Program-made: the position numbers and the translations under genes
Notes under the pieces: generated by a model
The model's input: only the letters and a program-made list of their open reading frames with translations
The model's database searches: none
Told to the model about the DNA's origin: nothing
Shown: piece after piece, positions 1 to 44,426 of the stretch
Layout of the letters: each line of letters opens with the position of its first letter
How positions within the stretch are numbered: the first letter of the stretch is position 1
DNA from: Akkermansia sp.
GTDB taxonomy: Bacteria > Verrucomicrobiota > Verrucomicrobiia > Verrucomicrobiales > Akkermansiaceae
Assembly (NCBI GenBank): GCA_017517385.1
Contig: JAFWZG010000051.1
Span: 1 to 44,426 of the forward strand
Reading direction: 5' to 3'
DNA length: 44,426 nucleotides

Positions 1-632
1 CAATTGGTGGACGTTTCGATGTAGCAGTCGCGTATGCGCTCGGGCGCTGCAAAAGCGTAATCGATATGGTAAGGTCTATTGGCATGTCTATGCAGAAAAA
101 AAGTGGGTATACTTTCTTCTCCCTGAGCCTCATTTTGTATACGATGATATGCGGAACATAATCCGGCGTCAGCCAGCATTTGAACGACTGAACTATGGTT
201 ACGTTGCCCTCTGCCAGTTTTGGCATCCCATTGCTTGTTACTGTTAAAATCTCCCATTACTACCATTTGGGAGTGATATTTGGACGCGTGCAGATGGTGG
301 TATATATAATACTCTTCAATGTAGCGAAACTTTGTCCACACAGCTAATAGGTCAAGACTGTCATTCACGCGCACGCATGCAAATTGTCTAAGACAAAGAG
401 GTTCCCATGCGTTATCTGTAATGCTGACATGAGGTGCTACAAAAATGCCCAAGCCCTTATTCTTGTTATCTCCCCACCATAACCCGCCTGCCGCGAATTC
501 TCGGTACTCCTTATTGCGACAATGCAAGGGATTCTCGCATTCCTGGATGATATAGACATCGCCTGAAAGTTTCCGGATTTCCGGAAACTTTTCACGAAAT
601 TTCCCTTGTGCATTCCAACTGATGATTTTCAT
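1..632 (-). CDS. Endonuclease/exonuclease/phosphatase family protein, 3' part cut by window edge
   Basis: Open reading frame on the minus strand from an ATG at 632 to the window edge, about 210 residues with no stop. The protein begins MKIISWNAQGKF, has QECEN near residue 30, GDFN near residue 125 and HIDYAF near residue 195. These match the metal and phosphate-binding motifs of the exonuclease III/DNase I-like fold, so a phosphodiesterase acting on nucleic acid or another phosphoester is likely; the substrate cannot be told. The Fic gene ends 15 bases upstream, so the two are probably co-transcribed. It is AT-richer than the core genes and differs from the xth gene further right. The C-terminal end, including any final SDH-type motif, lies outside the window. 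Confidence 0.8.
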   Translation of the reverse strand, partial: MKIISWNAQGKFREKFPEIRKLSGDVYIIQECENPLHCRNKEYREFAAGGLWWGDNKNKGLGIFVAPHVSITDNAWEPLCLRQFACVRVNDSLDLLAVWTKFRYIEEYYIYHHLHASKYHSQMVVMGDFNSNKQWDAKTGRGQRNHSSVVQMLADAGLCSAYHRIQNEAQGEESIPTFFLHRHANRPYHIDYAFAAPERIRDCYIETSTN

Positions 633-647
633 CTTGAATAAGCAACG

Positions 648-1805
648 TCAATAATCAAAACGCTCAATAGGCAGTCCCTGAGCAATCCGCGATAATTCCT
701 GCAACTGGTATGTAGATGCGCGGCGTCCTGCACCATTGGTGCGTATGTGTAAAATTCCGGCATCCACAAGAGAATTAATCATGCGTTGCACAGTCGCAGT
801 ATTAACCTCGTTAATACAGGCACTTATTTTGGGTTTACTGAAAATGGGAGTTTCAAATATGGCATCTAATAATAACCCACACGAAGCAGATTTCGTGATA
901 TTGGGGATTTCTGTTTGGAGCTCCTTGTATAATCTCTGCATAGCCGCAGCTCGTCTCATATTTTCCCGTGCTTGTTCATCAACGGCTTGCAAGAAGAATA
1001 AAAGCCATGGTTCCCAAGCCGTCGGATCTTGGTGCAGAGCATTTAAACTATCAATATATTCCTCTCTGTGAGTTTCAAAATATTCACTCAGATAAAATAC
1101 CGGTCTTTCCAATAATCCCTTACTGTGCAAGTAAAAAGGTATCAGCAAGCGTCCCACTCGTCCATTGCCATCATGAAATGGGTGTATCAATTCAAACTGA
1201 GCATGTAGAATACCACTTTGCAACAGCGGATCAACTTCATTAGATGTGGCGTTCTCAATCCAGTTTTCCAAATATGATTCAACTGTTGTTGGGGGCGGCG
1301 GCACATAAGTGGCCTGTTCTATACTACTCCCTGGAGCTCCTATCCAATTTTGAGTATCTCTAACCAATCCCGGCCGTTTATTCTGTCCTCGTACAGATTG
1401 AAGTAATATGGCGTGCATATCCTTGATAAGGCCTAGTGTCAGGCCTCGCTCGCTGAGGCTGTGTGTAGCGAAACGCATCGCTTCCCGATAATTAAGAATC
1501 TCCTGTACATCCAATTTCTGCGCTTCGGTAAATTCTTCACCCGCTTCCAGCGAATATACTTCATCAATTGTTGAGCGAGTACCCTCTATCCTAGATGATA
1601 AAACAGCCTCCTGTGTCATCATCGGCGACAACAATACGTTTGCGTAACTTTTTTCGCTGAGCATACCGTCCAATCGGGCAAGACTTCTGCTTGCTTTACC
1701 GTATGCTGTAAATAAGTACTCAATCCTATATGTATTTACCGGAAGATATGGAAGTATGTATGAAACACTCATAAGTATAGCTTCTTGTTTAGCGAATTTG
1801 CTCAT
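648..1805 (-). CDS. Fic domain protein, class II, with C-terminal winged helix
   Basis: Fic proteins transfer AMP or another phosphate-containing group onto target hydroxyls. The catalytic motif HPFHDGNGRVGR is intact near residue 210. Upstream, near residue 70, lies SSRIEGT, which fits the (S/T)xxxE(G/N) inhibitory helix; because it precedes the Fic core in the same chain the protein is class II and probably self-inhibited. The last 80 residues look like a winged-helix DNA-binding domain, as in many Fic_N-type proteins. I prefer the ATG at 1805; a TTG three codons upstream would give 388 residues. No good Shine-Dalgarno site is visible. The gene is AT-rich, sits in front of the truncated phosphodiesterase gene and follows an unusual hairpin repeat. 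Confidence 0.88.
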   Translation of the reverse strand: MSKFAKQEAILMSVSYILPYLPVNTYRIEYLFTAYGKASRSLARLDGMLSEKSYANVLLSPMMTQEAVLSSRIEGTRSTIDEVYSLEAGEEFTEAQKLDVQEILNYREAMRFATHSLSERGLTLGLIKDMHAILLQSVRGQNKRPGLVRDTQNWIGAPGSSIEQATYVPPPPTTVESYLENWIENATSNEVDPLLQSGILHAQFELIHPFHDGNGRVGRLLIPFYLHSKGLLERPVFYLSEYFETHREEYIDSLNALHQDPTAWEPWLLFFLQAVDEQARENMRRAAAMQRLYKELQTEIPNITKSASCGLLLDAIFETPIFSKPKISACINEVNTATVQRMINSLVDAGILHIRTNGAGRRASTYQLQELSRIAQGLPIERFDY

Positions 1806-1870
1806 TTTTGTCAATCAAAAAACTTCGTTTATGTCCAACAAACCTATATTAAACTCTATTTGAGTAAAAC

Positions 1871-2053
1871 AAGAAGGCTTGTTTCGCATCATTCTCGTTT
1901 TATGCGAAACAAAGTCTTTTGTGATGCATGCGTGCATCACAAGAAATGTTGTCTTGCATAATTTGGGTTTTTTGCAAGACAAAGTCTTTTGTGATGCATG
2001 CGTGCAACACAAGAAAAATTGACTTGCATCATTTACTTTTTGTGCAAGGCAAA
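1871..2053. repeat. Tandem 70-bp repeat, 2.6 units, each with a covarying hairpin
   Basis: Units start at 1871, 1941 and 2011, each with AAGAA, at an exact 70-bp period; the third is cut after about 43 bases. In each unit columns 11-19 pair with columns 32-40 (for example GTTTCGCAT with ATGCGAAAC in unit 1 and GTCTTGCA with TGCAAGAC in unit 2). Two stem positions change on both sides between units (T-A to C-G and C-G to T-A), so pairing is kept while sequence changes. A second hairpin, TTGTGATGCA-TGCG-TGCATCACAA, spans the unit 1/unit 2 junction (1919-1942) and is nearly repeated 70 bases later. There are no spacers, so it is not a CRISPR. Function unknown; possibly a structured RNA or a protein binding array. 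Confidence 0.85.
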
Positions 2054-2235
2054 ATTATCATGTTCTATCCTAATGTCCCTGATTTAATCGACCCTTTTAG
2101 TAATGTGACTGGAACCGCACGAGTCTAAGCGAGTCCTTTTGGCTGCAAAACAGGGGAAAAATGGATGCAAAATCAGCCCCGGAAGTCCGTTTTTCGTTAT
2201 GAGTTGCGATTTTATAAGTCGCTGAAATCGAGGCA
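2054..2235. other. Intergenic stretch, no gene seen
   Basis: Between the hairpin repeat and the tRNA terminator I see no credible gene. A short direct repeat CGAGTC-TAAG-CGAGTC lies near 2118-2133. This is where an insertion junction would be expected if the tRNA was an integration site, but no copy of the tRNA 3' end was noticed here. Confidence 0.4.
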
Positions 2236-2281
2236 CAAAAAAGGAGCGGTCGTTACCATTTTTATTGGTTACGACCGCTCC
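2236..2281 (-). terminator. Rho-independent terminator of tRNA-Met
   Basis: Arms at 2243-2257 and 2267-2281 pair over 15 positions with one mismatch and a 9-base loop. On the minus strand the hairpin is followed by a run of seven T (A-run 2236-2242 on the plus strand). It lies just downstream of the tRNA 3' end. Confidence 0.85.
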
Positions 2282-2286
2282 CATAA

Positions 2287-2358
<72 letters not shown>

Positions 2359-2390
2359 ATTGTATCAGCGCTTCAGTAGCGTGTGGCAGG

Positions 2391-2419
2391 AGTATACACG
2401 AAGGAGAGGACTTTGGCAA
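2391..2419 (-). promoter_or_regulatory. Sigma-70-type promoter of tRNA-Met
   Basis: On the minus strand TTGCCA (2414-2419), 17-bp spacer, TATACT (2391-2396). The predicted start is about 25 bases before the mature tRNA 5' end. Confidence 0.7.
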
Positions 2420-2587
2420 GAGTAAAATTGATTTTTTTTAATTTTTTTTATTGGGGATGGGAGTTTGGGGTAGGGAATTGATGGTGGAAGAGTGGTTGTG
2501 AGGTGCCGTAAGCGCTTCTTGTTTAAAGGGGTGGTGGGTGTGGGGGAAGAATGGCTGAAAATTAGTGTGGTGTGGCATAGAATTATT

Positions 2588-2617
2588 TTGACACGGGGGC
2601 AGGGGATAGGGTACTAT
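2588..2617 (+). promoter_or_regulatory. Promoter of xth, abutting the start codon
   Basis: TTGACA (2588-2593), 18-bp spacer, TACTAT (2612-2617). Only nine bases separate the -10 from the ATG at 2627, so the predicted leader is two or three bases. Confidence 0.65.
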
Positions 2618-2626
2618 GTGGGCAAG

Positions 2627-3385
2627 ATGAAATTAGTGAGCTGGAATGTGAATGGGCTTCGCGCCACTCTGGGCAAAGGGCTGGCCGAAAAGATGGATGC
2701 TATGGGCGCGGATGTGCTGTGCTTGCAGGAGATTAAGGCCCGCCCGGAACAGGTGGCTGACCTGTGGCTGGCAAGCTGGCCGCATGCGCTCTGGAACCCG
2801 GCGCAGCGCCCCGGTTATTCCGGTGTGTTGATTCTTTCCCGCGTGGCTCCGCTGAGCACGAGCACGGGTATCGGCTGCCCTGAGCATGATACCGAGGGGC
2901 GCGTGGCTACGATGGAGTTTGAGGATTTTTACCTTGTGAACTGCTACACGCCGAACTCGCAGAATGAGCTCGCCCGCCTGCCGTATCGTCAGGAGTGGGA
3001 TGCCGCTTTCCGTGCCTATGTGAGCGGATTGGCGGAGAAGAAGCCCGTGGTGTTCTGCGGGGACTTGAACGTGGCTCATGAGGAGATAGACCTTGCCCGC
3101 CCGGCGACCAACCATTTCAGCGCCGGTTTCTCGGATGAGGAGCGCGCGGGATTCACGGAGCTTCTCGGGGCCGGCTTTGCGGATACCTTCCGCCGCTTGC
3201 ACCCGGATGCGCGGGATGCCTATAGCTGGTGGAGCTTCCGCGGTGGTGCCCGCGCGAGGAACGTGGGCTGGCGTATTGATTACTTCTGCGTGAGTGAGGG
3301 GCTGATGCCGCGCGTGGCGACCGCCGAGATTCATGCGGACGTGACCGGCTCGGATCACTGCCCCGTATCACTGGTATTAAACTAA
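2627..3385 (+). CDS. xth: Exodeoxyribonuclease III
   Basis: AP endonuclease and 3'-5' exonuclease of base excision repair, cytoplasmic. The 252-residue product begins MKLVSWNVNG, with QEIKA near residue 36 (metal-binding Glu), GDLNVAHEEIDL near 145 and SDHCPVSLVL at the end (catalytic Asp-His); all expected active-site motifs are present and the length is normal for the family. The reading frame is open for 135 bases upstream, but the N-terminal family motif and the promoter ending at 2617 place the start at 2627. The stop overlaps the ATG of the following phosphoesterase gene (TAATG), suggesting translational coupling. The purine-rich sequence between the tRNA promoter and this gene shows nothing else. 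Confidence 0.95.
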   Translation: MKLVSWNVNGLRATLGKGLAEKMDAMGADVLCLQEIKARPEQVADLWLASWPHALWNPAQRPGYSGVLILSRVAPLSTSTGIGCPEHDTEGRVATMEFEDFYLVNCYTPNSQNELARLPYRQEWDAAFRAYVSGLAEKKPVVFCGDLNVAHEEIDLARPATNHFSAGFSDEERAGFTELLGAGFADTFRRLHPDARDAYSWWSFRGGARARNVGWRIDYFCVSEGLMPRVATAEIHADVTGSDHCPVSLVLN

Positions 3386-4278
3386 TGAAGTGGCACTGGA
3401 CCAGAGCTATGGCCGTAAGTACATCCCTCATATGTGCCGCTGCAGGTATGCTTGTGGCTTTGTTAGGAGCGCCTCGTAACTTGGAGGTGGAGGAGGTACC
3501 CGTGGCCATGCCTGGCTGGGCAGAAAGTGTGGAGCCCGCCCGCTTGGTGCTGCTGGCGGATTTGCATGCGGGCACGGAGGATGGTGCCTGGGTGGATGAG
3601 CAGGTGGCTGCGGCCATTTCGCTCCGCCCGGAGGCTATCATCTTGCTGGGGGATTATCATAAAGCTGACGATGCTGCTCAGAATATGCCCATGGAGGAGC
3701 TGGCACGGCGCCTCGCGCCTCTGCGTGAGCACTGCCCCGTGTATTACGTGATGGGTAATCATGACCGCGGCCGTCGCCGCTCGCAGGTAAAGAAGGCTTT
3801 TGATGGCGTGGGCTTTACTTTTGTGGAGAATAAGGACGCAGAGCTGCAGTTTGCCAATGGCTGCCGCGCGGTGCTGCGTGGCATGTCCTTCCGCGCGGAG
3901 AATCTGTCACCGGGCGGGCAGCAGCGGCGTTTTGCTGCGGATAAGCTGCCGGCGGATTGTCCCTTACTGGTGGCGACTCATAGCCCGTTCCATTTCCTGC
4001 GCTATGAGTTGCATGGTGAGCTGGTGATGGCCGGGCACACGCACGGCGGTATGGTCTGCTGGCCGGGTGGCTCGCCCTTGGTGAGCGTCGGAAGATGGGA
4101 GTCCGGAGAGCTGCGCGGTGGTCTTCATGCCGGTAAGGTGGAAGGACAGCAGGTATATGTGAGCCGGGGCACTGGTACCAGCTCTTTCCCGATGCGCGTG
4201 TTTTGCTCGCCGGAAATCACCCTTCTGCTGCTGAAGGGGAGTGCCGAGCCGCTCAGGCGCACCGCTACGGCTGATTGA
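3385..4278 (+). CDS. Membrane-anchored metallophosphoesterase (YkuE-like)
   Basis: Calcineurin-like phosphoesterase of 297 residues. An N-terminal hydrophobic segment (about residues 8-28) is a signal anchor or signal peptide, so the enzyme probably acts outside the inner membrane. The dimetal motifs follow in order: LLADLHAG near 52, GDYHKA near 90, GNHDRG near 126, THSP near 198 and AGHTHGG near 216. YkuE-type members are linked to phospholipid or nucleotide phosphoesters, but the substrate is not evident here. The start codon overlaps the xth stop, so the pair is one transcription unit. No convincing terminator follows. Confidence 0.88.
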   Translation: MKWHWTRAMAVSTSLICAAAGMLVALLGAPRNLEVEEVPVAMPGWAESVEPARLVLLADLHAGTEDGAWVDEQVAAAISLRPEAIILLGDYHKADDAAQNMPMEELARRLAPLREHCPVYYVMGNHDRGRRRSQVKKAFDGVGFTFVENKDAELQFANGCRAVLRGMSFRAENLSPGGQQRRFAADKLPADCPLLVATHSPFHFLRYELHGELVMAGHTHGGMVCWPGGSPLVSVGRWESGELRGGLHAGKVEGQQVYVSRGTGTSSFPMRVFCSPEITLLLLKGSAEPLRRTATAD

Positions 4279-4402
4279 TGCCTGCGCGCTTTCCCGCTTC
4301 TTTTTTTGGGGGGGATAGTTGTCTGCGGGGGCCGAAGAGCACAATATATGGCGGTGTGTTCAAAAAAGACGTAGAAAATCTGGGGAAGCATGCACATTTA
4401 GC

Positions 4403-4431
4403 TTGCGTTCACTCAAAAAAGTAGGTAAAAT
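4403..4431 (+). promoter_or_regulatory. Promoter of dnaN
   Basis: TTGCGT (4403-4408), 17-bp spacer, TAAAAT (4426-4431). A leader of about 20 bases follows, with AGGAG (4445-4449) seven bases before the ATG; this is one of the few clear Shine-Dalgarno sites in the window. Confidence 0.65.
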
Positions 4432-4456
4432 GCAGAAAAACCGAAGGAGTGTAACG

Positions 4457-5548
4457 ATGAAATTCGCATTAGCAAAACAAACCCTGCTGGATGGTCTGAA
4501 TAAAGTGGCAGGTGTGGTGTCTACCCGCCCGAGCATGCCCATCCTTTCCAATGTGCTGCTTGAGGCTGCCGATGGCGAGCTGAAGCTGACCACCACGAAC
4601 ATGGAGCTGACCATCCTTGCGAAGGTGCCCTGCTTAGTGGATACCCCCGGAGCTATCACCCTGCCGGCTAAGAAGCTGCAGAGCATCATCCGCGAAATGC
4701 GTGATGGCGAGGTGAGCTTGGAGACGAAGGGTTCTATCGCTACGATTCGTTGCAACCGCGCTCAGTTTAAGCTGAACGGCCTGCTTGCTGAGGAGTTTCC
4801 CAGCCTTCCCGTGTTCAAAGAGGCTCGCGAGTTCAAGGTGCCTCAGGCTATGCTGAACCGCGGCTTCCGCTACACGGAGTTTGCTATTTCCAATGACGGC
4901 ACGCGCTACATCCTGAACGGTATCTACACATGCTTCCAGGATGGTAAGCTTACCCTCGTGGCTACGGATGGCCGCCGCCTTGCCCTCTTCGAGAACGAGC
5001 TGGAGTTCCCCGAGTCTCAGCAGGTTGCTATTGACCTTCCCAGCCGCGCCGTGGCTGAGGTGCACCGCCTCCTCGGTGATGCCGGTGATGTGATGGTGCG
5101 CATCACTTCCAATCAGGCTTCCTTCGACTTTGGTGATACCCTTCTGGTTACCAAGCTTATCGACGGTAACTATCCGAACTATCGTCAGGTTATCCCCAGC
5201 CGCTACAATGAGCGCATCGTCATGCCTGCTGCGGATCTGAACGAAACCGTGCGCCGCGTGTCCCTTCTTTCTGCTGAGAAGGCTAACACTGTTCGCTTCC
5301 GCTTCGCTCCCGGCGTGATGGAAGTGCAGTCTAGCGCAGCAAACCTCGGTGAGGCAAATGAAGAAGTACCCATCGATTACGATGGCCGTGAAATCGCCAT
5401 TACCTTCAATGCGGACTTCATCCTTGCTCCGCTGAAGGCAGTGGGTGATGGTCAGGTGATGCTGGATCTTATTGACTCCTCCAGCCCCGGCGTGATGCGC
5501 GTGGCTGATGAGTTCCTGTACGTGCTCATGCCCATGCACCTCAGCTAA
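4457..5548 (+). CDS. dnaN: DNA polymerase III beta subunit (sliding clamp)
   Basis: The ring clamp that tethers DNA polymerase to DNA. The 363-residue product has the usual length, starts MKFALAKQTLLDGLNKVAG and carries the family pattern STRPSMPILSNVLLEA, GTRYILNGI, VATDGRRLAL, the GNYPNYRQVIP segment and the C-terminal YVLMPMHLS. The start at 4457 is fixed by an AGGAG ribosome site and by alignment to the family; the frame is open 138 bases upstream but that part is not conserved. A perfect 15-bp hairpin follows. dnaA and recF are not next to it, unlike the classic origin arrangement. Confidence 0.97.
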   Translation: MKFALAKQTLLDGLNKVAGVVSTRPSMPILSNVLLEAADGELKLTTTNMELTILAKVPCLVDTPGAITLPAKKLQSIIREMRDGEVSLETKGSIATIRCNRAQFKLNGLLAEEFPSLPVFKEAREFKVPQAMLNRGFRYTEFAISNDGTRYILNGIYTCFQDGKLTLVATDGRRLALFENELEFPESQQVAIDLPSRAVAEVHRLLGDAGDVMVRITSNQASFDFGDTLLVTKLIDGNYPNYRQVIPSRYNERIVMPAADLNETVRRVSLLSAEKANTVRFRFAPGVMEVQSSAANLGEANEEVPIDYDGREIAITFNADFILAPLKAVGDGQVMLDLIDSSSPGVMRVADEFLYVLMPMHLS

Positions 5549-5595
5549 GGCTGCACGCACAGAATACCGAACAGTTTTTCATAATACAGGGGTTC

Positions 5596-5637
5596 GGGGG
5601 CGTGGCGGAATACTTTCCGCCACGCCCCCTCAGTTTT
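5596..5637 (+). terminator. Terminator after dnaN
   Basis: A perfect 15-bp stem, 5596-5610 with 5615-5629, and a four-base loop, followed by TCAGTTTT. The U-tract is weak but the stem is very stable. Confidence 0.65.
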
Positions 5638-5712
5638 GATGCAGAAAGGCCGGAGCTGAGCCCGGCGGAGAATGGGTTGGTACCGTGCAGCTCAGGGCTA
5701 AGCCGGCGAGAC

Positions 5713-7167
5713 TTATTTGCTCTTGTTGGGGGTAAGTTTGAGCACGCGGAAGCCGAAATCAGGCGTGGGGGCTGAAGGGGGAAGAGAAGAGCGGATGGCT
5801 GCTGCTGCGCGGCGGATTCGCTCCTTGCCGATTTCGCAGAGGTTGAGGGGCTTGCCCAAGGATGTAAGGAGGGCTGTGGCGTTCCGGGCCGTTTGTATTT
5901 CCTTGGGAAGTGAGATGTCTGCTGTGGAGATAGGCTCAGGCTTCTGCACGAGGATGTAACGGCGGTGGCCTCCGTCCGCCGCGTTCAGGCGCATCGTGGC
6001 CTCTGCCGTGGTGGAGGAACCGGCGAAGAAGTCCAGAATAAGCGGTGCGCGGTGGAACTCGAAGCCGTGCGGCTCAGATTTGCCGGGAAGGGTGAGGAGG
6101 TACTCGAGGAGTGAGGACGGCTTGGGGTAGGAAAAGACGCGTGCGCCCATGAGCGCATCCAGCGCTGCGGAACCGGCTTCATTCGTGCCGACACGGGTGC
6201 CGTAGCGGTTTCTGGTGGGGAAATCTGGGCCGGTGCTGATAATTTGGCGCGGGGAGACGATGGTGGTTTTGTCCTCAGCGTATACGGCGCGGATGGAGAA
6301 TTTGGAGCTTTTTACGAGGAAGGTGGTGTGGTTCTCTTGGTATTCGCGGTGGGCTGTTTCCGCGCACCAGCGTGATTTGAAGCGGAGGCGGAAGTCGTTC
6401 GTATTCGTGCCGTTGCACACGGTGACGGAATCCAGCAATTCGTACGTGGGGGAAGTGGTGTGGGAGTAGAGCCCATCCGGTATCTGGAAACGCACGCTAC
6501 CGGCGGGGAAAGTGAGGGTGGCGGGGTTGTTAGCCGCGTTGTACAGCGGGGCATCCGTGAGCTCCCCGCGTACGCATTCTGCCAAGAGGCGTGGCTGCCT
6601 GCCTTGGGGGACGGGCGTGGCGGCAAAGCAGAGGATGAAGTCCGCATTCGCATAGTAATTGCGCGTCTGGCGGCCGAAATGCTGAGTTTTCTCCCAGATG
6701 AGGGTGGTGAGGTGGTTGTGCTCGCCAAAGACCTCGTTGCAGCAGAGGTTGAGGTACTCAAGCTCTTCGCTGCCGATGGAGATGAAGATGACGCCGTGCT
6801 TGCTGAGGAGTCTGCGCGCCAGCAGGAGGCGCGGGTACATCATGCTCAGCCAGTCTGCATGCTGGCGGGAGGAAAGCTTGTCCTTGTAAATGAACTCTTT
6901 GCCGGTGTTGTAGGGTGGATCTATGTAGATGATGTCCACTTTGCCGGCATAGTCCTTCTGCAGGAGCTTCAGTACCTCCAGATTATCTCCTTCGATGTAC
7001 AGATTCTCCGTGCCCTCATGGGCGTAGCCGTCCTCCGGGCAGGGGGTAAGGCTGAATGCTGTGGGCGCTTCCGCCAGCGCGGCTGCAGCCGCCTTTCCCG
7101 GCCACTGCAAGCAGAGGGCGGGGCTCTCCGTGAGCTCGGAGTGGTGCGGCGGCTGAGAGTGTCGCAT
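5713..7167 (-). CDS. Type III-like site-specific DNA adenine methyltransferase, no Res gene
   Basis: S-adenosylmethionine-dependent N6-adenine methyltransferase of the beta class. The catalytic DPPYNTGKEF lies near residue 83 and the AdoMet motif DFFAGSSTTAEA near residue 380, with the target-recognition region between; FAGSSTT and LNAADGGHRRYILVQ are typical of type III Mod subunits. At 484 residues it is shorter than most Mod proteins, probably in the recognition region. It starts 14 bases after the SulP stop and seems to be transcribed with it. No restriction subunit is nearby, so it may be an orphan methyltransferase with a regulatory role or a remnant of a lost system. No clear ribosome site. 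Confidence 0.87.
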   Translation of the reverse strand: MRHSQPPHHSELTESPALCLQWPGKAAAAALAEAPTAFSLTPCPEDGYAHEGTENLYIEGDNLEVLKLLQKDYAGKVDIIYIDPPYNTGKEFIYKDKLSSRQHADWLSMMYPRLLLARRLLSKHGVIFISIGSEELEYLNLCCNEVFGEHNHLTTLIWEKTQHFGRQTRNYYANADFILCFAATPVPQGRQPRLLAECVRGELTDAPLYNAANNPATLTFPAGSVRFQIPDGLYSHTTSPTYELLDSVTVCNGTNTNDFRLRFKSRWCAETAHREYQENHTTFLVKSSKFSIRAVYAEDKTTIVSPRQIISTGPDFPTRNRYGTRVGTNEAGSAALDALMGARVFSYPKPSSLLEYLLTLPGKSEPHGFEFHRAPLILDFFAGSSTTAEATMRLNAADGGHRRYILVQKPEPISTADISLPKEIQTARNATALLTSLGKPLNLCEIGKERIRRAAAAIRSSLPPSAPTPDFGFRVLKLTPNKSK

Positions 7168-7181
7168 GCGGAGGGGCGGCT

Positions 7182-8885
7182 TTAAGCCTCGGGCTCGGCA
7201 GGGGCGGATTTCTTCTGCTCCTCCAGCTGCTGAATGCGGAGGAGGGCCGTATCTATGTTCTCGCAGATGTTCTCACGCGTGAGCTCTTCAATGAAGGAGG
7301 AGTCACGGATGATGACTTTGTACGGCTGGGGCTGTACACCGCAGAGCAGCAGGGTTACATTATGACGGCGGCAGTAGGCGATGAAGTCTTCCAGCACGTG
7401 CAGGCCGGAGGCATCCAGCGCGGGCACGAGGCGCATGCGCAGCAGTACGTATTGGACGTTGTCCTCCATGGTGCGGAAGACGCTGTCCTTAAACTTCTCC
7501 ACAGCGCCGAAGAAGAAGGGGCCCTGTACGTCAAAGACTTCCACGTTATCCGGGATATGGCGCAGGTAACGGGAGCGGGAGGGCTGCTCCTCGGGGTCAT
7601 CACCCTCGATTTCGCGGGAGATAGCTTCCACATTACTAATCTTAGCCATGCGGCCGATGAATAGCAGGGCTGCAAGCACTACGCCCACTTCCACAGCTAC
7701 CACAAGGTCAATGAGCACGGTGAGGATGAAGGTGATGATGAGCACGGCAGCATCCTGACGGGGGCCTTTAAGCAGGTGCGCAAAGGTGCTTGCCTCGGCC
7801 ATGTTCCAGCAAACGAGCACGAGAATGCCGGCCAGAGCAGGAAGCGGTACCACGGCTGCATACTGCCCGGCCAGCATGAGGATGAGCAGCAGGGTAATGG
7901 CGTGGATGAGACCGGATACGGGGGTCTTAGCGCCGGCGCGGATGTTTGTGGCGGTACGGGCGATAGCGCCTGTGGCGGGAATACCGCCGAAGAGAGCGCT
8001 GGCAATGTTACCCACACCCTGACCGATGAGTTCGGTGTTCGGGTGGTGGCGGGAGCCGGTCATGCCGTCTGCCACACTGGCGCTGAGCAGGGATTCAATG
8101 GCTGCCAGTAGAGCAATGATGAAAGCAGGCTTAATGAGCGCGGGAAGGCTTGCCCAGTCAAAGGTGGGGAACTCCGGCATGGGCAGGCCCTGAGGCAGCT
8201 CACCGAAGCGGGAGCCGATGGTTTCCACCGGCAGGTTAAATGCAGCACATACTACCGTGCTGACGAGCATGCCCACCAGCATGAAGGGGGCGCGGGGCAG
8301 CAGGCGTTTGGTAATGAGAATGACGGCAATCGTGAGCAGGGAGATACCCAGTGCCCAGAAGTTCACCGTGTGGAAATAATGGAAGTAGCAGGCCCATTTC
8401 TCCACGAACTCAGCCGGAACTGCGTGGGGAATGTTCAGCCCGAGCAGGTCTTTCACTTGCGTGCAGAAAATAGTGACGGCGATACCCGAGGTGAAGCCCG
8501 TGGTGACCGGATAGGGGATGAACTTAATGAGCGCTCCCATGCGGAAGACGCCGAACAGAATGAGGAAAATGCCGGCCAGCAAGGTACAAAGTATCAGGCC
8601 TCCCATGCCGAAACTACCTGCCACACCGGCAATGAGAACCACAAAGGCACCGGTGGGGCCGCCAATTTGGAACTTACTACCACCCAGCAGCGATATCATG
8701 AAACCTGCCACCACGGCTGTGATAAGACCCGTGGAGGGGGTGATTTCTTTAATGCCGCAGGCAATGGCGAAGGCCATGGCGAGGGGGAGGGCCACCACGC
8801 CTACAGTGAGGCCGGCGGTCAAATCTGCCAGAAAAGTTTTTCTGTCGTACGACTTTAGCGATTTGATGAGACTAGGAGCGTGCAT
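7182..8885 (-). CDS. SulP family anion permease with STAS domain
   Basis: Inner-membrane transporter of 567 residues. The N-terminal 430 residues hold about ten to twelve hydrophobic segments beginning LTAGLTVGVVALPLAMAFAI, the SulP signature. A C-terminal STAS domain (about residues 460-545) includes LVPALDASGLHVLEDF. Family members carry sulfate, bicarbonate or dicarboxylates, usually with H+ or Na+; the substrate here is not resolved. A promoter lies at 8910-8938. The methyltransferase gene follows on the same strand 14 bases later. Confidence 0.92.
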   Translation of the reverse strand: MHAPSLIKSLKSYDRKTFLADLTAGLTVGVVALPLAMAFAIACGIKEITPSTGLITAVVAGFMISLLGGSKFQIGGPTGAFVVLIAGVAGSFGMGGLILCTLLAGIFLILFGVFRMGALIKFIPYPVTTGFTSGIAVTIFCTQVKDLLGLNIPHAVPAEFVEKWACYFHYFHTVNFWALGISLLTIAVILITKRLLPRAPFMLVGMLVSTVVCAAFNLPVETIGSRFGELPQGLPMPEFPTFDWASLPALIKPAFIIALLAAIESLLSASVADGMTGSRHHPNTELIGQGVGNIASALFGGIPATGAIARTATNIRAGAKTPVSGLIHAITLLLILMLAGQYAAVVPLPALAGILVLVCWNMAEASTFAHLLKGPRQDAAVLIITFILTVLIDLVVAVEVGVVLAALLFIGRMAKISNVEAISREIEGDDPEEQPSRSRYLRHIPDNVEVFDVQGPFFFGAVEKFKDSVFRTMEDNVQYVLLRMRLVPALDASGLHVLEDFIAYCRRHNVTLLLCGVQPQPYKVIIRDSSFIEELTRENICENIDTALLRIQQLEEQKKSAPAEPEA

Positions 8886-8909
8886 ATCTGATATTTGAGC
8901 TCAGACGGA

Positions 8910-8938
8910 ACTATACTCCTGCCTTTTGGGCTTGTAAA
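8910..8938 (-). promoter_or_regulatory. Promoter of the sulP-methyltransferase unit
   Basis: On the minus strand TTTACA (8933-8938), 17-bp spacer, TATAGT (8910-8915). The predicted leader is about 18 bases. Confidence 0.6.
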
Positions 8939-8965
8939 GTCTCAAATGTTGTTTTTTTTGAAAAA

Positions 8966-10162
8966 TCAGCGGCGGCGGGTTCTTCTGTTACGGGAACTGC
9001 TGCGGCTTGAGCGGGAACTACGGTTAGCGCGGCTGCGGGTGTTTCTGTTCCGGTTAGCGCGGCTGCGGTTCCGAGAGGAAGTGTTGGCCCTAGTGGGTTC
9101 CGGAGGCGCCGGAGCAGCTACCGGCTCAGGGGGGGGCGGTTCTGGAGTTACTTCCGGGGCGGGCTCCAGTTTGGCATCCGGGTTGATGTGCCGGGCGAAG
9201 GTGCATACGCCATCCGTGATGGCGGTGGCCAGCTGGGTGCGGTATTCAGGCGTGGCGAGTTTGGCGGCTTCCTCCGTGTTTGTTGAGTATCCGGCAAGCA
9301 CCATGATGGACGGGCATTCCACGGAGTTCAGAATGCTGTAGCGCGCGCGGCGGCAGGCACCATCATTCGCACCGGTTGCGGATACCATGGCGCTGTGCAC
9401 CGCAAAGGCAAGGGCGGCACTGGCCGCATCATGATTATTGGCGGGGCGCCGGGTGTTGCCGGGGCCATCCGGCGTGGCGGTGTAGGTCTCGATGCCCTGT
9501 ATGTCACTGCGGCCACTGTTCAGATGAAGGGAAATGAAGATGGGAGAGTCCGCGCTGCTGACGCAGTTAATGCGCTGGCGGTCAGACATGTGGCGGCTGT
9601 GTTCATGGGTAAGCTGCACGTTGTAACCGCGGCGGGTGAGTGCTTCTTTCAGCTCTTTTGCGAGGCTGAGGCAGAACTCTGCCTCATTTAGGCTGCCCGC
9701 GGTGTAGCCGGTATCGTACCCGCCGTGGCCGGGGTCAATAATCACCGTGCGCACCACGCGGCGGTTCGCAATGTAGGTGGGGCGCAGCACGGGGTCAAAA
9801 ATCTTGACGGCGTCTACCTCGGAGATGAGGATGTCACCGGAGCCATCTTCGCGTATGGGGTAGGAAAGCAGCCAGCGATAGCCTCCGATGTTCACCTCCC
9901 TTTTGCCGGGGCCAAAGGAGATGGTTGTGCCGGCATTAGCCACAGTGCGCAGGGTGCCATTGTTTGTATTCGGCTGAGGGAGCAGCTTGTAGAAGCTGCG
10001 CAGCTGTTCGAGCTGCAGGTAGCGAGGCTCTGCCGGCATGGGGGGGGGCGTGGGGGCTGCCGGAGCTAAAGGCTCTGCCGGGGCTTCTTCACAGTAGCCG
10101 GGCTGGGCGGCCTGCAGGAGCAGGCCGAGAAGAATTAATCTGATGGCAGGCGAGAGACTCAT
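8966..10162 (-). CDS. Amidase_3-like exported protein lacking the catalytic Glu
   Basis: Paralogue of the next gene. The 398 residues comprise a signal peptide (about 1-25), a domain similar to copper amine oxidase N-terminal/stalk domains (about 45-140), an Amidase_3 domain (about 145-320), a Pro-rich linker and a tail of about 42 residues made mostly of Arg, Ser and Asn. The zinc ligands of the N-acetylmuramoyl-L-alanine amidase fold look present (DPGHGG, NEAEF, SLHLNSG). The catalytic Glu is not: where active enzymes have E in VLFEGGF or LVETGF this protein has PSIMVLAGY, encoded by CTT. It may bind peptidoglycan without cutting, or regulate the active copy. It lies 20 bases after the active paralogue, in the same operon. 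Confidence 0.85.
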   Translation of the reverse strand: MSLSPAIRLILLGLLLQAAQPGYCEEAPAEPLAPAAPTPPPMPAEPRYLQLEQLRSFYKLLPQPNTNNGTLRTVANAGTTISFGPGKREVNIGGYRWLLSYPIREDGSGDILISEVDAVKIFDPVLRPTYIANRRVVRTVIIDPGHGGYDTGYTAGSLNEAEFCLSLAKELKEALTRRGYNVQLTHEHSRHMSDRQRINCVSSADSPIFISLHLNSGRSDIQGIETYTATPDGPGNTRRPANNHDAASAALAFAVHSAMVSATGANDGACRRARYSILNSVECPSIMVLAGYSTNTEEAAKLATPEYRTQLATAITDGVCTFARHINPDAKLEPAPEVTPEPPPPEPVAAPAPPEPTRANTSSRNRSRANRNRNTRSRANRSSRSSRSSSRNRRTRRR

Positions 10163-10182
10163 GAACGGAAAGTTTGGCTGGA

Positions 10183-11259
10183 TTACAGGCGAGTGGTGCC
10201 GCGGTAGGTGCTGTTGCCGTTGATGCTGGAACCGCCGACGGGGCTTCTGCGCTGTGTTCGCGGGCGCAGGCCATTGGGATGGCCGCCCACTATCTGGCAG
10301 TAGTTGATGATGCCATCACAAATGCTCTCCGCCAGTTTATTCTGATATGCGCGGCTGGAGATTTTACGGCCTTCCGTGGGATTACTGACGAAGCCGCCTT
10401 CGAAAAGTACAGCCGGGCGCTTGATGGTGCAGAGTACGGAGAAACGCGCGCGCTGGATGCCGCGATCCGTGGCGCCGGTGGAACGGATGGCTCGGCTGTG
10501 AATGGCTGTAGCGAGGGCGATGTTTTCGCTGTCCTGATCATTGCCGTCCAAATCAGCATTTCTGCGGGTGCGGGCGAAGGGGGAGGTGGTGCCCTGCGGG
10601 GCGAGGGTGAAGGTTTCGATGCCCTCTGCGGCGCGCCTTCCTGAGTTGTGGTGAATGCTCACGAAGATGCAGTCCGGTGTGCGGTTGGCTATTTCTACAC
10701 GTTCGCCGAGGGTGAGGAAGACGTCTGTGCTGCGTGTCATGACCACTCGGAAGCCATGGCGTTCCAAGCGGGCTTTTACTTTCAGCGCGAGGCTCAGGTT
10801 GCAGTCTTTTTCCCGGGCCCATTCGCTGACGGCTCCGGCATCATGCCCACCATGGCCGGGATCCAGTACCACGGTGCGGACAACACCTGCTCGCTGTGAG
10901 AAACGCGGGCGCAGGACGGGATCCACCAGCTTTTTCATATCAATAGCTGAGATGAGAAGCTCGTCGCCATCCCGGCGAATGGGGAAGGAGAGAATATAGC
11001 GGAAGTTGTTCACATAGAAATCCTGCCGCTCCGGGCGAACTGATATGGTACGGTTAGCGGAGCCGTAGGAGACGTAGCCTTCACGCCCCTGACGAGGTGA
11101 GAAGCGGTAGAAGCGCCACACGTCGCTAAGCTTTACATACTGCACACCACCAATATCATACACATGCCATCTGCCTCTGTTGTTCTCAGCCTGAGTCACC
11201 CCGGCAAAAAGTACGAGGAAGCTCAGCAGAACGAACAGTTGGCGGATGATATTGCTCAT
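10183..11259 (-). CDS. N-acetylmuramoyl-L-alanine amidase (Amidase_3)
   Basis: Zinc enzyme that cuts the amide between MurNAc and the stem peptide, acting in the periplasm in cell separation or wall turnover. The 358 residues have a signal peptide (about 1-24), a stalk-like N-terminal domain (about 30-120) and the catalytic domain with DPGHGGHDAG, REKDCNLSL, SIHHNSG and PAVLFEGGFVSN; zinc ligands and catalytic Glu are all present. The C-terminus is basic and Ser/Asn-rich but shorter than in the paralogue. A promoter with an embedded palindrome precedes it (11285-11312). The inactive-looking copy follows on the same strand. Confidence 0.92.
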   Translation of the reverse strand: MSNIIRQLFVLLSFLVLFAGVTQAENNRGRWHVYDIGGVQYVKLSDVWRFYRFSPRQGREGYVSYGSANRTISVRPERQDFYVNNFRYILSFPIRRDGDELLISAIDMKKLVDPVLRPRFSQRAGVVRTVVLDPGHGGHDAGAVSEWAREKDCNLSLALKVKARLERHGFRVVMTRSTDVFLTLGERVEIANRTPDCIFVSIHHNSGRRAAEGIETFTLAPQGTTSPFARTRRNADLDGNDQDSENIALATAIHSRAIRSTGATDRGIQRARFSVLCTIKRPAVLFEGGFVSNPTEGRKISSRAYQNKLAESICDGIINYCQIVGGHPNGLRPRTQRRSPVGGSSINGNSTYRGTTRL

Positions 11260-11284
11260 GCGTCACATGGTAACACGCAGCCCC

Positions 11285-11312
11285 CTGATATGACAAGTCA
11301 TAATTGAGTCAA
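11285..11312 (-). promoter_or_regulatory. Promoter of the amidase pair, with palindrome
   Basis: On the minus strand TTGACT (11307-11312), 16-bp spacer, TATCAG (11285-11290). A perfect 14-base palindrome TATGACAAGTCATA (11289-11302) covers the spacer and touches the -10, the expected place for a repressor site. Confidence 0.5.
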
Positions 11313-11365
11313 CCCTTGCCATAGATGTGAAGGGTATGACACGCCATGTCTCTCTGAATTAATAA

Positions 11366-11396
11366 GAGACGGCTTCCCTATGCGGAAAGCCGTCCT
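11366..11396 (-). terminator. Possible terminator after the GT10 gene
   Basis: GACGGCTT (11368-11375) pairs with AAGCCGTC (11387-11394). On the minus strand the stem is followed by an AT-rich but not pure T tract, so termination is plausible rather than certain. Confidence 0.4.
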
Positions 11397-11420
11397 CAGA
11401 AAAAAAACTGCCCTGTGTTT

Positions 11421-12380
11421 TTATTTCTTTCCACGCAGGCGGCGGGAGGCGTAGCGAATGGTTCGGAAGAGGCCGTGGCCGTAGTAATTCTGAGCCATTC
11501 CCATGAACCGCTGGAAGCGGGTGCGGCGGATGGCGCCGGCTCCACGTTCAAAGATGCGGGCGAAGAAGTTCTCGAGCTCATGGTCGGTCTTCGTGATGAC
11601 GTCCATATCTGTCAACAGCGGCTGGTTAATCATCTCTGCGCGGCGCACGGGGTCGTCAGCCAGCTTCAGCAGGTATTCCACCAGTTCGTTGCGGTTGCGG
11701 AAATCTCTGGCGTGTACAAAGGCTGACGGGTTGAACTCCTCAGCCACGCGGGGGTTTCCCCAGTAAATCGGAATGCTGGCGGAGACGAAGGCATCAACGA
11801 TTTTTTCCGTTTGGTAACCGGGATAGGCCTCATTTTCATAGGCCATGCTGAAGCAGTGCTTGCGCTGGTATTCTCGTTTTGCCTCGTAGCCTTTGGGAAG
11901 GAGGAAGCCCACGTTATTCATGAAAGGGCCGGCGCAGCTCACTTTTCTGCGGGCGTTCAGGGCACGGACGAGTGCGTTACGCTCTTTTCCCTTGGGGTTG
12001 CGGCATACGAATGCGCAGAACTCCGTCTGGCGCTCCTGTAGCTCTTCCGGGGTGACCATGGGGCGCTCGCCCATCAGATACGGTCGCAAATCAGAGCGTA
12101 ATAACATGTACTGCAGCCAGTAGGGGTAACGATAGCAGCGGTCGTCTTCCCGGTAATCGTGTGTCATGCAGTAATCAAAACGATTCAGATCCACATGGTG
12201 GTTTTCACCGGTGGCCAGTACGCGCACGCCCTTGAAGCAGTCTAGTTTATCTGTGAAGGTGTCAGCAATGAGGATGTCTGCCTCCTGAAAGTTCTCCATG
12301 GGAACAAGGGTGACAGGGAAGCGTTCGGAGATGAACTTCAGCAACTCGGGGGATTCTATGGTAACATGCAGCTCGCTCAT
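11421..12380 (-). CDS. Glycosyltransferase family 10 (alpha-fucosyltransferase-like)
   Basis: The 319-residue product carries the GT10 signature near residues 180-220: YENEAYPGYQTEKIVDAF followed by IPIYWGNPRVAEEF. Family members transfer fucose from GDP-fucose to N-acetylglucosamine or glucose of glycans, as in bacterial Lewis-type antigens. There is no signal peptide or membrane segment; a basic C-terminal tail could sit at the membrane, as in Helicobacter FucTs. The gene is a single transcription unit, with its own promoter at 12429-12457 and a possible terminator. No GDP-fucose synthesis or O-antigen genes are nearby, so the acceptor is unknown. Confidence 0.85.
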   Translation of the reverse strand: MSELHVTIESPELLKFISERFPVTLVPMENFQEADILIADTFTDKLDCFKGVRVLATGENHHVDLNRFDYCMTHDYREDDRCYRYPYWLQYMLLRSDLRPYLMGERPMVTPEELQERQTEFCAFVCRNPKGKERNALVRALNARRKVSCAGPFMNNVGFLLPKGYEAKREYQRKHCFSMAYENEAYPGYQTEKIVDAFVSASIPIYWGNPRVAEEFNPSAFVHARDFRNRNELVEYLLKLADDPVRRAEMINQPLLTDMDVITKTDHELENFFARIFERGAGAIRRTRFQRFMGMAQNYYGHGLFRTIRYASRRLRGKK

Positions 12381-12428
12381 TGTTCAGGCTGTTTGTGGTT
12401 GATTTGCCGGAGATTCCGGCTAGTATGT

Positions 12429-12457
12429 ATTGTACGGTCTGTTTTCCTCCAAGTCAA
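12429..12457 (-). promoter_or_regulatory. Promoter of the GT10 gene
   Basis: On the minus strand TTGACT (12452-12457), 17-bp spacer, TACAAT (12429-12434). The leader is about 40 bases and holds a small perfect hairpin, GCCGGA-GAT-TCCGGC (12406-12420). Confidence 0.7.
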
Positions 12458-12493
12458 GGAAGATTTGCCGCAAATATGTTTTTCGCGGATTTG

Positions 12494-13000
12494 TCAGCGC
12501 TGGTAGGTGGCGGTGATTTCGCAGATGTAGACGAGGTGGAACTCGTTATTTTCATCATACCACTTGGGGGCTACTTCCGAGATATCGATGAAGTCTTCCT
12601 TGCGCATGTGAGCTACGGCCATCTTGCGGCATTCGATGACGAGATCGGCGTCATCCATGGCTACGAGGCCGTTTTGAGTGGTGGTGGAAGCCAGTTTGGT
12701 GGCGGCCATCTTGTCTACATCCTTCCCTGAGTTGCGCCCGCAGAAGATGAGGTCATCGCGGTATTTTTCGGGCATGAAGGAGAGGGTGAATGTCGGCTGA
12801 GCGTCAATGAAGCCACGGGTGTGGCGGTTGGGGCGCACGAATACGAAGGCGACGGGGCGGTTCCACAGGTAGCCCAGGCCGCCCCAGCTGGCGGTCATGG
12901 TGTTGAAGTTGTCCGGTGTGCCAGCGGTGATAAGCATCCACTGCTTACCGATGAGCTCGGCGGGGTTCTGCTGAAGGGAGGTGAAGTCGATGGCGTTCAT
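12494..13000 (-). CDS. Flavin reductase-like (flavoredoxin) domain protein
   Basis: A 168-residue FMN-binding protein of the flavin reductase/DIM6-NTAB family: WMLITAGTPDNFNTMTASWG near the N-terminus, then NRPVAFVFVRPNRHTRGF and TFTLSFM, the usual pattern for NAD(P)H-flavin reductases and flavoredoxins. The electron partner is unknown. It starts nine bases after the putative lipoprotein gene and is the last gene of the acnA operon. The downstream region up to the GT10 promoter shows no hairpin of note. Confidence 0.85.
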   Translation of the reverse strand: MNAIDFTSLQQNPAELIGKQWMLITAGTPDNFNTMTASWGGLGYLWNRPVAFVFVRPNRHTRGFIDAQPTFTLSFMPEKYRDDLIFCGRNSGKDVDKMAATKLASTTTQNGLVAMDDADLVIECRKMAVAHMRKEDFIDISEVAPKWYDENNEFHLVYICEITATYQR

Positions 13001-13009
13001 GGCGGGGGA

Positions 13010-13726
13010 TTATTCGGGTTGAGTGGCGTCGATGTTGTAAATAAAGGGCTCGCTGAGGGCATACGGCAGCGAGAGCGGCATGGTGATGAGGCTCAGCGGT
13101 ACGTCCAGCACGAGCATAGCGGTATATTGCAGGGGGATGAGCGGGTAGTTATACCAGGCGCGTTCGGTCGGGAGTGTGGCCGCAAAGTACGCTGCCTGTG
13201 AGAAATTGCGGGAGCCGAGGTGTTGTGCTTCAGCCGGGTTGAACTCCTCCGCTTTCACCAGCTGCGCGTCTTCTTCGTGTAGCGCGATGAGGGATCCGGT
13301 GGTGCCGCTGGGGCTCGTTATGGTAGAGTGTTGCAGCGTAGCTTTATCCTGAGCTATTTTTACATAGTACTGGCGGGCGGGGAATCCCCGCAATTCTTGC
13401 ACCGAGTAAACCTCGTTGAGCGTAGGTGTACCATCCCAATAATCCTTGCCGGAGAATTCCGTTATGGGCTCGCCGATGAACTGAGGTACATATTCCAGCC
13501 CGCAGCGGGGCTCTGGTACATAGGCAATGGGCAGGGAGGCGTAGTAGTACCCGTCTTTGGCGTAAACTTCGGCGGTATAGCCCCCATATTCGTGAATTGA
13601 CACAGCCCTGGGCAGCTTTTTGCCGATACTGCCGATGGTGTTGCCGATATCGGTGCGAATACAGGAAGAGAACCCTGCTGCACACAGGGCTGCGAGCAGC
13701 AGGGTTCTAAAGGGGGGATAACGCAT
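13010..13726 (-). CDS. Putative lipoprotein of unknown function
   Basis: The 238 residues start with a signal peptide ending GFSSC near residue 21, close to a lipobox, so a lipid-anchored envelope protein is likely. The remainder contains several Tyr-rich segments and ends with two hydrophobic stretches near residues 190-225. I recognise no domain. It lies between acnA (10 bases) and the flavin reductase gene (9 bases) and is surely co-transcribed with them, but the context does not suggest a role. Confidence 0.7.
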   Translation of the reverse strand: MRYPPFRTLLLAALCAAGFSSCIRTDIGNTIGSIGKKLPRAVSIHEYGGYTAEVYAKDGYYYASLPIAYVPEPRCGLEYVPQFIGEPITEFSGKDYWDGTPTLNEVYSVQELRGFPARQYYVKIAQDKATLQHSTITSPSGTTGSLIALHEEDAQLVKAEEFNPAEAQHLGSRNFSQAAYFAATLPTERAWYNYPLIPLQYTAMLVLDVPLSLITMPLSLPYALSEPFIYNIDATQPE

Positions 13727-13736
13727 GGCGCTAATA

Positions 13737-16454
13737 TCAGCAATAGCGGGTCAGCACGTACTGCAGGATACCGCCGGCGCGGAAGTATTCTTTCTCGATG
13801 GGGGTATCGATGCGTACGATGAGCGGCAGCTCGAAAGCAGGCTCGCCAGCGGGCTGTACCACGAGGGTGGCGCCGTCGCGCGGCTGCAAGTCGTTGCTCA
13901 GGCCGGTGATGGAGAAGGTGACGTCCTTCAGGCCCTTCACGCGGTCATAATCTGCAGGATTGGCGAAGTTCAGGGGCAGTACGCCCATGCCGATGAGGTT
14001 GCTGCGGTGAATACGCTCGAAGCTCTTGGTCACCACGGCACGCACACCCAGCAGGTTGGTGCCCTTAGCAGCCCAGTCACGGCTGGAACCCATGCCGTAG
14101 TCCTCGCCTCCAATGATGATAGTGGGCACTCCGTCGGCCTTGTAGGCCATACCGGCGTCGTAAATGAAGGTAGGCGTGCCGCAGGGGGCGCAGATGCAGG
14201 TGTCAGGCTCGCTGACAGTCTGGCTGCCGAAGTAAAGCGTGTAACCACCCTCGATGCCTTCGGTGAGGAGGTTCTTGATGCGCACGTTGGCGAAGGTGCC
14301 GCGAGCCATCACGAGGTCGTTGCCACGGCGGGAACCGAAAGTGTTGAAATCGTGCTTCTCTACGCCGTTGGCTGCGAGGAACTTACCGGCAGGACCAGTG
14401 GGCTTGATAGCGCCTGCGGGGGAGATGTGGTCCGTGGTCACGCAGTCGCCGAAGATGCCGAGCGGGCGGGCGTTCTCGATATTTGTGATATCGCCCTTGC
14501 TGCCATTCCACCCCTCGAAGAAGGGCGGGCGGTGAATGTAGGTGCTGTCAGCGTTCCAAGCGAAGGTGGCACCTTCGGGTGCGCTTACTTTACCCCATTC
14601 GGGCACTACGCTGCTGTAACATGCGGCGTAATCTTCCGGTGTGGCGGCCTTGGCCTGAGCTGCTGCAATTTCCTCGCCGCTGGGCCAGATGTCTTTCAGG
14701 TATACAGCGGTGCCATCAGCTGCGGTGCCGATGGGCTCGGTGGCCATGTCGATGTCCACTCGGCCGGCTAGGGCAAAGGCGATGACGAGCGGGGGAGACA
14801 TGAGGAAGTTGGCCTTCACGTGGGAGTGGATGCGGGCCTCGAAGTTGCGGTTGCCGGAGAGCACGGAACAGGATACGAGGTCGTGCTCGGTTACGGCCTG
14901 TTCAATGGCGCTGTTCAGCGGGCCGGAGTTGCCGATGCAGGTGGTGCAACCATAACCCACGATGGAGAAACCGATGGTATCCAGCGCTTCCGTGAGGCCA
15001 TTGTTCGCAAAGTAACGGGCGGCGATGCGGCTGCCGGGGGCGATGCTTGTCTTCACGTAGGCGGGAACCTTCATGCCGAGGGCCGCGGCCTTTTTGGCGA
15101 GGAGGCCAGCGGCGAGCATGAGGCTGTCGTTGCTGGTATTGGTGCAGCTGGTAATGGCGGCCACAAGGATGGAGCCGTCGGTCAGCGTCACATTGTGCGT
15201 GGTGTCAGCATCGGGGTTGCCGGCGTCACCCTTCATGGTGACGGGCACGGGCGTGGTGTTCTGCGGGTGGCCGTAGGTGCTCTCGCATATGGTGGCAAAA
15301 CTCTGCTTCAGGTCAGCCAGCGGGATGCGGTCCTGCGGGCGCTTGGGGCCGGCTACGGCGGGCACGATGGTGGAGAGGTCCAGCTCCAGCTCTACGCTGT
15401 AATCAATGTCACCTGCCATGGGCATACCGAACATGCCCTGAGCCTTGTAGTAGTTTTCGTAAGTGGTGACGTGCTCCTCGCTGCGGCCTGTGGCGCGCAG
15501 ATAAGCGGCGGAGGTGGCATCCACGGGGAAGAAGCCCATGGTGGCGCCGTACTCGGGGGCCATGTTGGCCACGGTGGCGCGATCCGGCAGGGAAAGGCTG
15601 GCAGCCCCCTCACCGAAGAACTCCACGAACTTGCCTACCACGCCGTGCTTGCGCAGCATTTGGGTGACGTGCAGTGCCAAATCCGTGGCTGTGACGCCCT
15701 CCTGCAGCTTGCCGGTCAGGTGTACGCCTACTACCTCGGGTACGAGGAAGGTGACGGGCTGGCCAAGCATGCCGGCCTCGGCCTCAATGCCACCCACGCC
15801 CCAAGCTACGATGCCGAGGCCGTTAATCATGGTGGTGTGGGAGTCTGTGCCTACGAGGGTATCCGGGTAGTACACGCCCTCCTGCTGCATGACGCCGTGG
15901 GCGAGGTGTTCGAGGTTTACTTGGTGTACGATGCCGGTGCTGGGGGGCACCACGGAGAAGGTCTTAAATGCTTGCTGGCCCCACTTCAGGAACTCGTAGC
16001 GCTCCACATTGCGCTCGAACTCTCGGGTGAGGTTCTTCTGGTAGGCGGCGGGGAAGCCTGCCCAGTCCACCTGCACGGAGTGGTCCACTACCAAGTCCAC
16101 CGGGACGAGCGGCTCCATTTTAGCGGGGTCTGCACCGAGGTCCTGTACGGCAGCGCGCATGGCGGCAAGGTCTACCAGAAGGGGGACACCCGTGAGGTCC
16201 TGAAGGATGATGCGTGCCACTGTGAAGGGAATTTCATAGCTGCCGGGCTCTTTGGCATTCCATGCGGCGAGGTTTTTAACATCCTGCTCAGTGACTTTCA
16301 GGCCATCACAGTTACGCAGAAGGCTCTCCAGCACGATGCGGAGCGAGACGGGCATGCGACTGATGCCCGAGAAACCCTGTTCAGCCAATGCAGGTAGAGA
16401 GTAATATGAGCCCTCTGTTCCTGCGCCTGTGGTGAATGTGCGTACTGTATTCAT
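13737..16454 (-). CDS. acnA: Aconitate hydratase A
   Basis: Interconverts citrate and isocitrate in the TCA cycle with a [4Fe-4S] cluster. The 905 residues match the AcnA/IRP1 type in length and order. The cluster cysteines are seen in [11 protein letters not shown] and [14 protein letters not shown]; the swivel domain carries [16 protein letters not shown] and the final part [11 protein letters not shown]. The ATG at 16454 gives the expected N-terminus. A strong promoter (16489-16516) with a perfect TATAAT drives the gene, and the lipoprotein and flavin reductase genes follow in the same unit. Confidence 0.97.
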
Positions 16455-16488
16455 GGTTCTTTTGTGTTAAAATGCTGATACGCGTGTG

Positions 16489-16516
16489 ATTATACTATTT
16501 TTTTTTCGTAATGCAA
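16489..16516 (-). promoter_or_regulatory. Promoter of the acnA operon
   Basis: On the minus strand TTGCAT (16511-16516), 16-bp spacer, TATAAT (16489-16494). The leader is about 28 bases. Confidence 0.7.
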
Positions 16517-16600
16517 GCTGAAAAGACGTAATGGGCATATTTATGTGTGAGATAGGGGGGGTAGTACTCTGAAAAGCTGCCTTTCTAAATTGATGAAGGC

Positions 16601-16630
16601 TTGACATTCTCGGGTGGGCTTTGTTACTAT
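16601..16630 (+). promoter_or_regulatory. Promoter of the 171-residue membrane protein gene
   Basis: TTGACA (16601-16606), 18-bp spacer, TACTAT (16625-16630). The leader is about 53 bases and AT-rich, with no clear Shine-Dalgarno site. Confidence 0.6.
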
Positions 16631-16689
16631 TGCGTGTGAGGAACTCTCTTTTTCTCAGAGTAAACAAAAAAATATAAATAGAAAAGTAT

Positions 16690-17205
16690 ATGAATACAGA
16701 AATCGTTCAGCGTGTAGCCGAAAGTGAGTTGACCTTGCATATTTCAGATGCGTGGATGTGTGAGCTGGTGATAGTGCTGTTCGGGCTGCCTGCTGTTTAT
16801 TCCGTTATCTCTTATCTGGGCTTCACAGCAGCCGGTGTGGGTAGCGAATGTTCTGTGCTGGAGCGCGGGGTGGCAGCTATGAAGTGCGGGATTGTGCATT
16901 TTCTGCTTGGCTGTCTGATGGTGTTGCTTTATGCTTTGGGTGTTACCGGTGTAATGCCTGCTGCTTGGTTGAATAGTATCGTGATTCCTCTGGCGGCTGT
17001 AGTGCTATTTTTTCCGGGGGTTGCCTCCTATGTATGGCTGCGCTTTTCGGTATGGCGCAGTGTGCTGGCCGTGGTGCTGGTGCCGTTTTTAGCGGTAATG
17101 GTGCTGGTGGGTGTTATGAAGGCCGTGGGCTATATGGCAGGTGATGATGGGGGTGTGCTGATGAATACAGTAGACTCATTGCTCGCGGCTATCGGCCTGA
17201 GCTGA
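16690..17205 (+). CDS. Hypothetical membrane protein, four helices
   Basis: A 171-residue protein with four predicted membrane segments, about residues 24-46, 65-88, 93-114 and 119-143, joined by short loops. I recognise no family. It has its own promoter, is divergent from acnA and converges on the penicillin-binding protein gene, so context says little. Codon use resembles the neighbours, which supports a real gene. Confidence 0.72.
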   Translation: MNTEIVQRVAESELTLHISDAWMCELVIVLFGLPAVYSVISYLGFTAAGVGSECSVLERGVAAMKCGIVHFLLGCLMVLLYALGVTGVMPAAWLNSIVIPLAAVVLFFPGVASYVWLRFSVWRSVLAVVLVPFLAVMVLVGVMKAVGYMAGDDGGVLMNTVDSLLAAIGLS

Positions 17206-17230
17206 TGATGGTTTACAAGAGTGGCGGGAG

Positions 17231-19972
17231 TTAGGGTGCTTCCGCCACGTCGTCATCCGTGAAGAGCGGAGTCTCGCTTTCGGGATCCACGGCAATGTCA
17301 TCGTCCGGCAGTTCGGTTTCATTCGGATCCTCTGCAAGCTCATCATCTGCGCTGTGAGATTGCATGACGGGGTGCTCCGTGCAGAAGCTACGGGGCTTGG
17401 TGATGTCCGTCATGGTTTCGGTATAAGCCGTGCGGCGGTATTCACAGCCGGCATGAGCGAGTCCGCCGGAGGTGCGGCAGAGGCGTACGCCTCTGTTGCG
17501 CAGGCCGGCAGCTGTTTGGCGGATGGGGCCCATGTGGTACCCGAGGCGCTGGGCTTGTTTCATGGCGCTTACCCAGATGGGCAGAGCGATAGTGCCGCCG
17601 TAAGCCCTATCTGCGATGGTGGTGGGGCGGTCAAATCCTACCCAGACGGCTGCGGTGATATCTGATGTGAAGCCGCAGAACCAGGCGTTCCGGTATGCAT
17701 TCGTAGTGCCGGTTTTGCCACCGGCCGGGGCGGTGAAGCCAAGGCGCTGCATGCTGCCGGCGGTGCCACCGGGCTTGGTTATCTGCTGGAGTACGGCGGA
17801 GATGGCATTAGCTGTTTTCTGGCTGTAGATGCGGTAGGCTGAGTGGGGGTTCTGCCAGATGATGCGGCCCTCGGAGTCCGTGATGCTTTCAATGATGTAC
17901 GGTGTGGGGCGTACGCCGCCATTCGCGAAGGCGGTGTAGGCACCGGCTACTTCCAGCGGGGAGGCTTCCCACGTGCCGAGGTAGATGGTGGGGCCGGGCT
18001 GACGCTGCGGCTGCGGGAAGCCGCTCATGAGGGCTGTGTTCACTACGTTCTGCAGGCCGGCTCGGGCGCCAACGCGAACGGACATCGTGTTGCGGCTCTT
18101 GAGAAGCCCCCATGAGGCCGGGTGTCTGCCGGTGAAGCGGCCATCAGAGTTTCTGGGGCTCCAGCGGCTTCCGCCGGGGATTTCGCCGGGCTGAATGCGG
18201 CCGTCAGAAATCATGCTGTTCGGGCTGCCACCCTGCTCAAAGAACGTGGCGTAGACAAGGGGTTTGAAGATAGAGCCTACCTGACGACGGCTTTGCAAGG
18301 CGCGGTTCAAGGGGGATTCCGTGCTGTCTCGGCCACCTACCACGGAGAGCAGGGCACCGGTGGCATTATCTATCATCACGCAGGCTGCCTGCACGTATTT
18401 GGGGGCTGGACGTATGGCATCAGGAGCGAGCCCGGCTACTAGATTCTGATATTGCCGGCGGGTTTGGTGCGGGTAGCGACGGCCGTTTTCCAGCATGCTT
18501 TCCAGCTGGGAGTTTATCTCCTGCATCACGGCATCTTGCAGGTCTACGTCCAGCGTGGTGCGGACTATTAGGCCGCCGGAGATGATTGAGGATTCCTTAA
18601 GGCGTTCTTCGCGGGTATCCAGCATTTCCAGAATGTGATCTACTTCGCTGCGGATGAGATCCAGCGCATAGTTGTCAATGCCTCGGCGTTCTGGGCGCTT
18701 GGTGACAATCTCCTCGGCCAAGGCGGTTTCATATTGGGTGCGCGTGATTTTGCCGTGCTCCATGAGGAGGCGCAGCACTTTGTCTCGCTGGATGCGGGCG
18801 AACTCCGGGTTGCGATAGGGGGAGAAAGTGTTCGGGTTGCACACAATGCCGGCGAGCATGGCAGCTTCGCCGATGGTGAGGTCTCGCGGTTCTTTGCTGA
18901 AGTAGCCGTATGCCGCTTGTTTGAGGCCTAAGAAAGTATGGCCCCAGAACACGCGGTTGATGTAGCACATGAGGATGGTGTCCTTGTCGTATGTGGCTTC
19001 GATACGGCGTGCCAGTGCCATTTCCGTGAATTTGGCGTCAAAGTTTCGCACGCGGTGCTGGTATGTATTCTTAGCCAGCTGCATGGTGAGAGTGGAGCCG
19101 CCCTGAGTGGTGCGGCCGTGTTTGAAAACCTGAGCCACGGCACGCAGCATGCCTCGGGGGTCTATGCCACCATGCGTCCAGTAGGAACGGTCTTCCTGCA
19201 ATATGAGCGCGTCGATAAAGTATGTGGGTACCTCGCTCTTCAAATCCGTGATGCTGCGGCGGTTTTCGCCATGCAGGGTGCCGATTTCGTTCCCTTTGCG
19301 ATCCTGTACGATGGTACGCTCCGGCATGCGCATGACCAAGGTGAGATCATAGTGCCCGGATTTGATGGCGTAGAACATGATGAGGATGAGCGCGAAAAGG
19401 CTTCCCACGAAAGTGCCGCTGATAAGCAGGCGCAGCCCCCACTTGATAATCCACGGCAGCTTGCGCGTGATGAATGCTATCATGCGGAAGGGGAAGAAGA
19501 GCCACATGCCCAGCCCTTGCCAGAAGCTGGTGCCTTTTTTGGGCGGGTATTTGAGGTCGGACCATGGGTTTTCTTCCGCGTCCGGGGCGGGAGCCGGGCG
19601 TGTGCGGCGGTATTCGCGCTTGGGGCCCGGGGTGCCGAAAGCACTTTCCGGGTTCCGGGGGGTATCCGAATGTAGTACGCGGCGGCCATCAGCATCCGCC
19701 TGCGCCTGCAGTGGGTCTTCCTTTTCCATGTATCCGGGGAGCGGTGCCGGGCTGTCAGTCACCCGGCGTCTGGCAGGGGTATTGCGCGGAGCTTTGGGGG
19801 CGGCTGGTGCGATGGGGAGGGGGGCGGCCTCGTGCTCGGAGGTCTCTTCTTCTTCCTCGTAACGGCCGGCAGGTACACGTTTGCGCGGAGCTGCCTGACT
19901 GTACAGCACGCCGCCACCCTGAGAATTGTTATTCGGGGTGCCGGAGGAAGAGTCCTTGTAGCGTGCACACAT
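17231..19972 (-). CDS. Class A penicillin-binding protein (PBP1A type)
   Basis: Bifunctional peptidoglycan synthase of 913 residues. A long Pro/Glu-rich cytoplasmic N-terminus is followed by one membrane helix (about 180-203), a GT51 glycosyltransferase (catalytic Glu near 260 in QEDRSYWTHGG, and GGSTLTMQLAKNTYQ) and a transpeptidase domain with Ser in GSIFKPL near 567, SRN near 626 and KTGTT near 753. After this comes a Cys-containing segment and an acidic tail of about 45 residues. The frame is open a further 110 codons upstream, but that part overlaps a divergent promoter; the promoter at 19987-20015 lies between two ATGs and supports the one at 19972. The cytoplasmic extension is longer than usual. 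Confidence 0.93.
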   Translation of the reverse strand: MCARYKDSSSGTPNNNSQGGGVLYSQAAPRKRVPAGRYEEEEETSEHEAAPLPIAPAAPKAPRNTPARRRVTDSPAPLPGYMEKEDPLQAQADADGRRVLHSDTPRNPESAFGTPGPKREYRRTRPAPAPDAEENPWSDLKYPPKKGTSFWQGLGMWLFFPFRMIAFITRKLPWIIKWGLRLLISGTFVGSLFALILIMFYAIKSGHYDLTLVMRMPERTIVQDRKGNEIGTLHGENRRSITDLKSEVPTYFIDALILQEDRSYWTHGGIDPRGMLRAVAQVFKHGRTTQGGSTLTMQLAKNTYQHRVRNFDAKFTEMALARRIEATYDKDTILMCYINRVFWGHTFLGLKQAAYGYFSKEPRDLTIGEAAMLAGIVCNPNTFSPYRNPEFARIQRDKVLRLLMEHGKITRTQYETALAEEIVTKRPERRGIDNYALDLIRSEVDHILEMLDTREERLKESSIISGGLIVRTTLDVDLQDAVMQEINSQLESMLENGRRYPHQTRRQYQNLVAGLAPDAIRPAPKYVQAACVMIDNATGALLSVVGGRDSTESPLNRALQSRRQVGSIFKPLVYATFFEQGGSPNSMISDGRIQPGEIPGGSRWSPRNSDGRFTGRHPASWGLLKSRNTMSVRVGARAGLQNVVNTALMSGFPQPQRQPGPTIYLGTWEASPLEVAGAYTAFANGGVRPTPYIIESITDSEGRIIWQNPHSAYRIYSQKTANAISAVLQQITKPGGTAGSMQRLGFTAPAGGKTGTTNAYRNAWFCGFTSDITAAVWVGFDRPTTIADRAYGGTIALPIWVSAMKQAQRLGYHMGPIRQTAAGLRNRGVRLCRTSGGLAHAGCEYRRTAYTETMTDITKPRSFCTEHPVMQSHSADDELAEDPNETELPDDDIAVDPESETPLFTDDDVAEAP

Positions 19973-19986
19973 GCTGTTACGCAGAG

Positions 19987-20015
19987 AGAATAGCATGAAA
20001 TAACTTGTACTGCAA
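19987..20015 (-). promoter_or_regulatory. Promoter of the penicillin-binding protein gene
   Basis: On the minus strand TTGCAG (20010-20015), 17-bp spacer, TATTCT (19987-19992). The predicted leader before the ATG at 19972 is about seven bases; the alternative ATG at 19996 would lie upstream of the transcription start. Confidence 0.5.
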
Positions 20016-20054
20016 GATAAAATGCCATCGTTGTGCGAAGGGCGCGGGTTAATC

Positions 20055-20083
20055 TTGACAAGCGGGAGCGCTTTCGATATGAT
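20055..20083 (+). promoter_or_regulatory. Near-consensus promoter of the 124-residue membrane protein gene
   Basis: TTGACA (20055-20060), 17-bp spacer, TATGAT (20078-20083). Eleven bases separate the -10 from the ATG at 20095, giving a leader of about four bases. Confidence 0.8.
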
Positions 20084-20094
20084 GCCCTTGGTAT

Positions 20095-20469
20095 ATGTAT
20101 ATTCCCACTCAGCAGGAGAGATATAGTAAGGTGGCCGGGTATACGCTTTTTTTATGCGTAGTGTTACCCAGTGCGATTGTACTGTGGGCGTATGGGAATG
20201 TGAATGATTTGCTGGCCTGTATTTTTGCGTTTCTTGAGCCTCCGGCAGTGTTGCTGCGGGTCGGGGGGTGTGGCCGTACGGCAGCATTTTTGTTATCCGC
20301 ACTCCTGCAAGCTATCCTGTTCTTCTGGGTACGCCGGAGCAGTAAGCTGACACCTAAGGGAAAGCTTACGCTGGCTGTGACATGGGGGATGCTTTTTGCC
20401 CTTATTTTGCGCCTGATGATAGCGTACCGTTTCTGGGTGGAGGCCGGTGGCGGCGGGGCTGAGAATTAA
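20095..20469 (+). CDS. Hypothetical membrane protein, three helices
   Basis: A 124-residue protein with hydrophobic stretches at about residues 14-33, 55-80 and 92-111; no known family. The strong promoter makes expression likely. If translation begins at the ATG the mRNA is nearly leaderless; a GTG at 20131, in frame, with AGGAG at 20114-20118, is an alternative that would drop twelve residues and start at the first helix. The stop overlaps the stop of the convergent ribbon-helix-helix gene. Confidence 0.72.
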   Translation: MYIPTQQERYSKVAGYTLFLCVVLPSAIVLWAYGNVNDLLACIFAFLEPPAVLLRVGGCGRTAAFLLSALLQAILFFWVRRSSKLTPKGKLTLAVTWGMLFALILRLMIAYRFWVEAGGGGAEN

Positions 20470-20609
20470 AGGCCGCAGCGGTTCAGGTAGTAATGCAGTG
20501 CTAGTTTGAGCACGGAGGTGCGGTCCAGATTGCGGGCACGAGAGAATACTTCTAGGCGGCGGAAGAGGTCCTCACGGCAGCGGAATGTAATCATGTGCAG
20601 GTTGTTCAT
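20466..20609 (-). CDS. Small ribbon-helix-helix DNA-binding protein
   Basis: A 47-residue product too short for usual ORF filters. It begins MNNLHMITFRCREDLF: the short MITFRCR stretch fits the beta strand of a MetJ/Arc-type fold, followed by two helices (about residues 14-26 and 30-43, the second with TSVLKLALHYYL). Such proteins dimerise and bind operators. A promoter ending six bases before the ATG (20616-20644) supports the gene. Its stop codon overlaps the stop of the convergent membrane-protein gene. Targets are unknown; it is not paired with a toxin gene, so an antitoxin role is not evident. Confidence 0.72.
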   Translation of the reverse strand: MNNLHMITFRCREDLFRRLEVFSRARNLDRTSVLKLALHYYLNRCGL

Positions 20610-20615
20610 GCCGCT

Positions 20616-20644
20616 ATGGTAATACAGGATGCACTGTATCGCAA
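20616..20644 (-). promoter_or_regulatory. Promoter of the ribbon-helix-helix gene, abutting the start codon
   Basis: On the minus strand TTGCGA (20639-20644), 17-bp spacer, TACCAT (20616-20621), then six bases to the ATG. This predicts a leaderless mRNA. Confidence 0.5.
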
Positions 20645-20684
20645 GTTATGTTGTGCGTTTGTGAGCTAACTTTAACCCCTGCGC

Positions 20685-21668
20685 TTAGTTTTCTCTCAGG
20701 TCATCCATCCAAGCTGCAACACTTTCATAGCGATCTTCGATGGCGGGGGCCATCGCTTTGTCTATGCTGGCCAGCAGTTGGATATTGTAGTGGCTCCTCA
20801 GCGTTGGCATGGCTGCCAAGGGGGTGATTGTATCGTACAATGCACGCTGGCGGGCAGGGGGCGGCGGGGTGCCGGCGAGTAGGAAATATAGCGTGGCTGC
20901 AAAGGCGTACAAATCTGTCCACGGGCCTTGGGGAAGGTGAGGGTCGCCTTGCTCCGGGGCGCTGAAGAATGGGGTTTCAACGCTGACGGCCGGTGCGTCT
21001 TCCGTCATGTCACGCGCGGCCCCCATGTCAATGAGGACGGGGCGGCCATCACGGGCGATGAGGATGTTATCCGGCTTTATGTCTAGGTGCAGAATATGGT
21101 GCTCATGCATATAGCTGAGGGCATCCAATATTCTTACCATGAGTGAGTAAAGGTCCTGTTGCGGAAAGAAGTGTAAATGCTTGAGGTAGTCAGCCACAAC
21201 ATCGGTAAGCATCATGCCGTCCACGAACTCGGTTACGAAGTACGAGGTGTTGTGCGCCTCAAAGTAGGCATATATTTTCAGGAGGTTGGGGTGGTTCAGG
21301 CGCGCTAACAAGCGAACTTCTCGCTGGAAATTGCTCAGCGCGTGTTGGTAATCCTCCGGGTTGATGTGTGATTGGTACTCAACATTCAGTGTGCCGCAAC
21401 GGCGCTCGCAGAGGCAGTGGGGAAAATTTTCTTTGATGACGACGCGGCGCTGCAGGAGGGCGTCTGTCGCAAGGTAGGTGACGCCGAATCCGCCCTCGCC
21501 GAGGCAGCGCATGATGCGGTAGCCGTTAATCATGTAATTGGGCGGTAACTCTTTGGGTGCCGGGCATATATCATAACCCGGCTCGCCGGTGTGGGGCATG
21601 ATATCCTGCGGAGTTTCTCCTGTACCCGGTTCTGTGGGGGGCGATAGGGGCCTGGCGTCCATATTCAT
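20685..21668 (-). CDS. Compact Ser/Thr protein kinase
   Basis: A eukaryotic-like (PknB-type) kinase of 327 residues, with a Gly-rich loop GEGGFGVTYLA near residue 55, the ATP-binding Lys in VVIKENFP, catalytic HLDIKPDN near 175 and DMGAA (usual DFG) near 195, then APEQ. All catalytic residues are present, so it should be active. Unlike most relatives it has no transmembrane helix or extracellular sensor and is cytosolic. A Cys cluster, PHCLCERRCG, follows the N-lobe Lys. It starts 21 bases after the acyl-activating enzyme gene and is the last of a five-gene unit, so that enzyme is a candidate partner. Confidence 0.9.
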   Translation of the reverse strand: MNMDARPLSPPTEPGTGETPQDIMPHTGEPGYDICPAPKELPPNYMINGYRIMRCLGEGGFGVTYLATDALLQRRVVIKENFPHCLCERRCGTLNVEYQSHINPEDYQHALSNFQREVRLLARLNHPNLLKIYAYFEAHNTSYFVTEFVDGMMLTDVVADYLKHLHFFPQQDLYSLMVRILDALSYMHEHHILHLDIKPDNILIARDGRPVLIDMGAARDMTEDAPAVSVETPFFSAPEQGDPHLPQGPWTDLYAFAATLYFLLAGTPPPPARQRALYDTITPLAAMPTLRSHYNIQLLASIDKAMAPAIEDRYESVAAWMDDLREN

Positions 21669-21689
21669 AGCGACGGGAGGGTAGGGAGA

Positions 21690-23870
21690 TTAGTCCAGCT
21701 GGATGCCGAGAATTTGGCAGGTACCCTGATAACAGAGATTATAATTGAGCTTTCCGTCCGGATGTACGGGGATTGTGCTTACGGGGATAATGCGATTGGG
21801 GGCCCACGCCGCCGGATAACGGGCATTCAGCAGGCCATAGCGGGCGGTGATGAGGTCCTGAGGAACGACGTTCTTGTGCAGCGTGGAAAGTAGCACAAGT
21901 ATTTCGCCGCCGCTTCTGGGATCCGGAACGCCGACTATCGCCAGTCTTCTTACGCCGTCTGCAGAGGAGGCGCCGAGTACCTGACGGAGGGCGGCCTCAG
22001 CTGCTTCATGAGGTACCAGCTCATCCCCGATTTTGCTGAATCTATCCTTACGGCCACAGATGGTCAGCAGGCCATCATTGTCCACATACCCCACGTCACC
22101 TGTGCAGAACCACTTGCCACGCATGCAGGTGGTAGCCTCAGGTTTGTCCTTGAGATAGGAGCTGATAAGGGCAGGACTCTTCAGCCAGATAAGGCCGGTG
22201 GAGGTGATGGGGAGGCTGTGCTCCGGGCGGTTCAAATCACTGATGCGAACTGCGATGCCGGTAAGAGGAGCGCCGGCGGAGCCTGCTTTTCCAGCGGGGA
22301 TGATGTGCGGGGTACCCGGTGCGGGCTGCGGTGTGGGGCCACTGATGGCTATTGGCAGGGCGCACTCAGCCAGAGCGTAACACTCGCGCAGGTGTAGCTT
22401 ATAATCCCGGGCTGCTCTCTCTGCAAGCTCTGTGGGGAGTTTGCCGCCGGTGACGAGGAAATAACGCAGTGAAGCAAAATGTTCAGGCTTGCCGGCACTG
22501 AGGATGGCATGGGTTTGCGCGGGGGTAAATGCCGTCAGCACGGTGCCATAATTGTGCGCCAGCTCGCAGAGGCGGCGCGGGGCGTGCATGTCTGGGTAGG
22601 TGACGATGTCCAGCCCTTGCAGCAGCGGGAGCAGTAAGCCGCAGATGAAACCGGTCGGTATATAAAGTGGCAGTGCTGATAGTACTCTGCGGTCAGATTC
22701 GATGGGTAGACGACTGCTCAGCTGCATGATGGCAGCCGTGAGCATGCGGTTGGAGCAGGGTATACCTTTGGCCTTTCCTTCGGTAGACGAGGTGAAGTGG
22801 AGCACGGCTTCGTTATCCGTCTGCCTAGGGTGGTTTTTCATATGGCGGGTGAGCATTTCCACCTTACCTAGGCGGATTGCAATCTCACGCAGTTTTACAC
22901 CACCGGAGCCGGCCTCTGCCAGCTCGCGGTCAATGAAAATGAGGTCTCGGTGTGCAGGCCAAGGGAATTCCTGTAGTTTGTGAGTGAAGCGTACTTCTGT
23001 GATGAAGCGGTTCACACCGGCCATGCTAACTTGGTGCTCAAACTCCTTGGGGCCGGCGCTGTAATTGATGTTCACCGGGATGATGCCGGCAATGATGCAG
23101 GCCACATTTGCCACTGCGGCCAGTTTACCGGGCGGCAGGATGATGCCCAGCCTGCGGTTTGTTACCATCTTTTTCAGCTTATCACTGAGGATGAGGGAAT
23201 AAATGAGCAGGCGTCTGAAGCTCAATTGGCTATCATCCACGCCATCAATAATGAGGGCGTTCTGGTGTGTGACAAGGCTTTTGATGAGGGTATGAGCTAA
23301 GGGTTGCTGAAGTGCCGGATGTTCAACCATCTGTTCGGTGGCAGCATCCATCCAAGAGCTGCGTATTCTGGCACCGAGGGCGGGGCCGGCCTTTTGTTCA
23401 GGCATGAACTGCAAGCCCAAATACTCGTAGGGGGCTGAGGTCGCGATAGCGTTAATGAGGGTATCGCGGTACATGCCCACGTACACGGGCACGGCGGAGA
23501 GGGAGCTGTTGTCTGCGAAACAGAGCAGTTTTCCCGGTATATCAGTAATTCCCGCGGGCTGCTGGCCGGATTTTCCGCAGAGCAGTACCACATGGCGGCC
23601 CTGTGCGAGGCGGTCCTTCACCATGTTTACCAAATCTTCCCTGTCGGAGCGTTCCATGGCGCACAGGAAACCGGCTGCCCGGGATTGGGAAAGGTACATC
23701 ATGACCTCGGCATCCGGCCGTAGAGAGTTCTCCACCATCCATGATACACGATCCCGCCCGCCCAGTGCTTCTTCCATGGCACGGAGCGTAGGTAAATCCA
23801 CTCGGTTTGGGATAATGAGGGTGGGCGTGGGCGGTATGTTGCCGGTGCCCTCTGTGGAGGGTTCTATCAT
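21690..23870 (-). CDS. Acyl-activating (AMP-binding) enzyme with degenerate acyltransferase domain
   Basis: About 726 residues, arranged like Aas: an N-terminal acyltransferase-like domain (about 1-180), then an adenylate-forming domain (about 190-720). The adenylation motifs look sound: FTSSTEGKAKG, GDVGYVDNDGLLTICGR and the following KDRFSKIGDELV, and the linker LGIILPPGK... NINYSAG is typical of acyl-ACP synthetases. The PlsC-type active site is lost: NHxxxxD is replaced by NRVDLPT (His to Arg near 23, Asp to Thr near 28) and EGTR by CGKSG. It probably activates a fatty acid without the acyl transfer step. I prefer the ATG at 23870; a TTG at 23912 is possible. It lies between a secreted-protein gene and the kinase gene. 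Confidence 0.82.
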   Translation of the reverse strand: MIEPSTEGTGNIPPTPTLIIPNRVDLPTLRAMEEALGGRDRVSWMVENSLRPDAEVMMYLSQSRAAGFLCAMERSDREDLVNMVKDRLAQGRHVVLLCGKSGQQPAGITDIPGKLLCFADNSSLSAVPVYVGMYRDTLINAIATSAPYEYLGLQFMPEQKAGPALGARIRSSWMDAATEQMVEHPALQQPLAHTLIKSLVTHQNALIIDGVDDSQLSFRRLLIYSLILSDKLKKMVTNRRLGIILPPGKLAAVANVACIIAGIIPVNINYSAGPKEFEHQVSMAGVNRFITEVRFTHKLQEFPWPAHRDLIFIDRELAEAGSGGVKLREIAIRLGKVEMLTRHMKNHPRQTDNEAVLHFTSSTEGKAKGIPCSNRMLTAAIMQLSSRLPIESDRRVLSALPLYIPTGFICGLLLPLLQGLDIVTYPDMHAPRRLCELAHNYGTVLTAFTPAQTHAILSAGKPEHFASLRYFLVTGGKLPTELAERAARDYKLHLRECYALAECALPIAISGPTPQPAPGTPHIIPAGKAGSAGAPLTGIAVRISDLNRPEHSLPITSTGLIWLKSPALISSYLKDKPEATTCMRGKWFCTGDVGYVDNDGLLTICGRKDRFSKIGDELVPHEAAEAALRQVLGASSADGVRRLAIVGVPDPRSGGEILVLLSTLHKNVVPQDLITARYGLLNARYPAAWAPNRIIPVSTIPVHPDGKLNYNLCYQGTCQILGIQLD

Positions 23871-23942
23871 GTGCTGTGGGCTCAGTTTAGCACATCTTTT
23901 GCGCTCTGGCAATCCCTGATTGCTTATTCAGGCATGGTGAAC

Positions 23943-24944
23943 TCACATTTCCTGCAGGCTGCGGATATACTCTCTGCGAGCTTCTTCCGGCGTGGGCATG
24001 GGCACAGAGGGGGCTGTAGGAGCCTCCGCTGGAGCTGAAGAAGCTTCATCGGAAGGCGTGGAAGAAGCTTGTCCGCTTTGTGGTGCACTTGAAATTGTTT
24101 CCGACGTGGGGGTGGGAACTGGAGTGGCCGGGAAACGCAGAGCGGGGAAAATGTAGTGGTTTGCGTTTGTGCGCTGAGTATTAGCCTCTTGTAGCCGTGA
24201 CTGAGTGCCGAGGCAGAAGACGCTTGTTTTGCGGGTGAGGAACGTGGCATCTGCCGGGTGGTTAGATATGACAGTTGCCCCGCCGAGGGAGGCTGAAAGC
24301 ATGCGCAGCTGCCTAGCATCAGCCTGGGGGCCATGATTATGGCCGGTGATGTTTGGAATGAGCGCGGCGCGGGCGCCTCGGGGCTGGCGTATTTCCACAT
24401 ATTCCACGATGGTGGCGCTCATGTCCGGCGTGATTTCACAGAGGAGCTGGCCGGAGTTTTGTACCCTGAAGGATATGCCGCTGTCATGCCAGCGGTAAGG
24501 GGTACATTTTCCGTGGGAATTGCTAATGAGGTTGTGAAGCACGGTAAGACGGCGGGTGCTTACCATATCTTTCCGGTTGCCTGCCTCACGTTTGCAGATT
24601 TCCGGGTAGAAAAGCATGGCGGAGTGTTTGTCTTCCGAGAAGCGCAGCTCCGGTTTTTCACCATGAGTTATGAGATTGGACATCATGCGCACCACGGCAT
24701 CTGTGCTATTACGCCTCGTGATGCTGTGAATGAGTACGGCGCCGATGGTGCCCTGACTATCCGCTATAACCATTGCCCGGCATCCTTGTGTTCGGAATGT
24801 AAGAGCATCTTCACCCTGTTTGCTGAAGTGATTAAGCTCATTCTGTAATTCCGTAAGAGTTGTGGCAGCCTCCAGCTGTGCGGGGCTGACCATGGTGACG
24901 GCCACCCCCGCAAGGAGGCTAACTATGTGCCGGTGGTTTATCAT
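23943..24944 (-). CDS. Hypothetical exported protein with Pro/Ser/Thr-rich C-terminus
   Basis: A 333-residue product with a signal peptide (about 1-27, ending LEAATT). The middle has no domain I recognise; the C-terminal 65 residues are rich in Pro, Ser, Thr and Ala, like a flexible linker. It starts 17 bases after the NahK-like gene and belongs to the five-gene unit. Function unknown. Confidence 0.7.
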   Translation of the reverse strand: MINHRHIVSLLAGVAVTMVSPAQLEAATTLTELQNELNHFSKQGEDALTFRTQGCRAMVIADSQGTIGAVLIHSITRRNSTDAVVRMMSNLITHGEKPELRFSEDKHSAMLFYPEICKREAGNRKDMVSTRRLTVLHNLISNSHGKCTPYRWHDSGISFRVQNSGQLLCEITPDMSATIVEYVEIRQPRGARAALIPNITGHNHGPQADARQLRMLSASLGGATVISNHPADATFLTRKTSVFCLGTQSRLQEANTQRTNANHYIFPALRFPATPVPTPTSETISSAPQSGQASSTPSDEASSAPAEAPTAPSVPMPTPEEARREYIRSLQEM

Positions 24945-24961
24945 GATGTGCTCAGCTGGAA

Positions 24962-26122
24962 TTAGTGCTTACTTTCGAGGCCCTTCATGAGGCGACGGAT
25001 GTAGCGGTCCATTCGAGGCAGGTTTGTCTCAATGCTGCGGGCTAAGGCCAGCTGGTTGCGTGCGCGAATAAGGTTGTGCTCCGGCTTTTCAGTGCGGAAG
25101 TATTTATCGCCATCTAAGTAGTCCGTGAGGAAGCGCATGCCGATTTCCGCAGTAATGAGCCATCCTGCGAATGCAAGTTGCTCTATTTCCTCTTTGCAGA
25201 GGAAGGAGTGAGCGGCATCCAGATAGCCTTCCGCAAGAGATTCGAAGAAGGGCATCTGCATGACAACCTGAGTCAAATCCTCCTCATCTTCGCTGGCGGT
25301 ACAGGTGGCGGTGCGCACCATGTCACCGAAATCGTACAGCGAGAGGCCGGGCATGACGGTATCCAAGTCAATGACGCATACAGCCTCATCCGAATCCTCA
25401 TCCAGCATCACATTGTTGATTTTCGTATCATTATGCGTGATGCGCGTGGGAAGTTTGCCTGCTGCCTGTAATTCTACCAGTCGCCCGTAGCGGGGAGACC
25501 AGTTTTTGAACATGTGCAGCTCAGCTTCGCAATTTGCGACACGGTTCATGACATCCGCCTCCGCGCTTCGTACCAAGGCTTCATAACGTTTGGGGGTGTT
25601 ATGGAAATCCGGTATGGATTCGCGGAGATCCTCCGGGTTCATGTCCGAGATGAGTTCCTGAAATGAGCCGAAGGCATAACCTGCTTGGTACGCCTGACGT
25701 GTGTTTTCCACTACGTCATATGTGTGTGTGCCTTCGATGTTGTTGTAACAACGCCACAGCCCGCCTTCTTCCGGAAGGTTAATGTAGTTTCTGCCACCGC
25801 GAGCGGGGTAGAGGGTGAGGGGTTGGCCGGCTGTATTCTTGCGGCGACGCATGGTCTTCCAGCGGATGTGGCGGGTGACCTTCTCTACGTTTTTCATGAC
25901 CATGACGGGGTCTTTGAACACGTAGTCATTGATACGCTGAAGAATGTAGCGGTCTTCTGCCCCATCTTCAGTACGGTAGCAGGCTCTGTATGTTGTGTTG
26001 ATGTGACCGTTGCAGAGTTCCTCTCCGTAGAGGAACTCTCCGCTGATAGCGAACTGGTCACCAATGCGGGCGATTCGCTCGGCCACGGGGCCCTCGGATA
26101 ATTTGGCGGGCATTGCTGTCAT
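24962..26122 (-). CDS. Phosphotransferase, N-acetylhexosamine 1-kinase-like
   Basis: A 386-residue enzyme of the aminoglycoside phosphotransferase/choline kinase fold. The active-site sequence THNDTKINNVMLDEDSD near residue 215 is the catalytic loop, and VIDLDTVMPGLSLYDFGD supplies the metal-binding Asp. With QRINDYVFKDPVMVMKNVEKV near residue 60 this pattern matches NahK, the N-acetylhexosamine 1-kinase of the lacto-N-biose/galacto-N-biose route. GlcNAc or GalNAc freed from mucin or peptidoglycan is the likely substrate, though the exact sugar is not proven. It is the second gene of the operon starting at 27011, 25 bases after a secreted-protein gene. Confidence 0.8.
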   Translation of the reverse strand: MTAMPAKLSEGPVAERIARIGDQFAISGEFLYGEELCNGHINTTYRACYRTEDGAEDRYILQRINDYVFKDPVMVMKNVEKVTRHIRWKTMRRRKNTAGQPLTLYPARGGRNYINLPEEGGLWRCYNNIEGTHTYDVVENTRQAYQAGYAFGSFQELISDMNPEDLRESIPDFHNTPKRYEALVRSAEADVMNRVANCEAELHMFKNWSPRYGRLVELQAAGKLPTRITHNDTKINNVMLDEDSDEAVCVIDLDTVMPGLSLYDFGDMVRTATCTASEDEEDLTQVVMQMPFFESLAEGYLDAAHSFLCKEEIEQLAFAGWLITAEIGMRFLTDYLDGDKYFRTEKPEHNLIRARNQLALARSIETNLPRMDRYIRRLMKGLESKH

Positions 26123-26147
26123 GGCAGGTGAAAAGGAGCGCTTGTTA

Positions 26148-27011
26148 TTAGTTTGCGGCCTGAATGCTGATGAGTTTCAGCGTGTTTCCGGATTCCACCA
26201 CGACATTAATCTGCGACTGTCGCTCTGAAACGATGAACTTGCCGCTCTTGAAGGGGACGAGAGTAGCACTGTTGCGGCCATTTGTCTGGCGATTCTGGCG
26301 AGTGCAGAGGCGGAATGATACCTGATCACCATGGTTGCCGGAGGTGTAGTGCCAAGAGTTGGACTCAGTCACGCCTTCATTCCGTTTGAAAACACCGATG
26401 GGGGCATTCTGAATATCGCTGAAGTTGCCGCTTGTTGACGTTTGAACGATGAGGGGGCGGGGGGACAGGTTAATCACATGCACACCTTTGGCCGGGAATT
26501 GAGCCTCATTCAGGAAGAATGTTTGGGGAGCGCGGGGGTTATCAGTCGGGATGACGATGCAGATGGACTTGCTGCCTGCGGTCTGAGGTACATTTACTGT
26601 GAGGTAAGGCTCGGGAAGTGCTGCTGCAGCCTGCTGGCCGCGGCGAGCGGGGCGGGCTGTACGTGCCGGGCGGGCGGCCGGAGTATCACCCTGATCTTGG
26701 GCGGCCTCGGCGGCGGGATCTTTATCGTAGAACTTAATTTCGCCACCGATAGGGCGGATACGCTGGCTGGGCACGCGGCTGGAGATGCGTACTCTCTTGA
26801 ACTCTTCACCGCTCTGGTAGTAGAGAGGGTTGGGCAGGCTGCCACCGTTCGGCGCGCAGATGACGAAACGTACGCCGGTGTTGGGTTCTTCCTGAGCGGC
26901 AGCGGCGGCTGCTGCACCGCGGGCCGCGCGGTTGGTTCGAGAGGATTGTGCAAATACAGGGGTAAATGCAAGAAGGGCTGTGAGAATAAGAGAAAGGGAT
27001 AAGTACTTCAT
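26148..27011 (-). CDS. Hypothetical exported protein, Ala/Arg-rich
   Basis: A 287-residue product with a clear signal peptide (about 1-21, ending VFAQSS). Residues 27-42 are an Ala-rich stretch and residues 105-130 an Ala/Arg/Pro-rich linker between two beta-rich parts (about 45-100 and 135-285). No family recognised. It is the first gene of a five-gene operon with its promoter at 27027-27055. A periplasmic or surface role is an inference from the signal peptide only. Confidence 0.7.
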   Translation of the reverse strand: MKYLSLSLILTALLAFTPVFAQSSRTNRAARGAAAAAAAQEEPNTGVRFVICAPNGGSLPNPLYYQSGEEFKRVRISSRVPSQRIRPIGGEIKFYDKDPAAEAAQDQGDTPAARPARTARPARRGQQAAAALPEPYLTVNVPQTAGSKSICIVIPTDNPRAPQTFFLNEAQFPAKGVHVINLSPRPLIVQTSTSGNFSDIQNAPIGVFKRNEGVTESNSWHYTSGNHGDQVSFRLCTRQNRQTNGRNSATLVPFKSGKFIVSERQSQINVVVESGNTLKLISIQAAN

Positions 27012-27026
27012 GTTAATAAAATTCGT

Positions 27027-27055
27027 ATTTTACTTGCTGAATTTACCACTATGAA
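27027..27055 (-). promoter_or_regulatory. Putative promoter of the five-gene operon
   Basis: On the minus strand TTCATA (27050-27055), 17-bp spacer, TAAAAT (27027-27032). The -35 is weak. Leader about eight bases. Confidence 0.45.
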
Positions 27056-27069
27056 CGTATGAGCGCAAG

Positions 27070-27105
27070 AAAAAAAACAGCCCGCGAATAAATTGTCCGC
27101 GGGCT
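27070..27105 (-). terminator. Rho-independent terminator after yggS
   Basis: AGCCCGCG (27079-27086) pairs with CGCGGGCT (27098-27105). On the minus strand the stem is followed by a run of eight T (27070-27077). It separates the yggS unit from the downstream five-gene operon. Confidence 0.88.
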
Positions 27106-27136
27106 TGTCTTTAAGCGATGTTTTTGCTTTGGGAAT

Positions 27137-27832
27137 TTAGTGCGTGGAGTAATCTCGTTTTCCGAAAATGGCTGAGCCTACTCGCACGATGGTGGCGCCT
27201 TCTTCCACTGCTACGCTGAAATCATGGCTCATTCCCATGGAGAGTTCTGGCAGGGGGAGCGGCCCTCGCTCTCTGAGGAGTTCTGCCAGCTTACGTAGGG
27301 CCACGAAGGCCGGGCGGGCGTCTTCTGCCTTTTCTGTGGGGGCGGGTATGCACATCAGTCCGCGTATTTCCAGATTTGGTAGCGCCGTCAGGGCGGCCCA
27401 TTCGTTCTGAATTCCTTCAGGGGTAAAGCCGTGTTTGCTTTCTTCGCCGTCCACGTTTACTTCCAGAAGAATGCGTGCTGTCATTTCCAGTTCTCCGGCA
27501 ATGCGCGAGATGGCTTCGGCCAGCTTCAGGCTATCCACTGCCTGAATGAGAGTAACACCGGCTTGCAGCGCTTTGCGCACTTTATTGCGCTGAAGCGGGC
27601 CGATGATGTGCCACTCGCAGTCATGAGGCATGGTCGGGATTTTTTCCAGCGCTTCCTGCAGGCGGTTTTCGCCGAAGAGGCGCTGGCCATCTTCATAGGC
27701 TTGCATGATATCGCTCACCGGGAATGTTTTGCTGACGGCGAGAAGGGTAACGCTGTCAGCGGGGCGTCCTGCACGCTGTGCGGCGGCGGCGATTTCGGTG
27801 CGAATTTCGCGCAGTTGGTTTTGGATGTACAT
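27137..27832 (-). CDS. yggS: Pyridoxal phosphate homeostasis protein
   Basis: A 231-residue single-domain PLP-binding protein, family YggS/PROSC. The Lys that holds PLP is K35 in LLAVSKTFP; other motifs are FGENRLQEALEKI, WHIIGPLQRNK and LSMGMSHDF, followed by RVGSAIFGKRD. It controls free PLP and so affects many amino acid enzymes. It follows the coiled-coil/TPR gene by 12 bases and is closed by a strong terminator, so it is the second gene of that operon. Confidence 0.95.
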   Translation of the reverse strand: MYIQNQLREIRTEIAAAAQRAGRPADSVTLLAVSKTFPVSDIMQAYEDGQRLFGENRLQEALEKIPTMPHDCEWHIIGPLQRNKVRKALQAGVTLIQAVDSLKLAEAISRIAGELEMTARILLEVNVDGEESKHGFTPEGIQNEWAALTALPNLEIRGLMCIPAPTEKAEDARPAFVALRKLAELLRERGPLPLPELSMGMSHDFSVAVEEGATIVRVGSAIFGKRDYSTH

Positions 27833-27844
27833 GGTGGTGGAAAA

Positions 27845-30394
27845 TCAGTCTCTACGATTGCGGTTGCGGCGTCTTGGGCGCTGATTGCGTTCCTGCTCGT
27901 TATTTTGTTCTGCGGCGGTATTGCGGATATCATCAGTACCGCGGGTGCGAACTCGGCGGGACAAGGGGTGCCTGTGGCGGAGGCGAACGCGGTGGCGATA
28001 TCCACCTGCATTCGTGCGGACTCGTACGGAGGAGTAGCGGCGTTCTATAGCGCCGGGGCGGCCTGCACCGGAGGGAGTGGGTGCCGCGGGAATTCTGCGT
28101 GATTGGCGGCGTTCTATTTCCTCAGCCACGTTTTGTGATGCTGGCTGTCTGGAATCATCTGAGTTTTCAGGAGTTGCCGTGGTAGTTTCGGCCTGTTCTT
28201 GGGGCTGAGAAGTGGCGGTTGTTACTTCCGAGGAGGAGGGGGTGCCGGTAGTTTCAGGTTCTGCATTGTCTGCAATGATTCGCTGTACTTCTTCGTCCTC
28301 AGCGCGAAGTCTGGCGGCTTCTTCCTCCGGGTGTACGTCTGCCACGAGGTCAGCTCCCGGAGTTTTGGCGGCATCCGGGTGGGTGCGAAGGAAGTTCTCA
28401 AACTCGGGGTCCGGTTCGGCACCGCTCTGGATAGCGCGGTCGTAAGCGCGGGCGGCGTCTGCAATGTTGCCCGCCTCTGCGTACAGGCGCGACATGTTGT
28501 AGTGAGCATCATGCAGGTTTGGCTGCAGCTTCACGGAGGCGGCGAAGTGGGTAAGCGCTTCGCGGGTGCGCCCGCTGATGGCCTCAATGTTGGCGAGGTA
28601 GAAGAAAGCTTCTGCGTTAGCCGGGTCCAGCTCAATGGTACGTGTGAACATACGCTCGGCTTCATCCATGCGGTCCAAGCGGTAGTGGCAGATGCCGGAC
28701 AGGTAATAAGTGATGGGCAGTTCCGGTGCTAAGCGGGTGGCTCGGGTGAGGAACTCCGTGGCTTCTTCACATTTGTTGCGATACAGCAGGATGGTGCCCA
28801 AGTTCACAAGACCCGGTACGTGATCCGGCTGGAACTCGTACAGGGTGCGGTATAACTGTTCGGCGGAAGTGTAGCGGGCGCGGGAGAATGCTTTATCCGC
28901 CAGATTGGCGAGTGTCTGGATTTCGAGGCTGCGGCGCACAGCGTTGGTGCCGTCCGCGTCCTGCTCGGTGGAAGCGGCTCCACTGCGAATGGACTCCACT
29001 AATCTTCGCTCGCTATCCGTCAGTTCTAGTCTGCTTTCCTGGTCTAGCCGTTCCAGTTCTGCCACGACGTTGCCATCCCCCTGCCTAATCTGCTGGTAGG
29101 TTTCAATGAGGAGTCGGCGGCCTTCCTCTTGCATCTGGATAGTGCGGCGCTGTTTGGCAATAACTTCACGCAGAATGCGGTTTTCCTCAGCTATGGCGGG
29201 ATCCACTTCCGGTGCCTCTGCAGAGCTGTTCAGCTCAGCTTCCAGGTTATTAAGTCTTTCAGTGAGCTCGGAGATGCGGCGGCGGTAGCCGCGGTTTTCA
29301 TCATAGACGAGGCTCATTTGTTCACGCAGGTCATTCACTTCAGAACGAGCTTCCGTGAGCTGCTGGGTGAGAACGTCCGTGGCGTCCGAGTTTCCGGCAA
29401 TTTGTGCTTCTAGGGCTTCCACCCTAGCGCGTGCTGCATTTAGCTGTTCTGCGAGGGTGAGGTTCTGGTCCAGCAGTGCGCGTGTCTTTTCAGGGCTGTT
29501 TAACTCCACGATGGCGCGCAGCTGCTCGTTTTCGGCGCGCAGCTGGTCACGCTCACGGGTGACACGTTCGAGTTCTGCTCGGGTTTGGCTGAGCTGGCTG
29601 GCGAGTTCATTGGCACGAGCTTCTGCCTCTTCTCTGGCGCGTTCTGACTTGCGGAGACGGTCCTCAGCCTCAGCAAGACGGCGAGCGAAGGACTCCACTA
29701 CTTCGTTATTCAGCCTGCGTTCCTCGGTGACTTCTCTGAGGAGGGTTTCATAGCGCTCGCGGTATTCTTGTTGTTCTCGGCGGGCTGTGATGAGTTCCTG
29801 CTGGGTCTGGCGATATCGCTCGCTGAGGTCCAGAATGCTTCTGGCCATGTTGCTGCACTCAGCACGGAGGCGGGAGAGTTCTTCTCGCAGCTCGCGATCG
29901 GTGGCGTTAGCATCCGGTATTCCGGAGGGGGAGATGCCTTCTCTCGCGTTTGCGTTGGCTTGTATACCCGGTAGGTCTATATTCACTTCCTGAGGCACCG
30001 GGCGGCCGGGCTGGCGACCTGTCGGAATGGGCGCCCGTGCGGCCGCTTCCTCATAGCTCTTGATGTGGGTTGCAATCTGCTGCCTCAGGTGGTTCATCAT
30101 GCTGGTTTTCCACTGAGGGTGGTCACGCACGATGATGGCCATGATGCGCTCGGCGCGTCTGGCTTTGGTGAGGGCTTGATTATAGTTACCTCTCTCTGCT
30201 TCTCTGGCGGCATCTGTTCGCAGGCCATAGGCTACCAGTAGGGCCTCTGCGGGATCCTGTGGTACTCTGTTGCGGGGGCCTGCTGTTACGGTGCCCGGAC
30301 GGGGCGTGTTTGTGGTCTGGGCCCATAAGGTGCTGCTGCTCAGCAGGGTTATGCCGCTGAGAGCTAGAATGGTATATGTAGTGAGAGGAGACAT
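27845..30394 (-). CDS. Exported coiled-coil and TPR protein with basic tail
   Basis: An 849-residue product with a signal peptide (about 1-25, ending LWAQTT). It holds a helical N-terminal part, a long coiled coil rich in Glu, Arg and Leu (about residues 155-430) and at least four TPR units (about 490-660), then an acidic low-complexity stretch and a strongly basic, Arg/Asn-rich end (RRRNRNRRD). TPRs and coiled coils bind other proteins, so a periplasmic scaffold is likely, but no partner is known. yggS follows on the same strand 12 bases downstream. A weak promoter lies at 30411-30438. Confidence 0.82.
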   Translation of the reverse strand: MSPLTTYTILALSGITLLSSSTLWAQTTNTPRPGTVTAGPRNRVPQDPAEALLVAYGLRTDAAREAERGNYNQALTKARRAERIMAIIVRDHPQWKTSMMNHLRQQIATHIKSYEEAAARAPIPTGRQPGRPVPQEVNIDLPGIQANANAREGISPSGIPDANATDRELREELSRLRAECSNMARSILDLSERYRQTQQELITARREQQEYRERYETLLREVTEERRLNNEVVESFARRLAEAEDRLRKSERAREEAEARANELASQLSQTRAELERVTRERDQLRAENEQLRAIVELNSPEKTRALLDQNLTLAEQLNAARARVEALEAQIAGNSDATDVLTQQLTEARSEVNDLREQMSLVYDENRGYRRRISELTERLNNLEAELNSSAEAPEVDPAIAEENRILREVIAKQRRTIQMQEEGRRLLIETYQQIRQGDGNVVAELERLDQESRLELTDSERRLVESIRSGAASTEQDADGTNAVRRSLEIQTLANLADKAFSRARYTSAEQLYRTLYEFQPDHVPGLVNLGTILLYRNKCEEATEFLTRATRLAPELPITYYLSGICHYRLDRMDEAERMFTRTIELDPANAEAFFYLANIEAISGRTREALTHFAASVKLQPNLHDAHYNMSRLYAEAGNIADAARAYDRAIQSGAEPDPEFENFLRTHPDAAKTPGADLVADVHPEEEAARLRAEDEEVQRIIADNAEPETTGTPSSSEVTTATSQPQEQAETTTATPENSDDSRQPASQNVAEEIERRQSRRIPAAPTPSGAGRPGAIERRYSSVRVRTNAGGYRHRVRLRHRHPLSRRVRTRGTDDIRNTAAEQNNEQERNQRPRRRNRNRRD

Positions 30395-30410
30395 GAAATG
30401 AGCTTCCCAT

Positions 30411-30438
30411 ATGGTAGCTTATTCTCATGGTAAAGCAA
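30411..30438 (-). promoter_or_regulatory. Putative promoter of the coiled-coil/TPR-yggS unit
   Basis: On the minus strand TTGCTT (30433-30438), 16-bp spacer, TACCAT (30411-30416), with about 9 bases of leader. Divergent from the SNF2 promoter. Confidence 0.4.
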
Positions 30439-30547
30439 GCAGGAATTGTGTCACATTTGGTCATGGCTTTTTGTGCTTTGGGGGATGCCGAGGAGCGTTC
30501 CGAGATGAAAAAAAGATCATATTTTACCACTGTGTCATGGTAGGAGC

Positions 30548-30576
30548 TTGCCAGCCGGGGGCTTAGCCGCTAGAAT
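30548..30576 (+). promoter_or_regulatory. Promoter of the SNF2 gene, abutting the start codon
   Basis: TTGCCA (30548-30553), 17-bp spacer, TAGAAT (30571-30576), then six bases to the GTG at 30583. The predicted transcription start is the G of GTG or within a base of it. Confidence 0.65.
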
Positions 30577-30582
30577 GGTGGC

Positions 30583-33249
30583 GTGCATATCACACTAACT
30601 AAGTCCGCGGGGCGCCTTGTGCTCACGCCGGCCGGGGTTCAGCCACGGCTGGAGCGCGCGTTTGCTGCATCTGCCGGGCGTGGTATGCTGGATTTACTGC
30701 GCTATGGGCTGCCTCCGGGGGCGGCACCTGTGCTGGCTTGGCTGAGGGAGCAGGCCCGTGAGCGTATGATGCTGTACTTGCGTACTCTCCGCCGTGGGGA
30801 GGAGCCTGTCGTGGTATTCCGCACTTCTTCGGCTCAGGCCGGTGCTTTGCTGGAGGCTATGCCACCGGTGGAGGGTGAGGCGGTGAGCGGTGGGGATGTG
30901 ATGGGCTGGCTGGAGAGTTTGGAACCGGCACTAGCTTGGCTGGCTGACAGGGAATGCTGTACTCCGGAGAGCTGGCTATGCCGTTTAGGCGAAGGCTGGC
31001 AGCAGCTGGGGATGCTCTGTTTCCATTTGGCGGAGAATGCCGGCGAGGCGGCGGACAGCGCGCCGTTCGCTTTTCTTGCTACCTTTGTGCACAAGGTGGG
31101 GCAGGATGGCCGCGCTCGCCATGCACCACTGGGGATGGCGGCTCGACTTCTGGCGGCGGATTCTGCGGCTTTGTTGGATTTGCTTCGGCCATTGCGACAG
31201 GTGGCTGGGCAGAGCCCGTTTTTTGCGGAGTTGATTAACTCGCAAGCGGTGTATAAGCCCTGTGGGTGGAGTGCTCGTCAGGCTCACGCATATTTGGAGG
31301 CCTTGCCGCTGCTGGAGGCAGCGGGGATTGAGACTCGCATGGTGAACTTGTGGAAGACCCAGCCTCCGCGCGTGGAGCTGGAGGTGCGGCTGGATGTGGC
31401 AGAGCCCGGTGCCGGAAAGCCGGATGCCGCACCTTCGGTGAATGTTAACTCCCTGCTGCGCTTTTTCCCTCGCGTGGTGTTGGGGGATTATAATCTTACG
31501 GATGAAGAGCTGGAGCAGTTGCTGGCCGGTGATGATGACGGGCTGGTGCGATTCCGCGGTGAGTGGGTGCGGTTGGACCGCGATAAGCTTAAAAATCTGC
31601 TGGAGAGCTGGCGGCAGGCTATGAAAATGGCAGCGGGTGGTATTCCTTTGCTGGTCGGGTTGCGCTACTTGCTGGGCAAACGCAGTGAGGCGCTTCCTCA
31701 GTTGCCCCTGCCGGAGGATGGTATGCGGGCCGTGGCAGGTGCTCGGTTGGCGCTGGCTCTTTCTAATCTTCAGTTCGGAAATGTGGCGCCGAGTCTTCCT
31801 CAACCATTGGCGGATACACTGCGCCATTATCAGATGGACGGCGTGCGCTTCCTTCTGAACGTCACGGAGGCGGGGTTCGGTGCTTGTTTGGCGGATGATA
31901 TGGGGCTTGGGAAGACACTGCAGGTCATCAGCTGGCTTACGCACGTGGCCGGTGCCGGAGTGCTGGGCGAGGGGAAGGGGGCTGCGCTTATCGTTGCGCC
32001 GGCTTCCTTGCTGATGAACTGGCAGGAGGAACTACGCCGTTTCGCACCACAACTGCAGGTGGTCGTGCTGCATCCTTATGCGCTGAATAGGCAGAATGCG
32101 GATTATTTGCGCACGAATCCGGCTTGGTTGATGCGGCGCGCTCATGTGGCTCTCACCACATACGGAATTGCCACTCGTAATGAACTGCTGGCTCGCTGTG
32201 AGTATCCTGCTTTGGTGCTGGATGAGGCCCAGGCTATCAAAAATGCGGATTCTCAGCGTACTCGCGCTATTTGTCGCCTGAGCAGCCCACGGCGTGTGGC
32301 GCTTACCGGTACGCCGGTGGAGAACTCTCTTTCTGAGCTGAGAAGCCTCTTTGAATTCCTGAATCCCGGGCTTTTGGGAACTGAGAAGGAGTTTAATTCA
32401 TTAGTGCAGAGCATGGGCTGCGATTATACTCCGCTGCGCCGCCTTGTGCGCCCCTTTATGCTGCGCCGTTTGAAGAGTGATCCTGCTTTGTTGCCTGAGT
32501 TGCCGCCTAAAACGGAGGTGGCTGCTTGGTGTCATCTCACCCCGGAGCAGGCCCGCCTGTATGCCGGGGAGGTAGAAAATCTCCGTGCTGTCATTACTGA
32601 GCCGGACCCGCAAACGCGCCTCACGCTTGTGCTGCCTATTCTGGGGCGGTTGAAGCAAATCTGCAATCATCCTGCTCAGTACCGCGGGGAAACGTGGTTT
32701 GAGCCTGCTGCCGGTGGTAAGTTTGAACGCTTGGGGCAACTGGCGCGCAGCATAGCCGCTGCGGGGGATTGCTGTCTTGTGTTCACTCAGTACCGCAGTA
32801 TGATAGACCCCATTCATGAGTATCTGACTGATATTTTCGGCGCTCCGGGGCTGATGCTGCATGGTGGTACCCCTATAGCGGAGCGTCAGCAGCTTGTGGC
32901 TGCTTTTCAGGCTCCGGGTGGCCCACGATTTTTCGTGCTTTCGCTGAAGGCGGCCGGTACGGGGCTGACGCTCACACGCGCTCGGCATGTCATTCACTTT
33001 GACCGCTGGTGGAACCCTGCCGTGGAAAATCAGGCCAGCGATCGCGTTTACCGCCTTGGGCAGACTCAGCCCGTGCTGATTCATCCTCTCATCTGCCGTG
33101 GCACTATTGAGGAAAATATCCACAATATGCTCACGCGCAAGAGTGCTATGGCTGATAGACTGCTCTCCGGTGGGCTGGAGAAGCTGCTGTTGCACCTCAG
33201 CCCTCAGGAGTTGTTAGCGGCTGTGGGGGCTACGCCGCAAGATGAGTAG
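30583..33249 (+). CDS. SNF2-family DNA-dependent ATPase/helicase
   Basis: An 888-residue superfamily 2 ATPase of the SNF2 type. The N-terminal 400 residues are a less conserved helicase-associated region. The ATPase core has DDMGLGKTLQVI (Walker A) near 440, DEAQAIKN near 547, TGTPVEN near 580 and the second RecA domain with FTQYRSMIDP, then HFDRWWNPAVENQASDR and YRLGQTQPV. No SWIM-type zinc finger is seen. Bacterial relatives are thought to remodel protein-DNA complexes; the target is unknown. Start is a GTG, chosen because no in-frame ATG is near and a promoter ends six bases before it. Confidence 0.92.
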   Translation: MHITLTKSAGRLVLTPAGVQPRLERAFAASAGRGMLDLLRYGLPPGAAPVLAWLREQARERMMLYLRTLRRGEEPVVVFRTSSAQAGALLEAMPPVEGEAVSGGDVMGWLESLEPALAWLADRECCTPESWLCRLGEGWQQLGMLCFHLAENAGEAADSAPFAFLATFVHKVGQDGRARHAPLGMAARLLAADSAALLDLLRPLRQVAGQSPFFAELINSQAVYKPCGWSARQAHAYLEALPLLEAAGIETRMVNLWKTQPPRVELEVRLDVAEPGAGKPDAAPSVNVNSLLRFFPRVVLGDYNLTDEELEQLLAGDDDGLVRFRGEWVRLDRDKLKNLLESWRQAMKMAAGGIPLLVGLRYLLGKRSEALPQLPLPEDGMRAVAGARLALALSNLQFGNVAPSLPQPLADTLRHYQMDGVRFLLNVTEAGFGACLADDMGLGKTLQVISWLTHVAGAGVLGEGKGAALIVAPASLLMNWQEELRRFAPQLQVVVLHPYALNRQNADYLRTNPAWLMRRAHVALTTYGIATRNELLARCEYPALVLDEAQAIKNADSQRTRAICRLSSPRRVALTGTPVENSLSELRSLFEFLNPGLLGTEKEFNSLVQSMGCDYTPLRRLVRPFMLRRLKSDPALLPELPPKTEVAAWCHLTPEQARLYAGEVENLRAVITEPDPQTRLTLVLPILGRLKQICNHPAQYRGETWFEPAAGGKFERLGQLARSIAAAGDCCLVFTQYRSMIDPIHEYLTDIFGAPGLMLHGGTPIAERQQLVAAFQAPGGPRFFVLSLKAAGTGLTLTRARHVIHFDRWWNPAVENQASDRVYRLGQTQPVLIHPLICRGTIEENIHNMLTRKSAMADRLLSGGLEKLLLHLSPQELLAAVGATPQDE

Positions 33250-33253
33250 TAGC

Positions 33254-33544
33254 TTATTTTTTGCAGAGTAAGTAAAAGCTGATAGCCAGCAGCAGCCCAA
33301 CGAACAGGCTCCAGAAACTTACTTTTTCTTCCGCGATGTGCCAGTAATAACGCTTGATGATGAGGCCTCGCACTACTTGCCACAGGAAGAATATGCCCAT
33401 CATCAGGCCGCTCATTACCTCAAATATATCATTCATCCACGAGGCCAGTAGTACCAGCGCTATGCCAAGCAGTAACACATAGCAGCCTTTCTCCCACGGA
33501 AAAAAGCTTTTTTCATCATCCGGGAATTTGGGGGCGGGGGCCAT
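33254..33544 (-). CDS. Small membrane protein downstream of the Kef-type transporter
   Basis: A 96-residue product with three hydrophobic segments at about residues 20-37, 42-60 and 75-93. No family recognised. It starts five bases after the antiporter stop codon, so it is co-transcribed with it and could be an accessory subunit; this is inferred from position only. Confidence 0.65.
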   Translation of the reverse strand: MAPAPKFPDDEKSFFPWEKGCYVLLLGIALVLLASWMNDIFEVMSGLMMGIFFLWQVVRGLIIKRYYWHIAEEKVSFWSLFVGLLLAISFYLLCKK

Positions 33545-33549
33545 GAGTG

Positions 33550-35250
33550 TCAGACGCTAGGCTGGGTGGGAGGCTCGCCGGCGAGGCGGCGTTGATTTTC
33601 GAGGCGTTCGCGCGCTACTTGCTCTTCCGTAGCTCCGAGTGAGCGCAGGGTGTGAGTGGCCATGGAGAGCGCCACTTCTTCCTCGCCGGAGAAGACGGTT
33701 TCCGCGCCTTGGCTGCGCAGGAGGCGAGCGTTGCGGATGTAGGTGGTGTAAGCCATGACGGAGATATTTGGGTTAATTCCGCGGGCGCTTTCTGCAATGT
33801 CATGAGCCGGAGCGGCCGCCGTGGTAATGATGATAGCTTTTGCGGTTTCTACACCGGCTATCTGTAGGATGTTGCGCAGGCGGGCGTCACCATGCAGTAC
33901 GGGAATTCCTTTTTCTGCCAGACGATTGACTGTATCTATATTCATTTCCAGCACCACGACTTCCAAATCATACTTGTGCAGGATGTCGCTCATGATTTCA
34001 CCGCAGGGGCCATAACCTACCACGATGATGCGGTGGCGCTCATCTGTGGCGGGCGGCACATTGCCAGCCACGTTTTTACGAGCACCCACACCCCGCTTCT
34101 CCAGCTTATCCGCAATTTTGGGAACGAAGCGGTAGAGGGCAGCGTTCAGGGTGATGGTGATGATAGCCACGCCGGTGATGACGTTGGCTGCGTAGGCCGG
34201 GAGCATGTGGTATTGCGTGGCGATGAGGGTGGCGAGGATGAAAGAGAATTCACCAATCTGGGAGAGGGAGGCCGCTGTCTTCATGGCCATGCGGAGCGGT
34301 TTGCCCAGCACGCGGATGATGATGAACGCCATGATGGGTTTCACGAGGAAGGCCACGGTGCAGGTGGCCAGTGCCAGCTGCCAGTGCTCCATCATTCCCA
34401 TGAAATCAAAGCCCATACCAACAGATACGAAGAAGAGCACGGCAAAGGCGTCCTTCATGGGCAGAGCATCACTCGCCGCTCTGCTTGCAAAGCGGCTTTG
34501 CCCCACCACCATGCCGGAAAGGAAGGCGCCGAACTCCATGCTCGCATCAAATACCTTTGCTGCCAGTACCGCGAAGCCCAGCGCAAAGACGAGTACCGCC
34601 AGCGTGAACAGCTCTCCTGAGGCGCTGCGGGATACATAGGTGAGCACTTTCTTGATGACTTTGCGCCCCAAGAAGGCTACGCAGAGCACGAGCAATGTGA
34701 GTTTGATGGCTGCACTGCCGAGAGCAGGCAGTAGCTCCTTGCCGCTTATCATCACGGGCAGCAGTACCAGCATGAGAATGGTGAAGATGTCTTCCACCAC
34801 CAGCCAGCCCAGTGCTGTGTGGCCGGTGGGTGTTTGGAGTAGGCGGTTGTCTCCCAGTACTCGGGTAAGTACCACAGTACTGCTCACACAGATGCAGAGG
34901 CCGAACATGATACAGTTAATCCAGTGAGATTCTCCGCCGAAGGTGTGGAAAGCCAGAGCTCCCATGCCGGTGCTGGTTGCCATGCAGACGAGGGCTCCCG
35001 GCACAGCCACTTTCTGTACGGCCAGAAGGTCTTTGATGTGGAACTGAAGCCCTACACCGAACAGCAGTAGAATGACACCCAGATGCGAAAAGTCCTCCAC
35101 TATTTCACTGTCTACCGGCTCGCCCCACCACGGCTGTGCCGCAAGAATGCCCGCTATCAGGTAACCAACCAGCGGGGAAAGCTTCAGTTTGTGGGCCAGA
35201 ATTCCCAGCCCCAGCGCTACGGTGAGTCCTATGACCAGTGCGTGTATCAT
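33550..35250 (-). CDS. Kef/YbaL-type cation:proton antiporter with TrkA-N domain
   Basis: Inner-membrane antiporter of about 566 residues. The CPA2 domain (about residues 1-380) has a dozen hydrophobic segments and begins MIHALVIGLTVALGLGI. A cytosolic RCK/TrkA-N domain (about 400-530) with VVGYGPCGEIM binds a nucleotide and gates the channel. The protein probably exports K+ in exchange for H+; glutathione control as in KefB/C cannot be inferred. I start at the ATG at 35250: a GTG at 35286 is in frame but lies before the predicted transcription start. A promoter is at 35277-35306, and a small membrane-protein gene follows. Confidence 0.9.
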   Translation of the reverse strand: MIHALVIGLTVALGLGILAHKLKLSPLVGYLIAGILAAQPWWGEPVDSEIVEDFSHLGVILLLFGVGLQFHIKDLLAVQKVAVPGALVCMATSTGMGALAFHTFGGESHWINCIMFGLCICVSSTVVLTRVLGDNRLLQTPTGHTALGWLVVEDIFTILMLVLLPVMISGKELLPALGSAAIKLTLLVLCVAFLGRKVIKKVLTYVSRSASGELFTLAVLVFALGFAVLAAKVFDASMEFGAFLSGMVVGQSRFASRAASDALPMKDAFAVLFFVSVGMGFDFMGMMEHWQLALATCTVAFLVKPIMAFIIIRVLGKPLRMAMKTAASLSQIGEFSFILATLIATQYHMLPAYAANVITGVAIITITLNAALYRFVPKIADKLEKRGVGARKNVAGNVPPATDERHRIIVVGYGPCGEIMSDILHKYDLEVVVLEMNIDTVNRLAEKGIPVLHGDARLRNILQIAGVETAKAIIITTAAAPAHDIAESARGINPNISVMAYTTYIRNARLLRSQGAETVFSGEEEVALSMATHTLRSLGATEEQVARERLENQRRLAGEPPTQPSV

Positions 35251-35276
35251 AATGCAGAGGAGGTTTAGCGCCGCAC

Positions 35277-35306
35277 ATTTTATCACTTCGCTCTATATCC
35301 TGGCAA
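35277..35306 (-). promoter_or_regulatory. Promoter of the Kef-type transporter gene
   Basis: On the minus strand TTGCCA (35301-35306), 18-bp spacer, TAAAAT (35277-35282). The leader is about 20 bases. Confidence 0.6.
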
Positions 35307-35316
35307 GCCGGAAATT

Positions 35317-35337
35317 GATAAAAGTCTCGCTTTTATC
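35317..35337. promoter_or_regulatory. Inverted repeat, possible operator
   Basis: GATAAAAG and CTTTTATC form a perfect 8-bp inverted repeat with a five-base centre, in the short divergent region between the antiporter and ankyrin genes and over the -35 zone of the latter. It fits a dimeric regulator site; no regulator is known. Confidence 0.4.
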
Positions 35338-35349
35338 TGAGGAATGTAC

Positions 35350-35355
35350 TACAAT
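35350..35355 (+). promoter_or_regulatory. -10 element of the first ankyrin gene
   Basis: TACAAT six bases before the ATG at 35362; the -35 region is poor, so an activator may be needed. It rules out an upstream in-frame ATG at 35344. Confidence 0.5.
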
Positions 35356-35361
35356 ACGCGC

Positions 35362-35940
35362 ATGAACGATAATGAGTGGAACAGCGTGACAATCGGTGAT
35401 GAAGAGAAGCCCACGGTGAGTGTGGCTGAGCTGCGTGATCTGGCGGCTGATTTAGACCCGGATGATTATGATGAGCCTGTGCAGGAGTTTCTGGAGGAGC
35501 TGATGCAGACGGATGACCTGACGGATCTCCGCAAGGCGTCCACGCTGCTGCTTCAGGATGAGGTGGATTTTTCTCCGGAGCTGGCGGATATGGGAATTGA
35601 GCCTGATATGGGGCTCATCACGCTGCTGATAGCCACGGGTGCAGATGTGAATGCGCTGAATGCATATGGGCAGTCACCCTTGCATCTGGCCGCTCAGTAT
35701 GGGTACGTGGCTATTGTGGATATGCTGCTGGCTGCCGGTGCAAAGGTGACCGTGCGCAACCACGCCGGTAAGTTCGCAGCGGATATGACGGATGACGCCG
35801 AGCTGAAGGCTAAGCTGGCCCCGCCGTCCCTATTTGATGAGGACCTTCCCTTGCCTCCGGAGATTGAGGACGCTGATTATGTGCCGCCTCATGAGGAGCA
35901 TGGACATGATTGTGATTGCGGTTGTCACCACCATCATTAA
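35362..35940 (+). CDS. Ankyrin-repeat protein with Cys/His tail
   Basis: A 192-residue, mostly acidic cytosolic protein. Two recognisable ankyrin repeats occupy about residues 88-150 (TLLIATGADVNALNAYGQSP and AAQYGYVAIVDMLLAAGA); the N-terminal 80 residues are helical. The C-terminus ends HGHDCDCGCHHHH, which looks like a natural metal-binding tail. Ankyrin repeats bind proteins; the partner is unknown. The ATG at 35362 is preferred to that at 35344 because a -10 element lies between them. The gene converges on the DivIC-like gene and shares its terminator hairpin. Confidence 0.82.
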   Translation: MNDNEWNSVTIGDEEKPTVSVAELRDLAADLDPDDYDEPVQEFLEELMQTDDLTDLRKASTLLLQDEVDFSPELADMGIEPDMGLITLLIATGADVNALNAYGQSPLHLAAQYGYVAIVDMLLAAGAKVTVRNHAGKFAADMTDDAELKAKLAPPSLFDEDLPLPPEIEDADYVPPHEEHGHDCDCGCHHHH

Positions 35941-35948
35941 GCGTGACG

Positions 35949-35982
35949 AAAAAAAGCCCCGGCTTGCTGATGGAAGCCGGGG
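35949..35982 (-). terminator. Terminator of the DivIC-like gene unit
   Basis: CCCCGGCTT (35957-35965) pairs with AAGCCGGGG (35974-35982). On the minus strand it is followed by a run of seven T (35949-35955). It may also stop the convergent ankyrin transcript. Confidence 0.82.
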
Positions 35983-35989
35983 TTAAAAA

Positions 35990-36397
35990 TTAGTTTCGGG
36001 CGGGGCGCCTGTTGTTTTGGCTGCGGCGCATCTGCTCCAGTTCAGCCGGTGAGGGGCGGCGGAGGATGGTTTCATTCTCCTGGGCCATATCGGCGCGGTC
36101 GCGCGCCATTTCCATGTAATACTCGGGGTCACTCATCCAGAGGTAGCGGTTGTGCTCTTTAGCTTCTTCTGCCTGAGCCCGTGCAAGCTGTAATTCTGCC
36201 TGCTCTTTCTGTTGCTTGAGCTCTTCAAGCTCCAGCATGGGTTTCAGCACCAGCATGGAGCCCAAGAAGGAGACGAAGCCCAAAAAGATAAGGGCTGATA
36301 CGCCGATGACGCGGCGAATGCCCATGGTGCGCTGTACTCGCAGAAGCTCGATTTCTTCCAGAGTCGGGTATGCGCGGCGGAGAAGGGGGATATTCAT
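35990..36397 (-). CDS. Septum formation initiator (DivIC/FtsB) family protein
   Basis: A 135-residue bitopic protein: a cytosolic N-terminus, one membrane helix (about residues 32-52), a coiled coil (about 55-85) and the segment WMSDPEYYMEMARDRADMAQ, which matches the DPEYIEEIARD-type signature after the coiled coil in FtsB/DivIC. Such proteins join the divisome core with FtsL and FtsQ. A short Asn/Arg-rich end (NNRRPARN) follows. It starts 20 bases after a SAM-binding protein gene and is closed by a strong terminator. Confidence 0.78.
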   Translation of the reverse strand: MNIPLLRRAYPTLEEIELLRVQRTMGIRRVIGVSALIFLGFVSFLGSMLVLKPMLELEELKQQKEQAELQLARAQAEEAKEHNRYLWMSDPEYYMEMARDRADMAQENETILRRPSPAELEQMRRSQNNRRPARN

Positions 36398-36417
36398 AGA
36401 GGCTGGGAGTGGGTGGA

Positions 36418-37098
36418 TTATTTATTATTTTGGCGTTCTGCGAAAGGTACGAAACGTCCACGGCGTGCCAGTACGACAGTGTGCATGCGCAGCTGCTTGC
36501 CTTTGGAAGAGGCGGGAACGGGTGTGGTGCTTACTTCAAAACCGGCTCGCATGAGGGTGCTCTCCAAGCGTTTGTCGCGCTTGACTACGGTGATAGCCAG
36601 CAAGCTGCCGCCTTTCAGTGCATTGAAATAGGCTTGCGCATCACTAAGATTCATCTCACAGCGGGCGTGTACGTGGCGCAGTAGAATGGCATGCAATGAG
36701 CCGGTGCGCTTGCGGCACAAATCCGCGGCAGTGGCATTTTCTGCGCTTACACGGCTGTCCTCCCACACGCTCTTGGTCTCGCTGTATTCGCGATTCCATG
36801 CCACAATGGAGGGAATCGGCTCCGCTACGATGAATCTGGCTTTCTCGCGGGGCAGGCATTCCATGGCCTTTGCCAAGCCATAACCGAGCCCCAGACCTGC
36901 TATCATGATGCAAGGCTGAGTGGCGCGGGTGATGGGAGAGGTGGCAATCTCCGCCATGGCATCTTCGCTACCATGGGTGAATGAGGTTGCGCAGGGCAGG
37001 CCATCGTGCTGCAGGGAGAGCTCACCATCGCGTTCCCACAGCTCCCACACGCTGCCGTCTACCATCTTGCTTTCACCGAGTTTTGTAAGGGGCTTCAT
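36418..37098 (-). CDS. SAM-binding, spermidine synthase-like protein
   Basis: A 226-residue Rossmann-fold protein. MIAGLGLGYGLAKAM near residue 65 is the nucleotide-binding loop and the Glu in IVAEPIPSIVAWNRE follows at the expected distance; the region resembles the polyamine aminopropyltransferase/spermidine synthase-like branch of class I methyltransferases. The catalytic Asp of true spermidine synthases is not obvious, so the activity is open. It is the first gene of a unit with the DivIC-like gene. Its promoter has a perfect TATAAT ending nine bases before the ATG (37108-37136). Confidence 0.72.
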   Translation of the reverse strand: MKPLTKLGESKMVDGSVWELWERDGELSLQHDGLPCATSFTHGSEDAMAEIATSPITRATQPCIMIAGLGLGYGLAKAMECLPREKARFIVAEPIPSIVAWNREYSETKSVWEDSRVSAENATAADLCRKRTGSLHAILLRHVHARCEMNLSDAQAYFNALKGGSLLAITVVKRDKRLESTLMRAGFEVSTTPVPASSKGKQLRMHTVVLARRGRFVPFAERQNNK

Positions 37099-37107
37099 AC
37101 GCGCGGC

Positions 37108-37136
37108 ATTATAACACCCGCTTTCTGTCTTGGCAA
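37108..37136 (-). promoter_or_regulatory. Promoter of the SAM-binding protein gene, abutting the start codon
   Basis: On the minus strand TTGCCA (37131-37136), 17-bp spacer, perfect TATAAT (37108-37113), then nine bases to the ATG; leader about two bases. Confidence 0.78.
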
Positions 37137-37229
37137 GTCAAAACCCGCGTCCTCTTCTGAATGTCTGTTTTTAACGGATTCGGAAAGCCTTGAAAAATGA
37201 TTTTATATAGGGAAGATGGAGATTTATGC

Positions 37230-37258
37230 TTGACTTTGCTCAAACTATCGGTTAATGT
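37230..37258 (+). promoter_or_regulatory. Promoter of fabF
   Basis: TTGACT (37230-37235), 17-bp spacer, TAATGT (37253-37258). The leader is about nine bases, with no Shine-Dalgarno site. Confidence 0.55.
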
Positions 37259-37273
37259 GAGTACACAAACGTC

Positions 37274-38527
37274 ATGAAAGACCGTCGAATCGTTATTACT
37301 GGCATGGGTGCCCTTTCTCCCCTCGGCAATAGTGTCGAGGAGACGTGGGCTGGTATGAAGGCGGGCCGCTCCGGCATTACCAAAATCAAGAGCATTGACA
37401 CGGAAGTTTACGCTGTTCATATAGGTGGTGAGGTGGCAGATTTTGATGCTACTCCCTACTTTAAGAAGGATCCTAAGGCAGTGCGCCGTTGTGACCGTTT
37501 CGAGCTGCTGGCTATGGCTGCAGCTAGTATGGCCATGGAGGACGCTGGGCTGGACCCCGAGAAGGTGGACAAGACCCGTGTGGGTGTGATGGTTGGCTCC
37601 GGTATTGGTGGCCTGGGTATTCACGGTGTGAACTGTGAGATTCTCGTTAAGTCCGGTCCCCGCCGTGTGTCTCCCTTCTGCATTCCGTACATGATTACGA
37701 ACATGGCCTCCGGTCTTGTGAGTATCGAGTATGGCTTCGGTGGTCCGAATATGAGCATTTCTACAGCTTGCGCTACTTCCAATCACTGCATTGGTGAGGC
37801 ATGGCGCATCATGAAGTTTGGTGACGCTGATGTGATGATTTGCGGCGGTGCAGAGGCTGCTATTCTTCCTATCGGCATTACCGGTTTCGCCAACATGAAG
37901 GCCCTTTCCACCCGCAATGATGATCCTGCCACGGCTTCCCGCCCGTATGATGTGGATCGTGACGGCTTCGTGATGAGTGAAGGCGCAGGCGTTATCGTGC
38001 TGGAGACTCTGGAGCATGCTCAGGCTCGCGGTGCTAAGATTCTTGCTGAGCTTGTGGGCTATGGTCTCAGCTGTGATGCCTACCACTATGCCGCTCCGGA
38101 TCCGGAAGGCGAGGGTGCCAGCCGCTGCATGGAGATGGCTCTGAAGCATGCAGGCCTTAAGCCCGAGGATGTGGACTATGTGAACACTCACGGTACCTCC
38201 ACTCCGGTGGGTGACATCTGTGAGGTGAAGGCTATTAAGCGCACCTTCGGTGATTATGCTACGAACGGCCTTGTGGTGAGCTCCACCAAGTCCATGACCG
38301 GTCACCTGCTGGGTGCTGCTGGCGGTATTGAGCTTCTGGCTTGCGTGAAGGCCATTCAGGATAACTTCATTCCCCCCACCATCAACGTATTCAATCAGGA
38401 TCCCGAGTGTGACCTTGACGTCTGCCCGAACGTGGGCCGTGAAAAGAAGGTGGATGTGGCGCTGAGCAACTCTTTCGGCTTCGGCGGTCATAACTCCTCT
38501 CTTATCGTGAAGCGTTTTGTTGATTGA
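37274..38527 (+). CDS. fabF: Beta-ketoacyl-ACP synthase II
   Basis: Condensing enzyme of type II fatty acid synthesis, extending acyl-ACP with malonyl-ACP. The 417 residues have the KAS I/II triad: Cys166 in TACATSNH, His306 in NTHGTSTPVGD and His343 in SMTGHLLGAAGG, with GFGGHNSSL near the end. Length and N-terminus (RRIVITGMGALSPLG) are typical of FabF. acpP, usually its neighbour, is not seen in the window. A membrane-protein gene and recR follow on the same strand. Confidence 0.95.
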   Translation: MKDRRIVITGMGALSPLGNSVEETWAGMKAGRSGITKIKSIDTEVYAVHIGGEVADFDATPYFKKDPKAVRRCDRFELLAMAAASMAMEDAGLDPEKVDKTRVGVMVGSGIGGLGIHGVNCEILVKSGPRRVSPFCIPYMITNMASGLVSIEYGFGGPNMSISTACATSNHCIGEAWRIMKFGDADVMICGGAEAAILPIGITGFANMKALSTRNDDPATASRPYDVDRDGFVMSEGAGVIVLETLEHAQARGAKILAELVGYGLSCDAYHYAAPDPEGEGASRCMEMALKHAGLKPEDVDYVNTHGTSTPVGDICEVKAIKRTFGDYATNGLVVSSTKSMTGHLLGAAGGIELLACVKAIQDNFIPPTINVFNQDPECDLDVCPNVGREKKVDVALSNSFGFGGHNSSLIVKRFVD

Positions 38528-38561
38528 ATATCATAGTTATCTGTTAAATTGAAAAACCAGT

Positions 38562-38590
38562 GGCGGCGGCTGGGGGAACACCCCGCCGCC
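38562..38590 (+). terminator. GC-rich hairpin after fabF
   Basis: GGCGGCGG (38562-38569) pairs with CCGCCGCC (38583-38590). There is no T-run after it, so termination is doubtful; it may weaken read-through into the next gene. Confidence 0.3.
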
Positions 38591-38606
38591 GCGCTGTATT
38601 CCCGGT

Positions 38607-39152
38607 ATGGAAAAGGAACCGAACAGCCCTGAAAAAACGCCGCGCCGCATCTGGGAGCTATGGCAGCTGCGCGTGGTGCGTTATGTGCAGATTATCCGCG
38701 CGGATGTGGGGAAACAGCTCCACGCCCAGAGGAGTGATACAGATATGCTCTGGCTGCGCTGGGGGCTGCTGAGTGTGTCCGTTCTGCTTGTGACGATGGG
38801 GCTGATGCTCGCCGGCTGTTTTGAGCCGATTAATGATGCTCAGCTGAAGCTGCTGTGCGGGAATCCTTTTTATCTGGAGGCTGAGGCTGCCCAGTGTTCG
38901 GCACTAGGGCTGGCCGGAACCTTCGGTCTTTGTATCGCTGTAACGCTGTATTTGAGCGTGGTTCTGCTGCGTGTGCCCGGTGTTGTAGGGCGGCTGCAGA
39001 TAGCTTTTCTGGCGCTGGTAGCGCTGGGGCTGCCGGGTATGCTCTGTGTGCTGTGGGACTGTGTGTTTTATGTAGCGCCCATGCTTTTCAGTGTGTGTTT
39101 GGTGTGGCTGTTGACGGCCGTTGTTCCCTTTTTCCGTTCTGCTCACTCATGA
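38607..39152 (+). CDS. Hypothetical membrane protein upstream of recR
   Basis: A 181-residue product with a basic, cytosolic first 45 residues and about four hydrophobic segments (roughly 47-70, 97-120, 127-148 and 150-173). No family recognised. Its stop overlaps the ATG of recR (ATGA), so the two are translationally coupled. It lies 79 bases after fabF and could be part of that unit. Confidence 0.68.
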   Translation: MEKEPNSPEKTPRRIWELWQLRVVRYVQIIRADVGKQLHAQRSDTDMLWLRWGLLSVSVLLVTMGLMLAGCFEPINDAQLKLLCGNPFYLEAEAAQCSALGLAGTFGLCIAVTLYLSVVLLRVPGVVGRLQIAFLALVALGLPGMLCVLWDCVFYVAPMLFSVCLVWLLTAVVPFFRSAHS

Positions 39153-39757
39153 AGGCTCAGGATTATCCACCGCCTGTGCGGGAACTTATTGCCCGCCTGA
39201 AGCGCATGCCCGGCGTTGGTACACGCGGGGCAGAGCGGCATGCTCTTTGGTTTCTTCAGCATGGCCGGGCTGATGCCCGGGCTTTGGCCGCGGCTCTTAT
39301 GGCGGCGGCTGATGAGGTGACGCCTTGTCCCCGTTGCGGTTTTTTTGCGAGCAACGGGGAGCTGTGTACGGCTTGCTCGGATCCCGCGAGAGATAACTCT
39401 CTGCTTTGTGTGGTGGAACAGCCTACGGATGTTCTGCCCATAGAGCGCTGCGGTACCTTCCGCGGTTTGTACCACTGCCTTGGCGGTAAGATATCCGCTC
39501 TGGATAATGTGCTGCCGGAGGATTTGGCTGTGGCGCAGTTGCTGGAGCGCGTGCGCGAGCTGCCCGGCTGTGAGGTTATTCTGGCCATCAGTAGTGATGT
39601 GGAGGGTGAAGTGACCGCTCTTTATCTTGCTGAGCAGCTGGCGGTGCTGGACTGCCGCGTGACCCGCTTGGCTCAGGGGATGCCTGCCGGAGCGGGGCTT
39701 AGCCAGGCGGATGCTATTACGCTTACCCGCGCATTTGAAGGCCGCAAGGGTATTTGA
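39149..39757 (+). CDS. recR: Recombination mediator protein RecR
   Basis: Partner of RecO and RecF in loading RecA at gaps. The 202-residue product has the helix-hairpin-helix N-terminus (RLKRMPGVGTRGAERHA), a four-Cys zinc finger (CPRCGFFASNGELCTAC) and a Toprim domain with VVEQPTDVLPIER; the length is normal. The frame is open upstream, but the overlap with the preceding stop codon (ATGA at 39149-39152) and family alignment fix the start. Confidence 0.96.
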   Translation: MKAQDYPPPVRELIARLKRMPGVGTRGAERHALWFLQHGRADARALAAALMAAADEVTPCPRCGFFASNGELCTACSDPARDNSLLCVVEQPTDVLPIERCGTFRGLYHCLGGKISALDNVLPEDLAVAQLLERVRELPGCEVILAISSDVEGEVTALYLAEQLAVLDCRVTRLAQGMPAGAGLSQADAITLTRAFEGRKGI

Positions 39758-39775
39758 TTCTTTGCCGATACGGGG

Positions 39776-40282
39776 TTAGATGTAGCGGCGGTCGCGGAAG
39801 ACGTGTGCTTTCAGCGGGTCCGTTGCGGCTAGGTGTGTGAAGCCGATGGCGAGGGCATCCGCGGCATCCGGTGCAGGAGTTTCCGTGAGACGGAGCATGG
39901 CGCGCATCATGAACGCTACCTGTTGTTTACCGGCGCCACCTCGGCCCACAGTGGCAAGTTTTACGCAGGTGGGCGGGTATTCCATGATGGGGAGGTCGTA
40001 TCGAGCGGCTGCCAGTACTGTGGCGGCGCGGGCGGAGCCCATGGTGATGGCTGTGCGGTGTGATTGCACGTAGATGATGCCTTCAATGGCCAGCTCATCC
40101 GGGTGCCATTGCTCTATCAGTGAGCAGACTTTCTCATGAATGGCCAGCAGACAGCGGCTCTGCGGCAGTTTCTGGGGCAGCGAAAGTGTGCCGTACTCTA
40201 GCGCAGAGGCGTTGCGGTGGTCTCCTTCCAGTACCGCATACCCCGTGTTCCGGATGGCCGGATCTATGGAGAGAACTATCAC
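39776..40282 (-). CDS. ruvC: Crossover junction endodeoxyribonuclease RuvC
   Basis: Resolves Holliday junctions. The 168 residues have the four acidic catalytic residues: Asp7 in LSIDPAIRNTGYAV, Glu67 in LAIEGIIYVQ, and Asp139 and Asp142 in DAADALAIG. The start is GTG; no better in-frame start is near. It follows ispE by 37 bases on the same strand and may share its transcript. ruvA and ruvB are not in the window. It converges on recR. Confidence 0.93.
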   Translation of the reverse strand: MIVLSIDPAIRNTGYAVLEGDHRNASALEYGTLSLPQKLPQSRCLLAIHEKVCSLIEQWHPDELAIEGIIYVQSHRTAITMGSARAATVLAAARYDLPIMEYPPTCVKLATVGRGGAGKQQVAFMMRAMLRLTETPAPDAADALAIGFTHLAATDPLKAHVFRDRRYI

Positions 40283-40319
40283 TCTTGATTATTTGTGATT
40301 GGCATGCGCCAACCGATAA

Positions 40320-41156
40320 TCAGTTCACGTACCCGCAGTAGGTCCAGAGGGTGGGATCCAGCTCAGCTCGGGCGGCCTCTGCCACGGCCTGTGCCTGCTC
40401 AATGGTTTCGGTGAGCGCGAAGAGCGTGGAACCACTGCCGCACATGAGGGCTGCGCGCACACCGGGCTGGCCGAGCAGCCACATCTTGCTGAACCCGAGG
40501 ACGGGGAACTTCGTGAAGACTGCGCGTTCCAGCTCGTTTACAAATTTGATGCCATCCACCATCTGGGCATTGTAATTCACACCCTTAATGCGGTGGGCGC
40601 CGCGCAGCAGCTTGTAGGCGCTGGGGGTGGAAACTGCAAACTGAGGCTTAATGAGCACGATGGGGCTGCGCCATTCTGCCAGCTCGGGCACCGGCTCCAC
40701 GATTTCGCCACGGCCTGTGCAGCGGCTGATGACGGGGTTCAGGAAGAAGGGTACATCACTGCCGAGAGCGGAGGCCATCGTGTGCAGCTCCTCATCAGAA
40801 TAACCGGTACCGATGATTTCATTGCAGGCGCGCAGGGTGATAGCGGCATCTGCTGAGCCACCTCCGAGGCCGGCGCCGTGAGGTATATTCTTGGTGAGGG
40901 TGATTTTCTGCTTGGCTTTGCGGCCATAGGCCTTCTCGAACTCACGCACGGCTTTCATGACGAGGTTGCTCTCGTCCGTCGGAACTCCCGGAGTATCACA
41001 GAGCAGGGTGGTGGTGCGGGAGTTGTGGAAATCCAGCGTGTCCACCAAGTCCAGACGTGCCATCAGTATGTCCACGTTGTGGTAGCCGTCGTCACGCTTT
41101 CCCAGAACGCGCAGTGAGAGGTTGATCTTCGCCGGTGCCGTGTATGTGCTGCTCAT
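40320..41156 (-). CDS. ispE: 4-diphosphocytidyl-2-C-methyl-D-erythritol kinase
   Basis: GHMP kinase of the MEP pathway of isoprenoid synthesis. The 278 residues have the N-terminal APAKINLSLRVLGKRDDGYH and the ATP loop PHGAGLGGGSADAA, both typical of IspE, and a C-terminal MCGSGSTLFAL segment. The promoter (41163-41191) ends six bases before the ATG. It is divergent from guaB, and ruvC follows downstream. Confidence 0.95.
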   Translation of the reverse strand: MSSTYTAPAKINLSLRVLGKRDDGYHNVDILMARLDLVDTLDFHNSRTTTLLCDTPGVPTDESNLVMKAVREFEKAYGRKAKQKITLTKNIPHGAGLGGGSADAAITLRACNEIIGTGYSDEELHTMASALGSDVPFFLNPVISRCTGRGEIVEPVPELAEWRSPIVLIKPQFAVSTPSAYKLLRGAHRIKGVNYNAQMVDGIKFVNELERAVFTKFPVLGFSKMWLLGQPGVRAALMCGSGSTLFALTETIEQAQAVAEAARAELDPTLWTYCGYVN

Positions 41157-41162
41157 GCCCCT

Positions 41163-41191
41163 AGTTTACACGAAAAGCGGCGCGGCGTCAA
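41163..41191 (-). promoter_or_regulatory. Promoter of ispE, abutting the start codon
   Basis: On the minus strand TTGACG (41186-41191), 17-bp spacer, TAAACT (41163-41168), then six bases to the ATG. Leaderless mRNA predicted. Confidence 0.65.
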
Positions 41192-41284
41192 TCATTCCGG
41201 CTGCCTCTTCCGGCCAAAATGACGTACAGATTCCGCTTCCAACAGAAAAAATGCAGAAAAATGCACTTTTTTGTCAGATTAGAC

Positions 41285-41313
41285 TTGCAAAAGGTGGCGA
41301 GGCGTTATATCCT
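41285..41313 (+). promoter_or_regulatory. Promoter of guaB, abutting the start codon
   Basis: TTGCAA (41285-41290), 17-bp spacer, TATCCT (41308-41313), then five bases to the ATG. An overlapping TATATC (41306-41311) is an alternative -10. Either way the transcript starts at or very near the ATG. Confidence 0.55.
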
Positions 41314-41318
41314 CCGCT

Positions 41319-42773
41319 ATGGCAGAAATTCAGCTTGGACTTACATTTGACGACGTGCTCCTGCTTCCTTGCCTGAGCACTATTCTTCCCGGCGAGGCCG
41401 ATCCCTCTTCTCAACTGTGCGCGGGTTTCTCACTCCGCCTGCCCATTCTCTCTGCTCCGATGGATACGGTGACAGAGGTAGACATGGCCATCGCCATGGC
41501 TCGTGAGGGCGGTTTGGGTGTTATTCACCGCAACAACCGCATCGATGATCAGGCTACGATGGTGGCCAAGGTGAAGCGTTTCGAGAACGCCGTTATCACC
41601 AAGCCGCTGACTGTTACGAGCGATATGAGCCTGAGCCGCGTGAAGGGCATCATGCTGGAGAACGGTTTCTCCGGTCTGCCCGTGGTGGCTGAGGGTAACC
41701 TGCTGGTGGGTATCATCACCGGGCGTGATATGCGCGTGGTGGATGGCCATGACTTGGAGAAACTCACCGTGGCTGATGTGATGACCCCCATGACCCGCCT
41801 CATCACCGGTACTCCTTCCACCACTCAGGAGGAGGCCCGCAAGATTCTTTATTCCAACCGCATCGAGAAGCTGCCCCTCGTGGATGAGGCCGGTCGCCTC
41901 GTAGGTCTTATTACGGATACGGACATCCGCAAGCGTGAGGCTTTCCAAGAGTCCACTAAGGATGAACTTGGCCGTCTGCGCTGCGGTGCGGCCGTAGGCC
42001 CGGGCCCGGAGTTCATGGCTCGTGCTCAGGCTGTGGTGGATGCCGGCGCTGATGCCCTTTTCATTGATGCCGCTACCGGCCACACCAGCCGCGTGCTGCA
42101 TGTGATTGAGAAGCTCAGCGAGCTCGGTAAGCCCGTGGTTGCCGGTAACGTGGTAACTCAGGACGGCGCTCGTGACCTCATCTCTGCCGGTGCCAGCGCC
42201 ATTAAGGTGGGTGTGGGCCCCGGCTCCATCTGCACCACCCGTATCATCTCCGGTGTGGGTATGCCCCAGTTCACCGCCATTCAGGAGGTGGCCACCGTGG
42301 CTCGTCCTGCCGGCGTGACGGTGATTGCTGATGGCGGTATCCGCTACTCCGGTGATGCCGTGAAGGCTCTCGCCGCCGGTGCTGACCTCATCATGATGGG
42401 CGGCATGCTGGCCGGCTGTGAGGAAAGCCCTGGCGCCATCGTGCACTATCAGGGCCGTAACTTCAAGACCTACCGCGGCATGGGCTCTCTGGGCGCCATG
42501 CGTGCCGGCTCCGGTGATCGCTACGGCCAGAATGGCAGCGGTAAGATGGTGGCTGAAGGTGTGGAGGCTCGCGTGCCTTACAAGGGCATGCTGGCAGACG
42601 TTATCTTCCAGCTGGTGGGCGGCCTGCGCTCCGGTATGGGTTATCTTGGTGCCAAGAGCCTTCAGGAGCTGCGCGACCATGCTCGCTTTGTGCGCATCAC
42701 TACCGGTGGCCTTCAGGAAAGCCACCCGCACGATGTTACCATCACTCAGGATCCCGGCAACTACAGCCGTTAA
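41319..42773 (+). CDS. guaB: Inosine-5'-monophosphate dehydrogenase
   Basis: Rate-limiting step of GMP synthesis: IMP to XMP with NAD+. The 484 residues have the (beta/alpha)8 barrel with catalytic Cys305 in GPGSICTTR, interrupted by two CBS domains (about residues 92-205). The flap motif is in [16 protein letters not shown]. Length and N-terminus ([12 protein letters not shown]) are typical. Closed by a good terminator. Confidence 0.97.
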
Positions 42774-42796
42774 GTTTTGCAGTAACTACAAATTTC

Positions 42797-42831
42797 AAAC
42801 GCCTGCCCCAATCCGGAGGCAGGCGTTTTTT
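42797..42831 (+). terminator. Rho-independent terminator of guaB
   Basis: AAACGCCTGCC (42797-42807) pairs perfectly with GGCAGGCGTTT (42818-42828), followed by a T run to 42831. Confidence 0.92.
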
Positions 42832-42887
42832 GCTATCAATGATGAAAGGATAAACTAGTTATATAAACTTCCCGCAGCAGATAAAAC

Positions 42888-44204
42888 TCACATAACAAGT
42901 ATAACGCAAGCAACGATTAGCGCTATTATCAGCGTAATCAACATGTAGGTCACAAAGTCATTTCCGGGTTTCTTTTCCTTGTTGGGTACCGGCGGAAGTT
43001 GAAGGGTGCCCACGGTCTTTTTAATTTTGCGCTGTGGAGAAACTGCACTTGCTTTGACAGGCTTCGCTTTCTTTGAGTTAGGAAGATTCACCATTACCTC
43101 CCCGCTCGCTTTATCCTTATACACCTCCGCTCCGGCGGCGAGACAAAAACGAAGTTGCGACAGCTTATTATAAGACCCCATGTGCATTATGCTAAGCATA
43201 GCGAGCGATTCCGGCCCATGGCCCATGCTCAGATGCTCATGCACCATCCTTGTCACAGGGTGCTTCAGAAGAGTCTCATCATCCACCTCCTCATTTAAGT
43301 CAAAGCTATCTCCCACTAGGAATGTCAAACCTTTCAGAGCAAATAGCTCGCTGTAAAGCTTACATGCCTTATCGTCAATGCTTTCTTTTTTGTCCATGCT
43401 GTTAATATGGGGTGTTGTTTTCAGTAATTTTACACAATCCTCATTCTTGTTCTCGACTGCCATATCGAGTGCCGTACGGCCATCATTAGCCTTCTTATTC
43501 AAATCTGCCCCCGCAGCAAGCAGGAGTTTGATGCAGTCTGAATGCCCACGAACAGCTGCCATGTGAAGAGCTGTTATCCCTTGCATGTTGGTATGGTTAA
43601 CCTCCGCCTTGGCTTCAAGCAAAGCTTTCACACATTCCGCTTTTCCGCAGAGAGAGGCCCCCATCAGAGCCGTAGCTCCTGTTTTATTAGACGCGTTAAC
43701 ATTAGCCCCTGCGTCAACAAGTGCTTTCAGGCAATCCATGTACCCCTTTTCCGCAGCTAATTCAAGCGGGAAGCAACCAAATTGATTCTTCACATTGACA
43801 TTTGCTCCGGCCGCAATAAGTTCACGCACCCGGTCAGCATGCCCGAACGAACTGGCCAGCTCAATCGGGTAGCACTTGCTCTTGTTGGGGCGATTCACAT
43901 CTGCTCCGGCCGCGATAAGAGCCCTTATAATTTCAATGTTCGCGTGGTTACTGTATGCTGCCCCGAGCAAAGGCATGCGCCCACTTTCTTCCTCATTGTT
44001 CACATCTGCTCCGGCCGCGATAAGTAAATTAACCATTTTACTATCACCCGCTTCTGCTGCTGATGCCAGATGCTCTGAAAACGTTTCTTCAGTAATTCCT
44101 TGTTTGGTTAGCTCTGCTCGCGCCTCATTTCGTGACAGTTGTTGCGATTCGGAATGCAAAGAAACAGTCGAATGAGCTTGTGTAGATTGATTTGTTGTAG
44201 TCAT
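42888..44204 (-). CDS. Ankyrin-repeat protein with C-terminal membrane anchor
   Basis: A 438-residue product. About seven ankyrin repeats occupy residues 35-265, with IAAGADVN-type ends and many GADVN/GANVN repeats. A helical region follows, then a Lys/Pro-rich linker and a hydrophobic end (about 415-437, MLITLIIALIVACVILVM) with no signal peptide, so it is probably tail-anchored in the inner membrane with the repeats in the cytosol. The gene is AT-richer than the core. It has near-identical DNA segments from the repeats. A -10-like TATTAT lies seven bases upstream of the ATG. Function unknown. Confidence 0.85.
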   Translation of the reverse strand: MTTTNQSTQAHSTVSLHSESQQLSRNEARAELTKQGITEETFSEHLASAAEAGDSKMVNLLIAAGADVNNEEESGRMPLLGAAYSNHANIEIIRALIAAGADVNRPNKSKCYPIELASSFGHADRVRELIAAGANVNVKNQFGCFPLELAAEKGYMDCLKALVDAGANVNASNKTGATALMGASLCGKAECVKALLEAKAEVNHTNMQGITALHMAAVRGHSDCIKLLLAAGADLNKKANDGRTALDMAVENKNEDCVKLLKTTPHINSMDKKESIDDKACKLYSELFALKGLTFLVGDSFDLNEEVDDETLLKHPVTRMVHEHLSMGHGPESLAMLSIMHMGSYNKLSQLRFCLAAGAEVYKDKASGEVMVNLPNSKKAKPVKASAVSPQRKIKKTVGTLQLPPVPNKEKKPGNDFVTYMLITLIIALIVACVILVM

Positions 44205-44282
44205 TAATTGTATAATATAATTTTCTGTAAGACTTTAACATGTTTCATGGGGAAATCAACTTATTTTTTTGTCATTGTTGGG

Positions 44283-44311
44283 TTAGCAATTAACTACTAT
44301 TGTGGTATAAT
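44283..44311 (+). promoter_or_regulatory. Promoter of the last gene, abutting the start codon
   Basis: TTAGCA (44283-44288), 17-bp spacer, perfect TATAAT (44306-44311), then six bases to the ATG at 44318. Confidence 0.72.
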
Positions 44312-44317
44312 AGTCGC

Positions 44318-44426
44318 ATGATAGCAGAAAACGAGTATATTTCATTAAAAGGCATGTCTCGCGAACAGCGTGACGCACTCCGAGAATCATTCTTGCGAGC
44401 CTATGCTCGTAATGGCAAGGTTGCAG
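44318..44426 (+). CDS. Unknown protein, 5' part only
   Basis: The ATG at 44318 opens a frame of at least 36 codons to the window edge: it begins MIAENEYISLKGMSREQRD and continues with an Arg-rich helix. Too little is visible for identification. The perfect TATAAT six bases before the ATG supports a real start. It is divergent from the tail-anchored ankyrin gene. Confidence 0.6.
   Translation, partial: MIAENEYISLKGMSREQRDALRESFLRAYARNGKVA

Follow-up and report, generated by a model that had tools for sequence, protein, structure and literature searches.

Amidase Gene Pair in the Akkermansia Contig

The window, meaning the whole 44,426-nucleotide stretch analyzed (positions 1 to 44,426 of contig JAFWZG010000051.1, Akkermansia sp., assembly GCA_017517385.1), encodes two adjoining Amidase_3 proteins on the reverse strand, designated A and B (Table 1). 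Gene A lies on the upstream side of gene B, and the two are separated by a gap of 20 bp. Pfam Amidase_3 (PF01520, cut-off 27 bits) was matched by residues 130–319 of A with 169.7 bits and by residues 140–319 of B with 126 bits, and the two proteins can be aligned over 288 columns, N-terminal domain included, at 35% identity; the tandem arrangement given in the original prediction was thus recovered. B consists of a hydrophobic N-terminus, a domain at approximately residues 44–136, the Amidase_3 domain, a Pro-rich linker and a basic tail, and Amidase_3 was its sole match in a Pfam scan up to an E-value of 0.1.

The source genome (2.66 Mb in 157 contigs) contains six Amidase_3 matches, and the Glu of the catalytic motif is present in all five matches other than B, as judged by alignment for A, by profile for L004 and L005, and by eye for L003 and L006. 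A GT10 alpha-1,3-fucosyltransferase-like gene (PF00852; 11421–12380, reverse strand) is located just upstream of the amidase pair. Elsewhere in the window, a Fic/DOC family protein is encoded at 648–1814, and a class A penicillin-binding-protein-like gene lies beside a Ser/Thr kinase gene (17231–20302 and 20685–21668), all on the reverse strand.

Table 1. Positions in the window of the amidase genes, domains and residues discussed in the text.
Feature	Coordinates	Strand	Basis
B (398 aa), Amidase_3 paralogue lacking the catalytic Glu	8966..10162	-	ORF list, Pfam, A/B alignment
A, intact Amidase_3 paralogue, 358 aa	10183..11259	-	ORF list, Pfam, A/B alignment
N-terminal domain of B, copper-amine-oxidase-N (Cu_amine_oxidN1)-like fold, common to A	9755..10033	-	model and profile
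Amidase_3 domain of B	9206..9745	-	Pfam; AF2 model, PDB comparison
C-terminal basic low-complexity tail of B	8969..9100	-	composition
His146 of B, zinc ligand	9725..9727	-	family alignment
Tyr149 of B	9716..9718	-	family alignment columns
Glu160 of B, zinc ligand	9683..9685	-	family alignment
His213 of B, zinc ligand	9524..9526	-	family alignment
Ala269 of B	9356..9358	-	family alignment columns
Leu289 of B, codon CTT, catalytic Glu position	9296..9298	-	sequence, codon read, alignment
Catalytic Glu287 of A, codon GAA	10399..10401	-	sequence, A/B alignment

Active Site and Domain Structure of B

In the alignment of the two proteins, the motif VLFEGGF of A stands opposite IMVLAGY of B, so that Leu289, encoded by CTT, replaces the general-base Glu in B, and the three zinc ligands (His146, Glu160 and His213) are all present; both features agree with the original prediction. 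The corresponding residues named in the amidase CwlD are His49, Glu65, His133 and Glu199 (PMC8496864, extracts), and the equivalence of positions between CwlD and B was taken from the family alignment and the fold. According to the same extracts, the E199A substitution abolished the function of CwlD while its binding to GerS and its protein level were kept, and mutation of the zinc ligands weakened the complex with GerS (PMC8496864). Eight close orthologues of B from other genomes, with 57–64% identity, all lack the Glu. Chance, a frameshift or an assembly error was ruled out as the cause of the missing residue, since close orthologues share the loss and the frames are open.

The AF2 model of B has a mean pLDDT of 86.9 and exceeds 90 in the amidase domain. 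The best 24 PDB matches to this model are amidases and phage endolysins (Z 20.6–28.7, 162–194 residues), headed by the C. difficile structure 4rn7 (Z 28.7, 1.5 A over 180 residues); AmiC2 (5emi), CwlD (7rag) and CwlV (1jwq) are other solved structures that match the fold. When modeled alone (pLDDT 89.2), the N-terminal domain is similar in fold to that of E. coli copper amine oxidase, with a Z of 8.7 across 88 residues; the next unrelated structure reaches a Z of only 4.1. The corresponding Pfam profile, PF07833, is weak in the family, with 3 of 64 members matched at E <= 1 (best 0.068) and no match for the member in the window. A hydrophobic helix at residues 5–16, read by eye from the AF2 model, suggests that B may be exported; A also has the look of an exported protein. 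The last 40 residues of B in the window contain 16 K/R and no D/E; 57 of the 58 B proteins found in the genus carry 7–20 K/R in this segment, and the basic tail is retained in proteins with and without the Glu alike.

Distribution and Gene Order in the Genus

The survey covered 114 genomes in a first search and then 76 genomes of the genus, and the resulting family alignment comprises 74 A and 58 B proteins, which were assigned by score sorting. Among the 76 genomes, 58 contain both A and B, 16 contain A alone, and in two (G028 and G114) neither was found; G114 is a single contig of approximately 100% completeness. In 57 of the 58 genomes, B follows directly downstream of A in the same orientation. 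The sole exception is G008, in which the two genes (L061 and L062) are on different contigs and B lies away from the contig end.

In a quick tree, every genome with B has its A gene in a single clade (SH-aLRT 99), which favors a duplication on the branch leading to that clade. In a tree including an outgroup, B is on a long branch and A is not clearly its sister; constraining A and B to one clade in that tree gave a p-AU of 0.308, by which their monophyly is neither shown nor rejected.

Pattern of Glu Loss

The catalytic Glu is present in all 74 A proteins versus 38 of the 58 B proteins. The other 20 B proteins carry Leu (eight), Gln (four), Met (three), Val (two), Ser (two) or Cys (one) at this site, and Asp in none. 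Conservation of the Leu itself among orthologues, a point raised by the original prediction, was not borne out: members of the window's own clade have Leu, Gln or Met, Glu-less B proteins elsewhere have Val, Cys or Ser, and what they share is the absence of an acid. In relatives from 80 loci outside the genus, which were picked by patterns near the first zinc His or before the domain and not by the Glu, 87 of the 87 domain segments covering the site carry the residue (17 more segments end short of it). The presence of Glu in every A protein and in all of these outside relatives suggests that it is the older state.

The zinc ligands are far more constant, with His146 in 57, His213 in 57 and Glu160 in 58 of the 58 B proteins, and 19 of the 20 Glu-less members keep all three. 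Most sites that are at least 90% conserved among A and Glu-bearing B proteins are likewise unchanged in the Glu-less clade; besides position 289, the clearest changes in this clade are at positions 149 and 269. His149 is found in 74/74 A proteins, 33/38 Glu-bearing B proteins and 1/20 Glu-less B proteins, and Gly269 in 74/74, 38/38 and 6/20, respectively, with Ala in the other 14. Position 149 is variable outside the genus and is therefore not a general catalytic residue. His149 and Gly269 change together with Glu289, but just two to three independent pairs underlie this co-variation. The Glu-less clade has more acidic residues at columns 133, 170 and 173; in the AF2 model, the helix that follows Glu160 contains the latter two, the first is placed just before the domain, and no acid gained at the active site was identified by sequence in this clade.

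The most derived B protein is L067 (G049, 1803–3065, reverse strand), which has Ser at the Glu site and a very long branch. Its zinc His pair is replaced by Tyr and Arg, and its tail is acidic, the final 40 residues containing 11 D/E against 1 K/R. Some B genes may thus be degenerating, as L067 has also lost zinc ligands and the tail.

Evolutionary History and Selection

Trees were built without the catalytic column and with L067 left out. They contain one clade of 13 Glu-less rows that includes the window (support 96/90), which comprises 15 rows in a later tree (97/86); its members come from 15 genomes that represent different species. The Cys/Ser pair sits among Glu-bearing rows, and the Val pair groups with the Glu-bearing L046 (87/79; 93/83 in the later tree). 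A single ancestral loss, tested by placing 17 Glu-less rows in one clade, was rejected (lnL lower by 228, p-AU 5.7e-72). The best trees require three changes at the Glu site, the starred branches force two, and a quick tree that includes L067 gives four. The grouping of the 13 rows with the Val pair was not rejected (p-AU 0.079), and the firm minimum is therefore two losses. These phylogenies indicate that the Glu was lost at least twice and most likely three to four times. The pattern is wider than a single-protein view would suggest, in that most B orthologues keep the residue and the others lost it on more than one occasion.

Estimates of dN/dS by NG86 for nine pairs of Glu-less B genes range from 0.06 to 0.22, although these are rough values, as the pairs share members and several have high dS. 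The A genes of the same genomes give 0.02–0.16, with B higher in eight of the nine Glu-less pairs, and six computable pairs of Glu-bearing B genes give 0.04–0.30 (one more pair is saturated). The faster evolution of B relative to A also fits partial relaxation. The reading frames of Glu-less B genes are open, and together with the retained zinc ligands and the dN/dS values this argues that Glu-less B is not simply decaying.

Possible Roles of B

The reading we favor, with a probability of roughly 0.6, is that B in the window is a zinc-keeping pseudo-amidase that binds peptidoglycan, acts as a partner of A, or both. As a tandem paralogue of A, B has retained the common fold, its N-terminal domain and the zinc site and ends in a basic tail, but its general-base Glu was lost, once in the clade to which the window belongs and separately in other lineages. 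Without this Glu, the zinc-bound water would not be activated in the normal way and the MurNAc-L-Ala bond would be left uncut by B. Most likely, peptidoglycan would then be held in the groove of B with the basic tail as an anchor, and/or B would pair with the co-encoded active A and place or limit its cutting. That the general base is gone while nearly everything else is maintained suggests that the selected role of B is binding, be it to peptidoglycan, to A or to both. The pseudo-enzyme proposed in the original prediction is well supported by the repeated loss of Glu, the retained zinc ligands, the signs of purifying selection and the non-functional E199A mutant of CwlD (PMC8496864, extracts); a loss of catalysis by B in the window is likewise well supported, as judged from its sequence. 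A partner or anchoring role, and with it the peptidoglycan binding or control of the neighbour named in the original prediction, is plausible and would fit the adjacency to A in 57 of 58 genomes, the kept basic tail and the precedents among known systems; an occupied zinc site, binding to peptidoglycan, contact with A and export are putative properties of B. Retention of the zinc ligands could also point to residual activity. The 38 Glu-bearing orthologues probably do cut, and the pseudo-enzyme state is therefore not a trait of the whole family.

A bolder version, which we regard as tentative and rather doubtful, is that B throughout the genus is an obligate non-catalytic partner of A, a zinc-stabilized peptidoglycan receptor in which catalysis is dispensable even where the Glu is present. 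If true, it would account for three to four losses of the Glu during which the fold, zinc site, tail and gene order stayed.

It is unlikely that B is instead a redundant copy under relaxed constraint, with A doing the cutting, the Glu drifting and B slowly decaying with no new role. Such drift would agree with the many different residues at the Glu site, with the higher dN/dS of B in eight of nine Glu-less pairs and with the state of L067, which lacks zinc ligands and the basic tail. However, the dN/dS values remain at 0.06–0.22, most of the sites with at least 90% conservation are unchanged in the Glu-less clade, that clade extends over 15 genomes of different species, and the zinc ligands, tail and adjacency are retained in nearly all members. 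In a further alternative, with which the retained zinc ligands agree, B might still be an enzyme that manages with zinc alone, that draws its base from another acid, from A or from its N-terminal domain, or that cuts a different bond. We consider this improbable. Activity was at one time reported for CwlM, a protein without key zinc residues (cited in PMC4946905, extracts), and the increased acidity of columns 133, 170 and 173 might offer a substitute; however, by sequence these columns contribute no acid at the site, none of the 20 Glu-less proteins has Asp in place of Glu, and CwlD E199A is non-functional according to the extracts of PMC8496864. The pseudo-amidase reading would also imply that annotation as "amidase" overcounts the active enzymes in this genus.

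Comparison with Known Systems

Wall growth repeatedly involves amidase activators and pseudo-hydrolases. The comparisons below draw on extracts of the cited papers, except for the solved structures. CwlM is a mycobacterial Amidase_3 homologue with non-conserved zinc residues that is cytoplasmic, is phosphorylated and activates MurA (PMC4946905, PMC6180346); like B, it has a degenerate active site, and its role is regulatory. It differs from B in that it lacks the zinc-coordinating residues, whereas B keeps them and has lost the Glu, and in that it is cytoplasmic, whereas B appears to be exported and is encoded behind an intact paralogue (PMC4946905). In the Amidase_3 domain of TftA of Nostoc punctiforme, a cell-wall morphogene product that shapes filament ends, Lys and Gln stand where His and Glu are usual, and TftA thus shares Gln at the Glu site with 4 of the 58 B proteins (PMC10710843). 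The Lys at an active-site His position and a glucosaminidase domain distinguish TftA from B, and the extracts describe no tandem pair (PMC10710843); B scores 22.7 bits against the NCBIfam TftA model (cut-off 500), and no glucosaminidase domain was found in B by Pfam up to an E-value of 0.1.

In the CwlD:GerS complex, the Amidase_3 zinc site also stabilizes partner binding, separably from the Glu, which offers a parallel to B, but CwlD is an active amidase and GerS is a lipoprotein and no paralogue (PMC8496864). The pairing of an inactive with an active subunit in the mitochondrial processing peptidase is comparable to the putative A/B pairing, although that enzyme belongs to another metallopeptidase family and its inactive subunit lacks the zinc residues (PMC11266112). 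CwlV (1jwq), the C. difficile enzyme (4rn7) and AmiC2 (5emi) share the fold of B (Z 26.6–28.7) and the zinc triad but, unlike B, have the catalytic Glu. In searches of open-licence PMC papers, no description of an active Amidase_3 protein followed by a Glu-less paralogue was found. B is thus set apart from the known pseudo-amidases in that the zinc ligands are kept, the Glu was lost more than once and an intact paralogue stands in front, and its matched Glu-bearing and Glu-less orthologues constitute a natural series for testing the amidase fold as a peptidoglycan-binding regulator.
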